From: Methylophaga sp.
Lineage (GTDB): Bacteria; Pseudomonadota; Gammaproteobacteria; Nitrosococcales; Methylophagaceae
Length of the DNA: 64,000 bases
Direction of reading: 5' to 3'
NCBI GenBank assembly: GCA_002733505.1
Contig: NVVW01000008.1
Coordinates: forward strand, 1-64,000
Part shown: positions 1 to 64,000 of the stretch, piece after piece
Layout of the letters: the number at the start of each line of letters is the position of its first letter
Position numbering within the stretch: the stretch's first letter is position 1
Translations under genes and position numbers: made by a program
The notes under the pieces: generated by a model
What the model was told of the DNA's origin: nothing
The model's input: the letters and a program-made list of their open reading frames with translations, nothing else
Database searches by the model: none

Positions 1-140
1 AATCCTTAAATGAGAATGACTCATTCTGCGGATTTATGCCTAGAATATAATGGCTTCTTCTCTTGCTGAAACATGCATTTCCAAGTAGTTTGGGTATAGG
101 CACTAGAAAATAACAAATTAAATGACAACGGATACAAGCA

Positions 141-776
141 ATGAAACAAACAACAACCATTTTAGTGGTCGATGATCACCCTATTGTACGTGCGGGCTGC
201 CGTCAATTAATTATGCAGCTCCCTTCGGTTAAAGTAATTGAAGCCGAAACAGGTGAAGAGGGCTATCGTCTGTTTCAAGAAACCTATCCCGATATGGTGT
301 TGTTAGATATCACCTTGCCGGGCATTGGTGGATTAGAAGTGTTGCGCCGCATTCGTGCTAATCGAGAAAATGCCAAGGTACTGATGTTCAGTATGCATGA
401 AGATCCTGTTTTTGCTTCTCGTGCAATGCAGGGAGGAGCAAGAGGCTATATTACTAAGAATAATGCGGCTGATCATTTGGTTGAGGCGGTAGAAGATGTG
501 TTGGCTGGCAAAACATATTTGAGCCCAGATGTCGCACAGCAATTAGCGATGCTAAATATTGGCGCAGGCACCAGTGCTTTAAGCGATTTATCACGGCGTG
601 AATTAGAAATATTACGTTTATTGGGTGAAGGCAAAAGTATGACTGAAATATCAGGTGTGTTGGGAATTAGCTATAAAACGGTCGCAAACAATCTTACTCA
701 AATAAAAAGTAAACTGGCTATTAGCAAAACAGCAGAATTAATGCGATTTGCAATTAGTCATGGGTTGTCTAGTTAA
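141..776 (+). CDS. LuxR/NarL-family response regulator, GacA/UvrY-like
   Basis: This is a 211-residue two-component DNA-binding response regulator. The receiver domain covers about residues 5-120, with the acidic pair D11-D12, phospho-acceptor D56 (in LLDITLPG) and conserved lysine K106. A LuxR-type helix-turn-helix follows at about 149-209. Length and phrases such as LPGIGGLE resemble GacA/UvrY, but uvrC does not follow, so it is probably a paralogue. No histidine kinase lies in the window, and its partner and targets cannot be named. The ATG start has no strong ribosome-binding site. The gene is followed by a repeat-filled gap, so it appears to be transcribed alone. Confidence 0.9.
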   Translation: MKQTTTILVVDDHPIVRAGCRQLIMQLPSVKVIEAETGEEGYRLFQETYPDMVLLDITLPGIGGLEVLRRIRANRENAKVLMFSMHEDPVFASRAMQGGARGYITKNNAADHLVEAVEDVLAGKTYLSPDVAQQLAMLNIGAGTSALSDLSRRELEILRLLGEGKSMTEISGVLGISYKTVANNLTQIKSKLAISKTAELMRFAISHGLSS

Positions 777-805
777 TGCTATCTAGAATTCAGCTTATTC
801 ATTAT

Positions 806-962
806 GGAGCCTCTGATCAAGTCTGGACGAAATAGCTTGCGTCAAAAACATTCAGGTTTAGGGCGAAAAATACAGGTAATAGCAAGCTATTGCGAAGTTT
901 TTAACGCAGAAGCGGGATGTTTTGGGCGTGAGATATGAGTTCATGACTTGATCAGTGTCTCC
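806..962. repeat. MITE-like repeat family A, copy 1
   Basis: A 157-bp element whose ends form imperfect terminal inverted repeats (GGAGCCTCTGATCAAGTC at the left; GGAGACACTGATCAAGTC as the reverse complement of the right). It is flanked on both sides by TTAT (802-805 and 963-966), which looks like a target-site duplication. The reverse complement aligns along nearly its whole length with the copy at 3928-4085, including the shared core CGCAATAGCTTGCTATTAC. It has no coding capacity, as expected for a non-autonomous element. Confidence 0.75.
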
Positions 963-1138
963 TTATGGGAACAAACTGCTATATGAGCATGTCTTAGGAA
1001 TAAGTGGGAAAGATTTCCTGAATTATCGGGATAAGTCGCTCATTTAAAATAAGTTTGCATTCTGTATTCTATGTAACAAGTTATAGGAATTCAGCTTCCA
1101 GACTTACTGTTTCTCTCTCCTTCTTTGTTGAAGGTTTA

Positions 1139-1178
1139 GGTCAGACAACTTTAAATTTAGGTGTCTGGCCTTTTTTTT
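1139..1178 (+). terminator. Rho-independent terminator in the 777-1290 gap
   Basis: GGTCAGAC (1139-1146) can pair with GTCTGGCC (1163-1170, one G-U pair) and is followed at once by eight T residues (1171-1178). It lies about 110 bases before the DUF3450 gene and more than 360 bases after the response regulator. A smaller hairpin, CCTTC...GAAGG, lies at about 1119-1134. The terminator may therefore end a short untranslated RNA starting near 1085, or act as a leader attenuator. The 514-base gap otherwise holds repeat A copy 1 and no credible ORF. Confidence 0.7.
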
Positions 1179-1245
1179 GAACTATCTCAAGATTAATCGA
1201 TATTAGATATATCCTTAGCTAGGATCTCTTGCTAAGATACTTGTT

Positions 1246-1260
1246 TGAGATTCATTCTTA
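1246..1260. promoter_or_regulatory. Candidate Fur box upstream of the TonB2-type operon
   Basis: TGAGATTCATTCTTA matches the 7-1-7 Fur-type palindrome TGAGAATCATTCTCA at 13 of 15 positions. It lies 30 bases before the DUF3450 start codon. Iron control of TonB operons is well established in related bacteria, which makes the site plausible. It was found by eye, and no clear -35/-10 pair accompanies it. Confidence 0.4.
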
Positions 1261-1290
1261 ACTACTGAATATATAGGCAGAAATGGAAAA

Positions 1291-2064
1291 ATGATGCAGA
1301 GAACTAAATGGAACAAGCCATTCGGATTGGCACTATTAGCCTCCTTATTTATACCCCTTACCTCAATTTCCGGTGCGCTTGAACATGCGGTAGATGCGCA
1401 AGTAAAAACAGATGTTGCAGCTCAGAAATCACAGAAAAAGGTAGATAGTTTATCCTATGAAAAAAAGGATCTAGTTGCAACGTATCGTGAGACATTAAGG
1501 CAGACGGCTAGTTTGCGAACATATAACGACCAACTTGAAAAATTAGTAACATCGCAAAAGAAAGAACTGAGATCAATGGATGAGCAGTTACTTAATATTG
1601 AAAATACGCAACGTGATATCGTGCCACTCATGCTAAAAATGATTGATACGATGGTGCAATTCGTTGAATTAGATATTCCGTTCCTGCCAGAAGAGCGTCA
1701 ACAGCGCATTGTTCAGTTACAAACATTGATGGAACGCGCAGATGTGACCATTGCTGAAAAATATCGCCGCATTTTAGAAGCGTATCAAGTTGAGACAGAA
1801 TATGGCCGTACTATCGAAGCTTACCGAGGTGACTTGACCATGGGTGAAAGTACACGCACGGTTGATTTCCTTCGTATTGGTCGTGTTAGTTTGTATTATT
1901 TAACATTAGACAGTCTTGAAGCGGGGATCTGGAACGACAATCAATGGCAACGTTTGGATGATAAATATCGCCAAGCGATTGAGCAAGGCTTGAAAGTAGC
2001 GAAGAAACAACTGCCACCCGATTTACTAGTGTTACCGACTCAAACAGCGGAGGCGGCACAATGA
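1291..2064 (+). CDS. DUF3450 family periplasmic protein, first gene of TonB2-type operon
   Basis: This 257-residue exported protein has a cleavable-looking signal peptide (hydrophobic stretch about 10-29). The following region, rich in K, E and Q, about 35-110, is likely coiled coil. Family members (DUF3450) sit at the head of TtpC-ExbB-ExbD-TonB clusters in Vibrio and other gammaproteobacteria and are thought to work with the TtpC periplasmic domain. That role is inferred from gene order. The stop overlaps the next start (ATGA, 2061-2064), indicating translational coupling. Tandem ATG codons at 1291 and 1294 make the exact start uncertain by one residue. Confidence 0.85.
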   Translation: MMQRTKWNKPFGLALLASLFIPLTSISGALEHAVDAQVKTDVAAQKSQKKVDSLSYEKKDLVATYRETLRQTASLRTYNDQLEKLVTSQKKELRSMDEQLLNIENTQRDIVPLMLKMIDTMVQFVELDIPFLPEERQQRIVQLQTLMERADVTIAEKYRRILEAYQVETEYGRTIEAYRGDLTMGESTRTVDFLRIGRVSLYYLTLDSLEAGIWNDNQWQRLDDKYRQAIEQGLKVAKKQLPPDLLVLPTQTAEAAQ

Positions 2065-3419
2065 AATTAATTATCGCAACGCTATTAGTAAGTCTATTCG
2101 CTTTACCCGTATTACAAGCCGCAGAAAAACCAAAAGATTTAGATGCTTTATTGAAACAAGTAAAGCGTGAAAGTATTTTAGAACAACAACAAAATAAAAA
2201 ACGTGAAGCTGAGTTTATCGCTGCTCGTGATAAACAAGCACAGCTATTGGCTCAAGCTAATACACAACTGGCCGAACAAGAACGCAGAACAACATTATTA
2301 AATTTATCTTTTCAAGATCAAGAAACCGAATTAGCTGAAAAAGAAGCATTACTACAAGAAAAGTCAGGCTCACTAGGTGAGTTATTTGGCACCGTTCGCC
2401 AAATGGCAAATGACAGTCGTAGTGTTTTAGAAAGCTCAATGACTTCAGCGCAGAAACCGGGTCGAGGTGAGTTTCTAGCAATCTTGGCTGAACGTAAACA
2501 ACAACCTACAATTGAAGAGTTGCGTGATTTTTGGTTAATGATTCAAGAAGAAATGACGGAGTCAGGCAAGATTATTCAGTTCACCGTACCTGTCATTACG
2601 GCTGAGGGCGTGGTTGAAGATCAGCAAGTAACTAGAATAGGCGTATTTACCGCCTTTAGTGACGGTAAATTCTTACGCTATTTACCCGAAACAGGCAGTT
2701 TAGTTGAATTAGGTCGCCAGCCAGTTGATCGTTTACGTCAAATAGTTATTGATTTTGAAAAGGCGGGGGCTGATTCAGGATTGCAGCCTGTTGTTGTTGA
2801 CCCGACACGCGGTGCTATTTTAGCGTTATTAGTTCAAGCGCCAGACTTGAAAGAGCGAATTCAACAAGGTGGTTGGATTGGTTATATTATTCTTATTTTA
2901 GGTGTGATTGGATTACTCATTGCGCTACAACGCTTCATTTCATTAACCGTTGTTGGTCGTGGTGTGGCTGCACAGCAGGAAAATACGGCCGTGAGTTTGA
3001 AGAACCCACTAGGCCGCATTTTGTCGGTATACAGTGAGACGGGTTCGCAAGATGTAGAAACCTTATCGTTAAAATTGGACGAAGCTATTTTACGAGAAAT
3101 ACCTAAAATAGAACGTGGTATCGTGACTTTGGCCATTATTGCAGCCATTACTCCGATGCTGGGTTTATTAGGTACGGTGTCAGGAATGATTGAAACATTC
3201 CAAGCCATTACCTTATTTGGTACGGGTGATCCTAAACTGATGTCAGGTGGTATATCCCAAGCGTTAGTGACAACGGAATTAGGTTTGGCAGTGGCCATTC
3301 CAATCATGTTAATTCACAGTGCTATTTCTAGCAAAAGCAATCGGCTAGTACAAATTTTAGATGAAGAAAGTGCAGCATTAGTAGCGCATAACGCAGAAAG
3401 TTATGGAACTACTAAATAG
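2061..3419 (+). CDS. ttpC: TtpC-like long MotA/TolQ/ExbB family protein
   Basis: This 452-residue inner-membrane protein is about twice the length of ordinary ExbB. It has a signal peptide (1-20), a long periplasmic, coiled-coil-prone region (about 25-260), then the MotA/TolQ/ExbB channel domain with membrane segments near 271-292, 352-375 and 405-425. The proton-channel signature is seen in TPMLGLLGTVSGMIETF. This architecture matches TtpC, an extra ExbB-like component needed by TonB2 systems in Vibrio. It overlaps its upstream neighbour by 4 bases and the following short exbB by 17, so the genes are co-translated. Its likely role is energising outer-membrane uptake with ExbB, ExbD and TonB. 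Confidence 0.85.
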   Translation: MKLIIATLLVSLFALPVLQAAEKPKDLDALLKQVKRESILEQQQNKKREAEFIAARDKQAQLLAQANTQLAEQERRTTLLNLSFQDQETELAEKEALLQEKSGSLGELFGTVRQMANDSRSVLESSMTSAQKPGRGEFLAILAERKQQPTIEELRDFWLMIQEEMTESGKIIQFTVPVITAEGVVEDQQVTRIGVFTAFSDGKFLRYLPETGSLVELGRQPVDRLRQIVIDFEKAGADSGLQPVVVDPTRGAILALLVQAPDLKERIQQGGWIGYIILILGVIGLLIALQRFISLTVVGRGVAAQQENTAVSLKNPLGRILSVYSETGSQDVETLSLKLDEAILREIPKIERGIVTLAIIAAITPMLGLLGTVSGMIETFQAITLFGTGDPKLMSGGISQALVTTELGLAVAIPIMLIHSAISSKSNRLVQILDEESAALVAHNAESYGTTK

Positions 3420-3927
3420 CAATCTTTTCGGTATCCAGCTGCTATTGGAAGATGGTGGTGTGGTTTTATTGGTGATTTTAATTGCATCGATAATTATGTG
3501 GGCGATGATTGCAGAACGGTATATATTTATTTATTTCACTCACCCGAAACAGGTAGAAAAGGTGATTGATAGCTGGCAGCAGCGAACGGATCGGTCGAGC
3601 TGGTATGCACAACAAATTCGCCGTGGCATGATCGCCCAAAATGCAGCCGTATTAAAACACTATTTAATGCCGATCCGCACGCTAGTAATGGCGTTGCCGA
3701 TGCTAGGTTTATTAGGAACAGTAGATGGCATGATCCAAACATTTGACGTATTAACGGTATTTGGTACCGGTAATGCTCGTGGTATGGCGGGAGGTATTTC
3801 GATTGCGCTTATTACTACAATGGGTGGTTTATTAACAGCCCTTTCGGGCATGTATTTCAGTACGCAGCTTGATCAACGCGTTGCACGAACAATAGAGAAT
3901 ATTGGCGATGCATTGCGACGAGACTAA
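3403..3927 (+). CDS. exbB: ExbB-type biopolymer transport protein (short)
   Basis: This 174-residue MotA/TolQ/ExbB-family inner-membrane protein has three predicted membrane segments (about 16-38, 85-108, 125-150) and the motif MLGLLGTVDGMIQTF. With ExbD it should form the proton-driven stator that energises TonB. It begins inside the end of the long ttpC-like gene. The TAA stop (3925-3927) is followed with no gap by repeat A copy 2, which separates it from exbD. The 174-residue size suits the ExbB2 type rather than the longer classical ExbB. Confidence 0.9.
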   Translation: MELLNSNLFGIQLLLEDGGVVLLVILIASIIMWAMIAERYIFIYFTHPKQVEKVIDSWQQRTDRSSWYAQQIRRGMIAQNAAVLKHYLMPIRTLVMALPMLGLLGTVDGMIQTFDVLTVFGTGNARGMAGGISIALITTMGGLLTALSGMYFSTQLDQRVARTIENIGDALRRD

Positions 3928-4085
3928 GGAGCCTCTAATTAAATCATGAACTCATATATTACACACAGAATATCCAACTTCTTCGTTAAACAGCTTCGCA
4001 ATAGCTTGCTATTACGCGCACTATTCGCCTTGAATTTGAATATTCTGCATGCAATCTATTTTGTCCAGATTCAATTAGTGGTTCC
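3928..4085. repeat. MITE-like repeat family A, copy 2, between exbB and exbD
   Basis: A 158-bp element in the opposite orientation to the copy at 806-962. Its ends are GGAGCCTCTAATTAAATC and, reverse-complemented, GGAACCACTAATTGAATC. It starts at the first base after the exbB stop and ends just before TGGAGG, the ribosome-binding site of exbD (4086-4091), so it separates two genes normally a few bases apart without breaking either. No clear target duplication remains (CTAA left, TGGA right). Confidence 0.75.
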
Positions 4086-4100
4086 TGGAGGAAAGATAAA

Positions 4101-4508
4101 ATGAGAACCAGACATTCACGCCGTCAAAGTGGCGCTATTGCTGAAGTCAATATGACGCCATTAATTGATATGGTGTTTATTTTATTGATCTTTTTTATTG
4201 TGACCACCTCATTTGTGAAAGAAACAGGTGTCGATGTCAGTCGCCCATCTGCAAAAACGGCAGTGAAAAAAGAAAAAGCCAATATATTGATTGCGATCAA
4301 GCCCAATGGTGAAGTATGGATTGATAAGCGTCTGATTGATCGCCGCGCAGTACGAGCAAATGTTGAGCGCTTGCATGCTGAAAATCCTGAAGGATCAGTG
4401 ATTATTTTAGCGGATAAAGAATCTAAAACAGGTTTGCTGATTGAGGTGATGGATCAAGCACGCTTAGCGGGTGTTGCTAACGTATCTATTGCTGCAGAGC
4501 GGGATTAA
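4101..4508 (+). CDS. exbD: ExbD/TolR family proton-channel protein
   Basis: This 135-residue protein has a short cytoplasmic N-terminus, one membrane helix (about 20-39) and a periplasmic C-terminal domain. The family's essential membrane aspartate is D23 in MTPLIDMVFILL. It works with ExbB to convert the proton gradient into TonB motion. A strong ribosome-binding site (TGGAGG) precedes the ATG and lies immediately outside repeat A copy 2. The tonB start follows 8 bases after the stop. Confidence 0.93.
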   Translation: MRTRHSRRQSGAIAEVNMTPLIDMVFILLIFFIVTTSFVKETGVDVSRPSAKTAVKKEKANILIAIKPNGEVWIDKRLIDRRAVRANVERLHAENPEGSVIILADKESKTGLLIEVMDQARLAGVANVSIAAERD

Positions 4509-4516
4509 AAACCAGT

Positions 4517-5176
4517 ATGCGCTTAGCGATCGGCTTATTATTGGCATTAATGGTGAATTTTGGCTTATTTGCTGTGATGCACAATATGACTTCAGCAAAG
4601 AATATTGAACGTATTGTGACAACGGATATTCAACTATTAGATTTTGTGCGGCTAAAACGTGAAGAGCGGCTTGAAACAAAAAAACGAGAGCTTCCTAAAA
4701 AACCGCCGCCGCCTAAGAAACCACCGCCACCACCAAAAGCACCTGCACCACAGGCAACAAAACCTAAAACGCCACCGACACCTCAGTTGGATATAGCTAG
4801 AATTGATGTGCCTTTAAATATTGCGGGCGGTCCTTATCTGGGTGATTTTTCTGCTCAGCCTAAAGCGGTAGCACCTGCACCTGCTCCGGCTGCTCCGGTA
4901 ATGGATGGTGAAGTGATACCCTTAGTTAGAATTCCACCACGTTATCCGCGTAGTGCAGCACGTCGAGGGCTTGAAGGTGTTGTAACTATTTCGTTCATTA
5001 TTACTAAAACAGGAACGGTACGTGATCCTGTGGTAGTGAGATCTACACATAAAAACACCTTTGATAACGCAGCAATAAAAGCCATATTAAAATGGAAGTT
5101 CAGGCCGCAAATGGTAGATGGCAAGCCCGTTGAGCGGCAGGCGACACAAGAAATTGTCTTTAAGTTGGCTAAATAA
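4517..5176 (+). CDS. tonB: TonB family energy transducer
   Basis: This 219-residue protein has an N-terminal membrane anchor (about 1-22), a periplasm-spanning proline/lysine-rich linker (about 58-93, repeated KKPPPP units) and a C-terminal TonB domain (about 138-218) beginning IPPRYPRSAARRGLEG. TonB carries energy from ExbB/ExbD to TonB-dependent outer-membrane receptors. None of those receptors is encoded in this window. The short linker and gene order match TonB2-type proteins. Its stop shares a base with the next start (TAATG, 5174-5178). Confidence 0.93.
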   Translation: MRLAIGLLLALMVNFGLFAVMHNMTSAKNIERIVTTDIQLLDFVRLKREERLETKKRELPKKPPPPKKPPPPPKAPAPQATKPKTPPTPQLDIARIDVPLNIAGGPYLGDFSAQPKAVAPAPAPAAPVMDGEVIPLVRIPPRYPRSAARRGLEGVVTISFIITKTGTVRDPVVVRSTHKNTFDNAAIKAILKWKFRPQMVDGKPVERQATQEIVFKLAK

Positions 5177-6426
5177 TGAAATTATCATTAATTAAAATAG
5201 CATTACTCAGCTTTTTGCTATTAAGTACCAACGCTGTATGGGCGGAAGACAGCGAGTATTTGCTAACTGAAAAAACATATAAAGCATTAAGTGAAGCACA
5301 AGAACTAATGGCGGAAGATAAAAATAGCGCTGCTGAAACGAAGCTAAAAGCATTGCTAGGCCAGGTTAAATCGGGCTCGTATGAAATGGCAGTGGTACAG
5401 CAAACGCTAGGTTATTTATATTCATCACAAGAAAAATATAAAAAGGCTAGTGATTTATTCCAAAAAGCATTGGATTCAAAGGCCTTGCCTGCCAAAGTTA
5501 GCCACGATCTTAACTATAACTTAGGGCAATTGTTATTAGCAGACGGGCAATATAAAAAAGGTATTGCACGGTTAGAAAAGTGGTTTAACACCGAAACATC
5601 ACCACCCAATAGTGCCCATGTTTTGATGGCGAGTGCGTATTATCGTGTGAAGCAATATAAAGGTGCCATTAAGCATATTTCGATAGCGATAAAACGTGAT
5701 AAATCAGCTAAAGAATCCTGGTATCAAGTGCTGTTATCAGCACATCTAGAATTGAAACAGTACAAGTCTGCCATTAAGGTATTGGAAACATTAATTACCC
5801 GTTACCCATACAAAAAAAATTACTGGGATCAGCTGGCAGGTTTGTATTTACAACAAAATAAAGAGTTTAGTGCTGTATCAGTTAAAATGCTGGCTCAGCG
5901 TCTAGAGTTGGGTAGCCCTAAAACATTAATGAATCTGATTGATATGTATGGTTATCTACAGATCCCATACAAAGCAGCTCAAATGCTTGAAACAGGCATG
6001 AATAAGGGTGTCATTAAAACCAATGTGAAAATCTTAAATAAACTTGCTGATAATTGGTTAGCGGCCAAAGAAACAGAAAAAGCAGCAAAGGTATTAAAGC
6101 GAATTACCCAATTGGATAACAGTGGTAAAGCAGACTTAAAATATGGTCGTATACTGTTTGAACTTGAGCAGTGGAAATCAGCAATACCCGTATTATCAGA
6201 ATGTGCGAATAAATTGAGCGGTGAAAAAGCGGGCCAAGCATACCTGTTATTAGGCATGACACAATTCCACCTAAACAATTTGCCACAAGCAAAAAAAGCA
6301 TTTAAAAAAGCAACAGGTTTTACCAAGCAACGCAGTCAAGCAGCAAGATGGTTGCAACATATTAATAATCAGCTTACGGAGCAGAATAGTGGCGAGTCGG
6401 AAACAACTGAAGCAGCAACTGGTTGA
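5176..6426 (+). CDS. Periplasmic TPR-repeat protein of the TonB2-type operon
   Basis: This 416-residue protein has a signal peptide (about 1-23, ending VWAED) and many tetratricopeptide-like helical repeats, for example around 70-105, 145-210 and 320-390. A TPR protein at this position is a regular member of TonB2/TtpC clusters. Its role is thought to be as a periplasmic scaffold, inferred from context. It starts one base inside the tonB stop codon, and its own end overlaps the following aldolase gene by 38 bases. The last 20 or so residues are polar and probably disordered. Confidence 0.85.
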   Translation: MKLSLIKIALLSFLLLSTNAVWAEDSEYLLTEKTYKALSEAQELMAEDKNSAAETKLKALLGQVKSGSYEMAVVQQTLGYLYSSQEKYKKASDLFQKALDSKALPAKVSHDLNYNLGQLLLADGQYKKGIARLEKWFNTETSPPNSAHVLMASAYYRVKQYKGAIKHISIAIKRDKSAKESWYQVLLSAHLELKQYKSAIKVLETLITRYPYKKNYWDQLAGLYLQQNKEFSAVSVKMLAQRLELGSPKTLMNLIDMYGYLQIPYKAAQMLETGMNKGVIKTNVKILNKLADNWLAAKETEKAAKVLKRITQLDNSGKADLKYGRILFELEQWKSAIPVLSECANKLSGEKAGQAYLLLGMTQFHLNNLPQAKKAFKKATGFTKQRSQAARWLQHINNQLTEQNSGESETTEAATG

Positions 6427-6952
6427 GCATTATCGTTGGCTAAGACAATACGGTTGTAATGACTCACATAGCGGTAATGCCTCATTTCGTTGGCACAATG
6501 AAATATGGGTAACGCCCACGGGTTGCTGTGCCGACACCTTGCAAGCAGCTGATCTGATCCGATGTGATATCGATGGTTCAATGGAAGAAGGTGTATCACT
6601 TGATGCCCCCTTACATATCCAAGTCTATCAACAAAACCCAAAAGCGCGATCAGTAATTCACAGTCATGGGCCTTATATCGTAGCATTGACACTCAACAGC
6701 GAAAACTTTGTACCCGTAGATTTTGAAGGTCAATACTATTTCCCCGTCGTCCCCGTTATTACTATTGCATATGAACAATATATTGAACAAGCCCCCAGCG
6801 CCGTTGCTGCCAAATTACAAGATCATAAGCTAATCGTAGTGAAGGGTCATGGTGTTTATGCTTGTGCAGAAACAATTAACTTAGCATATAAATGGAGTTG
6901 TTCGGTGGAGTTATCAGCTAAAACAGCGTGGTTGGCTAAACAGGTAAATTAA
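6389..6952 (+). CDS. Class II aldolase/adducin family protein
   Basis: This 187-residue zinc-dependent aldolase-fold protein carries zinc-ligand histidines H91 and H93 (HSHG) and H154 (GHG). The family includes fuculose-phosphate aldolase, ribulose-phosphate epimerase-like enzymes and methylthioribulose-phosphate dehydratase, and the substrate cannot be told here. At the usual catalytic glutamate position the sequence appears to read D72 (SLDAPLH), a conservative change worth noting. The start is GTG, supported by ACGGAG about 8 bases upstream, so the gene begins 38 bases inside the TPR gene in another frame. This long overlap suggests coupling to the TonB operon. Confidence 0.75.
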   Translation: MASRKQLKQQLVEHYRWLRQYGCNDSHSGNASFRWHNEIWVTPTGCCADTLQAADLIRCDIDGSMEEGVSLDAPLHIQVYQQNPKARSVIHSHGPYIVALTLNSENFVPVDFEGQYYFPVVPVITIAYEQYIEQAPSAVAAKLQDHKLIVVKGHGVYACAETINLAYKWSCSVELSAKTAWLAKQVN

Positions 6953-7021
6953 TCCACTATCACTCGTAACGTTTATACTATAGAAACGTCTATTGATTTT
7001 GAGAATAATAAAGGCCATGCA

Positions 7022-9127
7022 ATGCCACCCGAACTGTATTTAAGAACACCTTTACTCACGGGTGATAATATTGATGCTAAACGTATAGAAATTGCGGCTT
7101 ATTTTAATGCTACTTTTGAACGATATGAATCTTTGTTTGAAACATTGACGAGCGATAAGGCCTATTACCAACAATCGATTCCGCTTCGCCATCCCTTAAT
7201 ATTCTATTACGGTCATACTGCTACCTTTTTTGTTAATAAGCTCTTGTTAGCCGGTTTAATCGAACAACGTATTGATGCTAAATTTGAATCGATGTTTGCT
7301 ATTGGTGTCGATGAAATGAGTTGGGATGATTTGGATGATACTCATTATGATTGGCCGACGGTGACTGAGGTTAAGGCATATCGGCAACAACTGAAAGGTG
7401 TCATAAATAATATCATCGCTACTATGCCATTGGAATTGCCTATCAACTGGCAAAATCCATGGTGGACGATTTTGATGGGTATTGAACATGAGCAGATCCA
7501 TATTGAAACCTCATCGGTATTAATACGACAGCAAAATCTGGATTTAGTACAAAAACAGGATGCTTGGCGGCCTTGGACTAAAACAGGCGAGGCACCTGAC
7601 AATGCTTTAGTGACGATTTCTGCTGGTAAGGTTAGCTTGGGAAAATCGGAAGATGATTTGATCTATGGTTGGGATAATGAGTATGGTTTACATCAAGCCG
7701 AGGTGTGTGAGTTTCAGGCCAGTCAATTTTTAGTCAGCAATCAACAGTTTCTAGCTTTCGTTGATGCAGGTGGTTACCAAAATGATGAGTATTGGTTAAG
7801 CGAAGGTTTAGAATGGAAGCTATTTTCTCAAGCACAGCAGCCTGCTTTTTGGCATAAAACGGCACAAGGCTGGCAATTACGATTGATGACCGAAATGGTG
7901 GCGATGCCGTGGGATTGGCCTGTCGATGTGAATTACCACGAGGCAAAAGCCTTCTGTAATTGGAAAGCGGTAGCAACAAATTTAGCAGTGCGATTACCAA
8001 CGGAAGATGAGTGGCAAAGGATGTATGATTTTGCAGGTGTTGAAGAATTAATTAGCGAGCAAGCTAAGGCTAATATTCACTGTGATTATGCCGCTTCACC
8101 CTGTCCCGTCAATGAGTTTGCTCATGGTGATTTGTATGATGTGATTGGCAATGTCTGGCAATGGACAGAAACACCAATTTACCCCTTTGATGGCTTTAAA
8201 GTGCATCCACTTTATGATGATTTCACTATGCCGACCTTTGACGGTCGCCATAATTTATTTAAAGGCGGATCATGGATTTCGAGCGGTAATGAAAGTCGTA
8301 AGGCGGCGCGTTATGCTTTTCGCCGACACTTTTTTCAGCATGCCGGTTTCCGTTATGTGGTGGCAGATGAACTTGAGGAACACGCCGTGTCCAATTATGA
8401 AAATGATAAAATGCTATCAGAGTATGCCGAGTTCCATTATGGTGATAGTTATTATAATGTGGCAAATTTCCCTCAAACATTGGCTGAGATTGCGGTTAAA
8501 GCTATGGGTGATAAACCAGCTGGCAAGGCCTTAGATATTGGTTGTGCTGTTGGGCGGACGAGTTTTGAATTAGCTAAACATTTTGATCATGTTACAGCTA
8601 TCGATTTTTCAGCTCGGTTGATTAATTTAGGTGTGCAATTAGCCGCACAAGGTGTGATTCGTTACAGTATTGCCGATGAAGGCGAGTTAATGTTGCACCG
8701 TGAGCGTCGCTTAACTGATCTTGGTTTGGCTGATATCAGCGATAAAGTAGATTTTTTGCAGGGCGATGCCTGTAATTTGAAGCCACACTTTACAGGTTAT
8801 GACCTAGTGATGGCGGCTAATTTAATTGATAGGCTTTACGATCCTGCTTTGTTTTTATCAACGATTCATCAGCGTATTAATGCGGGTGGAGTGTTATTAA
8901 TTGCTTCACCCTATACATGGTTGGAAGAGCATACTAAGAAAGAAAACTGGTTAGGCGGTATTAAAAAAGATGGAGAGAATGTGACAACATTGGATGGCTT
9001 AAAAGCAGTGTTAGACGATAACTTTAAATTAATGAAAGCGCCACAGCAAGTGCCGTTTGTGATCCGTGAAACCAGTCGTAAATTTCAACATACCTTATCT
9101 GATGTGACGCTTTGGATTAGAAAATAG
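7022..9127 (+). CDS. ovoA: OvoA: 5-histidylcysteine sulfoxide synthase with methyltransferase domain
   Basis: This 701-residue enzyme of ovothiol synthesis joins histidine and cysteine oxidatively. It has three domains in the order expected for OvoA: a DinB-like iron-binding domain (about 15-175) with the HX3HXE motif H156/H160/E162, a formylglycine-generating-enzyme-type sulfoxide synthase domain (about 195-450), and a C-terminal SAM methyltransferase (about 470-701, glycine motif LDIGCAVG near 502-510) that should N-methylate 5-thiohistidine. The methyltransferase distinguishes it from EgtB of ergothioneine synthesis. Its TAG stop overlaps the GTG start of the lyase gene by one base, forming an operon. 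Confidence 0.9.
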   Translation: MPPELYLRTPLLTGDNIDAKRIEIAAYFNATFERYESLFETLTSDKAYYQQSIPLRHPLIFYYGHTATFFVNKLLLAGLIEQRIDAKFESMFAIGVDEMSWDDLDDTHYDWPTVTEVKAYRQQLKGVINNIIATMPLELPINWQNPWWTILMGIEHEQIHIETSSVLIRQQNLDLVQKQDAWRPWTKTGEAPDNALVTISAGKVSLGKSEDDLIYGWDNEYGLHQAEVCEFQASQFLVSNQQFLAFVDAGGYQNDEYWLSEGLEWKLFSQAQQPAFWHKTAQGWQLRLMTEMVAMPWDWPVDVNYHEAKAFCNWKAVATNLAVRLPTEDEWQRMYDFAGVEELISEQAKANIHCDYAASPCPVNEFAHGDLYDVIGNVWQWTETPIYPFDGFKVHPLYDDFTMPTFDGRHNLFKGGSWISSGNESRKAARYAFRRHFFQHAGFRYVVADELEEHAVSNYENDKMLSEYAEFHYGDSYYNVANFPQTLAEIAVKAMGDKPAGKALDIGCAVGRTSFELAKHFDHVTAIDFSARLINLGVQLAAQGVIRYSIADEGELMLHRERRLTDLGLADISDKVDFLQGDACNLKPHFTGYDLVMAANLIDRLYDPALFLSTIHQRINAGGVLLIASPYTWLEEHTKKENWLGGIKKDGENVTTLDGLKAVLDDNFKLMKAPQQVPFVIRETSRKFQHTLSDVTLWIRK

Positions 9128-10281
9128 TGGCTATCGATTTTGATAAAACAATAGACCGCACTGGCACTTCAGATGTTAAGAATGGCGTACGTAAGGCAGT
9201 ATTTGGCACCGAAGATGTGACACCATTGTGGGTGGCGGATATGGATTTAGCGGCTCCTATTGCGGTGACTGAGGCCTTAGTGGAGCGGGCTAAACATCCT
9301 ATTTACGGCTATAGCTATTACCCAGATTCACTCTTTACCGCAATGCAAGATTGGTTTCAACATCGTCATAACTGGGCGATTGATAAAAAATCGATTTTGA
9401 TCTGTCCCGGCGTTGTGCCGTCGATGCATGCGGTGATTGAGGCATTAACAGCAGAAGGTGATAGCATTATTGTGCAGCCGCCTATTTATCCGCCTTTCTT
9501 TTCTGCAGTAACAGATACAGGGCGTAAACTTGTCGAAAACCCTCTACAATTAATTGATGGTGAATATCAGCTTGATTTAGCACAGCTTGAACAATGTGCC
9601 GCTTCGGGTGCCAAGATTTTATTGTTCTGTTCGCCTCATAATCCAGTAGGGCGCGTATGGCAAAAACAAGAGCTTGAAAGTGTGCTGGAGATAGCACGCC
9701 GCTACCAACTGATTATTCTTTCAGATGAGATCCATGCCGATTTAATTTATCCTGAGTATCAGCATATTCCTCTAGCGACCCTAGCTGACGATGTGACGGT
9801 GATTACGGCAGTGTCACCAAGCAAAACATTTAATATCCCGGGCTTAGGGTTGTCTAGCTTGGTTATCAATAACCGGCAACACTGGAAAGCGGTAAGGCAG
9901 GTATTTGATCGCCTGCATATCAACGCAATTAATCCTTTTAGCATTACGGCATTTGAAGTGGCGTATCAAAAAGGTGAGGCATGGCTAGATGCGTTAATGG
10001 TCTATTTAGATGAAACTCGCAGTCAGGTTGAGGCTCTATTTGAAGAGAGTACATCAAAAATTAAGGTGATAACGTCACAAGGAACCTACCTGCTTTGGTT
10101 TGATTGTCGAGCGATGGGTTTAAATGATGATGATTTAAAAGAGTTTTTTGTAAAACAAGCAAAAGTAGGTCTGAATCCTGGTATCAGTTTTGGTGAGGCA
10201 GGCAGTGGTTTTATGCGAATGAATATTGCGGCACCTCGTGCAATAGTATTAGCTGCGTGTCATCGAATAATTGAAGCATGA
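9127..10281 (+). CDS. MalY/PatB-type PLP-dependent C-S lyase, probable OvoB function
   Basis: This 384-residue fold-type I PLP enzyme of the MalY/PatB cystathionine beta-lyase group has PLP-binding lysine K233 (SPSKTFNIPG), CSPHNPVGRVW and SDEIHADL. The family cleaves carbon-sulfur bonds of cysteine conjugates. Directly coupled to ovoA, it most likely performs the OvoB step, cleaving 5-histidylcysteine sulfoxide to give 5-thiohistidine. That role is inferred from position; the annotation by family alone would be cystathionine beta-lyase or aminotransferase. The start is GTG overlapping the ovoA stop, and the end overlaps the rhomboid gene by 4 bases (ATGA). Confidence 0.8.
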   Translation: MAIDFDKTIDRTGTSDVKNGVRKAVFGTEDVTPLWVADMDLAAPIAVTEALVERAKHPIYGYSYYPDSLFTAMQDWFQHRHNWAIDKKSILICPGVVPSMHAVIEALTAEGDSIIVQPPIYPPFFSAVTDTGRKLVENPLQLIDGEYQLDLAQLEQCAASGAKILLFCSPHNPVGRVWQKQELESVLEIARRYQLIILSDEIHADLIYPEYQHIPLATLADDVTVITAVSPSKTFNIPGLGLSSLVINNRQHWKAVRQVFDRLHINAINPFSITAFEVAYQKGEAWLDALMVYLDETRSQVEALFEESTSKIKVITSQGTYLLWFDCRAMGLNDDDLKEFFVKQAKVGLNPGISFGEAGSGFMRMNIAAPRAIVLAACHRIIEA

Positions 10282-10946
10282 CGCAATCAAAAAAAGAGGT
10301 TTTGTTAAAACCAATAGCGATTAAAGTCATTATTGCTGTTGTGGTGTTATGGCTAATTAAGGGACTACAAATTGCATTTTCATGGGATCTGGGTGTTTAT
10401 GGCGTTTTCCCAAGATCAATGGATGGTCTAGTCGGCATAGTATTAGCACCTCTTATTCACGGTTCATTTGAACATTTATTTTCTAATACCTTGGCGTTAT
10501 TTGTATTAACGACCGCACTATTTTATGAATACCCAAAATCAGCAAAATGGACGTTTATTATTATCTACTTTGGTTCGGGCTTGGGCGTGTGGTTGTTTGC
10601 ACGAGAGTCTTATCATATTGGTGCCAGTGGTCTAACGCATGGCATGATGTTTTTCTTATTTTTAATCGGTGTATTACGACGCGATAAACCGGCTATGGCA
10701 CTGGCAATGATCGTGTTTTTTCTTTATGGCAGCATGGTGTGGGGCGTGCTACCCACCAAAGAAGAGATATCATTTGAATCACATCTTTTTGGTGCGCTTA
10801 TGGGTGTAGTGTGTGCCATTATGTTTAGGCATAAAGATCCAAAGCCAGCAGAGAAAAAGTATAGTTGGGAAATTGAAGAAACTGATATTGAAGCCAATTC
10901 AGATGATGTTAGTGAGATGGGCTGGGATGAAGATCGTTTTAAATGA
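10278..10946 (+). CDS. Rhomboid-family intramembrane serine protease
   Basis: This 222-residue polytopic membrane protein carries the rhomboid catalytic serine S117 in GASG, the catalytic histidine H169 in ESHLFGALMG, and HxxxN (H66/N70), which helps form the oxyanion hole. Six hydrophobic segments are visible between about 12 and 185. The C-terminal tail (about 190-222) is acidic and probably cytoplasmic. It overlaps the lyase gene by 4 bases, so it belongs to the ovothiol operon. A link between ovothiol and rhomboid proteolysis is not known to me, and the co-transcription may be incidental. Confidence 0.88.
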   Translation: MTQSKKEVLLKPIAIKVIIAVVVLWLIKGLQIAFSWDLGVYGVFPRSMDGLVGIVLAPLIHGSFEHLFSNTLALFVLTTALFYEYPKSAKWTFIIIYFGSGLGVWLFARESYHIGASGLTHGMMFFLFLIGVLRRDKPAMALAMIVFFLYGSMVWGVLPTKEEISFESHLFGALMGVVCAIMFRHKDPKPAEKKYSWEIEETDIEANSDDVSEMGWDEDRFK

Positions 10947-11048
10947 AGAAAACCGGGAAGTTTTTCTCTGTAAGTAGCTGAAATGCTCAAGTATAATAGC
11001 TAATGAAACAAACAAATTAACTCAATAAAATATCAACGGAGAATAAAA

Positions 11049-11243
11049 GTGGCAGATGCAATTGGTAACGCAGCAGGTGCGTTATGGAAATATTTAGAAA
11101 AAAATGGTGCAAGCAGTGCAACTAAAATTGCAAAAGAAACTAAGCTTGATGCAAAAGAAGTGCAACGTGCAATTGGTTGGTTGGCTAAAGAAGGCAAGTT
11201 AACAATCACAAGAAAAGGCCGTACAGAAACTATCTCATTGTAG
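11049..11243 (+). CDS. Small winged-helix protein (DUF2582-like)
   Basis: This 64-residue protein is essentially one winged helix-turn-helix domain. The recognition region is about 22-46 (ATKIAKETKLDAKEVQRAIG), followed by a basic wing (about 48-62). Proteins of this size are common in bacteria and presumed to bind nucleic acid, but no function is established. The GTG start is supported by GGAG 7 bases upstream (11038-11041). It stands alone, and its transcript probably ends at the structured region 11261-11300. Confidence 0.8.
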   Translation: MADAIGNAAGALWKYLEKNGASSATKIAKETKLDAKEVQRAIGWLAKEGKLTITRKGRTETISL

Positions 11244-11260
11244 TAAGTTTTTAAGAAACA

Positions 11261-11300
11261 CATTGTTAAGCCCATGTTAGAACAATGCGAGGGCTTTTTA
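11261..11300. terminator. Terminator-like structure with interleaved stems
   Basis: AAGCCC (11268-11273) pairs with GGGCTT (11291-11296), followed by a short T run, a plausible terminator for the winged-helix gene. A second pairing, CATTGTT (11261-11267) with AACAATG (11281-11287), interleaves with the first. The RNA could form either of two hairpins or an H-type pseudoknot. On the other strand it lies just downstream of the DUF3365 gene end. Confidence 0.5.
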
Positions 11301-11304
11301 ATTT

Positions 11305-11877
11305 CTACTGTTCGATAGTTTTACGAATTGTAAAGGCACCGCGAATATCACCCAACTGATAGCCAGTGGCTTGGTCTCCTGGATAAAGCTCACTTAAAGA
11401 AGCTTGAACCGGTTCAGCAATATTACTACCGTGACAGCTTAAGCACACTTTACCCGTCGGAATTGCTTTCATTATTCGCAATTCTTGGCTATCACCACTA
11501 GCGACTTTCTCGCTAACAATCAGCGTTGTTATTTCTTCGCCTGCTTGTTTGCGATCTTCAAATTGTTTCAGCACCTTTTGTTCCCAACAATTTGCTTTAT
11601 TATCTGGATTGCGTACTTTAAGACTGGTGCGAGCAATTTCAAGACCATATTTTTCAGATAATGTTGCCGCTATCATGGGTGCAACTTGATTGCACACTTG
11701 AATAGCTTCGGTCGGGCCACCTGATTTCATAGCGCCAACTAATGCACCTTTCAGTGTGGTTGCAAACTCTTTAATAACAGCTTTGCTTTGCAGTTGAAAT
11801 TCTTGCTGCTCATCTGCAAATACAGAATGTGGTGACAAGGCAAGCAATGTCACTGATAGGCACAATAGTTGTTTCAT
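11305..11877 (-). CDS. Exported DUF3365 / Tll0287-like monohaem protein
   Basis: This 190-residue exported protein has a signal peptide (1-21, cleavage near VFADEQ) and a single c-type haem motif, CLSCH (C145, C148, H149). The overall pattern matches DUF3365/Tll0287-like domains, which bind haem and are found alone or as sensor domains. It likely resides in the periplasm. The start is placed at ATG 11877, because it begins a clean signal peptide and has GGAG about 10 bases upstream. The frame stays open for 15 more codons, but these are encoded by repeat B debris. DUF2892 follows upstream on the same strand. Confidence 0.82.
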   Translation of the reverse strand: MKQLLCLSVTLLALSPHSVFADEQQEFQLQSKAVIKEFATTLKGALVGAMKSGGPTEAIQVCNQVAPMIAATLSEKYGLEIARTSLKVRNPDNKANCWEQKVLKQFEDRKQAGEEITTLIVSEKVASGDSQELRIMKAIPTGKVCLSCHGSNIAEPVQASLSELYPGDQATGYQLGDIRGAFTIRKTIEQ

Positions 11878-11903
11878 TATAAGATCTCCGGTCTTTAAAT
11901 AAA

Positions 11904-11940
11904 TATACCCGTAATCATTCAAGTTGCGGTTTTTTTGATG
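11904..11940. repeat. Solo end of repeat family B
   Basis: TATACCCGTAATCATTCAAG, followed by TTGCGG and a T run, matches one terminal inverted repeat of the family B element (compare 63140 and 47786). The other end and the body are missing. It lies upstream of the DUF3365 gene on the minus strand and could carry part of its promoter region. Confidence 0.6.
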
Positions 11941-11949
11941 CTCTACTTT

Positions 11950-12153
11950 TTAATCAAATGCATGGCCCGCTTTTTTACCCATAGCTTTAAGCATTTTTGC
12001 CAAAGGACAAAAGCCAGTAAATGCCGCTTGAAATAAATTGGCACCCACAAATGCGGTTAGCCATAACCAGTTTGCGCTGTGGTATTGTGAAAGCACAAGG
12101 CTCAATAAAATCATGCCGCCCGCAAAGGCGAGTACAAGTCGATCAATATTCAT
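11950..12153 (-). CDS. DUF2892 (YgaP transmembrane-like) small membrane protein
   Basis: This 67-residue protein has two membrane helices (about 6-22 and 28-46) and the family signature [20 protein letters not shown]2892 domains occur alone or fused to rhodanese in YgaP. Standalone copies have no established function, though they are often near sulfur- or metal-related genes. It is transcribed on the minus strand just ahead of the DUF3365 haem protein, and the two may share a promoter upstream of 12153. Confidence 0.85.
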
Positions 12154-12268
12154 AATTACTCCATAAATTAGTATTTGCTAATATTCTATATATTACTATA
12201 GATAAAAGCACTGTCAATAGAAAACTTGATGAGCTCATTTTATATTGTCTAATAATCTTGTGCTATAG

Positions 12269-14236
<1,968 letters not shown>

Positions 14237-14239
14237 TGA

Positions 14240-15664
14240 GTGATATTGCACATGAATAAAGAAAAAACAGAACTTATTTTCTCTCTAGGCGAGCTTGAAT
14301 ACAGTGCCACAGGTGAATGGATGGATTATTCGCAATATGGTTTTGACCAAGATGATGCGACCGATTTAATAGCCCTAGCAATAGATAAAAAATTACATTT
14401 TGCAGATGACGACGATATGTGGGTGCCAGCCCATGCGTGGCGAATATTAGGGCAATTGGCGAGCGAAGAGGCGGTATTACCATTAATTGACATATTTGAT
14501 TTAATTACTGAGCAAGATGATGATTTTGGTATGACGGATTTGGTGCATGTGATGGCGATGATTGGCATGCCAGCAATTGTGCCTTTAGCTTCATTTATGA
14601 ATGATAAAAAACATGATCAGTTTGCCAGAATAATGGCGATAGAAAGCTTGAGCGAGATTGTAAAAAGATTTCCTGATAGTCGTCGACTACAAGTATTGAA
14701 AATATACCAGAATTATATGGCGAAGCCTGAGATTGAATTGCCGATATTGAATGGCTTGCTAATTTCCTATGTGCTGGAGATTGATGGCAAGGAACTGCTT
14801 GAAGATATTCGTACACTTTTCAAGCAAGAATGTGTTGATTTAAGTGTGGTGGGTGATATGGAAGATGTTGAAATTATATTGGGCTTGCGTACTGAGCGAG
14901 AAACACCAAAACCGACTTTTGAAGAAATGCATGGTATATCAGCTGAAATGATGGAAGGCATAACGCCAGAAAAGATTATAGAGCTATTTTCAGATAAAGA
15001 GCCGATTAAACCCACAGATAAAAATGATGTGCTTGCATGGTTGGATTATTATTTTATGCTGTATGGAAATAATGAGTCTATCCTTGATGCTTCTGAATTG
15101 GATGGCTTTTGTGCTTCACTTGCCTGTTCGCCTGAAATGATTCTGCCTTCAACGTGGAACCCTGCAATTTGGGGTGGTGAAGAATTGATGCCCGAATGGG
15201 AGACCATAAACGAGGCCACAAACTTTAGTGAGTTTCTATTTACTGTTTATAATCATGCCATAACGCAGTTAAATGACGGTAAATATGAACCTTTGTTTTG
15301 GTTGGATGAAGTTGATGATGAAACGTATAGCATTGCCGATGAATGGTGTAGTGGTTTTTTAAGAGGGGTTGATTTATGGGGGAGTCTCTCTGCAACAGAT
15401 ACTATGGTGGTGGAAAAAGCATTAGAGCCCATTCGATTGTTTGCAGCGGCGCGCGGTTTTAAGCAATTAGATAATATGAGTAATAATGAGGTTAAAATAC
15501 GTCAAGATTTAATCGAACCTTCAATAAAAAAATTATTTGATTATTTCCTAGAAAAACGTAAAGAACTAGTTGCCCCTATTGTACGCCGTGAAGCTAAAAC
15601 AAGTCGGAACGAGCCCTGTCCATGTGGCAGCGGTAAAAAATATAAGAAGTGCTGTTTGCATTAA
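14240..15664 (+). CDS. HEAT-like/YecA-type protein with C-terminal SEC-C zinc motif
   Basis: This protein of about 474 residues is acidic. The N-terminal half (about 1-240) looks like DUF1186-type helical repeats, the middle (about 255-425) resembles the UPF0149/YecA fold (ELDGFCASLACSPEMILPS), and the C-terminus is a SEC-C metal motif, EPCPCGSGKKYKKCC. SEC-C tails of this kind bind zinc and often contact the ribosome or SecB. The function of this combination is unknown. It lies between parE and parC, 3 bases after parE. The start could be GTG 14240 or ATG 14252, and neither has a strong ribosome-binding site. Confidence 0.75.
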   Translation: MILHMNKEKTELIFSLGELEYSATGEWMDYSQYGFDQDDATDLIALAIDKKLHFADDDDMWVPAHAWRILGQLASEEAVLPLIDIFDLITEQDDDFGMTDLVHVMAMIGMPAIVPLASFMNDKKHDQFARIMAIESLSEIVKRFPDSRRLQVLKIYQNYMAKPEIELPILNGLLISYVLEIDGKELLEDIRTLFKQECVDLSVVGDMEDVEIILGLRTERETPKPTFEEMHGISAEMMEGITPEKIIELFSDKEPIKPTDKNDVLAWLDYYFMLYGNNESILDASELDGFCASLACSPEMILPSTWNPAIWGGEELMPEWETINEATNFSEFLFTVYNHAITQLNDGKYEPLFWLDEVDDETYSIADEWCSGFLRGVDLWGSLSATDTMVVEKALEPIRLFAAARGFKQLDNMSNNEVKIRQDLIEPSIKKLFDYFLEKRKELVAPIVRREAKTSRNEPCPCGSGKKYKKCCLH

Positions 15665-15688
15665 CAATTTAATAGAGAGATAGTCATT

Positions 15689-17929
15689 ATGACTTCAGCA
15701 GTAGATGATTTAGAGCAGCTACCGGTTCGAGAATTTACCGAAAAAGCGTATTTGGATTATTCGATGTACGTTATTTTAGATCGTGCCTTGCCCAAAGTGG
15801 GCGATGGTCTGAAACCAGTGCAACGCCGAATTATTTATGCGATGTCGGAGTTGGGTTTAAGTGCGATTTCAAAACATAAAAAATCAGCGCGTACTGTGGG
15901 TGATGTATTAGGTAAATATCATCCGCATGGTGATTCAGCCTGTTATGAAGCGATGGTATTGATGGCGCAACCGTTTTCATATCGTTATCCTTTGGTTGAT
16001 GGTCAAGGCAACTGGGGATCGATGGATGATCCTAAATCATTTGCGGCGATGCGTTATACCGAATCTAAACTCACCGCTTATGCACAAACATTATTGGGTG
16101 AGTTAGCTCAGGGCACAGTTGATTGGGTGCCGAATTTTGATGGCACCATGAACGAGCCTGAGTTATTGCCTGCTCGTTTGCCAAACATCTTACTAAATGG
16201 CGGTAGTGGTATTGCGGTGGGTATGGCAACGGATATTCCGCCGCATAATTTACGCGAAGTGGTGAATGCTTGTTTGCAATTGCTGAAAAAACCAACAACA
16301 AAACTTGAAGCATTATTAGAAGATGTTCAAGGCCCTGACTTCCCCACGGGTGGTGAAATTGTTTCTTCGCGTGAAGACTTAATGAAAATCTACACCACCG
16401 GTTATGGCAGTGTGCGTCAACGCGCCTGTTATGAAAGAACAAAAGAAGGCGAGATCATTATTAATGCGCTGCCTTATCAAGTGTCGGGTGCAAAAATAAT
16501 CGAACAAATCGCCAATCAGATGAATAATAAGAAGTTGCCGATGGTCGCTGATCTTCGTGATGAATCTGATCACGCACAACCGGTAAGATTAGTAATTGTG
16601 CCGCGTTCAAACCGTGTTGATATTGAAGGCTTGATGTCGCATTTATTTGCCTCAACAGATTTAGAAAAAAGCCATCGCGTTAATATGAATATGATTGGCC
16701 TTGATGGTCGTCCGCAAGTTAAAAACTTGAAAGATATTCTGACAGAATGGCTAGTGTACCGAACAGCAACGGTACGACGTCGCCTGCAATATCGTTTAGA
16801 TAAAATTATTGAGCGTATGCATGTGCTAGAAGGCTTGTTGGTCGCTTATTTGAATATTGATGAAGTTATTCACATTATTCGCACCGAAGATGAGCCTAAA
16901 GCGGTGTTAATGGAACGGTTTGGTATTAGTGATCGCCAAGCTGAAGCCGTTTTAGAAATAAAACTACGCAATTTAGCTAAGCTCGAAGAAATGAAGATTC
17001 GTGGTGAGTTAGATGAACTTGCTATTGAACGTAAATCATTAGAATTGTTATTGAGCTCTGAAACACGACTTAAAACATTAATCCGTAAAGAATTAACTGC
17101 TGATGCCGAAAAGTTTGGCGATGATCGCCGTAGCAAAATTGTGCAGCGTAATGCCGCTAAAGCATTAAGTGCAATGGAATTATTACCCACTGAACCACTC
17201 ACTATTGTGCTATCAGAAAGTGGTTGGGTGCGAGCAGCAAAGGGCTATGATGTCGATGCTGAGGCGCTCAATTATCGCACCGGTGATCGTTATATGCTGT
17301 CGGTCAATGCCCGTAGTAATCAGCAAATTGTATTTTTAGATTCTACGGGGCGAAGTTATTCCATTGCTGCTCATACTTTACCCTCTGCACGAGGCCAAGG
17401 CGAGCCATTAAGTGGTCGTTTGCAAATGCCAGCCGATGCACGATTTGTTGCGGTATTAGCAGGTGAACTAGATAAACCATTATTATTATCGAACACGGCA
17501 GGTTATGGTTTTGTCACCACATTAGATAATTTGTTAGCTAAAAACAAAGCGGGTAAGGCTTTATTTAACCTGCCCAAAGGCGCGGAAATATTACCGCCGC
17601 TTTGGATAGCTAACAGCAATGATAGTCTAGCGGTTGCCGCTGGTGATGGTCGCTTATTGGTTTTTGCCGCCAGTGAAATGCCAAATTTAAATCGCGGTAA
17701 AGGTGTACGCTTAATTCATATTCCACAGGCACGGTTTGCCAGTAAACAAGAATGGCTACATTCTGTTACCGTAGTGCCTGAAAATAGTAGTCTCACACTG
17801 TACGCAGGTAAGCGCCATCTAACCTTGAAACCGAATGATTTAGCGCACTACACCGCTGAACGTGGTAAACGTGGTCATAAACTACCACGAGGTTTGCAAA
17901 AAGTGACCAAAGTTGAAATAGCAGGATAA
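15689..17929 (+). CDS. parC: DNA topoisomerase IV subunit A
   Basis: This 746-residue protein is the breakage-reunion subunit. The active-site tyrosine is Y123 ([10 protein letters not shown]), and the helix that sets quinolone sensitivity reads [12 protein letters not shown] with the wild-type serine S83 and glutamate E87. The C-terminal third (about 490-746) is the beta-pinwheel DNA-wrapping domain, smaller than in GyrA and lacking the GyrA box, consistent with ParC. The start is ATG 15689 with AGAGAG upstream. Confidence 0.95.
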
Positions 17930-18006
17930 AATTTATTTTGTAAATTTGAAGTTATAGCAAAAAGCGTGATATTGTTCACGAAAATAATTATAAACGTGGG
18001 GAGAGA

Positions 18007-19692
18007 ATGATGGGTGGACTATTTTCGAAGCAACGAATTGTAGCGAAAGAAGGCTTTAATCGCTGGCTAATTGCCCCTGCGGCATTAGGAATTCATCTGT
18101 GTATTGGTTCTGTCTATGCGTGGAGCTTATTTAACCCAGCATTAATTGCAAGGGTGGGTGTGGTCACTAGCGCCGCAGATGATTGGACGTTGAAAAGTGT
18201 GGTATGGATATTCACGGTAGCGATTGTTTCCCTTGGCTTCGCTGCCGCATTCGCTGGGAAGTGGCTGGAACAAGTAGGGCCTAGAATGGTCGGTACTATT
18301 GCAGCAGTTTGTTGGGGCGGTGGTTTTATTATTGGTGGCGTGGGCATTGCCACCGGGCAATTATGGTTACTCTATCTTGGCTATGGCGTATTAGGCGGTT
18401 GTGGTCTAGGGCTAGGTTATATCTCTCCTGTAAGCACATTGATCCGATGGTTTCCCGATCGCCGAGGCATGGCAACAGGCATTGCTATTATGGGTTTTGG
18501 TGGCGGTGCCATGATCGCAAAATTTATGATTGATCCGATCATGAAATTATTTTATGTGGCACCTGAATATCTAGGCTCAATCGACAGTGTTAGTTTAATA
18601 ACCGAAGCGGGACGCCGCGTAGTTGAAGTGGGTGGCGAACTCCGTGAAGTGGTGGTGGTCGGGGCTAATGATGTGGCTAATATGTTGGTAACAGGCCCAG
18701 AAGGTGTTTATTTGGTTGGAACAGGCAATATTGGTGTTGCACAAACCTTCTTTACATTAGGCATTGTGTATTTTGTCATTATGCTGGTTGCGGCCTTTTC
18801 TTATCGCATACCAAAAGAAGGTTGGTTGCCTGAAGGTTATGTGGCTCCTGATGAAACTAAAGGCCTTATTACCGAACATGATGTCGATATTGATCAAGCC
18901 TTAAAAACACCACAATTCTGGCAACTTTGGATCATGCTTTGTCTGAACGTAACAGCAGGAATAGGTGTTCTTGCTGTAGCTAAAACCATGATGAAAGATA
19001 TTTTTGGCGGTGCACTTCCCGATGTGGTTAATTTAGAATTTGCGGCGACTTATGTGCTGATGATCAGTGTATTTAATATGGGGGGGCGTGTTTTTTGGGC
19101 AAGCATTTCTGATTACATTGGTCGCAAAAATACTTACTTTATCTTCTTTGGTTTGGGCGCATTACTCTATGCCTCAATTCCACTGGTAGCACAAGCGGTG
19201 AGCGTGGATCCTTCTATTACATGGTTGGTAATGTTTTATGCAGTAACGATGCTAATTTTCACTATGTATGGCGGCGCTTTTGCTACCATCCCTGCCTATT
19301 TAGCTGATATTTTTGGTACTAAATATGTGGGTGGTATTCACGGTCGTTTATTAACAGCTTGGAGCCTTGCCGGCGTATTAGGTCCATTAGCGATCACATC
19401 ATTACGTGAAAGTGCAACGGCAAAAGCGATTCAAGCTTTGGTTGAACAATTAGATCCATCTACCTTCCAAGTGACTTTTGGTGCTGGGCTAGATCAACTT
19501 GATAAACTGATGGAAGCAAAAACGGTGACCATTGCTAAGCTAATGGAAATTGTACCGTCTGGAACGATTGACCCAACGCCAAGTTTGTATAATCAAACTA
19601 TGTATTTAATGGCGGGTTTATTGGTAGTGGCATTTGTTGCTAACTTCTTTATGAAACCGGTACATCATTCGCATCATATGGCAAAAGAATAA
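18007..19692 (+). CDS. OFA-family (oxalate/formate antiporter type) MFS transporter
   Basis: This 561-residue major-facilitator protein has 12 expected membrane helices and opens with the OFA-type phrase GIHLCIGSVYAWSLFNPAL. It has conserved loops RWFPDRRGMATGIAIMGFGGGA and WASISDYIGRKNTYF. An insertion at about 185-240 lies before helix 6, as seen in the longer OFA subgroup. The family exchanges small carboxylates. The formate dehydrogenase genes downstream make formate a reasonable substrate guess, but this is inference. The start is ATGATG with GGGGAGAG immediately upstream. Confidence 0.82.
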   Translation: MMGGLFSKQRIVAKEGFNRWLIAPAALGIHLCIGSVYAWSLFNPALIARVGVVTSAADDWTLKSVVWIFTVAIVSLGFAAAFAGKWLEQVGPRMVGTIAAVCWGGGFIIGGVGIATGQLWLLYLGYGVLGGCGLGLGYISPVSTLIRWFPDRRGMATGIAIMGFGGGAMIAKFMIDPIMKLFYVAPEYLGSIDSVSLITEAGRRVVEVGGELREVVVVGANDVANMLVTGPEGVYLVGTGNIGVAQTFFTLGIVYFVIMLVAAFSYRIPKEGWLPEGYVAPDETKGLITEHDVDIDQALKTPQFWQLWIMLCLNVTAGIGVLAVAKTMMKDIFGGALPDVVNLEFAATYVLMISVFNMGGRVFWASISDYIGRKNTYFIFFGLGALLYASIPLVAQAVSVDPSITWLVMFYAVTMLIFTMYGGAFATIPAYLADIFGTKYVGGIHGRLLTAWSLAGVLGPLAITSLRESATAKAIQALVEQLDPSTFQVTFGAGLDQLDKLMEAKTVTIAKLMEIVPSGTIDPTPSLYNQTMYLMAGLLVVAFVANFFMKPVHHSHHMAKE

Positions 19693-19766
19693 TTGCATTG
19701 ATTCAGATCATCTGGTGCTCAATTTATCAACTACTTATTTTGGATATACAATTAAAGGAGCATACA

Positions 19767-20009
19767 ATGCCATTAACACACCACCCATTAACACAAGAAT
19801 TTCCAGAATATAAAGTAGAAATTCATACTCTAAAAGCGAATAACAATTATTTCCACCACTTGATGGAGCGCTATGAGGCTATTGATAAGCAAATTTATCG
19901 AATTCAAAGTGGCGAAGAACCTACTAGCGATGATTATGTGAACCGTCTAGGTAAAGAAAGACTTAGTATGAAAGATGAAATGCGACAAATAATTATAACT
20001 AACAAATAG
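19767..20009 (+). CDS. DUF465 (YdcH-like) small protein
   Basis: This 80-residue, highly charged helical protein of the DUF465/YdcH group carries HPLTQEFPEYKVEIHTLKAN near the start and a C-terminal helix of the KERLSMKDEM type. Function is unknown. The start is ATG 19767, preceded by a strong AAAGGAG. The frame extends upstream to 19698 but that part lacks a ribosome-binding site and does not resemble the family. It lies between the OFA transporter and the formate dehydrogenase genes. Confidence 0.85.
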   Translation: MPLTHHPLTQEFPEYKVEIHTLKANNNYFHHLMERYEAIDKQIYRIQSGEEPTSDDYVNRLGKERLSMKDEMRQIIITNK

Positions 20010-20312
20010 TTATAATGGTTTAGTCCTTGCTATATTCGTTGATATTGTTCGTTGCCACCACTATTAATAACGCAAAAATATTATTATAAGGTGCTAAGTT
20101 TATCGTAATAACGCCCATTATTGCGGTATTCACTTTGAAGTATTGTAGTTATATAGATATAATTTTAGCAACGACTATGGAGCTATCCACAAACAAAGAT
20201 TTATCATAATGTGCTATTTGATAGTTGACGTGAGTGGAACTGTGCTTGAGTAATCTAAGATCACTTCAAACACTGCGTTAGCATTTAACTTTACAAATAT
20301 GAGAAGTTATAG
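20010..20312. other. 303-base intergenic region upstream of formate dehydrogenase
   Basis: This stretch holds no ORF or RNA gene that I can support. It is AT-rich, with a TTGACG (about 20225) but no well-spaced -10 partner, and a weak AATAA...TTATT hairpin. It presumably carries the fdh promoter, but no specific operator was recognised. Confidence 0.5.
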
Positions 20313-22034
20313 ATGGGTAAGCAGGCGATCAGCGTTCGAAAATCAGGCAACAAATTAAAGTTACCGCGTGCTATAGGTAAAGGTCGACAAGTTGATTCTA
20401 CAGCATTGGCAGAAGTTCAAGCGCTACTGGGCGATGAATCTCGCCAGAAAGATTTATTAATCGAACATCTGCATAAAATCCAAGATAAGTATAAACATCT
20501 TTCGGCTGCACATTTAGTCGCATTAGCCCGTGAGATGAATCTGTCTAAAGCTGAAGTCTATGAGGTTGCTACTTTTTACCATCATTTTGATGTGGTGAAA
20601 GAAGGTGATACAGCGCCACCACAATTGACTGTGCGAGTGTGTGAATCATTAACATGTAGCATGAAAGGATCAGAAGACTTAATCGGTTTATTAGAAAACA
20701 CCTTGGGCACAGATGTACGTGTGCAACGCGTTCCCTGTGTGGGTCGTTGTGAAAAAGCACCAGTAGCTGTTGTAGGAATGCACCCTGTTGAAGAGGCCAA
20801 TGTTGATACAGTCGTAACAGCAGTGAATAACAATGATATTGAACCTGAATCATTACAGCCTATTGAATATGAAGCGTATGTAGAAAGCGGTGGCTATAGC
20901 ACTTATCGACTATGTCGAAATGGTAGCTATAAAATTGAAAAAGTACTAGATACAATGGATGATTCTGGTCTGCGAGGTTTAGGTGGTGCTGGTTTCCCTG
21001 CGGGGCGTAAATGGCGTATTGTACGCGATCAGCCTAAACCAAAATTAATGGCGGTCAATATTGATGAAGGTGAACCCGGCACATTAAAAGATAAATATTA
21101 TTTAGAACGCGATCCACACCGTTTCTTAGAAGGCATGTTGATTGGTGCTTGGGCTACAGAAATTAATGAAATTTACATTTATCTGCGTGATGAATATGCA
21201 GCTATTCGGCAGGTACTTGAAAGAGAAGTGGCAAAATTAGTTGCTGATCCACCGGTGGAAGATATGCCCATTATTCATCTTCGTCGTGGTGCAGGTGCCT
21301 ATATTTGTGGTGAAGAATCGGCGATGATTGAATCGATAGAAGGCAAGCGCGGCATGCCTCGTTTGCGTCCACCCTTTGTGGCTGAGGTTGGTTTGTTTGG
21401 AAGACCCACCTTAGAACACAATATGGAATCCTTGTATTGGGTGCGAGATATTCTTGAAAAAGGCGCTAATTTCTTAACAGATCATGGTCGAAATGGCCGG
21501 GTAGGTTTACGTTCGTTTTCTGTCAGCGGCCGTGTTAATAAACCAGGCGTACACTTGGCTGATGCGGGTATTACCATGCTTGAGTTAATTGAAGAATACG
21601 GTGGCGGTATGATCGAGGGACATCAATTTTATGGTTATTTCCCCGGCGGTGCTTCAGGTGGAATTTTACCCGCCTCGATGGGCAATATTCCATTAGATTT
21701 TGATACCCTAAATGAATACGGTTGTTTTATTGGTAGTGCTGCAATAGTGGTGTTTTCTGATCAAGATAAAGCGCGTGATTTAGCAGTAAACGCAATGAAA
21801 TTCTTTGAAGAAGAATCCTGTGGTCAATGCACGCCTTGCCGAGTGGGAACAGCAAAAGCTGTGACCTTGATGGCTGAGCCTGAGTGGGATGAAGATCTGC
21901 TCGAAGAATTATCAGAAGTGATGATTGATTCTTCGATTTGTGGTTTAGGACAAGCCGCTCCCAACCCACTGCGCAGTGTGATGAAATACTTCCCTGATGA
22001 GCTAACAAAAGTGGGGCGAAATAATGGCGATTAA
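20313..22034 (+). CDS. NAD-dependent formate dehydrogenase beta subunit (NuoE-NuoF fusion)
   Basis: This 573-residue diaphorase subunit fuses a NuoE-like thioredoxin-fold 2Fe-2S domain (about 30-165, cysteines in CESLTCSM and PCVGRCEKAP) to a NuoF-like domain (about 190-560). The FMN/NAD motifs are GLGGAGFPAGRKW and GAGAYICGEESAM, and the C-terminal 4Fe-4S cysteines are in SCGQCTPCRVG plus a later CGLGQ. It passes electrons from the catalytic subunit to NAD+. The end overlaps the alpha subunit start by 11 bases. The fused form is typical of methylotroph-type soluble formate dehydrogenases. Confidence 0.9.
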   Translation: MGKQAISVRKSGNKLKLPRAIGKGRQVDSTALAEVQALLGDESRQKDLLIEHLHKIQDKYKHLSAAHLVALAREMNLSKAEVYEVATFYHHFDVVKEGDTAPPQLTVRVCESLTCSMKGSEDLIGLLENTLGTDVRVQRVPCVGRCEKAPVAVVGMHPVEEANVDTVVTAVNNNDIEPESLQPIEYEAYVESGGYSTYRLCRNGSYKIEKVLDTMDDSGLRGLGGAGFPAGRKWRIVRDQPKPKLMAVNIDEGEPGTLKDKYYLERDPHRFLEGMLIGAWATEINEIYIYLRDEYAAIRQVLEREVAKLVADPPVEDMPIIHLRRGAGAYICGEESAMIESIEGKRGMPRLRPPFVAEVGLFGRPTLEHNMESLYWVRDILEKGANFLTDHGRNGRVGLRSFSVSGRVNKPGVHLADAGITMLELIEEYGGGMIEGHQFYGYFPGGASGGILPASMGNIPLDFDTLNEYGCFIGSAAIVVFSDQDKARDLAVNAMKFFEEESCGQCTPCRVGTAKAVTLMAEPEWDEDLLEELSEVMIDSSICGLGQAAPNPLRSVMKYFPDELTKVGRNNGD

Positions 22035-24822
22035 TCCAGAAGAATTAGCAGCACCGATCAGTTTCAACTTTAATGGCGAAACGGTTATTGCTTATGAAGG
22101 TGACACTTTATTAGATGTAGCAAAACAACAAGGCATCGAAATACCCCATTTATGTTATTCAGAGAGGCAGGGTTCAGATGGTAACTGTCGTGTTTGCGTC
22201 GTTGAAATTGATGGTGAGCGAGTATTAGCCCCTTCATGTTGCCGAGCGCCTACAGAAGGCATGGTCGTCCAATCAGCTAGCGAACGCGCACTGAAATCAC
22301 AGAAAATGATACTGGAGCTCCTTAAATCTGATGTGTCAGAAAAACCTCATACCTTAAACTCAGAATTAGATTATTGGGCGGGCAAGTTAGATGTAGGCCT
22401 GCCTCGTTTTGAAGCGCGTCACCAGCCACAAGCCGATACTTCTCACCCCGGTATTACAGTCAATATGGATGCCTGCATTCAATGTACACGTTGTGTACGC
22501 GCTTGTCGTGATGAGCAAAATAATGATGTAATTGGCTTGGCAAGGCGCGGCACCCATACCCAAATAGTCTTTGATTTAGATGATCCGATGGGTGAAAGCA
22601 CCTGTGTGGGTTGCGGTGAATGTGTTGAAGCTTGTCCGACGGGTGCGTTAATGCCTGCCGATGATGTGGGTATGGTTGAACCAGATCGTAAAGTAGAGTC
22701 AGGTTGTCCATTCTGTGGCGTCGGTTGTCAGATGACTTATGCCGTTAAGGATGACAAGATCCTTTATGTCGAAGGACGTGATGGCCCAGCAAATCACGGT
22801 CGCTTATGTGTAAAAGGGCGTTATGGCTTTGATTATGTCCACCATCCACACCGTTTAACAAAACCTTTAATTCGCCGCGACGATGCACCAAAATGCGGTG
22901 AATTCTCGATGGATCCCAATGATGTTGATAAAATTTTCCGTGAAGCGAGCTGGGAAGAAGCGCTTGATTTAGCGGCAGGTGGTTTCAATAAGATCCGTGA
23001 TGAACAAGGCCCTAATGCTTTAGCAGGCTTTGGTAGTGCCAAAGGCAGTAATGAAGAAGCCTATTTGTTCCAAAAATTAGTGCGAACTGGTTTTAAAACT
23101 AATAATGTTGATCATTGCACGCGCCTTTGTCATGCCTCTTCGGTAGTGGCATTGCTAGAATGTTTAGGATCAGGTTCGGTATCAAATCCAGTTTCTGACG
23201 TTGAAAAAGCAGAAGTTATTGTCATCATTGGTTCAAATCCAACAGTGAATCACCCTGTAGGTGCTACGTGGATGAAAAATGCCATGCGTAAGGGCACTAA
23301 GCTGATTTTGATGGATCCGCGATCAACGGATTTATCTCGTGAGGCAACACACCATGTAGCCTTTAAACCGGGTAGTGATGTGCCCATGCTGAATGCGATT
23401 ATGCATGTCATCATCGAAGAAGGTTTAATTGATCCTAAATTCATTGCTGAAAGAACAGAAGGTTTTGAAGCAATGAAAGAGCATTTGAAATCGTATTCTC
23501 CAGAAACAATGGAACCAATCTGTGGCGTTCCTGCGAATACTTTACGCCAAGTTGCACGATTGTATGCAACATCAAGAGCTTCAATGGTTTTCTGGGGTAT
23601 GGGAATTTCACAGCATGTCCATGGTACTGATAATGCCCGTTGTTTAATCTCATTAGCATTAATGACGGGTCAAATTGGTCGACCGGGTACAGGTCTGCAT
23701 CCATTGCGTGGGCAAAACAATGTACAGGGTGCTTCTGATATGGGGCTGATACCGATGGTATTCCCCGATTATCAACGTGTTGATGATGAGAAAGCACATG
23801 CGTATTTTGAAGAATTATGGGGCTGTGAATTAGATAATAAACCAGGTTTAACCGTGGTTGAGATTATGCATGCTATTCACGCGGGCGATTTAACAGGGTT
23901 GTATGTACAAGGTGAAAACCCTGCCATGTCTGATCCTGATGCCAATCATGCACGGCAATCACTGGCAGAATTAGAACATTTAGTGGTGCAGGATATTTTC
24001 TTAACGGAGACCGCTTATTTAGCGGATGTGGTATTACCGGCTTCTGCCTACTCGGAAAAAATAGGGAGCTTTACCAATACTGATAGACTGGTGCAAATAG
24101 GCCGTCAAGCTGTACCGCCACCGGGTGATGCTCGCCAAGACTTATGGATCATTCAAGAGATGGCGCGTCGTCTTGGTTTAGATTGGAATTACCAAAATTC
24201 TGAAGAAGTATTTGAAGAAGTGCGTAAAGCTGTGCCAACAATGGCGGGCATGACATGGCAGCGTTTAGAAAAAGAAGGCTCCATTGTTTATCCATGTTTA
24301 AAAGAGGGCGATCCCGGTGATGATATTATCTTCACTGAAGACTTCCCACGCGAAAGTGGTCGTGGCAAGTTTGTTCCTGCTGATATCGTGCCGCCAGATG
24401 AGCGCCCAGATGCAGAATATCCGTTTATATTGATCACGGGGCGGATGTTAGAACATTGGCATACCGGTTCAATGACACGTCGTTCCAATGTATTAGATGA
24501 GTTAGAACCAGCAGCGGTGGCAACAATTAACCCAATCAGTTTAGATGAAATGGGTGTCAAACCAGGTGAAATGATCACCTTATCAACTCGGCGTGGGAAA
24601 ATTTCAATGATTGCTCGTGCAGATGAAGGTGTGCCGACTGGGGCAGTATTTATGGCTTTTTGCTACTATGAAGCAGCGGTAAATGAATTATCTAATGCAG
24701 CGCTTGACCCATCAGCTAAAATCCCCGAGTTTAAGTATTGTGCGGTTAAAGTGGAAGCAGGTGGTGAAACAATGCAGTTCCATAGTTATGGTGGCGGGCA
24801 GTCTGATAATCAATTGATGTAA
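22024..24822 (+). CDS. Formate dehydrogenase alpha subunit (molybdopterin, multi-FeS)
   Basis: This 932-residue catalytic subunit has an N-terminal 2Fe-2S ferredoxin domain (about 10-90, GNCRVCVVEIDGE), two 4Fe-4S motifs (CIQCTRCVRAC and CVGCGECVEACPTG), then the FDH 4Fe-4S and bis-MGD domains starting at CPFCGVGCQMTY. The metal-ligand position is an ordinary cysteine codon, C369 in RLCHASS (TGT at 23128), not selenocysteine. It oxidises formate to CO2 with molybdenum or tungsten bound. No fdhD or cofactor-insertion gene lies in the window. The adjacent beta subunit makes it NAD-linked and cytoplasmic. Confidence 0.93.
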   Translation: MAINPEELAAPISFNFNGETVIAYEGDTLLDVAKQQGIEIPHLCYSERQGSDGNCRVCVVEIDGERVLAPSCCRAPTEGMVVQSASERALKSQKMILELLKSDVSEKPHTLNSELDYWAGKLDVGLPRFEARHQPQADTSHPGITVNMDACIQCTRCVRACRDEQNNDVIGLARRGTHTQIVFDLDDPMGESTCVGCGECVEACPTGALMPADDVGMVEPDRKVESGCPFCGVGCQMTYAVKDDKILYVEGRDGPANHGRLCVKGRYGFDYVHHPHRLTKPLIRRDDAPKCGEFSMDPNDVDKIFREASWEEALDLAAGGFNKIRDEQGPNALAGFGSAKGSNEEAYLFQKLVRTGFKTNNVDHCTRLCHASSVVALLECLGSGSVSNPVSDVEKAEVIVIIGSNPTVNHPVGATWMKNAMRKGTKLILMDPRSTDLSREATHHVAFKPGSDVPMLNAIMHVIIEEGLIDPKFIAERTEGFEAMKEHLKSYSPETMEPICGVPANTLRQVARLYATSRASMVFWGMGISQHVHGTDNARCLISLALMTGQIGRPGTGLHPLRGQNNVQGASDMGLIPMVFPDYQRVDDEKAHAYFEELWGCELDNKPGLTVVEIMHAIHAGDLTGLYVQGENPAMSDPDANHARQSLAELEHLVVQDIFLTETAYLADVVLPASAYSEKIGSFTNTDRLVQIGRQAVPPPGDARQDLWIIQEMARRLGLDWNYQNSEEVFEEVRKAVPTMAGMTWQRLEKEGSIVYPCLKEGDPGDDIIFTEDFPRESGRGKFVPADIVPPDERPDAEYPFILITGRMLEHWHTGSMTRRSNVLDELEPAAVATINPISLDEMGVKPGEMITLSTRRGKISMIARADEGVPTGAVFMAFCYYEAAVNELSNAALDPSAKIPEFKYCAVKVEAGGETMQFHSYGGGQSDNQLM

Positions 24823-24939
24823 TTTGCATTAAATTAGAAATAAAGCTGGCAGCTGGCTGCCTCTTGATTCTTGCAATTAAGTATTGTGTCCCCATAATTC
24901 CCTTTTCACGGTAAACAGATTGGATTGTTAGAATATGCT

Positions 24940-25395
24940 TCACAATGCAGAAGAAACACTTTCTGCCTCAACTCTTTTACCTGCCTGGTGCAAAGATAAA
25001 ACGTCCTTTTTAATTTTAGTCGATGAGTTTCTTGGGTTGTATTGAACTTGAACAACCTCTTTGCCTTGAGATTTTAGGAAATCTTCAATACCTTGATTAT
25101 GAGGCTTTCTTCCCCAGTCTTCGCCAATAACAAAAATATCCGCCTTAACTTGCTTACAAACTTCAATATAATCTAACTCGTGATATGGTAATACAATATC
25201 TACACAGCGTAGCGCCTGAAGCATCTCTATACGTTGTTCAAGTGGAATGACGGGGATATTAGGCTTGTACAATTTCACGACTTCATCAGAAGCAACACCA
25301 ACAGCTACAGTATCACCTAATGTGGCGCAATATTCCAATAATGCAAGATGCCCAACATGTAATAAATCAAAGGTGCCTACCGTATATACAACCAT
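24940..25395 (-). CDS. TagD/glycerol-3-phosphate-type cytidylyltransferase
   Basis: This 151-residue nucleotidyltransferase has the CTP-binding HxGH motif (H13-H16 in GTFDLLHVGH) and the late NSSTKIK segment that stands where RTxGISTT lies in homologues. TagD relatives make CDP-glycerol; close relatives make CDP-ethanolamine or similar. The substrate is unknown. The gene follows a CDP-alcohol phosphotransferase on the same strand (42-base gap), so the two could form a short Kennedy-like lipid pathway. AGGAG lies a rather long 13 bases before the ATG. Confidence 0.8.
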   Translation of the reverse strand: MVVYTVGTFDLLHVGHLALLEYCATLGDTVAVGVASDEVVKLYKPNIPVIPLEQRIEMLQALRCVDIVLPYHELDYIEVCKQVKADIFVIGEDWGRKPHNQGIEDFLKSQGKEVVQVQYNPRNSSTKIKKDVLSLHQAGKRVEAESVSSAL

Positions 25396-25437
25396 TGTGT
25401 TATCTAACTCCTAGATTAAAGTAATTTTTGTTATTTG

Positions 25438-26091
25438 CTATAGAAGTTTCCAACCATAGATGGCTGTTATTCCAAGCGTGTAAAAAGCAAGAATATAAAC
25501 ATTGACTGGGTTGCCAGAAAGCTTTGGTGTTTTAATTTGCGATACATTTAAAGCAGCGAGCCCTAAACCACTAAGATAAAGAATGACCGAAAAGGTTCCC
25601 TCGCTAAACATGCCTTCAAATAGAAAGATGAAAACGAGTATTAGACTGTTGTTATCAAGCGCTAACCCGGTGTATTTCGAACCACCAGCAAGACCGTATA
25701 CACTAAAATAACTCAGCCTTATTGCACTAGCAGCGAGCATTAAAAAAGCGCCGAATAAAAATATAGGCTCAAACTTCCCATAGCTCATTAAAAGAATTGC
25801 AGGTGCGACACCATAGCTCACAATGTCGATTAAGACATCCAGTTGCCCACCAAATGCCCGATCTTTACCTGTTCGCCCTTTTATTCTTCGCGCAATCAGA
25901 CCATCCGCCCAATCAAATGCAACAGCCCAGACCATGCCAATCATTGCGGCAGCGTAAACGCCTAAAATACTGAAGTAAATAGTTAATATTGTGCAAGCTA
26001 ATCCTGTAAGTGAACACAGGTTAGGAATGTCTTTCACATAGGAAAGAATGGTAGGTTGTAACTCTTTAGATTCTGAATTTCCTACAGTCAT
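25438..26091 (-). CDS. CDP-alcohol phosphatidyltransferase
   Basis: This 217-residue membrane enzyme has the CDP-alcohol phosphotransferase signature (D60, D63-G64, A67-R68, G81, D85, D89). The stretch between AR and the second glycine (12 residues) is longer than the 8 usual in PssA or PgsA, so it is probably a different subgroup. About six hydrophobic helices are seen between 28 and 215. It transfers an alcohol phosphate from a CDP-linked donor to an acceptor, or joins CDP-diacylglycerol to an alcohol; the sequence does not decide which. Coupling to a cytidylyltransferase favours a CDP-headgroup donor. Confidence 0.82.
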   Translation of the reverse strand: MTVGNSESKELQPTILSYVKDIPNLCSLTGLACTILTIYFSILGVYAAAMIGMVWAVAFDWADGLIARRIKGRTGKDRAFGGQLDVLIDIVSYGVAPAILLMSYGKFEPIFLFGAFLMLAASAIRLSYFSVYGLAGGSKYTGLALDNNSLILVFIFLFEGMFSEGTFSVILYLSGLGLAALNVSQIKTPKLSGNPVNVYILAFYTLGITAIYGWKLL

Positions 26092-26437
26092 TTACAACTC
26101 TATAAACTGAGAAGTATACCCTTTAATGGGATATAGGATATAGATATTTTACTTATGTGTTAATGGGAGATTAAAATCGATCCACTATGAGAGTAAATGG
26201 CAAGTAACAAAATCACGCTGGCTGCCTGTTTGATTTGAAGAAATAACTGTTGAAACATGGATACAACAGGAAAAGTGAGCAATACATTAGGATGGGAAAC
26301 GAAAATAAGCTGACGGATCCATGCACCCCCCCTTGAAAGCAGAATTTAGCTTAAAAAAGGGCATCATATTTGATGCCCTTTTCTATGGGTATAGATGCTA
26401 CTATATCAACCAAAATAAATTGAACAATATTAAATAT
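26092..26437. other. 346-base divergent intergenic region upstream of surE
   Basis: This region separates the minus-strand phosphotransferase from surE. It holds no convincing ORF. It contains CATGGAT (about 26257) and ATCCATG (about 26317), which could pair, a C7 run (about 26325), and the strong hairpin listed separately at 26353-26382. The frame open from 26321 into surE is not family-like. A short leader RNA or attenuator is possible. Confidence 0.4.
26353..26382. terminator. Strong symmetric hairpin with A/T flanks upstream of surE
   Basis: AAAAGGGCATCA (26355-26366) and TGATGCCCTTTT (26371-26382) form a perfect 12-bp stem with a 4-base loop, TATT. With A residues before and T residues after, it would work as a Rho-independent terminator in either direction. 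It lies 56 bases before surE with no recognisable upstream gene on the plus strand, so it may end a small RNA, attenuate surE, or be left over from a lost gene. Confidence 0.65.
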
Positions 26438-27184
26438 ATGAAAATTTTAATCAGTAATGATGATGGCTATATGGCAGAAGGCATAAAAACCTTGGCGGAG
26501 GCATTGTCACATTTAGGTGAAATAACGGTTGTTGCACCTGACAGAAACCGCAGTGGTGCCAGCAACTCACTGACATTAGATAATCCTTTGCGGCTAAGCA
26601 AATTAGACAATGGTGTGTACCGTGTTGAAGGCACACCAACAGATTGTGTTCATTTAGCCATTACCGGTTTATTGGATGATGAACCTGATATGGTGGTGTC
26701 AGGCATTAATGAGGGTGCCAATTTAGGTGATGATGTCTTATATTCAGGCACGGTGGCGGCAGCGATGGAAGGTCGTTTCCTAGGTTTACCTGCTATTGCT
26801 ATCTCACTGGTTGGCAGTGATGCTACACATTATGAAACAGCAGGCTGGGTTGCGCAAAAATTAGTTGCACAGTTACAAAAAACATCATTACCCGCTGATA
26901 CTATCTTAAATGTGAATGTGCCTGATGTAGCAATAAAAGATATTACTGGTTTCGAAAGCACACGCTTAGGTTACCGCCATAAAGCTGAGCCAGTCATAAA
27001 AGAATACGATCCACGAGGGCGTGCCATGTATTGGGTGGGCCCTGCCGGTAAAGAGCAGGATGCAGGGCCTGGTACCGATTTTGATGCTATTCGCCGTAAT
27101 GCCGTGTCAATTACTCCCTTACAAATTGATTTAACCAGTTATAAGGCGATTGATGGGGTGGCAATATGGTTAAAAGGCATATAA
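26438..27184 (+). CDS. surE: 5'/3'-nucleotidase SurE
   Basis: This 248-residue stationary-phase survival nucleotidase has the metal-binding aspartates near the start, ILISNDDGY, and downstream [15 protein letters not shown] and [26 protein letters not shown], all classic SurE motifs. It hydrolyses nucleoside monophosphates and short polyphosphate. The start at ATG 26438 matches the family N-terminus ([10 protein letters not shown]). A longer frame from 26321 has no family similarity. pcm follows with no gap, as in other gammaproteobacteria. Confidence 0.95.
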
Positions 27185-27838
27185 ATGACCGCTGAACGTG
27201 GCATAGGAATGACCTCACAGCGCACCCGTGATCGTTTAATTTCAAGATTAAGAGAACAAGGCATTGGTAGTGTTGAAGTATTGAGTGTGATGCGAGAATT
27301 ACCACGCCATGTGTTTGTTGATGAAGCATTAGCTAGCCGCGCTTATGAAGATACGGCTTTACCTATTGGTCAAGGTCAAACCATTTCACAGCCTTTTATT
27401 GTCGCTAAAATGACCGAAATATTGTTAGAAGGTTTGCCAAAAAAGAAAGTATTAGAAGTAGGCACCGGATCAGGCTATCAAACAGCTGTATTATCGAAGC
27501 TAGTCGATCGTGTATTCAGTGTAGAACGAATTGCACCCCTACAAAATCAAGCACGCGAACGTTTTTATCAATTAAAACTCAATAATATTCGTTTAAAACA
27601 TAGCGATGGCAGTTGGGGCTGGCCAGATAACGCGCCTTATGATGGGATTATTGTCACCTGCGCGCCGGAACAAGTGCCGAAAGAATTATTGAATCAATTA
27701 GCGCCGGGTGGTCGATTAGTGATCCCTGTTGGTGGAGCAGAACAATCATTGCGAGTAATCGATCGTAATGGCAACTCCTTTGAACAAACTGAGTTAGATG
27801 CGGTCAGTTTTGTGCCGTTGCTTTCGGGGCAAATTTGA
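27185..27838 (+). CDS. pcm: Protein-L-isoaspartate O-methyltransferase
   Basis: This 217-residue SAM-dependent repair enzyme recognises damaged L-isoaspartyl residues. Motif I is [15 protein letters not shown] (about 93-107). The family-typical [17 protein letters not shown] and the C-terminal [11 protein letters not shown] are present. The ATG begins one base after the surE stop. The end overlaps the next gene (TGATG, 27836-27840). Confidence 0.95.
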
Positions 27839-28413
27839 TGGGGTTATTTTCCAAACTCTATGCCAAGGTTATGGTGTGGTCTCGACACAAATATGCCACT
27901 TATTGGTTAGCACTAGTGAGTTTCACTGAATCATTTTGCTTTGTTATTCCGCCAGATATTATGCTGGCACCGATGAGTTTGGCTAAACCAGAAAAAGCCT
28001 GGTTTTATGCGGCATTAACCACGGTGGCTTCAGTGGTAGGTGCATTAATGGGTTATATGATTGGTATGTATGCTTTCCAGTTTGTTGAACCTTGGTTGAT
28101 TTCATGGGGTTATCAAGAGGCCTACCAAACCATTGAGATTTGGTTTGCGGAGTGGGGGTTCTGGACCATTTTTATAGCAGGTTTTACACCTATTCCCTTT
28201 AAACTGTTTACGCTTGCTGCGGGCGTGGCATCGATGGCGTTATTGCCCTTTATTGTTGGATCGTTAATCAGTCGGGGGCTACGTTATTTTCTTGAAGCGG
28301 GTCTAATGAAATGGGGTGGGGCACGACTGGAAAAACATCTACATACTTGGATTGATCGTATCGGCTGGGCAACATTGGCAATACTTGTTATTGCTTACTT
28401 TATGTTTAGATAA
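27838..28413 (+). CDS. YqaA/DedA-family (SNARE-associated) inner-membrane protein
   Basis: This 191-residue polytopic protein of the VTT/DedA superfamily carries the conserved phrases FCFVIPPDIMLAPMSL and GFTPIPFKLFTLAAGV, with the G-x-TPIPFK loop typical of YqaA. Members are implicated in lipid flipping and membrane homeostasis. The position between pcm and nlpD is common in this part of the gammaproteobacteria. The start is taken as ATG 27838, overlapping the pcm stop; a TTG one codon earlier would also read. Confidence 0.85.
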   Translation: MGLFSKLYAKVMVWSRHKYATYWLALVSFTESFCFVIPPDIMLAPMSLAKPEKAWFYAALTTVASVVGALMGYMIGMYAFQFVEPWLISWGYQEAYQTIEIWFAEWGFWTIFIAGFTPIPFKLFTLAAGVASMALLPFIVGSLISRGLRYFLEAGLMKWGGARLEKHLHTWIDRIGWATLAILVIAYFMFR

Positions 28414-29171
28414 TGATGAGAATATTATTACTGTCATTGCTATTATTATTGACGGCTTGTGGTGGTAGTCAAGCCATTGCTCCTGTCGATAGCCAAGGTT
28501 ATCGATCCAAAGCACCGCAAGCTAAACAGACACCAGCAAAACCACCCACAGTCTATAAAGTTAAAAAAGGCGATACGCTTTACTCAATCAGTTGGCGTTA
28601 TGGCATGGATTATAAAACCCTAGCCAAATACAATAATATTCGCTCGCCCTATAGATTAGCCATCGGGCAGAAATTACGTTTCAAATCCATTAAAACAGCG
28701 ACCAAGCCAACGACAAAGCCTAGTACAGCAAAACCAACACGCCCGACCAGCAAGCCAAAACCAACAAAACCGGCAGTCGTAAAACCAACGGCCAATACCA
28801 AACTGACTTGGCAATGGCCAACCAGAGGCAAAATTATTTCAACGTATTCAAAGAGTGCCGCAGGTAGAAAAGGTATTGATATCGCAGGCAAGGCAGGTCA
28901 AACGGTTGTAGCCGCCGCAGCAGGTAAAGTGGTTTATGCTGGCAATGGATTGCCTCGATATGGAAATCTACTCATTGTAAAACACAACGATGTGTATCTA
29001 AGTGCTTACGCCCATAATACCAAGCTAGTGGTGAAAGAAGGTGACTATGTTAAAGCAGGTCAAAAAATCGCCAGACTAGGCAGTACCGGCACCCAAAGAA
29101 ATCAACTGCATTTTGAAATAAGGCGTAATGGAAAACCGGTTGATCCGATGCAATTTTTACCTAAGCGATAA
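28413..29171 (+). CDS. nlpD: NlpD-like LysM / M23 murein hydrolase activator lipoprotein
   Basis: This 252-residue outer-membrane lipoprotein has lipobox LLTAC (Cys16), a LysM domain (about 47-89, YKVKKGDTLYSISWRYG), a threonine/lysine/proline-rich linker (about 92-128), and a LytM/M23 domain (about 131-250). The first zinc-ligand histidine is replaced (RKGIDIAG), as in NlpD, so it should activate an amidase such as AmiC rather than cut murein itself. The start overlaps the end of yqaA. Unlike most gammaproteobacteria, rpoS does not follow. Confidence 0.92.
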   Translation: MMRILLLSLLLLLTACGGSQAIAPVDSQGYRSKAPQAKQTPAKPPTVYKVKKGDTLYSISWRYGMDYKTLAKYNNIRSPYRLAIGQKLRFKSIKTATKPTTKPSTAKPTRPTSKPKPTKPAVVKPTANTKLTWQWPTRGKIISTYSKSAAGRKGIDIAGKAGQTVVAAAAGKVVYAGNGLPRYGNLLIVKHNDVYLSAYAHNTKLVVKEGDYVKAGQKIARLGSTGTQRNQLHFEIRRNGKPVDPMQFLPKR

Positions 29172-29188
29172 TTAAGGAGAAAAATAAT

Positions 29189-29266
29189 ATGGATAGACCT
29201 AAGTCATATTTTTTTGGTTTCATACTTTGCTTATTTTCTTATGGAAGTCTGTCATTATCGCGATAA
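29189..29266 (+). CDS. 25-codon ORF with strong ribosome-binding site after nlpD (possible gene remnant)
   Basis: A short frame begins at ATG 29189, 9 bases after AAGGAG, and encodes a basic start, a hydrophobic core (YFFGFILCLFSYGSLSLS) and then TAA. It looks like a signal peptide or single membrane helix. It could be a genuine small membrane peptide, or the leftover beginning of an exported protein whose body was lost when hicAB arrived. The stop lies inside the perfect palindrome at 29251-29270. Too short to judge by similarity. Confidence 0.3.
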   Translation: MDRPKSYFFGFILCLFSYGSLSLSR

Positions 29267-29270
29267 TGAC
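29251..29270. promoter_or_regulatory. Perfect 20-bp palindrome upstream of hicAB
   Basis: GTCATTATCGCGATAATGAC is exactly its own reverse complement. Its half (GATAATGA) recurs at 29285-29292 within the putative hicA promoter. A dyad of this kind upstream of a toxin-antitoxin operon is a good candidate operator for the HicB ribbon-helix-helix dimer, although this is inference from position and symmetry. Confidence 0.5.
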
Positions 29271-29282
29271 GAAGAACTATAT

Positions 29283-29312
29283 TTGATAATGATACTGAAA
29301 AGTAGTATCATT
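29283..29312 (+). promoter_or_regulatory. hicAB promoter with overlapping operator dyad
   Basis: TTGATA (29283-29288), a 17-base spacer and TATCAT (29306-29311) form a near-consensus sigma-70 promoter. Its spacer and -10 are covered by the inverted repeat AATGATACT (29288-29296) / AGTATCATT (29304-29312). A repressor bound here would block RNA polymerase. Transcription would begin about 10 bases before the hicA ATG, so the leader is very short. Confidence 0.55.
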
Positions 29313-29329
29313 TAAATGTGGCTACCCAT

Positions 29330-29584
29330 ATGAATAGTAAGCAACAAAAAACATTTGAAAGCGTGTTAATTAACCCCGTTAAGAAAAATATTAAGTGGAT
29401 CGATGTTGCTAAGCTGATTATTGCAGTAGGTGGCGAGCTTAAACAAGGTGATGGTTCGAGGATACGAATTGTTTTTGATGATTATTCACTCAATATTCAT
29501 TCACCTCATCCGCAGAAAGAGCTAAAACCCTATCAAATACGTGCTATTCGAACGTTGTTTGTAGAGCAAGGTATAGAATTATGA
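29330..29584 (+). CDS. hicA: HicA-family toxin (mRNA interferase)
   Basis: This 84-residue HicA/YcfA-type protein has a double-stranded-RNA-binding-like fold and the phrases GGELKQGDGSRIRI and HSPHPQKELKPYQIRAI. In many HicA proteins the catalytic histidine follows GS; here GSR occupies that place, as in the longer HicA subgroup, so activity is likely but not certain. ATG 29330 is chosen; a GTG at 29318 is in frame but lies at the predicted transcription start. The 3' end overlaps hicB by 4 bases (ATGA). Confidence 0.85.
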   Translation: MNSKQQKTFESVLINPVKKNIKWIDVAKLIIAVGGELKQGDGSRIRIVFDDYSLNIHSPHPQKELKPYQIRAIRTLFVEQGIEL

Positions 29585-29922
29585 AATATAAAGGCTATGA
29601 AGCTATAATTCGTTATAGTGATGAAGATGAAACTTTTGTTGGTGAAGTCATTAACACACAAGATATTTTGGTCTTTGATGGTAGTGATGTTGCCGAAGTA
29701 GAAAAATCATTTCATGCAGTTGTTGATGAGTATATTGAAGATTGTAAGCTCGAAGGAAAAGACGCAGTTAAATCATTTTCTGGTCAGTTTGTTATGCGAG
29801 TTAAACCTGAGTTACACCGCGCACTGTTTGTTCAAGCAAAGCAGGCAGGTTTAAGTTTAAATGCTTTTGTGAATCAAAAGTTAAGTAGTAGTGCTTTGCA
29901 GAATAATCAATTTAAAAACTAA
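29581..29922 (+). CDS. hicB: HicB-family antitoxin
   Basis: This 113-residue antitoxin has an N-terminal partial RNase H-like fold (about 1-55, YKGYEAIIRYSDEDETFVGEV) and a C-terminal ribbon-helix-helix DNA-binding domain (about 78-108, SGQFVMRVKPELHRALFVQA, followed by SLNAFVNQKL). It should neutralise HicA and repress the hicAB promoter. It lies 12 bases before prfB, so the toxin-antitoxin pair was inserted between nlpD and prfB. Confidence 0.88.
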   Translation: MKYKGYEAIIRYSDEDETFVGEVINTQDILVFDGSDVAEVEKSFHAVVDEYIEDCKLEGKDAVKSFSGQFVMRVKPELHRALFVQAKQAGLSLNAFVNQKLSSSALQNNQFKN

Positions 29923-29934
29923 GAGGATTTAAAC

Positions 29935-31030
29935 TTGGAATTAGGTGCAACAATGCAGCGGATCAAAGAACTTCGGGGTCGTAGTGATGATCTTAGGGGG
30001 TATCTTTGACTATGATATTAAGGCTGAACAATTAGTAGAGGTTACACGTGAATTAGAATCGTCAACAGTATGGGACGATCCTGAGCATGCTCAACTGCTC
30101 GGTAAAGAACGGGTTAGTTTAGAGCGTATTGTCACGACTTTATCCAACCATAGTGAAACTTTAGATGATGCTAAAGAGCTGCTTGAAATGGCTGTTGAAG
30201 AACAAGATCAAGAAACCTTTGATGCCGTTCAAACTGATTTAGAAGAATTAGAAATAGCATTAGAGAAGCTTGAGTTTCAACGGATGTTTTCTGGCAAGAT
30301 GGATGCGAACAATGCCTATCTTGACATTCAATCTGGTTCGGGTGGAACTGAGGCGCAAGATTGGGCTAATATGGTATTGCGTATGTATTTACGCTGGGGT
30401 GAGGCGCAAGGTTTTAAGGTCGATTTAGTCGAAGCATCATCGGGTGAAGTTGCTGGTATTAAAAGCGCAACGATTCATTTTGAAGGTGACTATGCCTTTG
30501 GTTTATTGCGTACTGAAACGGGCGTGCATCGTTTGGTGCGCAAATCGCCATTTGATTCTAATTCAAAACGCCACACCTCATTTTGCAGTGTGTTTGTGTA
30601 TCCTGAAGTGAATAATGATATTGATATTGAGATCAATAAAGCAGACTTACGTGTTGATACCTATCGCGCCAGTGGTGCCGGTGGCCAGCATATCAATAAA
30701 ACAGATTCTGCGGTGCGTATCACCCATTTACCTACCAATACAGTTGTACAATGCCAATCACAACGATCTCAACATAAAAATAGAGATACCGCGATGAGTT
30801 TGTTGAAAGCGAAGCTGTATGAGTTAGAATTACTGAAACAAAATGAAGAAAAGCAATTAGCTGAAGATGGTAAAGCGGATATTGGTTGGGGCAGTCAAAT
30901 TCGTTCTTATGTTTTAGATCAATCACGAATCAAAGATTTGCGCACCAATGTGGAAACGGGTAATACTCAAGCGGTGTTGGATGGCGATTTACACTTATTT
31001 ATAGAAGCATCCCTAAAGTCGGGCTTATAA
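29935..31030 (+). CDS. prfB: Peptide chain release factor 2, with programmed +1 frameshift
   Basis: RF2 recognises UGA and UAA. A first segment of 24 codons (from TTG 29935) ends at an in-frame TGA (30007-30009). Ribosomes must shift +1 at CTT-TGA to continue in the frame that runs to 31030, giving about 364 residues. The shift site AGGGGGTATCTTTGAC is the classic one, with its internal Shine-Dalgarno stimulator. The GGQ peptidyl-hydrolysis motif is visible (GAGGQHIN). AAGAGGA lies 7 bases before the TTG start; ATG 29953 is an alternative. lysS follows 11 bases later, as in Escherichia coli. Confidence 0.93.
29995..30010 (+). promoter_or_regulatory. RF2 programmed +1 frameshift site
   Basis: AGGGGGTATCTTTGAC contains the internal Shine-Dalgarno (AGGGGG), the slippery CTT codon (30004-30006) and the UGA stop (30007-30009) followed by C, which weakens termination. 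Low RF2 levels favour the shift, so RF2 regulates its own synthesis. The arrangement is identical to that known from enterobacteria. Confidence 0.95.
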
Positions 31031-31041
31031 ACGGAAAAGAA

Positions 31042-32535
31042 ATGACAAACGAAATACAACAAGACGAAAATAGACTAATCGCTCAACGCCGTGAAAAATT
31101 GACAGCGTTACGTGAGAAGGGTAATGCCTTCCCCAATGATTTTCGTCGTGATGTGATGAATGCTGAATTAGCTGTTGAGTATGAAAATATGTCAGCAGAA
31201 CAATTAAAAGAGTTGCCCCGCCGCGTCAAAATTGCCGGTCGTTTAATGACCAAACGGGTGATGGGTAAAGCCAGTTTTGCTAATATCCGTGATATGTCGG
31301 GCAATATGCAACTTTATGTGAAGCGTGATGATTTGGCGGAAGGTGTTTATGCTGATTTTAAACGTTGGGATCTGGGTGACATTATTGCGGCTGAAGGGGT
31401 GATGTTCCGCACCCAAAAAGGTGAATTATCGGTGATGGTAGATGATATTCGCTTATTGACTAAATCTTTGCGCCCATTGCCAGAAAAATTCCATGGCTTG
31501 TCCGATCAAGAAACACGTTATCGCCAACGCTATGTTGATTTGATTATGAATGAAGTGAGTCGTGAGACGTTTATCATCCGTACTAAAGTAATTGATGGTA
31601 TTCGCCGCTTTTTGATGGCAAAAAATTATCTGGAAGTGGAAACACCGATGATGCATGTTATTCCGGGTGGTGCAACAGCACGACCGTTTACCACGCATCA
31701 TAATGCATTAGATATGCCTTTGTTTCTGCGTGTTGCACCCGAATTATATCTGAAGCGGTTGGTTGTGGGCGGTTTTGAACGCGTATTCGAAATCAATCGC
31801 AATTTCCGCAATGAAGGTTTATCAACGCGCCATAACCCAGAATTTACCATGGTTGAATTTTATCAAGCCTATGCTGATTATAAAGATCTGATGGATCTGA
31901 CTGAAGAAATGCTACGCACGGTCACACAAGATGTATTGGGTACATCACAAGTACATTACCAAGGGACAGATTTAGACTTTTCTAAACCGTTCCACCGCAT
32001 GACGATTATTGAGTCTATTTTGCATTTCAATCCAGATATAACAGCGGAACAATTATCAACATTAGAAGAAGCGACTAAGATTGCTACCGGGCTAGGTATT
32101 CCATTGAAAGAGAGTTATGGTTTGGGTAAGGTTCAAATCGAAATATTTGAAAAAACAGTGGAATATCGTTTGATGGATCCGACTTTTATTACTGCTTATC
32201 CAACCGAAGTTTCACCGTTAGCGCGACGTAGTGATGATGATCCCTTTGTGACGGATCGCTTTGAGTTCTTTGTCGGTGGCCGTGAAATAGCGAATGGTTT
32301 TTCCGAGCTAAATGATTCTGAAGACCAAGCTGAACGTTTTCAAGCGCAAGTTGCGGAAAAAGAGGCCGGTGATGATGAGGCTATGCACTTTGATGATGAT
32401 TATATTCGCGCTTTAGAATATGGAATGCCACCGACAGCAGGTGAAGGTATCGGTATTGACCGTTTAGTGATGTTGTTAACGGATTCTCCATCCATCAGGG
32501 ATGTGTTATTGTTTCCACATATGCGGCCAGAATAG
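31042..32535 (+). CDS. lysS: Lysyl-tRNA synthetase (class II)
   Basis: This 497-residue class II aminoacyl-tRNA synthetase has an N-terminal OB-fold anticodon-binding domain (about 60-150) and catalytic motifs 2 ([20 protein letters not shown]) and 3 ([13 protein letters not shown]). The length matches family norms. It attaches lysine to tRNA-Lys and is probably co-transcribed with prfB. The start ATG 31042 has GGAAAAG just upstream. Confidence 0.96.
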
Positions 32536-32595
32536 TATAAGAGTATATTATTAAAGCAATTTGACAACATATTAAAAACAGTAGGTTTTGATGTT

Positions 32596-32904
32596 ATGGC
32601 TCAAAATTCAAGGGAGAAAAGCAGACGTCATCTAGAACGTCGCTCAACAGAAAATAGAAAAATAAAGCATGCGTTTGGTAGTCCAGAATGGATTGAAGAA
32701 ATACGAAAACACTACTCAATGTGGCCGAAACAAGATCGTCGTACTGAAGATCGTCGTGACCAAGATCGCCGCACTCAAGATCGTCGAGATACCATTCGTG
32801 TGGACAATACTTCTTCTAAAAAACTTGCTAGAAAAGGAGTTGGCTTACTTTCTGATGAAGAGAAAAAAATGCTTAATGAATTAACCTCACCTAAGAAGCG
32901 CTAA
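32596..32904 (+). CDS. Small highly charged protein with DRR tandem repeats
   Basis: This is a 102-residue protein that I do not recognise. It is rich in R, K, D and E, has no membrane segment and is probably disordered. Residues about 46-65 are four tandem copies of the five-residue unit (Q/E)DRR(T/D). The N-terminus (SREKSRRHLERRSTENRK) is a similar, looser repeat. The ATG has no strong ribosome-binding site, and the codon pattern resembles the neighbours. It ends 5 bases from the convergent HDOD gene. The charge pattern suggests RNA or polyanion binding, but this is only a guess. Confidence 0.6.
   Translation: MAQNSREKSRRHLERRSTENRKIKHAFGSPEWIEEIRKHYSMWPKQDRRTEDRRDQDRRTQDRRDTIRVDNTSSKKLARKGVGLLSDEEKKMLNELTSPKKR
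32731..32790 (+). repeat. Four tandem 15-bp coding repeats
   Basis: Units CAAGATCGTCGTACT, GAAGATCGTCGTGAC, CAAGATCGCCGCACT and CAAGATCGTCGAGAT follow head to tail within the small charged protein and encode (Q/E)DRR(T/D). The units differ mostly at third positions, which suggests the repeat is old and kept under selection rather than newly expanded. Confidence 0.9.
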
Positions 32905-32909
32905 GCTCA

Positions 32910-33746
32910 TTATCCAAATAATGCTAAGGCTTCAGCATATTCATCGCTATCTTCATCGAGTTCATTGACATCCATCTCAATATCTATATTAAGCGTTTTA
33001 AAAGCTTGTACCTTTTCTAAGGTGTTTGCATCTAGTACTTTGTCAGTATTGAAATAACTTTGTAGATTAGCAACCTGAACAATATCAACCAAGCTTGGAG
33101 ATGTGCTTGCCTGTCGATCGAAATCATTATGTTGCGCGGCAACGGCAATAAACTCATCAGAAAACTTCCAACTTTTTAAAATAGCGGCACCAATACGAGG
33201 ATATAACGCTTCGATCACCTCATCTAATAAAGCCGTATTTTGTAAAAGTCCTGGCGTTTCTTCCGCCTTCATCAAAATAGGTAAAACACCGATATTGTGA
33301 ATCAGCCCTGCTAGCATCGCTTCATCATTTTTTATTCCAGCGTATTTTGATGCTAGCATTTGGCTAATAGCTGAGACTTCGCGGCTATGTTCCCATAATA
33401 CGTGCAATCGTTTATCTAAACGGTTAGAAGTGGCTTGGAACATTTGTTCCATAACAAGGCTGGTTACAAGGTTCCGTACCAGTGTTAAACCTAATCGAGA
33501 TACCGCCATTTGAATTGTTTCAGTAGCAATTCGGCCACGATAAAGTGCGCTATTTGCCACTTTTAGCAACCGCGTTGATAATGCCGCATCAGTAATAATA
33601 ATATCTGCTAACTGTGCTGCAGTCACATCAGGTTCATCAACAACTTCGCGTACTTTTAACGCCACTTCGGGTAATGTTGGCAGCATTAATGTGCCGTTTT
33701 CAAGATCAGCTAAGATGTCGTCATAAAATGTTTGTTGTTCAGTCAT
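32910..33746 (-). CDS. HDOD-domain signalling protein
   Basis: This 278-residue protein consists mainly of an HDOD domain (about 15-215), a degenerate HD hydrolase fold. The place of the metal-binding HD pair reads LAGLIHNIGVLPIL, where HN replaces HD, so no hydrolase activity is expected. Such proteins act in signalling, chemotaxis or cyclic-nucleotide pathways, usually through protein contacts. It is convergent with the charged-repeat gene and divergent from the aminotransferase; no partner is visible nearby. Confidence 0.85.
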   Translation of the reverse strand: MTEQQTFYDDILADLENGTLMLPTLPEVALKVREVVDEPDVTAAQLADIIITDAALSTRLLKVANSALYRGRIATETIQMAVSRLGLTLVRNLVTSLVMEQMFQATSNRLDKRLHVLWEHSREVSAISQMLASKYAGIKNDEAMLAGLIHNIGVLPILMKAEETPGLLQNTALLDEVIEALYPRIGAAILKSWKFSDEFIAVAAQHNDFDRQASTSPSLVDIVQVANLQSYFNTDKVLDANTLEKVQAFKTLNIDIEMDVNELDEDSDEYAEALALFG

Positions 33747-33860
33747 TGCAAAGTTCTGTAAAATGGTTAGAGTTAAGATTATTCTCAGTTATTTTATCGA
33801 CCTGACAACGATTTTCTTTAATTTTTAGATCCGAAACACACGAATAATAAGGTGTCCTTT

Positions 33861-35039
33861 TTGAACGACGATTTCCCAAGAATTAAACGTCTACCTCCGT
33901 ATGTGTTCAATATCGTTAACGATTTGAAGGCAGAGGCGCGCGCGCGCGGTGAAGATATCATTGACTTTGGCATGGGAAATCCCGACAAGCCTGCACCGCA
34001 ACACATCATTGATAAATTGACTGAAGCTGCACAAAGACCAGATACGCATCGCTATTCTATGTCGCGCGGTATCCCCCGTTTGCGCAAAGCGATTACAAAT
34101 TGGTACAAACGAAGATTTGATGTTGAACTTGATCCTGAAACAGAAACCATTGTTACCATCGGTTCAAAAGAAGGCTTAGCTCATTTAGCTTTAGCAACGG
34201 TCGGGCCGGGTGATGCAATATTAGTTCCCAATCCTGCTTATCCAATTCATCCCTATGGCTTTGTTATTTCGGGTGCAGATATTCGCCATGTGCCTTTAAT
34301 TGAAGGCGGTGATTTTTTTGCCGAATTAGAAAAATCAGTAAAAGATTCATGGCCAAAACCCAAAATGTTAGTGCTGAATTTCCCGGGAAATCCTACCACG
34401 CAATGCGTTGATCTTGAGTTTTTCGAGCGTGTTATCGCGTTTGCTAAAGAACATGAAATTTGGGTTGTGCATGATTTAGCCTATGGTGAGATCGTGTTTG
34501 ATGGTTATAAAGCGCCGTCAATATTAGAAGTGCCCGGTGCTAAAGATGTGGCGGTAGAGTTTTACACCTTATCAAAAACCTACAATATGCCAGGTTGGCG
34601 TGTCGGCTTTATGTCAGGTAATAAAACATTGGTGGCTGCTTTAGCCCGAATGAAGTCCTATTTGGATTACGGTATGTTTACACCGATCCAAGTGGCAGCA
34701 ATTGCCGCACTTGATGGCCCACAAGAATGTGTAGCAGAAATAGTAGAAACCTATAAAAATCGTCGTGATGTATTATGTGATGGTTTAAATGGTATCGGTT
34801 GGCAGGTTGAAAAACCCAAAGCAACCATGTTTGTTTGGGCGAGAATTCCAGAAAAATATCGTGAAATGGGCTCATTAGAGTTCACTAAAAAATTATTACA
34901 ACAAGCCAAAGTGGCAGTGTCACCGGGCATTGGTTTCGGTGAATATGGTGATGACCATGTTCGCTTTGGTTTAATCGAAAATGAACATAGAACACGTCAG
35001 GCGATCCGCGGGATCCGTGATATGTTTAGGAAGGGGTGA
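33861..35039 (+). CDS. Alanine-type PLP aminotransferase (AlaC-like)
   Basis: This 392-residue class I/II aminotransferase has the PLP lysine in [16 protein letters not shown] and FPGNPTT upstream. It resembles AlaC, the glutamate-pyruvate aminotransferase that sits before hom in several gammaproteobacteria. The start is taken as TTG 33861, because it gives the family N-terminus [17 protein letters not shown] and has AAGGTG 7 bases upstream. GTG 33852 is the alternative but would overlap that ribosome-binding site. It runs to within 5 bases of the chosen hom start. Confidence 0.88.
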
Positions 35040-35044
35040 AAGAA

Positions 35045-36355
35045 GTGCAATCAGTAAAAGTAGGTGTTCTAGGTTTAGGCACAGTAGGCAGTGGTACGGT
35101 TAACGTGCTTCGTCGTAATTTAAAAGAAATAACACGACGTGCCGGACGAGATATTGAAATCACGCGTGCGGCAGATCGTAGTTTTGATAGCCCCAAAGGA
35201 TGTGATACTAACGGTATTGCGTTGACCACTGATGCACATGATATTGTGTGTGATCCGAGCATTCAAATTGTTGTTGAATTGATTGGTGGAACAGGTATTG
35301 CCCGTGAATTGGTATTAGAAGCGTTAGCGAACGGAAAGCATGTTGTCACCGCAAATAAAGCGTTGATCGCGATGCACGGTAATGAGCTGTTTGCAAAAGC
35401 CCAACAAAAAGGTGTCACCATTGCTTTTGAAGCTGCGGTTGCTGGTGGTATCCCTATCATCAAAGCAATGCGAGAAGGCTTAGCTGCAAATAGAATTGAA
35501 TGGTTAGCTGGGATTATCAATGGCACGGGTAACTTTATTCTGACAGAAATGCGTGATAAAGGCCGTGATTTTGCCGAGGTGTTGACTGAAGCACAGGCGT
35601 TAGGTTATGCCGAAGCCGATCCTACCTTTGATGTTGAAGGTATTGATGCGGCACATAAATTAACCATTATGGCGTCCATTGCATTTGGTATTCCACTGCA
35701 ATTTGATAAAGCCTACACCGAAGGCATAAGCAAAATTTCGCAAGAAGATGTCAAATATGCATCGGAATTAGGTTACCGCATTAAACATTTGGGCATTAGC
35801 AAAAAAACAGAAAAAGGCATTGAACTACGCGTTCATCCTACCTTAATTCCGCATCGTCGCTTGATTGCTAATGTTGATGGAGTGATGAATGCTATTTTAG
35901 TTCAAGGTGATGCGGTTGGACCAACACTTTATTATGGTGCGGGTGCGGGTTCTGATGCGACAGCATCAGCGGTAGTGGCGGATATTATTGATATTGTACG
36001 TGCTTTAACAACCGATCCTGAAAATCGGGTACCTCATCTAGCGTTCCAACCAGATGCTTTAGTGGATACACCTATTTTACCAATGTCGGAAGTGGTAACA
36101 TCGTATTATTTACGTATTCATACCGAAGATAAAACGGGTGTATTGGCTGATATTACGCGGATCTTGAGCGAACAACAAATCAGCATTGAAGCTATTTTAC
36201 AAAAAGAGCCAGAGCAACAAGATGGCATTGTGCCGGTTATTATGTTGACCCACCACGTTATTGAAAAAAATATGAATGCTGCCATTTCACACATTGAAGC
36301 ACTGGCTAGTGTTAAAGATTCAGTAATGCGGATCCGCATGGAATCGTTAGGATAA
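35045..36355 (+). CDS. hom: Homoserine dehydrogenase
   Basis: This 436-residue enzyme reduces aspartate semialdehyde to homoserine on the threonine/methionine path. It has an N-terminal NAD(P)-binding motif (VLGLGTVGSGTV), the central catalytic domain (GIINGTGNFILTEM) and a C-terminal ACT domain (about 350-425) for allosteric control. GTG 35045 is preferred, with AGGAAGGGG about 10 bases upstream. GTG 35036, overlapping the previous stop, is in frame but too close to that site. A palindromic repeat separates it from thrC. Confidence 0.92.
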   Translation: MQSVKVGVLGLGTVGSGTVNVLRRNLKEITRRAGRDIEITRAADRSFDSPKGCDTNGIALTTDAHDIVCDPSIQIVVELIGGTGIARELVLEALANGKHVVTANKALIAMHGNELFAKAQQKGVTIAFEAAVAGGIPIIKAMREGLAANRIEWLAGIINGTGNFILTEMRDKGRDFAEVLTEAQALGYAEADPTFDVEGIDAAHKLTIMASIAFGIPLQFDKAYTEGISKISQEDVKYASELGYRIKHLGISKKTEKGIELRVHPTLIPHRRLIANVDGVMNAILVQGDAVGPTLYYGAGAGSDATASAVVADIIDIVRALTTDPENRVPHLAFQPDALVDTPILPMSEVVTSYYLRIHTEDKTGVLADITRILSEQQISIEAILQKEPEQQDGIVPVIMLTHHVIEKNMNAAISHIEALASVKDSVMRIRMESLG

Positions 36356-36363
36356 ATAAATAC

Positions 36364-36437
36364 GTCATCCCCGCATGTTTTAAGCGAGGATCTAGTCATA
36401 CTTACTCAGATCTCCGACAAAAGAATACGGGGATGAC
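36364..36437. repeat. Palindromic repeat family C, between hom and thrC
   Basis: GTCATCCCCG (36364-36373) and CGGGGATGAC (36428-36437) are exact inverted copies about 74 bp apart end to end, with an inner imperfect dyad (GAGGATCT/AGATCTCC). The outer motif belongs to the CGTCATCCCGG-type dispersed palindromes also seen at 37596-37717 and 58967-59197. On transcription it would fold into a long hairpin between the two genes. Confidence 0.7.
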
Positions 36438-36463
36438 AACATTAAGTTTAAGAGGAAAATAAA

Positions 36464-37546
36464 ATGCCATTTCGACCACATTACACCGGCCTAATTGAAA
36501 AATATCGTGACCGCTTGCCTGTAAGTGCTGATACAAAATTAATTAGCCTAGGTGAAGGTAACACGCCGCTTCTTAAACTCAATAATATCCCGGCAGTGCT
36601 GGGAAAAGATATTGAAATCTATGTTAAATATGAAGGCCTAAACCCAACAGGCTCATTTAAAGATCGCGGCATGACGATGGCGGTGACCAAAGCAGTCGAA
36701 GAAGGCAGTAAAGCGATTATTTGTGCGTCTACGGGCAATACCTCTGCATCAGCCGCCGCCTATGCCGCTCGTGCGGGAATCGCCGCATTTGTATTGATTC
36801 CTGAAGGTAAAATCGCCCTAGGTAAATTAGCTCAAGGCATGATGCACGGTGCAACCGTTATTCAAATCAAAGGCAACTTTGACGAAGGCATGCAATTAGT
36901 TAAAGAAGTGGCCGAACATGCGCCAGTAACCGTTGTGAACTCAATTAACCCCTACCGTCTACAAGGTCAAAAAACAGCAGCATTTGAGATTGTCGAAGAG
37001 CTGTCACGCGCGCCTGATTTCCACTGTCTACCTGTAGGTAATGCCGGTAATATCACCGCACACTGGATGGGATACAGTGAATATTTTGATGAGGGTATCA
37101 TCAAACAACGCCCTAGAATGGTAGGTTACCAAGCGGATGGTAGTGCACCCTTTATGCGCGGTGAAATGGTTGATAACCCTGAAACTGTAGCAACAGCTAT
37201 TCGTATCGGTCATCCACAAAGTTGGGATAAAGCATGGAAGGTTAAAGAAGAATCACAAGGTTGGTTTGATGAATGTACTGATAGCCAAATTTTGGCAGCT
37301 CAAAAATTATTAGCAGAGCACGAAGGTATTTTCTGCGAGCCGGCTTCTGCAACCTCATTGGCTGGTGCAATTAATGATATTAATAGCGGTAAAATACCTG
37401 AAGGTAGCATGATTGTATGTACATTGACCGGTCATGGTCTAAAAGACCCTGATACTGCAATCAAACAAAGTAGTTCACCTATGCTAACCGTTGATGCAAC
37501 ATTAGACGCAGTGCGTGATGCAATCTTGAATAATATGGCTGATTAG
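36464..37546 (+). CDS. thrC: Threonine synthase
   Basis: This 360-residue PLP enzyme converts O-phosphohomoserine to threonine. The PLP lysine lies in NPTGSFKDRGM (about 62), with the phosphate-binding loop PVGNAGNITAHW. The length fits the short bacterial type paired with hom. The ribosome-binding site is AAGAGGA before ATG 36464. It stands with hom as a threonine pathway unit, interrupted by repeat C. Confidence 0.94.
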   Translation: MPFRPHYTGLIEKYRDRLPVSADTKLISLGEGNTPLLKLNNIPAVLGKDIEIYVKYEGLNPTGSFKDRGMTMAVTKAVEEGSKAIICASTGNTSASAAAYAARAGIAAFVLIPEGKIALGKLAQGMMHGATVIQIKGNFDEGMQLVKEVAEHAPVTVVNSINPYRLQGQKTAAFEIVEELSRAPDFHCLPVGNAGNITAHWMGYSEYFDEGIIKQRPRMVGYQADGSAPFMRGEMVDNPETVATAIRIGHPQSWDKAWKVKEESQGWFDECTDSQILAAQKLLAEHEGIFCEPASATSLAGAINDINSGKIPEGSMIVCTLTGHGLKDPDTAIKQSSSPMLTVDATLDAVRDAILNNMAD

Positions 37547-37595
37547 AAATACTATTTAACCCGAGTTCTGGATAAGAAAAATAGTTTAAACACTT

Positions 37596-37717
37596 TGTCA
37601 TTGATCCTTCGGTTACTGCGTTTCCGTAGGATTGTTAGCGGGAATCTAGTATTTAGAACGAAGCTCCCTGCTAAGCTTGTGCTCAGCTTGACTGGGTAAG
37701 CCTACCGGGATGACGAA
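37596..37717. repeat. Palindromic repeat family C, downstream of thrC
   Basis: This stretch carries the 29-bp core at 37671-37699 that recurs exactly at 59013-59041 (beginning CTAAGCTTGTGCTCAGCTTG) and ends in ACCGGGATGACG. It also contains GGTTACTGCGTTTCC, the reverse complement of a motif near the second copy. It fills most of the gap before the next gene and has no coding potential. Confidence 0.7.
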
Positions 37718-37774
37718 AAATAAGCTAAATTCTCTTATCCAGAATGTAGGAACTATCAACTAAAGAGAAAATAA

Positions 37775-38278
37775 ATGACAGAAGATGCACCTAGCCCCAG
37801 TGAACAGGAAATAAAGGCAGCGAAGCTACCTCACGATATTTTCTTAAGCAATTTAATTATGAATCATATTTTATTGTTCACTGCTATTGCTGCATTTGGT
37901 GGAAAATATATTCAGCTACTGGTATTAATCCCGTTATTTTCTTTTATAGCATTAGGCTTTACATTTTATAAGGCGCGTAAAGTGAAACGAGAAGACAGTG
38001 AATTTGTTTATGTTCACTGGCAAATCGCACGCCGTTGGAGTGTATTGTTCAGTGGTGTATTAGTATTATTATGCACCGTTTCGCTATTAGGTTGGCTACT
38101 TCAGCAGCAAGGCAATATGATGAAAGAAATGGTGTATGCCCTTATTGGTGGTTTAGGGATTTTCCCTACATTGATGTCGGTATTAGTGTTAGTCATCATT
38201 GAATCTGATTCTCTACATCACGCCAGATTGGGGACGTATCCCAAAGATTCTAGACAACGTTTTCTTGGTGAAGACTAG
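37775..38278 (+). CDS. Conserved-looking membrane protein of unknown function
   Basis: This is a 167-residue protein that I do not recognise. It has a polar N-terminus, then about four membrane helices (near 27-45, 47-66, 88-110 and 120-143), and a charged loop with HWQIARRWSVLFSG. The C-terminus (HHARLGTYPKDSRQRFLG) is hydrophilic. ATG 37775 has AAAGAGA upstream. It is followed by a GC-rich hairpin and then convergent genes. Confidence 0.65.
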   Translation: MTEDAPSPSEQEIKAAKLPHDIFLSNLIMNHILLFTAIAAFGGKYIQLLVLIPLFSFIALGFTFYKARKVKREDSEFVYVHWQIARRWSVLFSGVLVLLCTVSLLGWLLQQQGNMMKEMVYALIGGLGIFPTLMSVLVLVIIESDSLHHARLGTYPKDSRQRFLGED

Positions 38279-38291
38279 AGTTTTAATTGAT

Positions 38292-38310
38292 CGGTGGTGC
38301 ACCACCACCG
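38292..38310. terminator. GC-rich hairpin between convergent genes
   Basis: CGGTGGTG (38292-38299) and CACCACCG (38303-38310) form a perfect 8-bp stem with a 3-base loop. It sits in the 46-base space between convergent genes. No T run follows, so it is not a textbook Rho-independent terminator, but its place suggests it shields 3' ends or slows polymerase. Confidence 0.4.
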
Positions 38311-38324
38311 ACAGCAGGTTCAGG

Positions 38325-38963
38325 CTAGGTGCGGACAAGCACTTTTTCACGCCATTCATTTGAAAGTTGTGGGATCTCAGCCGCTAGTGCCATTACTGCT
38401 GTTGAACCAATAAAGTTTTTGTCAAAATAGGCATTGAATAAGCTATAAATGGACAATTGTTTTGGGTGTTGGTAAACAAGCTTTATTTCGCTGTTGGTAT
38501 TGATGGTTCCAGCCTGTAATACTCGAAAATAAATTCCGGTGGCGCCGTGCTGAACAAAGAGCTTAGGCATTTCCTTCATTTCTAAAGCAATACCGAGCTT
38601 AAAACACGGTACTCGAGGCTGGGTTATCTCTAATACACAATCCCCGATCTGTATTTGATCGCCAATGCATAGCGTGGCTTCATCTAAATTAGAAATGGTG
38701 AGGTTTTCACCAAACTGGCCAAAAGCCAACTCAGGTCTATCGAGGCTTTCTCGCCAATAGTCATAATGGTTTGCAGAAAAAGCATATACGGCTTTGTGTT
38801 CACCACCGTGGTTTTTTAAATCTGCTTGTTGATCGTTAGTGAGTCCTTGTGGGCTAACTAATACATCAGTATGAATTGGCTTTTTGAAAATTCCTGTTGA
38901 GACTAGCTTATTGTTGTATTCAACATCAACCGCTAGTGATACGTTAACCGAAACTAATTTCAA
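38325..38963 (-). CDS. MOSC-domain protein (YiiM-like)
   Basis: This 212-residue protein has a MOSC domain with the conserved cysteine in PRVPCFKLG (about 125-133) and the phrases NHGGEHKAVYAFSANHY and GQFGENLTI. The family handles molybdenum-cofactor sulfur chemistry; YiiM itself reduces N-hydroxylated bases using molybdenum cofactor. It begins directly after the stop of the small secreted gene, so the two are probably co-transcribed downstream of serC-serA. Confidence 0.85.
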   Translation of the reverse strand: MKLVSVNVSLAVDVEYNNKLVSTGIFKKPIHTDVLVSPQGLTNDQQADLKNHGGEHKAVYAFSANHYDYWRESLDRPELAFGQFGENLTISNLDEATLCIGDQIQIGDCVLEITQPRVPCFKLGIALEMKEMPKLFVQHGATGIYFRVLQAGTINTNSEIKLVYQHPKQLSIYSLFNAYFDKNFIGSTAVMALAAEIPQLSNEWREKVLVRT

Positions 38964-39242
38964 TTAGCGTGGGATCACAGAATGGATAACCTGGCTATAC
39001 TCAAAAAAGACAATAAAATCAGGGTATGTCCATTTTGTAATAGGTGGCTCACCAATAGCGGCTGATTTCTGTTGGGCTTGTCCAAACTTCTGCGTAACTG
39101 CTGACATTGATATGCCGCGGGTGGGGCGCAATACACCTGCACTACTATTTGCAACGCTGTAAGTGGGAACCGTGAGTGTTTCTGCTAGACTAGCGGCGCT
39201 GGCGAAAAGTAGCGTTATGCTAAGGATTAATGTTAGTTTCAT
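38964..39242 (-). CDS. Small secreted protein of unknown function
   Basis: This 92-residue protein has a signal peptide (about 1-20, ending SLAET). The mature part, with TKWTYPDFIVFFEYSQVIHSV at its end, looks like a small beta-rich domain that I recall from other gammaproteobacterial hypothetical proteins without a function. The start is placed at ATG 39242, with AAGGAG 9 bases upstream. A longer frame to 39290 would add 16 residues before the signal peptide. It follows serA and abuts the MOSC gene. Confidence 0.7.
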   Translation of the reverse strand: MKLTLILSITLLFASAASLAETLTVPTYSVANSSAGVLRPTRGISMSAVTQKFGQAQQKSAAIGEPPITKWTYPDFIVFFEYSQVIHSVIPR

Positions 39243-39295
39243 AATAAAAACTCCTTTTGTTTGAGACAAGCATACTACGTAATTATGCAACTGTC

Positions 39296-40462
39296 TTATA
39301 AGCAGCGCACATTTAGCACACCTTCAATTGCCTTAATTTCGTCCTTAACGGAATCAGCTAATACGGTTTCAGTGTCAATCAACGTATAAGCGGCATCATT
39401 AAGTGATTTATTTAACATATCTACAATGTTGATATTAGCTTGTGCAATGGCATTGGTAATGGAGCTAATAACATTTGGAACATTATCATGGGCAACAGTT
39501 AAACGAAATTGATTAGCTGGTTTCCGCATTTTGATGGTTGGAAAATTTACCGAATTAGTAATATTACCGTTCTCTAAATAATCTTTAATTTGTTCGGCGA
39601 CCATAACGGCACAGTTGTCTTCAGCTTCAGCTGTTGAAGCACCTAAATGCGGTAGGGTAATCACTTTTGGATGATTTTTTAGCAAATTACTAGGGAAGTC
39701 ACACACGTAGGCATTCACTTTGCCACTGTCTAAAGCAGCAACAACGGCTTCGTCGTTGACAATGCCAGCTCTAGCAAAGTTTAGAATGGTGACGTTATCA
39801 CGCATATTAATTAAGCGATCGGCATTGATCATGTTTTTAGTAGCTTCAATTAAGGGCACATGGAAGGTGACAAAATCACAATGTGTTAGCAAATCATCAA
39901 CGCTAGTGGCTTGTTCCACTTCATGTGATAATTTCCATGCACCTTCAACTGTGATTTTAGGATCATAACCAATAACACGCATACCTAAAGCAATAGCAGT
40001 GTTAGCGATTTTGATGCCAATTGCACCTAAGCCGATAACACCTAATGTTTTTCCAGGTAATTCAAAGCCGACAAAACCACTTTTTCCCGCTTCAACTTGT
40101 TTAGTGATTTCAGCATCATCGCCTGCTAACTGTTTGGCAAACTCCCATGCAGGACAAATATTTCTAGCGCTCAACAACATGCCGGTTAGCACTAATTCTT
40201 GCACCGCATTAGCATTTGCACCAGGGGCATTAAAAACAGGGATACCTTTCGCGGTCATTTTTTCAACAGGAATATTGTTTACCCCCGCACCAGCACGACC
40301 AATGGCTTGCAAGGTGTCGGGCACAGCCCAATCATGCATTTTAAATGAGCGTAATAAAACCGCATCAGGGTGTTGAATTTCTGATGCAATTTCATAGTTT
40401 TCACGGGGAAAACGATCTAATCCTGTTACCGAAATATTATTAAGCGTTAGCACTTTAAACAT
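39296..40462 (-). CDS. serA: D-3-phosphoglycerate dehydrogenase
   Basis: This 388-residue NAD-dependent dehydrogenase carries out the first step of serine synthesis. It has the NAD-binding motif LGVIGLGAIGIKIAN (about 144-158), catalytic HLGAST (histidine near 275), and a C-terminal ACT domain (about 316-388) for feedback control. The short form, without the extra domain of the long SerA, is typical when serC is adjacent. serC lies 11 bases upstream on the same strand. Confidence 0.92.
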   Translation of the reverse strand: MFKVLTLNNISVTGLDRFPRENYEIASEIQHPDAVLLRSFKMHDWAVPDTLQAIGRAGAGVNNIPVEKMTAKGIPVFNAPGANANAVQELVLTGMLLSARNICPAWEFAKQLAGDDAEITKQVEAGKSGFVGFELPGKTLGVIGLGAIGIKIANTAIALGMRVIGYDPKITVEGAWKLSHEVEQATSVDDLLTHCDFVTFHVPLIEATKNMINADRLINMRDNVTILNFARAGIVNDEAVVAALDSGKVNAYVCDFPSNLLKNHPKVITLPHLGASTAEAEDNCAVMVAEQIKDYLENGNITNSVNFPTIKMRKPANQFRLTVAHDNVPNVISSITNAIAQANINIVDMLNKSLNDAAYTLIDTETVLADSVKDEIKAIEGVLNVRCL

Positions 40463-40473
40463 GATGAGTTGCC

Positions 40474-41559
40474 TTATTTATTGTTAGCTGCAAAATCTTG
40501 CATGAAAGTGATAAGTGCATCAACGCCTTCTTCTGGCATTGCATTGTAGATACTTGCACGCATTCCACCTACGCTGCGGTGACCTTTAAGCGTCACTAAG
40601 CCCGCTTGTTTGGCACCGGTTAAAAAGTCAGCATCTAAATCAGCATTATTTAAAGTGAATGTAACATTCATCCATGAACGATATTGAGGATTAACAGGGT
40701 TGCTATAAAAGCCATTTGAATCATCAATCGCAGCATAAAGCTTTGTCGCTTTACGTTGATTAATGGCAGCCATGCCAGCTAAGCCACCTAAATCTTTAAC
40801 CCACTGGAAAACTAAACCAGCTAAATATAAAGCATAGGTTGGCGGTGTGTTATACATAGAATCATTATCAGCCTGTACTTTGTAGTCAAACATAGTCGGC
40901 GTGCCGGCTAATGTTTCACCAATCAAGTCATCACGCACAATCACAATAGTTAAGCCAGCAGGGCCAATATTCTTTTGAGCGCCCGCATAAATGAGTGCAA
41001 ATTTTGATACATCAATCGAGCGAGATAAAATAGTAGAAGATAAATCAACAACCAAAGGCACATCGCCTACATCAGGAATTTCATCAAACGCAACACCACC
41101 GATGGTTTCATTAGCGGTGTAATGTACATACGCGGCATCAGGGTTTAATTTCCATGTTGATTTATCAGGCACAGAGTTGAAACCGTCATCTTCCGAACTA
41201 GCCACAATATTGACATCACAATAACGCTTAGCTTCACTAATGGCTTTTTTAGACCATTGCCCGGTATTGAAATAATCAGCTGTCGTTTTACCACGCAGCA
41301 GATTCATCGGAATGCCTGCAAATTGCGATGACGCACCACCTTGTAAAAACAGCACTTTATAATTATCAGGAATAGCCATCACTTCACGAAGATCAGCTTC
41401 AGCTTTATTGGCGATAGATAAAAACTCTTTGCCACGATGACTCATTTCCATGGTGTTCATACCGGTGCCGTTCCAATCTAGGAATTCTTGTTGGGCGCGT
41501 TGTAAAACGGCTTCAGGAATCATGGCGGGACCAGCACTAAAATTGTAGAGGCGTGACAT
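40474..41559 (-). CDS. serC: Phosphoserine aminotransferase
   Basis: This 361-residue class V PLP aminotransferase carries out the second step of serine synthesis and is also used in pyridoxal phosphate synthesis. The N-terminus YNFSAGPAMIPEAVL is diagnostic, and the PLP lysine is in YAGAQKNIGPAG (about 196). It is transcribed ahead of serA, giving a compact serine operon. serB is not in the window. Confidence 0.95.
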   Translation of the reverse strand: MSRLYNFSAGPAMIPEAVLQRAQQEFLDWNGTGMNTMEMSHRGKEFLSIANKAEADLREVMAIPDNYKVLFLQGGASSQFAGIPMNLLRGKTTADYFNTGQWSKKAISEAKRYCDVNIVASSEDDGFNSVPDKSTWKLNPDAAYVHYTANETIGGVAFDEIPDVGDVPLVVDLSSTILSRSIDVSKFALIYAGAQKNIGPAGLTIVIVRDDLIGETLAGTPTMFDYKVQADNDSMYNTPPTYALYLAGLVFQWVKDLGGLAGMAAINQRKATKLYAAIDDSNGFYSNPVNPQYRSWMNVTFTLNNADLDADFLTGAKQAGLVTLKGHRSVGGMRASIYNAMPEEGVDALITFMQDFAANNK

Positions 41560-41665
41560 TGAAAAGAGTCCTTATAGAAAGTAGGTGAGTAAACAGTCAA
41601 GTATAACAAAAAGAAACTGAAGTTTTGTAAGAAATTTAGTAGTGGAATTGGGTCGATAATGAATT

Positions 41666-42904
41666 TCAGTTCGGTAAGAATAACTCAACTAAAGTGTTGA
41701 GGTAACGGTGTCCTTTTTCTGTTGGGCATATTTTGTGAATATCGTGCGTGATTAACCCTTGTTGTTCTGCTTGCTGTAGCGCTTTATTAATATGTGAGAT
41801 TGGTAAGCCTGCATGTTGATAAAACAGTGAAGTAGGGAAGCCATCCGTTAGTCTTAATGCGTTCAGCATAAATTCAAAACCGAGATCAGTTTCGGCAATC
41901 ATTTCTTGCGTTAAGATTATATCGGCTGTGCCAGCAGTATCAAGATAGCGTTGCGGTTGTTTTTGTTTTGAACGGCGGGTGATGCTTTGTTTGGCTGCAT
42001 CGCTTATTTTGCCGTGCGCACCTGCACCAATACCAAGGTAATCACCAAAATGCCAATAGTTTAGATTGTGCCGGCAAGCATAAAAGGGGACGCTACCCTT
42101 TAATTCTTCTCTAGGAGTTGAGCCAATCGGCTGCTTACCAATTAAAGGGTAGCGTCCCCTTTTAGAGTAGGCTGATACTTCATATTGCTGATAACCCGCT
42201 TTGGCTAGACGTTGTTGATTGGCTATTTGCCAGTCGATAATGGGATCTTCATCGGGCAAGGTAGGTGGTTGTTGGTAAAATAAGGTATTGGGTTCAAGTG
42301 TTAGTTGATAATAAGATATATGGCTCGGCTCAAGTGCTATTGCGGTTGCTACATCATTACCAGCTGTTTTTTCTGTTTGATGAGGCAATCCAAACATGAG
42401 ATCTAAATTAAAGTTTTCAAAGCCGACTTTGTGGGCTGTTTCTATCGCCTTTATCGCTTGTTTACTATCGTGAATTCGTCCTAATGCGGTGAGTGATTGA
42501 TCATTAAAACTCTGTACACCAATCGATAAACGGTTAATGCCTAGATCTAAATAATCAGCAAAACGTTGTGCTTCAAAGGTTCCCGGATTGGCTTCCAATG
42601 TTATTTCCAGCTGCGAGCTTAATGGTAATAAAGCGCGTATTGAAGAAAACAGTCGCTCGTAAGCTTCAGCTGAAAGCAGGCTGGGTGTGCCGCCGCCAAT
42701 AAAGATAGTTTGAACGGTACGCCCCCAAATGAAGGGTAATTCTTGCTCTAAATCTCGAATAAGCGCATCTATATAGGCTTGTTCAGGAATGTCTTTAGGT
42801 GAACGATGCGAGTTAAAATCACAGTAAGGACATTTTTTGACACACCAAGGTACATGAATATATAAGCTCAGCGGCGGCAGTGCTTTGAAGTCAAGCATTG
42901 CCAT
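41666..42904 (-). CDS. hemW: HemW-like radical SAM haem chaperone with an in-frame palindromic insertion
   Basis: This 412-residue protein is a coproporphyrinogen oxidase-like radical SAM protein. The 4Fe-4S motif is C21, C25, C28 in CVKKCPYC, with glycine-rich FIGGGTPSLL next. HemW binds haem and delivers it to respiratory enzymes; it is often misnamed HemN. Residues about 248-275 are extra compared with the family, where YEVSAYSK would lead almost directly into CRHNLNYWHFGDYLG. This segment is encoded by the perfect inverted repeat at 42081-42164. The frame is kept, so the protein is probably still functional. Start ATG 42904, with ATG 42898 next. Confidence 0.9.
   Translation of the reverse strand: MAMLDFKALPPLSLYIHVPWCVKKCPYCDFNSHRSPKDIPEQAYIDALIRDLEQELPFIWGRTVQTIFIGGGTPSLLSAEAYERLFSSIRALLPLSSQLEITLEANPGTFEAQRFADYLDLGINRLSIGVQSFNDQSLTALGRIHDSKQAIKAIETAHKVGFENFNLDLMFGLPHQTEKTAGNDVATAIALEPSHISYYQLTLEPNTLFYQQPPTLPDEDPIIDWQIANQQRLAKAGYQQYEVSAYSKRGRYPLIGKQPIGSTPREELKGSVPFYACRHNLNYWHFGDYLGIGAGAHGKISDAAKQSITRRSKQKQPQRYLDTAGTADIILTQEMIAETDLGFEFMLNALRLTDGFPTSLFYQHAGLPISHINKALQQAEQQGLITHDIHKICPTEKGHRYLNTLVELFLPN
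42081..42164. repeat. Perfect 25-bp inverted repeat (84-bp element) inserted within hemW
   Basis: Arms 42081-42105 and 42140-42164 are exact reverse complements (GGGGACGCTACCCTTTAATT in the left arm), around a 34-base loop. The total length of 84 bp is 28 codons, so the hemW frame is kept. The AGGGTAGCGTCCCC core recalls palindromes found beside REP-associated Y1 transposases, but no such transposase is in the window. The arms show no mismatch, so the insertion is recent or under constraint. Confidence 0.85.
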
Positions 42905-42933
42905 TGTCGCTTGGCAATAAAACAGATCTATCG

Positions 42934-42963
42934 ATAAGCGTGTGCTCAGTTTGATGGGGTAAG
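42934..42963. repeat. Diverged copy of the repeat C core
   Basis: ATAAGCGTGTGCTCAGTTTG followed by ATGGGGTAAG resembles the 29-bp core at 37671-37699 and 59013-59041 with a few substitutions. It lies in the short gap between hemW and the lipoprotein gene. Confidence 0.45.
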
Positions 42964-42987
42964 AACTTGAGAATAAAGGGGCTAAGA

Positions 42988-43653
42988 TTAATCATTTTCA
43001 GGCTTCCAGCCTTTTTTCCATATTTTTAATGGCACAATATGCGGCAGCTCGCCGTTAGCTTCAAACCATGAATCAACGGCATAGCGCTGCTGTGACTGTA
43101 TGTCGATAATTGTTGCGGTATTGTGGGGAATAATAATACCACCACGTGAGGTACGTGATGATTGTTGGTGAAATTTTAATAGGCCAGCATTTGCTAGCAT
43201 ACGTAAATAAACAGTGGTATTAGTCGCCTCATCAATACAGTCTAACTGTCCTTTTCTGCCCAGAGTGAGTGAGTTTTCTGCTTGATCTTTATAGGTGCCT
43301 GATTGTTTGCCACTATAAATTTCTAATAGAGAAATAGCTAACTTTATTTGTTCACGTTCTTGAATAGCCCCATTAGCAATGGGTAGAAAAATAGATTCAA
43401 TAGAAGTCCATTGCTGATCGTTTAGGCTGATAAAAGCAAATTCAGCACAACCATTATTGTGGCAAATTGAATAGTTGTCAGGAGTGGGTTCGCCAATGAA
43501 GGGGGTACTGACATAATCGGTTAGCCTGCTGAAAGTATCTATTTTTCTAATGGGATCGATGGGGCGTTGGACACTAGGTGTTACGCAAGCATTGAGTGAT
43601 AAAACGCATAAAAAAATAATGAACTTTTGCAAAATAATTATTTTATTGGCCAC
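42988..43653 (-). CDS. Lipoprotein with transglutaminase-like Cys-His-Asp pattern
   Basis: This 221-residue lipoprotein has lipobox LNAC (Cys23). I do not recognise a named family. The C-terminal half contains, in order, C139 (GQLDCIDEATNT), H177 (PHNTATI) and D194 (YAVDSWF), the order and spacing style of transglutaminase/papain-like catalytic triads. A peptidase or transamidase fold is therefore possible, although unproven. The start overlaps the rdgB end by 11 bases, so it is in the rph-rdgB-hemW operon. Confidence 0.65.
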   Translation of the reverse strand: MANKIIILQKFIIFLCVLSLNACVTPSVQRPIDPIRKIDTFSRLTDYVSTPFIGEPTPDNYSICHNNGCAEFAFISLNDQQWTSIESIFLPIANGAIQEREQIKLAISLLEIYSGKQSGTYKDQAENSLTLGRKGQLDCIDEATNTTVYLRMLANAGLLKFHQQSSRTSRGGIIIPHNTATIIDIQSQQRYAVDSWFEANGELPHIVPLKIWKKGWKPEND

Positions 43654-44236
43654 GAAAAGCAGTCATAAACTGACGAATAGCTTTGCCTCGGTGACTAATG
43701 GCGTGTTTTTCTCCTGCCGTTAATTGTGCGGCGCTGCATTCCATATCGGGCACCCAAAAAATAGGATCATAGCCAAAGCCGCCATCACCAATCGGCGATT
43801 GTAAAATACGACCTTGCCAATCAGCTTGGCAAATGAGTGGTGTAGGATCTTTTGAATGGCGCATCATTACTAATAAACATTGATAGCGGGCATTACGTTC
43901 ATTATCAGGCACATTTTCCAGTGCTGCCAATAGGGCGTTTAAATTATCTTGATCACTGGCATCATTGCCCGCGTAACGTGCAGAATAAATGCCTGGTGCG
44001 CCGTATAAATACTCTACCTCAATACCTGAATCATCAGCAATGGCGGGCAAGCCAGTATGTTGAGCCGCATTGCGTGCTTTGATAATGGCATTTTCAACAA
44101 ACGTTAGTCCTGTTTCTTCAGCTGCAGGCACATCAAACTCAGATTGAGGTATGACCTCAATATCCATTGGTGAAAAAAGCTGGGCGAATTCACGCAGTTT
44201 GCCTTGATTACCGCTGGCGAGAACAATTTTATCCAT
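43643..44236 (-). CDS. rdgB: dITP/XTP pyrophosphatase (RdgB/HAM1)
   Basis: This 197-residue enzyme removes non-canonical purine nucleotides such as dITP and XTP. The N-terminal substrate motif is VLASGNQGKLREF, with the metal/catalytic DDSGIEV (about 68-74) and C-terminal ISHRGKAI. It shares one base with the upstream rph stop, the usual rph-rdgB coupling in gammaproteobacteria. Confidence 0.95.
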   Translation of the reverse strand: MDKIVLASGNQGKLREFAQLFSPMDIEVIPQSEFDVPAAEETGLTFVENAIIKARNAAQHTGLPAIADDSGIEVEYLYGAPGIYSARYAGNDASDQDNLNALLAALENVPDNERNARYQCLLVMMRHSKDPTPLICQADWQGRILQSPIGDGGFGYDPIFWVPDMECSAAQLTAGEKHAISHRGKAIRQFMTAFRGQ

Positions 44237-44952
44237 TAGTCAGCAAGTGCTTGTTGTTGTTTAATGATTAAGTCAGCAATGCCTTCGCCGGCAATGGCTA
44301 ACATCGCTTGTAATTCTTCGGGTCTAAAAGCATGACCTTCGGCGGTGCCTTGAATTTCAATATAAGCACCTGCTTCATTCATCACTACGTTCATATCGGT
44401 TTCAGCATTTGAATCTTCTGCATAATCTAAATCAAGCACGGCTTTGCCATTGTAGATCCCTACCGAGATGGCGGCGACTTGACCTAGTAATGGGCTTTTG
44501 TTGATTTTTTTGCTGGCAATCAAGCTATTAATAGCATCGGTTAAAGCAATAAAAGCACCGGTGATAGATGCGGTACGTGTGCCGCCATCAGCCTGAATAA
44601 CATCACAATCAATAGTAATGCTACGCTCGCCCAATGCTTTTAAATCAATAGCCGCGCGTAATGAGCGACCGATTAAGCGCTGAATTTCCATAGTACGACC
44701 ACTTTGTTTGCCGCGAGCGGCTTCACGACCCATGCGCGAACCCGTTGAGCGTGGCAACATGCCATATTCTGCTGTGACCCAACCTTCGCCTTTGCCGCGC
44801 AAAAACTGCGGAATGCGCTCTTCTACAGAGGCAGTACACAATACTTTGGTATCACCCATTTCGATTAAAACCGAACCTTCGGCGTGTTTAGTGTAGTTAC
44901 GAGTGATAGTAACTTGGCGTAATTCATTGTTTTGACGACCGCTTGGACGCAT
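44236..44952 (-). CDS. rph: Ribonuclease PH
   Basis: This 238-residue phosphorolytic 3'-5' exoribonuclease trims tRNA 3' ends. The N-terminus [19 protein letters not shown] is the family signature, and [19 protein letters not shown] and [18 protein letters not shown] follow. Full length, unlike the frameshifted rph of E. coli K-12. It is divergent from yicC, and the 110-base space between them must hold both promoters. Confidence 0.95.
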
Positions 44953-45062
44953 AGGAAATTCCTTAAAAATCTAAAATAATGTGAACATTATACGTGGCTT
45001 GAATGCTATTACCGATGCTTTTAGTTAATATGTCTACTTTAGAGTTATTTTTAGGAATAATT

Positions 45063-45929
45063 GTGACACGAAGCATGACCGGATTTGCTCGCCAAGAGCG
45101 ACAAACAGAGCAAGGTGATTTAACGTGGGAGCTCCGCAGTGTTAATCATCGCTACCTTGAAACATCGTTACGTTTAGAAGAACGATTCCGTCCTTTAGAG
45201 ATGAAAATGAAGAAACTATTTTCAGCTAGATTAGGACGTGGAAAAATAGATGCAAGCTTGCGCTATAAATTGCCTGAACATCAGCAATCTTCATTGCATA
45301 TTGATCAAACACTAGCTCAATCAGTGATTTCGCATTGTGATGAATTAGCCAAGCATACAGCACACCCTGCACCCATTGAAATGCTTAAAGTGATGCAATG
45401 GCCAGGCGTGTTGCAGGCTGAAAGTTTAGATCAAGATGCATTGAATAAATCAGTGATGACGGCATTAGAAAATGCCATTGATGCGTTGATTGTGACACGT
45501 GAGACCGAGGGCGCGGCATTGCAACAAATGATTGAACAACGCTGCACGGAGATTAATAATATCGCCATTGATGTGCGTGTACGTATGCCAGAAATTATGC
45601 AACAACAGCGTGAGCGATTGGCTGGGCGCGTGGCAGAGATGCAGGTTAATCTTGACCCAGAGCGACTAGAACAAGAAATGGTGATGTTGGCACAAAAAAG
45701 TGATGTAGCCGAAGAGTTAGATCGCTTGCAAAGTCATATTGTAGAAGTGCAAAATGTATTGCAACGTGATGAGCCGACAGGCCGCCGCTTAGACTTTTTA
45801 ATGCAAGAACTTAATCGTGAAGCTAACACACTAGGTTCAAAATCAATTAATACTGAAACCACGCGTCATTCAGTTGATCTTAAAGTGTTGATTGAACAGA
45901 TGCGTGAACAAATTCAAAATATTGAATAG
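45063..45929 (+). CDS. yicC: YicC family endoribonuclease
   Basis: This 288-residue YicC-like protein belongs to a family reported to act as a Mg-dependent endoribonuclease affecting small RNAs. The start GTG 45063 gives MTRSMTGFARQE, the family N-terminus (RSMTxxAR), with AGGA upstream. The C-terminal DUF1732 part ends MQELNREANTLGSKS. A frame open from 45003 adds 20 residues without similarity. Gene order rph/yicC/gmk is standard here. Confidence 0.92.
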   Translation: MTRSMTGFARQERQTEQGDLTWELRSVNHRYLETSLRLEERFRPLEMKMKKLFSARLGRGKIDASLRYKLPEHQQSSLHIDQTLAQSVISHCDELAKHTAHPAPIEMLKVMQWPGVLQAESLDQDALNKSVMTALENAIDALIVTRETEGAALQQMIEQRCTEINNIAIDVRVRMPEIMQQQRERLAGRVAEMQVNLDPERLEQEMVMLAQKSDVAEELDRLQSHIVEVQNVLQRDEPTGRRLDFLMQELNREANTLGSKSINTETTRHSVDLKVLIEQMREQIQNIE

Positions 45930-45953
45930 TCAGGAAATAAAGCCTAATTAAAG

Positions 45954-45990
45954 AAAAAGCCCATGAAGGTACAATATCATAGGCTTTTTT
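45954..45990. terminator. Bidirectional terminator between yicC and the PEP-CTERM-like gene
   Basis: AAAAAGCCCATGA (45954-45966) pairs with TCATAGGCTTTTT (45977-45989) with one mismatch, and is followed by T on the plus strand and by the A tract (T tract on the minus strand) on the other side. It serves two convergent genes: yicC (plus) and the PEP-CTERM-like protein (minus). Confidence 0.75.
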
Positions 45991-46012
45991 ATAAGGTGAA
46001 TTTTATTTAAAG

Positions 46013-46615
46013 TTAAGCTTTATTATTACGTCTACGGAAGCCCATTAGACCTAATAATGCAGGAGCAAATAACCATAAGGTTGCCGGTATAGGTATTTGC
46101 GGAATAGTAGTGTTGAAAAAGGCTATGTGTGACATATCTTGAGCCACGCCATTCTTTGTTTGCCAAAGTGTATTCCAAAATATCGTTGAAATTGGAATAT
46201 CAAATATACCTACAAGCGTGTTGGTAGAAGCCTTAACCATAAAGCCGTTAAATAAAAAACCCTGTGCAACGAAAGAAGTAGAATTTAAACCTGGATAGGT
46301 ATTGCCACCTGAACTGGTGAAATCAGTCACGATAAAGGTAGAACCAATAGCAGCAAGTGCATCTTGTAGATGTTGGGCATTATTAACTGCATTGGGCGTA
46401 GGTTCTATGATTATGTATGTTTCATCCGGGCCAGTTCCACTAGTATATGAACTGGAGGTATTAAGATATTTATAACCATCCGCTTGTACATAAATATCAC
46501 CACCATGACCGCCGCCCGTCCCGGTCGTATATGTAGCTGCTGAAGCATTAATTGCTGAAAATGCAACAGTCATAGCTAGCACTGCTGACGACAATATTTT
46601 TGTTAGATTGTTCAT
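46013..46615 (-). CDS. PEP-CTERM-type (IPIPA variant) exported protein
   Basis: This 200-residue exported protein has an N-terminal signal peptide (about 1-26, SAINASAA) and a C-terminal sorting region: IPIPATLWLF, a hydrophobic helix (APALLGLMGF) and basic RRRNNKA. This tripartite tail is a variant of VPLPA/PEP-CTERM signals processed by exosortase, which is not encoded in the window. The middle is rich in T, S and G and not recognised. The start is ATG 46615, with AAGGA 7 bases upstream, instead of ATG 46621. Likely a cell-surface or exopolysaccharide-associated protein. Confidence 0.8.
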   Translation of the reverse strand: MNNLTKILSSAVLAMTVAFSAINASAATYTTGTGGGHGGDIYVQADGYKYLNTSSSYTSGTGPDETYIIIEPTPNAVNNAQHLQDALAAIGSTFIVTDFTSSGGNTYPGLNSTSFVAQGFLFNGFMVKASTNTLVGIFDIPISTIFWNTLWQTKNGVAQDMSHIAFFNTTIPQIPIPATLWLFAPALLGLMGFRRRNNKA

Positions 46616-46850
46616 AACCATATCCTTAATATAAGTTTATGTTCAAAGCTCTAAGTAGCCATGATTATGAGTGTATAATGTTTTTTTAGCGTTTGTCTAT
46701 TGTACTTTAGTACTAGGTGAATTCAGTGTCTCCTTAAATATCGATAGTTTCATGTAAATATTAAATATTTTTATGAGTAAAGTTAGGATCCGCAATGGCT
46801 GTTGCTGGTATCCTATGCTAAATATTTGAAACTAGGATACGGAAATAACA

Positions 46851-47462
46851 ATGATTGGAAGTCTTTTTATTGTGGCGGCGCCATCAGGTGCGGGCAAAAC
46901 CAGCTTAGTCAATGCCTTAGTGAAAACGGATCATGCGGTACGATTATCGGTGTCACATACTACGCGAGCCAAGCGTGAAGGCGAGGTTGAGGGGCAAGAT
47001 TATTTTTTTGTAAGCCAAGATGAATTTGCGCAAATGCGCGATGCGGCTGCCTTTTTAGAATCAGCCACGGTATTTGATTATTACTATGGTACTTTGTCTG
47101 AGTCGGTAATGACTCAGTTAAAATTGGGCTTAGATGTGATATTGGAAATTGATTGGCAGGGTGCTCAGCAGATCCGCAATAATTATCCTGAATGTATTGG
47201 TATATTTGTATTGCCGCCATCTAGGAGCGCACTAGAACAACGTTTGCGTGGTCGGGGACAAGATGACGATGAGGTTATTGCGCGCAGAATGCGTGATGCA
47301 AAAAGTGAAATGTCGCATTATGTTGAGTTTGATTATCTCATTGTAAATGATGATTTTGATGATGCTTTGGCTGAGCTAGCGGCTATTATTTCGGCACAGC
47401 GCAATTCAATTGCAATTCAAAAACAAGTAGAACAACAATTGTTGATAGAACTGCTAGCCTAA
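46851..47462 (+). CDS. gmk: Guanylate kinase
   Basis: This 203-residue kinase makes GDP from GMP. The P-loop is AAPSGAGKTSLV (about 8-19), with GMP-binding SVSHTTRAKREGEVEGQDYFF next. It starts the gmk-rpoZ-spoT-ridA-recG order. The start is ATG 46851, with ACTAGGATACGG shortly before. Confidence 0.96.
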   Translation: MIGSLFIVAAPSGAGKTSLVNALVKTDHAVRLSVSHTTRAKREGEVEGQDYFFVSQDEFAQMRDAAAFLESATVFDYYYGTLSESVMTQLKLGLDVILEIDWQGAQQIRNNYPECIGIFVLPPSRSALEQRLRGRGQDDDEVIARRMRDAKSEMSHYVEFDYLIVNDDFDDALAELAAIISAQRNSIAIQKQVEQQLLIELLA

Positions 47463-47518
47463 CTATAGAATATTTCGTACAATAGAAGGTTCCCATTTAG
47501 TATTTTTAAGGTAAAGTT

Positions 47519-47776
47519 ATGGCTCGCACAACAGTAGAAGATTGTTTAGAAAATGTAGATAACCGTTTTCAACTTGTATTAATTGCATCTAAACGTGCAC
47601 GTGAAATTTCAATGGGTGCGGATCCACTGGTTGATATTGATAATGATAAACCAACTGTTATCGCATTACGTGAGATTGCAGAGGGTTTAATTGATGCCAG
47701 TATTTTAGATCGTGCTAGCGCGCATGAACATGCGACAGCAAGTATTGTTAGCGAAACTGAATTACCTGCTACATAG
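47519..47776 (+). CDS. rpoZ: RNA polymerase omega subunit
   Basis: This 85-residue protein carries the family N-terminus [20 protein letters not shown] and ASKRAREI. Omega helps assemble RNA polymerase around beta' and forms part of a ppGpp site with it. It is located between gmk and spoT, as usual, but repeat B copy 1 now follows its stop by 9 bases. Confidence 0.96.
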
Positions 47777-47785
47777 TAATTTAAT

Positions 47786-47948
47786 TATACCCGTGACCAT
47801 TCAAAATGCGATTTTCTAGCACACATACTGAATGTGTTATCTGCGTTATAATAGTAAGCAATAAAACGACTATTCCATTACTATTATGCCTTGCTACCCC
47901 ATTCATTATGGGCACTATAAAACAGCACTTTGAAAGGACGCGGGTATA
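47786..47948. repeat. MITE-like repeat family B, copy 1, between rpoZ and spoT
   Basis: A 163-bp element bounded by TATACCCG and CGGGTATA. Its terminal repeats are more diverged than in copy 2 (63140-63302), but both have the same length and share the interior TGCGTTATAATAGT and CATTACTATTATGCCTTGCTA-type dyad. The TA at each end resembles the target duplication of IS630/Tc1-mariner-type elements. It separates two genes that are nearly adjacent in relatives and may cut spoT off from the rpoZ transcript or provide its own promoter. Confidence 0.75.
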
Positions 47949-48008
47949 GAATGTTAGTCATGATCGTAAATCTTAAATCAAGGCTAATTAAGCAGCAGGA
48001 CGAATCCT

Positions 48009-50171
48009 GTGAGTGAGCAGTCAGTAGTTGCTGAAGAATTAGCGCTCATCCAAAACGCAGAGCCATTGCTTAAAATTGATGACTTATGCTTTGCCGTTTC
48101 AAATTATATAGAAAGTAAGCACGTTGATGATATTCGGCGTGCTTATTTTTTTGCTGAACAAGCACATGAAGGCCAATTCCGCCGTTCAGGCGACCCCTAT
48201 ATCACCCATCCATTAGCCGTGGCGCATGTGCTTGCTATGATGCACATGGATCACGAATGCATTATGGCGGGTTTATTACATGATGTAATCGAAGACACAG
48301 CGGTGAGTCGTGAGATTTTATCGTCAGAATTTAGCGAAGAGGTTGCCTTATTAGTTGATGGTGTCAGTAAATTAGAAAAAGCTACCTTTGAAACACGTCA
48401 ACAAGCACAAGGTGAAAATTTACGAAAAATGATGTTGGCGATGTCAAATGATATCCGCGTTATTATCGTGAAATTAGCGGATAGACTACACAATATGCGG
48501 ACTTTAGGGCATATGCCGGCAGATAAGCGCCGCAGAATTGCCAATGAAACCTTAGATATTTATGTGCCTATCGCCCAGCGTTTAGGGATGAATCTAATAC
48601 GCTGTGAGCTTGAAGATTTAGGTTTCCATGTGCTACATCCGATCCGCTATCGTGTGCTGAGTGAGGCTGTAAAGAAAGCACGTGGTAATCGTAAAGAAAT
48701 TGTTAGTCAAATCACTACTTCTATCATCAATCGGATGAAACAAGAATCGCTAACGGCCGAAATTCAAGGTCGTGAGAAAAATCTTTATAGCCTCTATCAG
48801 AAAATGGTCAGCAAACAGTTATCATTTTCAGAGGTAACAGATATGTATGCCTTTAGAATAGTGGTTGAGGATGTGGATGCGTGCTATCGGATGTTAGGCG
48901 TGGTTCACAACCTTTATAAACCCGTTCAGGGCAAGTTCAAAGATTATATTGCTATTCCTAAGATAAATGGCTACCAGTCGTTGCATACTATTTTATTTGG
49001 TCCCTTTGGTGTGCCGATTGAAGTGCAAATTCGTTCACGAGATATGGATCAGATGGCTGAAGCGGGCGTGGCGGCACATTGGTTATATAAAACAGGTGAT
49101 AGTGAAGGTGGCAATCAATCTCATCGTCTGGCGAGGCAATGGTTGCAAGGTATTTTAGAAATGCAGAAGGGGTCGGGAGATTCTGTTGAGTTTTTAGAAA
49201 ATCTTCGTATTGATTTATTCCCAGATGAAATTTATGTGTTCACGCCGCAAGGTCAAATTATGGTGCTGCCACGAGGGGCATCCGTAGTAGATTTTGCCTA
49301 TGCCGTACATTCAGATGTAGGCAATAATTGTGTTGCCGCAAAAGTAGGGCGACATTTGGTACCATTGAGCACACAGCTAGAAACAGGGCAGTCTGTTGAA
49401 ATTATTACATCACAAAGCTCACATCCTAATCCGGCATGGTTAAACTTTGTAAGCACGGCAAAAGCACGCACACATATACGACAGTATTTAAAGCAGCTAC
49501 AAAGTGAAGATGCAATTTTATTAGGGAAACGATTATTGTCGAAACATCTCACCGCATATTCTACTAAACTAGAAGATATTGATGAACAACAAATTACTGC
49601 TGTAGTAACAGAGCTTGAACTTGATAATTTTGATCAGTTATTAGAAGAAGTTGGTTTAGGTTCGCGGCCGGTATTTGTGGTTGCTCAAAAATTAGTTCAT
49701 GATGCAGAGGCTTTAGAAAACAGTGCGCAGCAACCATTAATTATCGCCGGAACAGAAGGCATGGTAGTGAGTTTTGGCCGTTGTTGCTGCCCGATACCGG
49801 ACGATCCTATTCACGGTTTTATCAGTGCTGGACGTGGCATCGTTGTGCATAAAATGAATTGTAAAAACACGCTTAAATTGCGCAATAAAAATGAAAAATG
49901 GTTAGATGTAATGTGGGCTGATGATACCAACCGTGATTTTCCGGTTGAGATTATGGTGCATGTTAATAATCAACGGGGTGTTTTGGCTACTATTGCCGCT
50001 GCAGTATCAGCAAGTGATTCTAATATTGATAATATTGTGATCGATGAACGAGATGGTGGCTACTCTGATTTACGTTTGACTATTGAAGTCAACGACCGTC
50101 AACATTTAGCACGTGTTATTCGTCGGTTACGACGGATTGAACAGGTTGAGCGCATAGCGCGTCTTAACTAA
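48009..50171 (+). CDS. spoT: Bifunctional (p)ppGpp hydrolase/synthetase
   Basis: This 720-residue RelA/SpoT homologue has an HD hydrolase domain (about 45-200; GLLHDVIEDT), a synthetase domain (about 235-370; DMYAFRIVVED, GYQSLHT, EVQIRS), TGS (about 400-460) and a C-terminal ACT domain (about 645-718). The intact HD motif and the position after rpoZ indicate SpoT, not RelA. The start is GTG 48009 with AGGACG about 8 bases upstream. Repeat B copy 1 lies immediately before. Confidence 0.94.
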   Translation: MSEQSVVAEELALIQNAEPLLKIDDLCFAVSNYIESKHVDDIRRAYFFAEQAHEGQFRRSGDPYITHPLAVAHVLAMMHMDHECIMAGLLHDVIEDTAVSREILSSEFSEEVALLVDGVSKLEKATFETRQQAQGENLRKMMLAMSNDIRVIIVKLADRLHNMRTLGHMPADKRRRIANETLDIYVPIAQRLGMNLIRCELEDLGFHVLHPIRYRVLSEAVKKARGNRKEIVSQITTSIINRMKQESLTAEIQGREKNLYSLYQKMVSKQLSFSEVTDMYAFRIVVEDVDACYRMLGVVHNLYKPVQGKFKDYIAIPKINGYQSLHTILFGPFGVPIEVQIRSRDMDQMAEAGVAAHWLYKTGDSEGGNQSHRLARQWLQGILEMQKGSGDSVEFLENLRIDLFPDEIYVFTPQGQIMVLPRGASVVDFAYAVHSDVGNNCVAAKVGRHLVPLSTQLETGQSVEIITSQSSHPNPAWLNFVSTAKARTHIRQYLKQLQSEDAILLGKRLLSKHLTAYSTKLEDIDEQQITAVVTELELDNFDQLLEEVGLGSRPVFVVAQKLVHDAEALENSAQQPLIIAGTEGMVVSFGRCCCPIPDDPIHGFISAGRGIVVHKMNCKNTLKLRNKNEKWLDVMWADDTNRDFPVEIMVHVNNQRGVLATIAAAVSASDSNIDNIVIDERDGGYSDLRLTIEVNDRQHLARVIRRLRRIEQVERIARLN

Positions 50172-50220
50172 CTTAATTTAATATAATTTAATCCACTACA
50201 GGGTGGCAAAGGAAATAGCA

Positions 50221-50607
50221 ATGGCTCGTGAAATCATTCATACAACAAGTGCACCGGAAGCAATCGGTACTTATTCGCAAGCAGTGAAAGTCGGCGATGT
50301 AGTGTATATGTCTGGTCAAATTCCACTAGTTCCAGAAACAATGACCGTGCTTGAAGGTGATTTTTCAGCACAAGTTCGCCAAGTGTTCGATAACTTAACG
50401 GCAGTAGCTGAAGCAGCAGGGGGCAGTTTGCAAGATATTGTTAAACTCAATATTTTCTTAACCGATTTAAGTTATTTTGGCGCAGTGAATGAAATTATGG
50501 CGGAGTATTTTGAGCAACCTTATCCTGCTCGTGCCGCCATTGGCGTAGCCTCATTACCTAAAGATGTGCCTGTTGAAATGGATGCCATTATGCATGTAGT
50601 TGCATAA
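50221..50607 (+). CDS. ridA: RidA-family 2-iminobutanoate/2-iminopropanoate deaminase
   Basis: This 128-residue protein of the RidA/YjgF/YER057c group removes reactive enamine/imine intermediates made by PLP enzymes. The N-terminus [29 protein letters not shown] and the substrate arginine in YPARAAIGV are typical. The start is placed at ATG 50221, with AAAGGA upstream and a standard family length, not GTG 50203. spoT precedes it and recG follows. Confidence 0.93.
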
Positions 50608-50626
50608 AGAAACGTATTTTAATTAG

Positions 50627-52714
50627 GTGGCAGATAAAATCACACTCACTCAGTCTGTTACCGCATTAAAAGGCGTGGGCAGCAAAGTTGCTGAGCGCTT
50701 AGAAAAATTAGGCATCAATCAGATCCAAGATCTGCTGTTTCACCTGCCTTTACGATACCAAGATCGGACACGCTTGCAGCCAATGGGAACATTGCGCTTA
50801 CATCAAGAAGTGTTAGTTGAAGGCACGGTTAAACTTTCACAAATCAAGTTTGGTCGCCGCCGCTCTTTGTTATGCCATATTGGAGATGGCACCGGCTCGC
50901 TGGTGTTGCGATTCTTTCATTTTTCTAATACGCAGTTACAGCAATTAGCCCAAGGCGTGCGAGTACGTTGTTTTGGAGAAGTGCGTAACGGGCCCTCATC
51001 ACTTGAAATGGTGCATCCCGAATATCAAGTGATTGCTGATGATAAGGTGGTGCCGGTTGATGCTGAATTAACCCCTATTTATCCGACAACAGAAGGTTTA
51101 CATCAACTTAGTTTTCGTAAATTAATCAAACAAGCGCTGGCTTTATTGAATGATGAATCACTGCCAGAATTAGTGATAGAACAAGCAAAGCTGAATGCCG
51201 TTGCTCATTATTCTTTAGTTGAAGCATTGCATTTTGTCCATCAACCACCGCCCGATGTGGATGTGCAATTATTATTGGATAAGCGCCATCCCACCCAGCG
51301 CCGTTTAGCGTATGAAGAATTACTGGCCCATCATTTGAGCATGCGAAAAGTGAAAGCGCAGGCGCAACAGCACGCCGCACCTGTTTTAAAGGGTGATGGC
51401 GATTATCGGCAACAATTATTACAGCAATTACCTTTTCCGTTAACAAATGCACAACAGCGTGTAGTAGCAGAGATTTTAACAGATATTGCACAAGCTATCC
51501 CAATGCAGCGCCTTGTACAAGGTGATGTAGGTTCAGGGAAAACGGTAGTCGCCGCAATGGCAGTGTTAGAGGCCGTATCGGCAGGCTATCAAGCAGTAAT
51601 GATGGCACCCACAGAATTATTAGCAGACCAACATTTGCAGACGTTCAAAACGTGGCTTGAGCCTTTAGGTTTGCAAGTAGGGTGGTGTGTAGGTAAACAA
51701 ACTGCAAGTGAGCGCAGACAAGTATTAACGGACTTGAGTGACGGAAAAATACAGGTTGCTGTGGGTACACATGCCTTATTTCAAGATGAAGTAACATTTA
51801 ATAAGCTTGGTTTAGTGGTTATTGATGAACAACATCGTTTTGGTGTGCATCAGCGCTTAGCACTACGTGATAAAGGCAAGGGGGCAGATAGCTTTCCGCA
51901 TCAGTTGGTGATGACTGCCACGCCGATCCCACGGACATTAGCAATGACGGCTTATGCGGATCTCAATGTGTCCGTTATTGACGAATTGCCACCAGGGCGC
52001 ATCCCAGTAACAACGGTCGTGTTACCCGATACGCGCCGAGCAGAAATTGTGCAGCGTGTTGATGTGGCTTGCCAACAAAATCGTCAGGTGTATTGGGTAT
52101 GTACGTTGATTGAAGAATCAGAACATTTGCAATGCCAGGCAGCTGAAGATGCAGCAATAGAATTGCAAGAGGCATTGCCAGATTTACGCATCGCACTAGT
52201 GCATGGCCGAATGAAATCAGCAGAAAAAGAGCAAGTGATGCAACAATTTAAAGCAGGTAATATTGATTTATTGGTGGCAACAACAGTGATTGAAGTGGGC
52301 GTAGATGTGCCTAATGCTAGTTTAATGATTATTGAAAATGCGGAACGTCTGGGCTTGGCGCAACTTCATCAGTTACGGGGGCGAGTGGGGCGAGGTAGCG
52401 TGCAAAGTCACTGCGTATTGATGTATAAATCGCCGCTATCTGAAAATGGCCAAGCACGATTACGTTGTTTACGCGATACTAATGATGGTTTTGCCATTGC
52501 ACAGCGGGATTTAGAATTACGAGGGCCAGGTGAAGTGTTGGGCACAAGACAAACCGGCTTGCCACAATTTCGAGTGGCAGATGTAATGCAAGATCAAGAT
52601 TTGATTAATGTCATGCCACCAGCGGCAGATCACTTGTTAGCGAGTTCCCCAGATTTAAGTGAACAATTGATTGCACGTTGGTTTGGGCATAAAATTGATT
52701 TTGGACAAGTATAG
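50627..52714 (+). CDS. recG: ATP-dependent DNA helicase RecG
   Basis: This 695-residue branched-DNA helicase acts in stalled-fork rescue. It has an N-terminal wedge/OB domain (about 1-160), Walker A GDVGSGKT (about 302-309), the DEQH box VIDEQHRFGVHQR, motif VI QLRGRVGRG and a C-terminal TRG motif region. The start is GTG 50627, weakly supported by its upstream sequence but correct by length. ubiC follows after 14 bases. Confidence 0.95.
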   Translation: MADKITLTQSVTALKGVGSKVAERLEKLGINQIQDLLFHLPLRYQDRTRLQPMGTLRLHQEVLVEGTVKLSQIKFGRRRSLLCHIGDGTGSLVLRFFHFSNTQLQQLAQGVRVRCFGEVRNGPSSLEMVHPEYQVIADDKVVPVDAELTPIYPTTEGLHQLSFRKLIKQALALLNDESLPELVIEQAKLNAVAHYSLVEALHFVHQPPPDVDVQLLLDKRHPTQRRLAYEELLAHHLSMRKVKAQAQQHAAPVLKGDGDYRQQLLQQLPFPLTNAQQRVVAEILTDIAQAIPMQRLVQGDVGSGKTVVAAMAVLEAVSAGYQAVMMAPTELLADQHLQTFKTWLEPLGLQVGWCVGKQTASERRQVLTDLSDGKIQVAVGTHALFQDEVTFNKLGLVVIDEQHRFGVHQRLALRDKGKGADSFPHQLVMTATPIPRTLAMTAYADLNVSVIDELPPGRIPVTTVVLPDTRRAEIVQRVDVACQQNRQVYWVCTLIEESEHLQCQAAEDAAIELQEALPDLRIALVHGRMKSAEKEQVMQQFKAGNIDLLVATTVIEVGVDVPNASLMIIENAERLGLAQLHQLRGRVGRGSVQSHCVLMYKSPLSENGQARLRCLRDTNDGFAIAQRDLELRGPGEVLGTRQTGLPQFRVADVMQDQDLINVMPPAADHLLASSPDLSEQLIARWFGHKIDFGQV

Positions 52715-52728
52715 AATGAGACATTTAC

Positions 52729-53265
52729 ATGCATAACTGGACACGATGGCATCAGCCACAACGACGCTTAATGCCTGCCATGATGGCGTCATGGTTGACT
52801 GATACCAATTCGTTAACAAGACGTTTACAAGCTCACGATCAGAATGGTTTTTCAGTAGAATTATTAGGCAATTGTTGGATGAAACCACTAATAGATGAAG
52901 CTATATCACTAGATTTACCAGTGGCAGAACATGTATACCAGCGTGAGGTGCGATTGATGGACGGTGATACTGCAAATGTATATGCACGCACTATTATTCC
53001 GCGTGCTACTTATATGGCGATGCCGCATCGCTTTAATAACTTAGGCAATAAACCGTTGGGTGAATTATTATTTACTGATCCGCAGGTCAAACGAGGCCCA
53101 ATTGAAATTGCGTGTTTGAAACCAGGGCAATGGTTATATGAAATGGCGGTATTGGATGAAAATTATCGACCTAAAATGTTATGGGGAAGACGTTCATCTT
53201 TTTATATAAGCGGCAAAAGCTTACTTGTTAATGAGATATTTTTGCCGACTTTGTGGAATTCATAA
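52729..53265 (+). CDS. ubiC: Chorismate lyase
   Basis: This 178-residue enzyme splits chorismate into 4-hydroxybenzoate and pyruvate, the entry to ubiquinone synthesis. Characteristic residues are seen in QREVRLMDG, PLGELLF, and GRRSSFYISGKSLLVNEIFLP, where the final glutamate is the catalytic acid of the family. ubiA begins one base inside its stop codon (TAATG). Confidence 0.9.
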   Translation: MHNWTRWHQPQRRLMPAMMASWLTDTNSLTRRLQAHDQNGFSVELLGNCWMKPLIDEAISLDLPVAEHVYQREVRLMDGDTANVYARTIIPRATYMAMPHRFNNLGNKPLGELLFTDPQVKRGPIEIACLKPGQWLYEMAVLDENYRPKMLWGRRSSFYISGKSLLVNEIFLPTLWNS

Positions 53266-54131
53266 TGGAAAAGTTAACACTATATATAAGATTAATACGC
53301 TTAGATAAACCGATTGGCATTTTATTATTGCTATGGCCAACGCTGATAGCACTATGGATTGCCGCAGAAGGTCTGCCTGATTACACCGTGTTAACCGTAT
53401 TTGTATTAGGTGTGATTCTGATGCGTAGCGCCGGTTGTGCTATTAATGATTATGCAGATAGGGAGATTGATGCACTTGTAGTTAGAACGATGAATAGGCC
53501 GTTAGCAACCGGCGAGTTAGCACCAAAGAATGCATTAATAGTAGCTGGTTTACTAAGCTTAATGGCATTTTTATTGGCTGTATTTAACCTTAATAAATTA
53601 ACAATTTATATGTCAGTAGTAGCCGTATTATTGGCCGCTATTTACCCCTTTATGAAACGCTATACCTACCTACCACAGATTTTTCTGGGGGCGGCTTTTG
53701 CGTGGGCGATCCCCATGGCTTTTGCTGCCCAAACCAATGCTGTGCCCACTGTTGCATGGCTATTGTTCTTAGCGAATATACTCTGGACAACGGCTTATGA
53801 CACCCTTTATGCCATGGCTGATCGAGAAGAGGATATGTTAGCTGATATTAAATCGACCGCAATTTTATTTGGCGATGATGACAAGGTAATAGTGGGTATT
53901 ATTCAGTTTAGTTTCTTACTGGTAATGGCGTTAGTCGGCAGCAAGTTAGAAATGAGCTATGTATTTTATATTGGCATTGTGGTGGCTGCATTGTTTTCAA
54001 TTTATCAGCAAATATTAGTAAAAAATAGAGAACCGGCACGCTGTTTGCATGCATTCCTAAATAATAACTGGGTAGGTGCTGCATTGTTTCTCGGAGTAGT
54101 TGCCCATTATTCATTAAATTTATCAGTTTAA
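53265..54131 (+). CDS. ubiA: 4-hydroxybenzoate octaprenyltransferase
   Basis: This 288-residue membrane prenyltransferase attaches the isoprenoid tail to 4-hydroxybenzoate. The two aspartate-rich motifs are NDYADREID (about 64-72) and YDTLYAMADREED (about 185-197), with eight or nine hydrophobic helices around them. The start is ATG 53265, coupled to ubiC; a TTG four codons earlier lacks support. Confidence 0.95.
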   Translation: MEKLTLYIRLIRLDKPIGILLLLWPTLIALWIAAEGLPDYTVLTVFVLGVILMRSAGCAINDYADREIDALVVRTMNRPLATGELAPKNALIVAGLLSLMAFLLAVFNLNKLTIYMSVVAVLLAAIYPFMKRYTYLPQIFLGAAFAWAIPMAFAAQTNAVPTVAWLLFLANILWTTAYDTLYAMADREEDMLADIKSTAILFGDDDKVIVGIIQFSFLLVMALVGSKLEMSYVFYIGIVVAALFSIYQQILVKNREPARCLHAFLNNNWVGAALFLGVVAHYSLNLSV

Positions 54132-54181
54132 TGCGGCGAAATTAGTTTCAGCGCCCATTAAATAATAATGGGGTTGCCAAT

Positions 54182-54871
54182 GTGAGCGGAAATTTATATA
54201 CACGCAGGATGGGCGAAGAATATGACACTATCTTTCGACAATGTGTCAGTCTGAATACAGAGCTACATAAACTAGTACCCTTGGCGAAACAGATGCATTT
54301 GTTGTCCTCTAATGCAGTGAGTAGCGCAGCTAGAGCAGGCAGTGAAGGTGATGCCTTTAGAGTGCTAACACAAGATATACAGTTGTTAGGTGATGAAGTC
54401 TCAGATTGTATCAATGACACGCACAAAATCACTACAGATATTGTTAATTTGGCATCAACTTTAGCACGCTATTTTGCCAACTATTTAATCTATCTTGATC
54501 TACAAGATCGCCTTGAAAATGTTGATACAGTCACTAAAATTACATATTTTGACAGTGGTAGAAAACAAGTCATAGACGCTATTCGAGAATACAATCACAA
54601 ATTAAGTCGCTGTTTAGGGGAGTTAACAAATTTATTATCTCCTATCTCAACACTGGTTAAAAAGGGTGAATATCTTGCCGTTTGTTCATCAGTAGAAGCA
54701 GCTAGTGCTGGTGAGCACGGTGTCAGCTTTGAAGCGGTATCATCAATGTTACGTCAATTAGTGAGCCAACTAGGTGAACAATCAGTTTGCCAACGTACTT
54801 TATTACGTGATTTGTCGGACTCCATGGAAAACCAACAAACTAATCAGAGGAATTTGCTTTATGCTCGTTGA
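54182..54871 (+). CDS. Soluble helical protein with two MCP-tip-like segments
   Basis: This 229-residue, all-helical cytoplasmic protein has no membrane segment. Residues about 44-73 (NAVSSAARAGSEGDAFRVL and following) and about 169-199 (SSVEAASAGEHGVSFEAV and following) both resemble the hairpin tip of methyl-accepting chemotaxis proteins, whose consensus reads NxxxAAIEAARAGEQGRGFAVVA. Two tips in one short chain is unusual. The family is not named here. The 3' end overlaps an ODP-like gene by 11 bases, so the two are translationally coupled and may act as sensor and transmitter. The start is ATG or GTG near 54182. Confidence 0.65.
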   Translation: MSGNLYTRRMGEEYDTIFRQCVSLNTELHKLVPLAKQMHLLSSNAVSSAARAGSEGDAFRVLTQDIQLLGDEVSDCINDTHKITTDIVNLASTLARYFANYLIYLDLQDRLENVDTVTKITYFDSGRKQVIDAIREYNHKLSRCLGELTNLLSPISTLVKKGEYLAVCSSVEAASAGEHGVSFEAVSSMLRQLVSQLGEQSVCQRTLLRDLSDSMENQQTNQRNLLYAR

Positions 54872-55607
54872 ACATCTCTATAAGAAAAATACCCATAGTT
54901 GGATGGTAATGGGGCGAGACCCTGACAAACGTCAAGAAGTAATTGATACCAATCAATATTTAATACAGAACAATGGACGTGGCTTATTGCTTGATCCCGG
55001 CGGCATAGAGAACTTTGCAGTTGTGGCAGCTGAATTTTCTAAGCACTTTGAATTAGCTAATGTTGAAGCTATTTTTGCCTCGCACCAAGATCCTGATGTT
55101 ATTTCTTCGTTGGCATTATGGATTCAGACAAATCCAAAGCTGGTAGTGTATGTACCTCAAATTTGGGTGAGTTTTATTTCACACTTTGGTGTAAAAGAAG
55201 AAAATATGCGCCCAATTCCGGATGAAGGTGGTGTGATTACATTAGGTGGCCATGATTTAGAAGTTATTCCGCAACATTACCTACATTCATCTGGCTGTTT
55301 ATCGCTTTATGATCCTGATGCGAAGATTTTATTTTCAGGAGATATTGGTGCTGCTTTATTGCCAGACGATAACACGGATATGTTTGTAACAGACTTTGAT
55401 GAACATACAAAAATGATGGAATATTTTCACCGCCGTTGGATGCCTTCAAATTCAGCAAAATTACGCTGGATAGCAGAGGTACGAAAACGTGATATTGAAA
55501 TGCTTTGTCCTCAACATGGCTCTATATTTAAAGGCGATGATGTGGCGAAATTCTTATCATGGTTTGAAAACCTAGATGTCGGCACGGGTTGGAGTGGCGT
55601 ACGATAA
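54861..55607 (+). CDS. ODP-like diiron/metallo-beta-lactamase-fold protein
   Basis: This 248-residue metallo-beta-lactamase-fold protein is most like ODP, the oxygen-binding diiron protein that serves chemotaxis in Treponema, and the lactamase half of flavodiiron proteins. The likely metal ligands are H75, D77 and D79 (SHQDPD), a histidine at 139 or 142, D161 (FSGDIG) and H219 (CPQHGS). No flavodoxin domain is attached, so it should sense rather than reduce O2. The start is ATG 54861, with AGAGGA 9 bases upstream, inside the end of the MCP-like gene. Confidence 0.78.
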   Translation: MLVEHLYKKNTHSWMVMGRDPDKRQEVIDTNQYLIQNNGRGLLLDPGGIENFAVVAAEFSKHFELANVEAIFASHQDPDVISSLALWIQTNPKLVVYVPQIWVSFISHFGVKEENMRPIPDEGGVITLGGHDLEVIPQHYLHSSGCLSLYDPDAKILFSGDIGAALLPDDNTDMFVTDFDEHTKMMEYFHRRWMPSNSAKLRWIAEVRKRDIEMLCPQHGSIFKGDDVAKFLSWFENLDVGTGWSGVR

Positions 55608-55627
55608 AAGCCGACAAAGAATTAATT

Positions 55628-55672
55628 TATACCCGTGACCATTTAATTTTCAGTTTCAATGATCATAGGTAT
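55628..55672. repeat. Deleted remnant of repeat family B
   Basis: TATACCCGTGACCATTTAAT at the left, and CAATGATCATAGGTAT at the right, correspond to the two ends of family B elements with most of the interior missing. It lies between the ODP-like gene and the nuclease gene. Confidence 0.5.
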
Positions 55673-55689
55673 GCAGGTAAAATAAGCCT

Positions 55690-56538
55690 ATGAAATCAAT
55701 AATCAATGGAATGATCTTAATTGGCCTGCTTGTGCAGGTGAATTTTTTGCTGGCAGATATATATCGTAGCCAAGATGCAGATGGTAATATTAGTTATTCT
55801 GACAAGCCAACAGAAAATGCAATACTGCAAGCCCTAAACATAATACCGCAGCGTTATAAGAATAAAGTAGCGTATGTTTATGATGGCGATACCATTAAAC
55901 TAGAAAATGGTAAAAAAATACGCTTATTAGGGATCGATACGCCTGAAGTAGCGAGCCATTATCAGAAAGCAACGCCGGGTGGCAACGCCGCAAAAAAATG
56001 GTTAAAAAAGCAATTAGACGGATCTGATGTTTATTTAGAATATGATCAGCAACAACGTGATAAATATAAGCGATTATTAGCACATGTTTTTCTCGAAAAT
56101 GGTGAGCATATCAATACTGCTTTAGTGAAAAATGGCTTGGCCATTGTCAACTTATTCCCACCTAATTTTCGCTATAAAGATGAATTGTTAGCAGCTCAAA
56201 AAGTTGCCCAGCAGCAACAGCTTGGTATGTGGGCGATGAAACGCTATCAACTCACATCAGCAGATAAAGTAAGAAAGGTATCGGGCTGGAAACGCTATCA
56301 AGGCACAGTGCAATCAATCAAAAATAATCGCAAAACTGTACGACTTATCTTGAACAAAAAGCTAAGTGTTAAAATCGCTAAAGAACATCTATATTTATTT
56401 CCAGATCTTGAAAGCTATGTTGGTCAATCGGTCGAAGTTAGAGGCTGGTTATCTGGCAAAAAAGCACCCTTTTCGATATTAGTACGCCATCCAAGTGCAT
56501 TAATATTAGCTTCTCCATACGGAGATAGACAACACTAA
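55690..56538 (+). CDS. Secreted staphylococcal-nuclease-like protein (DUF4124 + SNase + OB-like tail)
   Basis: This 282-residue exported nuclease has a signal peptide (1-22), a short DUF4124-like segment (about 23-45, YRSQDADGNISYSDKP), and an SNase domain (about 58-195) with all catalytic residues visible: D65/D67-T (DGDT), R78 and D83-T-P-E86 (RLLGIDTPE), and R128 (YKRLLAHVF). The C-terminal region (about 205-275, QGTVQSIKNNRKTVRLIL) looks like an OB fold. It probably degrades nucleic acids outside the cytoplasm. Its end overlaps the convergent DUF423 gene by 33 bases. Confidence 0.85.
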   Translation: MKSIINGMILIGLLVQVNFLLADIYRSQDADGNISYSDKPTENAILQALNIIPQRYKNKVAYVYDGDTIKLENGKKIRLLGIDTPEVASHYQKATPGGNAAKKWLKKQLDGSDVYLEYDQQQRDKYKRLLAHVFLENGEHINTALVKNGLAIVNLFPPNFRYKDELLAAQKVAQQQQLGMWAMKRYQLTSADKVRKVSGWKRYQGTVQSIKNNRKTVRLILNKKLSVKIAKEHLYLFPDLESYVGQSVEVRGWLSGKKAPFSILVRHPSALILASPYGDRQH

Positions 56539-56883
56539 CCAAGCCAATATAAATAGTAGACCCCCTATTGGGGTTATCATGCCGATGCCCCTAACATTAA
56601 AGACACTCATCGCATACAGGCTGCCACAAAATAGCAGGATCCCGAGAAACATTAATATAGCTGAAGGTTTTAGCCAGAGATTATTGGGCAAATGAAAGGC
56701 CACTAGCCCGATAATGAGTAAACCTAGTGCATGATAAAAATGATATTGCACAGCGGTTTGATATACCACTAACATATCTGTAGTAAGTTTTGCTTTTAAA
56801 GTATGTGCGCCAAAAGCACCTAGTGCTACTGCGAACAAGGCATTTAGGCTTCCAAGAAAAATACATATTTTTGCTAATGTCAT
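56506..56883 (-). CDS. DUF423 membrane protein (YgdD-like)
   Basis: This 125-residue protein has four hydrophobic helices and the family motif ALGAFGAHTLK near the start plus QYHFYHALGLLIIG. The function of the family is unknown. The minus-strand gene ends inside the 3' end of the nuclease gene, an unusual convergent overlap. The start ATG 56883 has AAGGGATCACC upstream. Confidence 0.88.
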   Translation of the reverse strand: MTLAKICIFLGSLNALFAVALGAFGAHTLKAKLTTDMLVVYQTAVQYHFYHALGLLIIGLVAFHLPNNLWLKPSAILMFLGILLFCGSLYAMSVFNVRGIGMITPIGGLLFILAWLVLSISVWRS

Positions 56884-57021
56884 GGTGATCCCTTAACGAA
56901 TATTCAATACTTGTCTGCTTTTATGAAAGATTTCAGTGGGCATTCAAGTGCATTGATAAAAAACTGACCTCTGGCAACGAGTGGTGTTGGCAGTGGTCAA
57001 CTGCAACTTTGGGTTATGTTT

Positions 57022-57141
57022 TTATTCTCTATTTGACCAATAGTTTGGTATTCGATGCAAATGATAAATAGCCACAATTGCACGCTCTGTTGGGCTTAGC
57101 TCAAGAGCTTGGTCTAAAATCATATTTGCTGAATTTGCCAT
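57022..57141 (-). pseudogene. Truncated addiction-module (TIGR02574-like) antitoxin remnant
   Basis: A 39-codon frame starts at ATG 57141 after AGGGGTAA. Its first 24 residues (MANSANMILDQALELSPTER and AIVA) match the N-terminus of the small addiction-module antitoxin family, which is normally about 70-80 residues long. After that the similarity is lost and the frame stops at TAA. The partner toxin is absent. Probably a decayed toxin-antitoxin locus. Confidence 0.5.
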
Positions 57142-57211
57142 AATATTACCCCTGCCAAGATTTTAGCATATTTCAAATTTTGCCATATTTACGGACAAGG
57201 TTTTTTGAATA

Positions 57212-57294
57212 TATACCCGTGATCTTTCAAAATAGTAAAAAACCTCGTCATCCCGAGGAGCAAAAATGCACAGTTTGAATGATTACGGGCATAT
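57212..57294. repeat. Rearranged copy of repeat family B with repeat C insert
   Basis: TATACCCGTGATCTTTCAAA at the left, and TTTGAATGATTACGGGCATATA at the right, are the ends of family B. The middle holds CCTCGTCATCCCGAGG, a hairpin of the repeat C type. The right end forms the first codons of the transposase-remnant ORF. Confidence 0.6.
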
Positions 57295-57460
57295 ACCTTA
57301 TTTACTTACCCATGAAAAATACCCTCAACATGCCATTCCAAACACAACAAATGCACTTGATGGAGGTATATTTTCACCCTTAAAAACATTGCTCCGTGTT
57401 CACCTTGGGATCAGCAGAGAATTAAAAGAAAAGTTGATCGTATACTTGGAAAACCATTGA
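57266..57460 (+). pseudogene. C-terminal fragment of a DDE-type transposase
   Basis: The frame of 64 codons contains IPNTTNALDGGIFSPLKTLL and VHLGISRELKEKLIVYLENH, typical of the C-terminal end of a transposase family (IPNTTN-x-L-x-G followed by a basic helix). The rest of the gene is missing, and the first 12 or so codons are repeat B sequence, so it is a broken relic. Confidence 0.6.
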
Positions 57461-57612
57461 ATACTAGACTAAAAAAGACCCCGTTTTCACCATTAACTCT
57501 TTTTTTTCATAGTAATTTCTTGCCCTTAATAGGGTAATTGAAATTCTACTTTTAAGTGTTGTTATTTTTAGGGGAGATTACAGTCTTTAATCTTGGTAGT
57601 GACGATAAAGTG

Positions 57613-58134
57613 TTAGTTTTTTCGGTATTGCCAAGTAGGTTGCTGCTGGATATTAATAATATTGTGGTTAATTAGCCACTGTTTAGCATCAGCGGCATCG
57701 TTTTTAAACCACGCTTTGGCACTGCCTAATCGAAAGGTATAACCCCAGCTATCCATATCGGTCATCATTCTTTCTTTTCCTATGTTTGGCAAGTGATCTG
57801 CCAATAAGATTTGTAAATAACAGACGCCATTCTCTTCATCATAATCGCCTTCGGCATCAGTATCCAATTTAATGCGTCTAGCTGGATCCATACAGATATA
57901 GTGACCTGATTCATGTAGGGCAGAGTGAACGGGTGTATCGTTGCGTAAATAGAGTGTGTTGCCAACTAAACCTGCCTCACGTTCACCAAAAAAACTTCCG
58001 GGTATGGATTCATTATCAGCCACGGGTTTAATTTTAATTCCGTAAGGGTTAAGTAGCGTGCTAAGTTGTTGTTGGCGTAGCGAGGTACAATTTAAAACAT
58101 TAGTGGGATCGTCAGACACGGCGGGCATTGCCAA
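57613..58134 (-). CDS. Uncharacterised protein with HExxH zinc-protease motif
   Basis: This 173-residue protein contains H74-E75-S76-G77-H78 (ALHESGHYICMD), the zinc-binding motif of metallopeptidases. No signal peptide is clear. A third ligand could be one of the acidic residues near 97-101 (GDYDEENG). I do not recognise a family. The start overlaps the end of tcdA by 23 bases, so it should be translated with it. Confidence 0.65.
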   Translation of the reverse strand: MAMPAVSDDPTNVLNCTSLRQQQLSTLLNPYGIKIKPVADNESIPGSFFGEREAGLVGNTLYLRNDTPVHSALHESGHYICMDPARRIKLDTDAEGDYDEENGVCYLQILLADHLPNIGKERMMTDMDSWGYTFRLGSAKAWFKNDAADAKQWLINHNIINIQQQPTWQYRKN

Positions 58135-58849
58135 TAATATAATTGGTCACCATGCCTGCGAGGGTTAGGCCGAAAATAGAGGGCATATAACTCATGGTGC
58201 CATTGACGGCACGGGGACGACCTCGACTTACTTGTTCTGGTGGTAAGGCGGGAAGGGGAACTTCAATTGAATAAACGGTTTGAATGCCTTTGCCGACACC
58301 ACGTTTACGTAAATGTTGGCGTAGTTGCTTGGCTAGTTTGCACATTGATGTATCCATAATATCGCCAGTGCGGATCAATGACGGATCGAGCTTGCCACCT
58401 GCACCCATGCTAGCAAAAATAGGCATTTTATTGCGCCAGGCTGTTTCTATTAAGATGACTTTACTGCTCATGCTATCAATGGCATCGACGACCACATCAA
58501 ATTCTTGGGATAACACGTCAGGGATAGAGGTGGGCGTTAGAAATTCCGTATCAATGGTGACAATGCAGTCTGGATTAATATCTTTAATACGCTGCATCAT
58601 CACTTCAACTTTGAGTTGACCAATGGTTGAGTTTAGCGCGATCAGTTGTCGGTTTATATTTGATGCTGAAACGACATCATGATCGATCAAGGTAAGCCGA
58701 CCTACGCCCATTCTAGCCAGTGCTTCAGCGGTGAAAGAGCCAACGCCGCCCATGCCGGCAATAAGTACGTGGCTGGCTTGTAGGCGCTCGATGCCTTGAT
58801 CGCCAATTAATATATGGGTACGTTCGAAGAGTGGATTAGCATTTGTCAT
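58112..58849 (-). CDS. tcdA: tRNA threonylcarbamoyladenosine dehydratase
   Basis: This 245-residue E1-like enzyme (CsdL/YgdL) converts t6A37 of tRNA to its cyclic form ct6A. The ATP-binding motif is AGMGGVGSFTAEALARMGVG, with DHDVVSASNINRQ and the C-terminal RPRAVNGTMSYMPSIFGL as in E. coli TcdA. It is followed by, and overlaps, the HExxH gene. Confidence 0.93.
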   Translation of the reverse strand: MTNANPLFERTHILIGDQGIERLQASHVLIAGMGGVGSFTAEALARMGVGRLTLIDHDVVSASNINRQLIALNSTIGQLKVEVMMQRIKDINPDCIVTIDTEFLTPTSIPDVLSQEFDVVVDAIDSMSSKVILIETAWRNKMPIFASMGAGGKLDPSLIRTGDIMDTSMCKLAKQLRQHLRKRGVGKGIQTVYSIEVPLPALPPEQVSRGRPRAVNGTMSYMPSIFGLTLAGMVTNYIIGNARRV

Positions 58850-58894
58850 AAGGTATTTTAACGTATGGTTAAATTACTTGGAAACTTATTTTTA

Positions 58895-58926
58895 TTACCC
58901 TTCGATAGGCTCAGCGCGAACGGTGA
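58895..58926. repeat. Dispersed repeat with CTTCGATAGGCTCAGCGCGAACGG-type motif
   Basis: CCTTCGATAGGCTCAGCGCG followed by AACGGTGAG is a member of a short repeat widely seen in proteobacterial intergenic regions (GACAGGCTCAGG-ACGAACGG type). It starts the 366-base gap between tcdA and tgpA. Confidence 0.45.
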
Positions 58927-58966
58927 GTACAATCTTAGTTAGGCTCTAAATTAAGGGTAGTCATCC

Positions 58967-59197
58967 CGGTGGGCTTTTTATCCGGGATCTATTGTCTTTA
59001 CCTAGATTCTGACTAAGCTTGTGCTCAGCTTGACTGGGTAAACATGCCGAAACGAAGTAACCGTTAGGTTCAATGACAATTTATTTAGTATGGGCGTGTC
59101 AGCACCTTTCCAAGTAGTTTGGGCAAACTAGCTTACTTATTTTTTATAATACTCTTGCCCTGCTAGATTCCAGCTAAAAAGCCTACTGGAATGACGG
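58967..59197. repeat. Palindromic repeat family C, composite copy
   Basis: A 231-bp block has left end GTCATCCCGGTGGGCTTTTT and right end, reverse-complemented, GTCATTCCAGTAGGCTTTTT, forming imperfect terminal inverted repeats of about 32 bp. It contains the 29-bp core at 59013-59041, identical to 37671-37699. It fills most of the gap between tcdA and tgpA. No ORF is credible here. Confidence 0.65.
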
Positions 59198-59215
59198 GGA
59201 GATTTTAACCCCCCC

Positions 59216-61186
59216 TCATTTTTGTGGCTTAAATCTATTAACATATTGTTTTAATTGCTCTATTGACGCAGATTGATTGCCGTAATGCAAGTTAATATAG
59301 AGCTGTGTTATGTGATCTATTTCAATAGCATTATCGGGATAATATTGTTTTAGTCTATTAGCAAAATCGAGCGGGCCTTCGCTTATGCCGCGTTCAAGCG
59401 CTACTCTATTACAGAATGTTTGATAAAGCCGCGCAATGGGATCGTGATGTTTGCGACGGTAAAAAATAAATAGACTGATAATCAGCAACACGATACTAAT
59501 AGAAGCCACTAGCCAAGCCACCATTTTCTGCCAATCAGGGCTGGACATACCTAATTTGGCTAAAAATTCTTTTTGCAGTTTAGGGCCATAAGCTAAGATC
59601 CACTGGTTCCATTTATTATCGAGTGCATCTAAATTATTGCGTAGTGCTTGCCATAATTCAGCTAGCTTTTGGCTTTGAGCTATAAGCAAAGGCGAACGCA
59701 TTGTTAGTGGCATCACCATGCTCATGCCTTGTTCAATGCGTTCTTTTGATACCGCCGCTGTCGGATCGATGCGGATCCAACCTTTGCCTTGTATCCATAC
59801 CTCAGTCCAGGCATGGGCATCACGTTGGCGGATAACTAAGACGTTATTAATAGGGTTTATTTCGCCGCCTTGATAACCCGTAACAACACGGGTGGGCACA
59901 CCCGCAGCGCGCATTAATACGGTGAAACTGGCGGCATAGTGTTCACAAAACCCTCGGCGAGTTTCAAATAAAAACTGGTCAATAGTGTCGCCACTTAATG
60001 GCGTTGGGCTAAGCGTATAATAGAAATCTTGTTGATTAAAATGATTGAGTGCAAGTTCAATTATTTCATGGGGATGGGTTGTTTGTTGCCGCCATTGCTG
60101 TGCCAGTTGTTGTGTTCGAGGGTGCTGATTTTCAGGTAGCTGCAGTGCTAGCTGAAGAAATTCATCATGGCCAGCATTTAGTGTGTATTGGGTTTGTGAG
60201 CTGAGTTGATATTGTATGCGTTGTTTGATGTTGTCATCACTACGCAACTGGCCATCTTGAGTAAAATGCGTTTTTTCATCAGTAGGTAGCTGAGTGGGAA
60301 AATCAAGAGCAAATAACCATTTATTATTGTGTGCTTCTAGGGTTGTACTATAGCGATATATTTCACCTGAACTTACAATTTCTGGCGGGTTTGCGGTGTA
60401 TTGTTTTTCATCAAGCGCTGTCCATGTTGTGCCATCGGTGTGCCACAGCACGGGACCGCGCCAATATAAGCTAGATTGCGTAGGTATTTTGTCTGCAAAC
60501 TCGACTCTAAAAGCGATTTCATCAGATTGGATAAGCTGGCTTATTTTGCCAAGGGTCATACTATCATCAATGCCTGTTTTGGCATTATAGGCATCATCCG
60601 GCAAGCCCCATAATGGCCCTGCGATCCGTGGAAACAAGACAAACAGTAATATCATCAATGGCACCGCTTGCAATAACATTTTGCCCGCTAATTTAAGCTT
60701 GAACTTAGTGTGTATCGATTGAGTAAGATCGTTAAGGCTAATGAGGCTGGCGGTCATAATAATGACCACGACAAACATCAATGCGGCCGTGCCGATGCTT
60801 TGTGAATAGAAAAAGTTAGTTACGACAAGGAAATAACCTAAAAAACTACTAAGATAAAAATCACGGCTGGAGCGTATTTCAGTGACTTTAATGCCCAACA
60901 TAACGGTGAGTAAGGCCACCCCCGCATCACGACCAATCAAATTTCCGTAGTGTAATAACAGTAAGGTAACGGCAAATGCCGCAATGCTCAGTTGCAGCCA
61001 GCGTTGCTTTTTATACCGTTTAGAGGGCAACGGCCATGCGCGCCAGATATTCATACAGCGCCAGCCAATCATCGCCAGAAAAATAATCGCTACCCAGATG
61101 GGCTGATAATAAAAATGGGGTAGGGCGCCCAATGTTAGCCCCAGCATTAGCCACAGCAAAGACCTATTGGATGGTGCGTTATTCAT
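59216..61186 (-). CDS. tgpA: TgpA-like transmembrane transglutaminase (DUF3488)
   Basis: This 656-residue protein has about six N-terminal membrane helices (about 10-180, DUF3488), a periplasmic transglutaminase core (about 320-490) and a further helix near 552-574 with a C-terminal cytoplasmic tail. The catalytic cysteine is in RRGFCEHYAASF, the histidine in RDAHAWTEVW and the aspartate in IRIDPTA. TgpA is essential in Pseudomonas, but its substrate is unknown. It is the last gene of the moxR-DUF58-tgpA block and overlaps the DUF58 gene by 8 bases. Confidence 0.9.
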   Translation of the reverse strand: MNNAPSNRSLLWLMLGLTLGALPHFYYQPIWVAIIFLAMIGWRCMNIWRAWPLPSKRYKKQRWLQLSIAAFAVTLLLLHYGNLIGRDAGVALLTVMLGIKVTEIRSSRDFYLSSFLGYFLVVTNFFYSQSIGTAALMFVVVIIMTASLISLNDLTQSIHTKFKLKLAGKMLLQAVPLMILLFVLFPRIAGPLWGLPDDAYNAKTGIDDSMTLGKISQLIQSDEIAFRVEFADKIPTQSSLYWRGPVLWHTDGTTWTALDEKQYTANPPEIVSSGEIYRYSTTLEAHNNKWLFALDFPTQLPTDEKTHFTQDGQLRSDDNIKQRIQYQLSSQTQYTLNAGHDEFLQLALQLPENQHPRTQQLAQQWRQQTTHPHEIIELALNHFNQQDFYYTLSPTPLSGDTIDQFLFETRRGFCEHYAASFTVLMRAAGVPTRVVTGYQGGEINPINNVLVIRQRDAHAWTEVWIQGKGWIRIDPTAAVSKERIEQGMSMVMPLTMRSPLLIAQSQKLAELWQALRNNLDALDNKWNQWILAYGPKLQKEFLAKLGMSSPDWQKMVAWLVASISIVLLIISLFIFYRRKHHDPIARLYQTFCNRVALERGISEGPLDFANRLKQYYPDNAIEIDHITQLYINLHYGNQSASIEQLKQYVNRFKPQK

Positions 61187-62144
61187 ACAATGCTAATGCG
61201 GTTAAGCAGCGATGGCGATGCGTCTCACCATGACCAAAAGGAATGCTGTTATTTGGCAAGCTGAGACTATAAGACATGCCGGATGATTCAGCTTGTAATA
61301 CCCATTTACATAGCTGTGATAAGCGCGCTTCAACATTGTTAATTTGTGACACATCTTGCCAGTTAATCGCTAGCTGCCCGCCTTGTAATGTGCTAAATTG
61401 TTTGGTGCGTAATACGTCATCACGCGCCATTGCTTTCCATGCAATAGCATGAATAGGATCGCCCGTTCTATATCGATTAAACCCTGCAAAATCATCGGTA
61501 CCTTGCTGCTGTTGGCTGTTTAGTTTTTGCCCTTGTGCTGTCGCGTCAGGTAATGGCAATGTACCTTCGGGCTTGGGGTAAACCAGCGCAGCGTAGTTAT
61601 TGGGGAAATAACCCCATGTCGAATACAAGCCCAGTGGAAATTGGCTAGCAATGCGAATTTTACCTAGTGTGTATTTGCCGCGCTGTTGACTAGGGAGGGA
61701 ATATGAAAATCGCGTAGTATGCTGCGCTGTTAATGGTGATAATTGTTGTGGGTGAAGATAACCGGATAAGCTGCGAAAAGGGTTCCATGATTTCGATGTT
61801 TCTTGCTTGCTACTGATTTCAATATGATAACTATCGAAGTGTGATTGATTATCAAACACTAAACTGAAAATAATAGCTTGGCCACAAAAAACAGGTTTTG
61901 TAGTCGCCTGTGTCAGTTCAATTTTGGCTAGGTTACGGTAGGTATGTAACATCGCAACCAGCCCTAAACTACCCAGTAAAAAAGCTAAAACATGTCCTAA
62001 ACTATTACTGTAATTAATTGCGCCGAGCAATATTAAAATTAAAAATGCAGCATAGAGCAAACCAAAGCGGGTGGGGATGATAAATATTCGTCGCCCACGC
62101 AGTTGCTTAAAGCGTTGATACAGTTGACTTAGTGGCTGAGCCAT
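61179..62144 (-). CDS. DUF58-family protein
   Basis: This 321-residue protein has two N-terminal membrane helices (about 24-65) and the DUF58 signature FAGFNRYRTGDPIHAIAWKAM, with vWA-like structure expected. DUF58 proteins pair with MoxR ATPases, which are thought to act as chaperones for metal insertion or complex assembly. It lies between moxR and tgpA on the same strand. Confidence 0.9.
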   Translation of the reverse strand: MAQPLSQLYQRFKQLRGRRIFIIPTRFGLLYAAFLILILLGAINYSNSLGHVLAFLLGSLGLVAMLHTYRNLAKIELTQATTKPVFCGQAIIFSLVFDNQSHFDSYHIEISSKQETSKSWNPFRSLSGYLHPQQLSPLTAQHTTRFSYSLPSQQRGKYTLGKIRIASQFPLGLYSTWGYFPNNYAALVYPKPEGTLPLPDATAQGQKLNSQQQQGTDDFAGFNRYRTGDPIHAIAWKAMARDDVLRTKQFSTLQGGQLAINWQDVSQINNVEARLSQLCKWVLQAESSGMSYSLSLPNNSIPFGHGETHRHRCLTALALYE

Positions 62145-62158
62145 AATTTAGCTAAAAA

Positions 62159-63076
62159 TTAAGGAATGGCAACGTGAGAAATTAATTCTGCAACCACATC
62201 GCGATCTAAATAGGCATCACGTGTTTGCAGACGATGATTCACAATACTGGCAATAACGGCTTGCACATCCTCAGGTAATACTTGTTGCCGCCCTGCGATT
62301 AATGCCCATGCTTGAGCAGCGCGCAACATGCCTAAGCCTGCACGGGGTGACAAGCCAAAGTGGAATAGATCTGAATTGCGGGTATGTTCAAGTAATTGCT
62401 GGATATAATCAATAATTGCAGCAGAAGTATGAATGTTTTCAACTTCAGTTTGAATAGTGAGTAATTGTTCCGGTGAAATAACGGCCTGTAGTTGCTTTAA
62501 TTTATCTCGACTATTCTGACCTAGTAATAATTGCCGTTCAGCGTGTGCATCGGGATAGCCTATTTTAATACGCATCAAAAATCGGTCGAGTTGGGATTCT
62601 GGCAACGGGAAAGTGCCAATTTGGTTGGATGGATTTTGAGTGGCGATCACAAAAAAAGGTTCAACTAAATCGTAGGTTTCACCTTCAATACTTATTTGAC
62701 GTTCTTCCATTGCTTCAAGCAAGGCGCTTTGAGTGCGCGGTGTAGTACGATTAATTTCATCAGTCAATAATAGTTGGCAGAAAATAGGGCCTTTATGAAA
62801 AGTAAATTGCTGGGTTTTTCGGTCAAAAACAGATACACCTAAAATATCAGCCGGTAACATATCACTGGTAAATTGAACCCGCTGAAATGACAAGCCTAAA
62901 GTGCTGGCAAGGCTATGAGCCAAAGTGGTTTTGCCCACACCAGGCACATCTTCTATTAATAAATGTCCTTTAGCTAATAAACACGCTAAGGCAAGTTTTG
63001 TTATCTGTTCTTTGCCAAGAATAATGTCATTAAGGGTGTCAAGTATAGCTTTTATCGCGTTTGCAGTTGATGCCAT
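62159..63076 (-). CDS. MoxR-type AAA+ ATPase
   Basis: This 305-residue ATPase has Walker A in PGVGKTTLAHSLA (about 44-56), Walker B and sensor residues in LLLTDEINRTTPRTQSALLEAMEERQ, then the FVIATQNP motif. MoxR proteins work with DUF58/vWA partners, and the downstream genes here fit exactly. The start ATG 63076 has AAGGACAA upstream. The divergent region beyond holds repeat B copy 2. Confidence 0.93.
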   Translation of the reverse strand: MASTANAIKAILDTLNDIILGKEQITKLALACLLAKGHLLIEDVPGVGKTTLAHSLASTLGLSFQRVQFTSDMLPADILGVSVFDRKTQQFTFHKGPIFCQLLLTDEINRTTPRTQSALLEAMEERQISIEGETYDLVEPFFVIATQNPSNQIGTFPLPESQLDRFLMRIKIGYPDAHAERQLLLGQNSRDKLKQLQAVISPEQLLTIQTEVENIHTSAAIIDYIQQLLEHTRNSDLFHFGLSPRAGLGMLRAAQAWALIAGRQQVLPEDVQAVIASIVNHRLQTRDAYLDRDVVAELISHVAIP

Positions 63077-63139
63077 TAAGTTGTCCTTACAGAATAAGCG
63101 TAACTAATACAAAAGATCTCACGGAATTGTCTCATATTT

Positions 63140-63302
63140 TATACCCGTTATCATTCAAAATGCAGATTTTTAGCACGCATACTGGATGTGCTAGCTGCGT
63201 TATAATAGTGAGCAATAGAATAACTATTACATCACTATTATGCCTTGCTATCTCATCCATTATACGCACCAAAAAACCGCATTTTGAATGATAACGGGTA
63301 TA
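63140..63302. repeat. MITE-like repeat family B, copy 2 (best preserved)
   Basis: A 163-bp element with 24-bp perfect terminal inverted repeats beginning TATACCCGTTATCATTCAAA. TA dinucleotides at the borders suggest TA target duplication. The interior has an extended dyad around TAATAGTGAGCAATA, matching copy 1 (47786-47948). Short ORFs read through it (for example 63245 on) are products of the repeat, not genes. Confidence 0.8.
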
Positions 63303-63485
63303 TTGCACTAGAAATACCAATAAATAACGGTTTTATTGCTTTGTTTGAAGAGGTATTATTCAGGCTGCATTTTAGATTAGTAGTTGTCACTAAAGATAAT
63401 AATTTCTTGGTCGATATGCTTGAGTAATTATTAAGGTGTGGTTTCACAATTAGTTAACAAAATACCCCACCAAAAAATGGTTAAA

Positions 63486-63499
63486 TTGATTTAGATTAA
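63486..63499. promoter_or_regulatory. Candidate FNR/ANR box upstream of haemerythrin
   Basis: TTGATTTAGATTAA matches the FNR consensus TTGAT-N4-ATCAA at 9 of 10 defined positions. It lies 47 bases before the likely start codon, with TAATAT at 63509-63514 and 63518-63523. Anaerobic or low-oxygen control would fit an oxygen-binding haemerythrin. Found by eye only. Confidence 0.35.
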
Positions 63500-63545
63500 C
63501 TTTTCCGCTAATATTTTTAATATCTACTGTAAACAGGAGCAGACA

Positions 63546-64000
63546 ATTAAAGCCGTTGACATTTTTCCATGGCATAACAATTTCGAGACCGGGGTTGCTG
63601 AAATAGATGAACAGCATCAAATGTTGGCTAAATTAATAAATCAATTTGCTAACCACCTTGATAATAATTCAAATCTTAAATCGTTAAATAAGACTTTTGC
63701 CAAGCTAACCGATTATGCCTTGTATCACTTTCAATTTAAAGAGAGTATGTGGGAAGAGTGCTTTGTTGCTGAATTTGACTTAAAGAACCATAAAAATGCG
63801 CACGCAGACTTTATTTCAAACATAACTGTATTAAGAGAACAAGCAGAATTTAAGCCTATTCAAGAAACTGTTGAGAACACCTTATCTTTTCTAACACACT
63901 GGTTAGTCGATCATATACTAGACAGCGGCGATATGATGAGTAAAGTTATTTTAGCTAAGCAGGCGGGGCTGCCCTTAGAGCCAGTGCAGAAAGACACAAG
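63546..64000 (+). CDS. Bacteriohaemerythrin-domain protein, incomplete at window end, probable ATT start
   Basis: The frame stays open from 63546 to the end of the window (151 complete codons). It has the haemerythrin diiron pattern: FPWHNNFETGVAEIDEQHQM, then HFQFKE, HKNAHADF and HWLVDHI. Such domains bind O2 reversibly. No ATG, GTG or TTG lies in frame before the domain; the only codon placed correctly after the strong AGGAG (63535-63539) is ATT 63546, giving MKAVDIFPWHNNF, which matches usual family starts. The segment MSKVILAKQAGLPLEP near the edge resembles the link to a GGDEF domain in haemerythrin-diguanylate cyclases, so the full protein may be longer. Confidence 0.75.
   Translation, partial: MKAVDIFPWHNNFETGVAEIDEQHQMLAKLINQFANHLDNNSNLKSLNKTFAKLTDYALYHFQFKESMWEECFVAEFDLKNHKNAHADFISNITVLREQAEFKPIQETVENTLSFLTHWLVDHILDSGDMMSKVILAKQAGLPLEPVQKDT

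Follow-up and report, generated by a model that had tools for sequence, protein, structure and literature searches.

The hemW gene (positions 41666-42904, minus strand) of a Methylophaga sp. lies in the window, the 64,000-nucleotide stretch of DNA analysed here, and encodes a radical SAM heme chaperone of 412 aa. Its identity is supported by a profile search (TIGR00539, 368 bits against a cutoff of 205), with which the Pfam domains agree. The gene is single-copy in the genome, the other match (C20:3319) being about 30% identical. In E. coli, hemW is dispensable. Inside the Methylophaga gene lies an 84-bp palindrome (42081..42164, minus strand), a hairpin-forming, REPIN-like doublet of inverted REP units. 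Its arms, 42081..42105 (minus strand, downstream in the hemW sense) and 42140..42164 (plus strand, upstream in that sense), were found by a repeat search to be complementary at 25 of 25 nucleotides and are separated by a 34-nt loop (42106..42139, minus strand). An earlier note's description of a perfect 25-bp inverted repeat inserted in frame is thus confirmed, as is its remark that the frame has no stop: hemW is one open ORF of 412 codons with no frameshift. By our own arithmetic (about 64000 x 100 x 4^-25, or roughly 1e-8 per window) the chance occurrence of such a palindrome is negligible, and as DNA it folds much more stably than shuffled sequence (z -8.7). The one Rfam match, to a plastid hairpin and below threshold (29 bits against 53), was taken as chance.

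Is the palindrome an ancestral part of the gene? The insert is absent from all 51 other aligned HemW proteins, which come from the same genus, the family and beyond (the genome's neighbours being Methylophaga-like Gammaproteobacteria; one row, L061, is shifted by one). In place of the 28 residues found here (249-276, RGRYPLIGKQPIGSTPREELKGSVPFYA, the doublet plus its edges), relatives have SAYAK-xxxx-CQHNxNYW or a similar sequence with four variable linker residues. The possibility raised earlier, that close relatives carry the same 28 residues without the palindrome, is therefore not borne out in the alignment. The extra residues are real, but the net gain is 24 residues or 72 bp and not the 28 residues or 84 bp first supposed, which implies that some 8-12 host bases were replaced or are shared with the ends of the element. 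Comparison with the empty sites gave no evidence of a target duplication. Since the relatives compared include no closely related strain with an empty site, the exact ends and the timing of the insertion are approximate; if the common ends AAAGGGG...CCCCTTT are taken as limits, the element is 80 bp long.

The 84-bp element can be read in six frames, of which a single one is free of stops, and this is the frame used in hemW. In a simulation with random loops, 3.4% of doublets were both open and a multiple of three in length. The alignment indicates that the invariant HemW residues are all retained and that none falls within the insert. An AlphaFold model built with 52 sequences (pLDDT 90.8, pTM 0.89) has a single segment below 50, residues 253-272, and the insert comes out in the model as a disordered loop that lies outside the HemW fold and leaves it intact. 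The predicted loop lies between strand 245-249 and helix 278-284, the helix that carries HNLNYW, which places the insert directly ahead of HNXXYW, a motif that has been linked to the binding of heme by HemW (PMC10320005, PMC11834973). The solved structure matching the protein is that of HemN (1olt).

The earlier note had asked whether the arms occur elsewhere in the genome and had linked them to REP-associated Y1 transposases; both expectations held. The arm core AAAGGGTAGCGTCCCCTTT (42083-42101 and 42144-42162) is present in 12 copies in the 2.37-Mb genome (G000), a low number, 11 of them exact, against none for a reversed-pattern control, and two of the 12 are inverted around a Y1/RAYT transposase gene. 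A unit taken singly is also an imperfect palindrome (AATTAAAGGG-GACGCTA-CCCTTTAATT), and a GTAG sequence lies internally in the repeat (GGGTAGCGTCCCC), inside AAAGGGTAGCGTCCCCTTT and within the stem-loop. The hemW copy is the only short inverted doublet in the genome, other close pairs being direct, and among the genus copies examined it alone is inside a conserved coding sequence, the others being intergenic or at ORF ends. A match of the repeat pattern in a thiolase gene (G011) was judged to be a chance one in a conserved motif. The loop is unique to hemW: its central 26 bases have no other match in 29 genus genomes at up to three mismatches, on which ground a fragment of another genus locus was rejected as its source. 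Of 369 genomes sampled evenly across the class, only the one analysed here has the exact doublet. None was found in phage contigs, and a plasmid origin was discarded for want of a match.

Inspection of the other copies gave several side observations. Most of them (contigs C3, C4, C16, C20 and C32; L131-L136) adjoin toxin-antitoxin-like genes (YoeB-like, ParE, PIN/Phd, HigBA), named by eye except for ParE. On C16 a 164-bp segment (29131-29296, L133) repeats, at 93% identity, the promoter region of rpe together with about 29 of its initial codons; a REP unit and a parDE-like toxin-antitoxin pair adjoin it, the intact rpe comes next, at 29964, and the segment has the appearance of a captured cassette bearing a second copy of the gene start. 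A second type of palindromic repeat, GGGGTCAGACTC..., which fits the TIR motif GGGGWSAS, occurs in L005 (near 1380-1420) and L133 (near 4810-4840).

The transposase gene (C20:87942-88619), of the RAYT type of Y1 (HUH) transposases, has repeats at 87895 (minus) and 88611 (plus), 716 bp apart, and it ends within the repeat, which contains its final codons and stop (AAA GGG TAG). Its product matches PF01797 (56.7 bits) and has the motif NHLHLVL. It scores 66.6 bits with the NCBIfam REP_Tyr_transpos profile (NF047646; curated cutoff 80) as against 19.6 with IS200, so that, judged from sequence and at a score below the curated cutoff, it resembles REP-associated tyrosine transposases more than IS200 ones. 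A search for solved structures of this RAYT found none. The end of contig C19 (L134) is identical to the 3' end of the gene, and the break in the assembly may there conceal a further copy of the RAYT. A RAYT between inverted repeats also occurs in G009, G014, G024 and G028, with core starts 707-716 bp apart, and G027 has a close RAYT copy that ends in its REP. Among 29 genus genomes, the present one counted, the repeat (0-1 mismatch) was found in six of the six that have a close RAYT (at least 65% identity over its length) and in four of the 23 others (Fisher p = 0.0004, in genomes that are related and in some cases incomplete).

Inverted sibling doublets with other loops are present in four genomes: G009, G012, G016 and G027. 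In all of them the GGGGACG end faces outward, the same orientation as around the RAYT and in hemW. In G027, two RAYT elements are deleted inside but keep the RAYT start and both inverted REPs (C10:79558-79739 and 84183-84365; L173 and L174), with cores 163-164 bp apart; these are MITE-like derivatives of the RAYT element. In G012 the doublet separates the stop of parE from the start of parC, a site that is empty in G003 and others. Relative to G003 it adds a net 51 bp for a core element of 64 bp, so that here as in hemW the net gain is below the element size. As a separate observation, parE and parC are adjacent in many genus relatives, whereas in our window they are separated by an ORF of 474 aa (14240-15664) that has a SEC-C-like motif (NEPCPCGSGKKYKKCC) at its C-terminus.

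We conclude that the hemW palindrome is very probably a REP doublet (REPIN) of the genome's own RAYT that moved into the gene and has been tolerated as an in-frame loop. Counting against this reading are the internal GTAG, the RAYT score below the curated cutoff, the low copy number, the direct orientation of the genome's other close pairs and the draft state of the assembly. What is observed here is co-occurrence, which suggests mobilisation by the RAYT. The C20 enzyme would recognise the 19-25-nt repeat units of the doublet, which would most likely move as a hairpin of single-stranded DNA, with the RAYT cutting and joining this intermediate at the REP units. This single-stranded route is taken from the literature on RAYTs, which recognise folded single-stranded REP DNA in a strand-specific manner (PMC8266576). 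The doublet would then have inserted without target duplication, replacing some 8-12 bp of the variable linker. Its survival would be explained by a length that preserves the frame, by insertion in the single open frame of the six, and by the nature of the 24 additional residues, which are predicted to make up a disordered loop at the surface, flanked by a strand and by the helix that begins at HNXXYW, and so to leave the fold intact. To judge from the sequence, the inserted segment is probably translated and HemW presumably retains its function.

The chief alternative is a silencing insertion, in which the stem and following UUUU act in the mRNA as an intrinsic terminator or ribosome block, so that hemW is knocked down and becoming a pseudogene. 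In its favour, the 25-bp stem is strong as RNA (-47.2 kcal/mol, z -7.4 against shuffled sequence), GCGUCCCC-UUUU stands at the 3' side of the stem, and one unit by itself gives a terminator-like score on the other strand. But the frame is kept across 412 codons and no invariant residue has been lost; in RNA that is being translated, hairpins like this are normally kept from forming by the moving ribosomes; and a terminator scan in the hemW sense did not flag the doublet, although its loop limit of 8 excludes an element of this kind. We accordingly regard silencing as unlikely. It is more doubtful still that the hairpin in hemW mRNA, or the loop near HNXXYW, alters HemW output or heme handling and has been selected in this lineage.

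Could a repeat from elsewhere have been joined into hemW in assembly or binning? The assembly is a draft of 43 contigs, and some repeat copies are near contig ends (C4, C19). The insert, however, is flanked on either side by hemW sequence in the interior of an 87-kb contig, the frame is kept and is the single open one, and the loop is unique in the genome, making an artefact highly improbable. The likeness to Rickettsia palindromic elements that had been pointed out holds as an analogy: elements such as RPE-1, -4 and -6 are also palindromic and translated in frame in housekeeping genes, though in another lineage. Membership of such a family, specialised in spread as translated inserts, does not follow, and we give it even less credence than an artefact, since the repeat is tied to a RAYT and the hemW doublet is the only one inside a conserved coding sequence among the genus copies examined. 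By their published descriptions, with which the comparison was made, RPE-4 and -6 are CGTC repeats without transposase association. A purely local origin, for instance by template switching, would suit the unique loop but can practically be dismissed, for the arm matches exactly a dispersed repeat found on both sides of a transposase gene in several genomes.

The reading as a REPIN agrees with what is known of these elements. Like the REPINs of Pseudomonas fluorescens SBW25 (Bertels and Rainey 2011, PMC3116915), the doublet consists of inverted, genome-repeated units around a variable spacer, can form one hairpin, and has a unit that flanks a RAYT; the copies examined are, moreover, mostly extragenic. 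The SBW25 elements differ in being extragenic and high in copy number, whereas ours is a low-copy, coding element with another repeat sequence. Similar in setting are the GTAG/CGTC REP dimers which, in the passages compared of Di Nocera et al. (2013, PMC3733652), lie inside ORFs, many of them housekeeping genes, and encode 20-30 residues in many species. Those passages also describe REPs that supply stop codons to neighbouring ORFs, a feature shared here. The main text of that paper makes no mention of Methylophaga, nor do the passages compared mention hemW. The terminal GTAG that marks GTAG-type REPs there (TnpAREP groups 2 and 3) is absent from the hemW repeat, where GTAG is internal; on sequence grounds the repeat is not a classical GTAG REP. 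As in the REPtrons and TIRtrons outlined in the parts compared of PMC3733652 and PMC8266576, a Y1 gene lies between inverted repeats and overlaps one at its 3' end. Unlike the repeats described there, GGGGACGC is one base off the TIR motif and lacks a terminal GTAG, which places it between two described classes. A literature search did not find this repeat sequence described (one unrelated paper matched), nor are Methylophagaceae treated in the portions compared of PMC3116915, PMC3733652 and PMC8266576.

Intragenic REP dimers encoding 20-30 residues are thus already published, and the hemW doublet is a further case, with a repeat not found described. It is a clean one, in which a REPIN has very probably become coding sequence and which comes with a likely transposase, with sibling elements and with relatives whose site is empty. 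With one open frame of six it illustrates how the reading frame acts as a filter, and it brings to light, in the Methylophagaceae, a repeat intermediate between the described REP and TIR classes.
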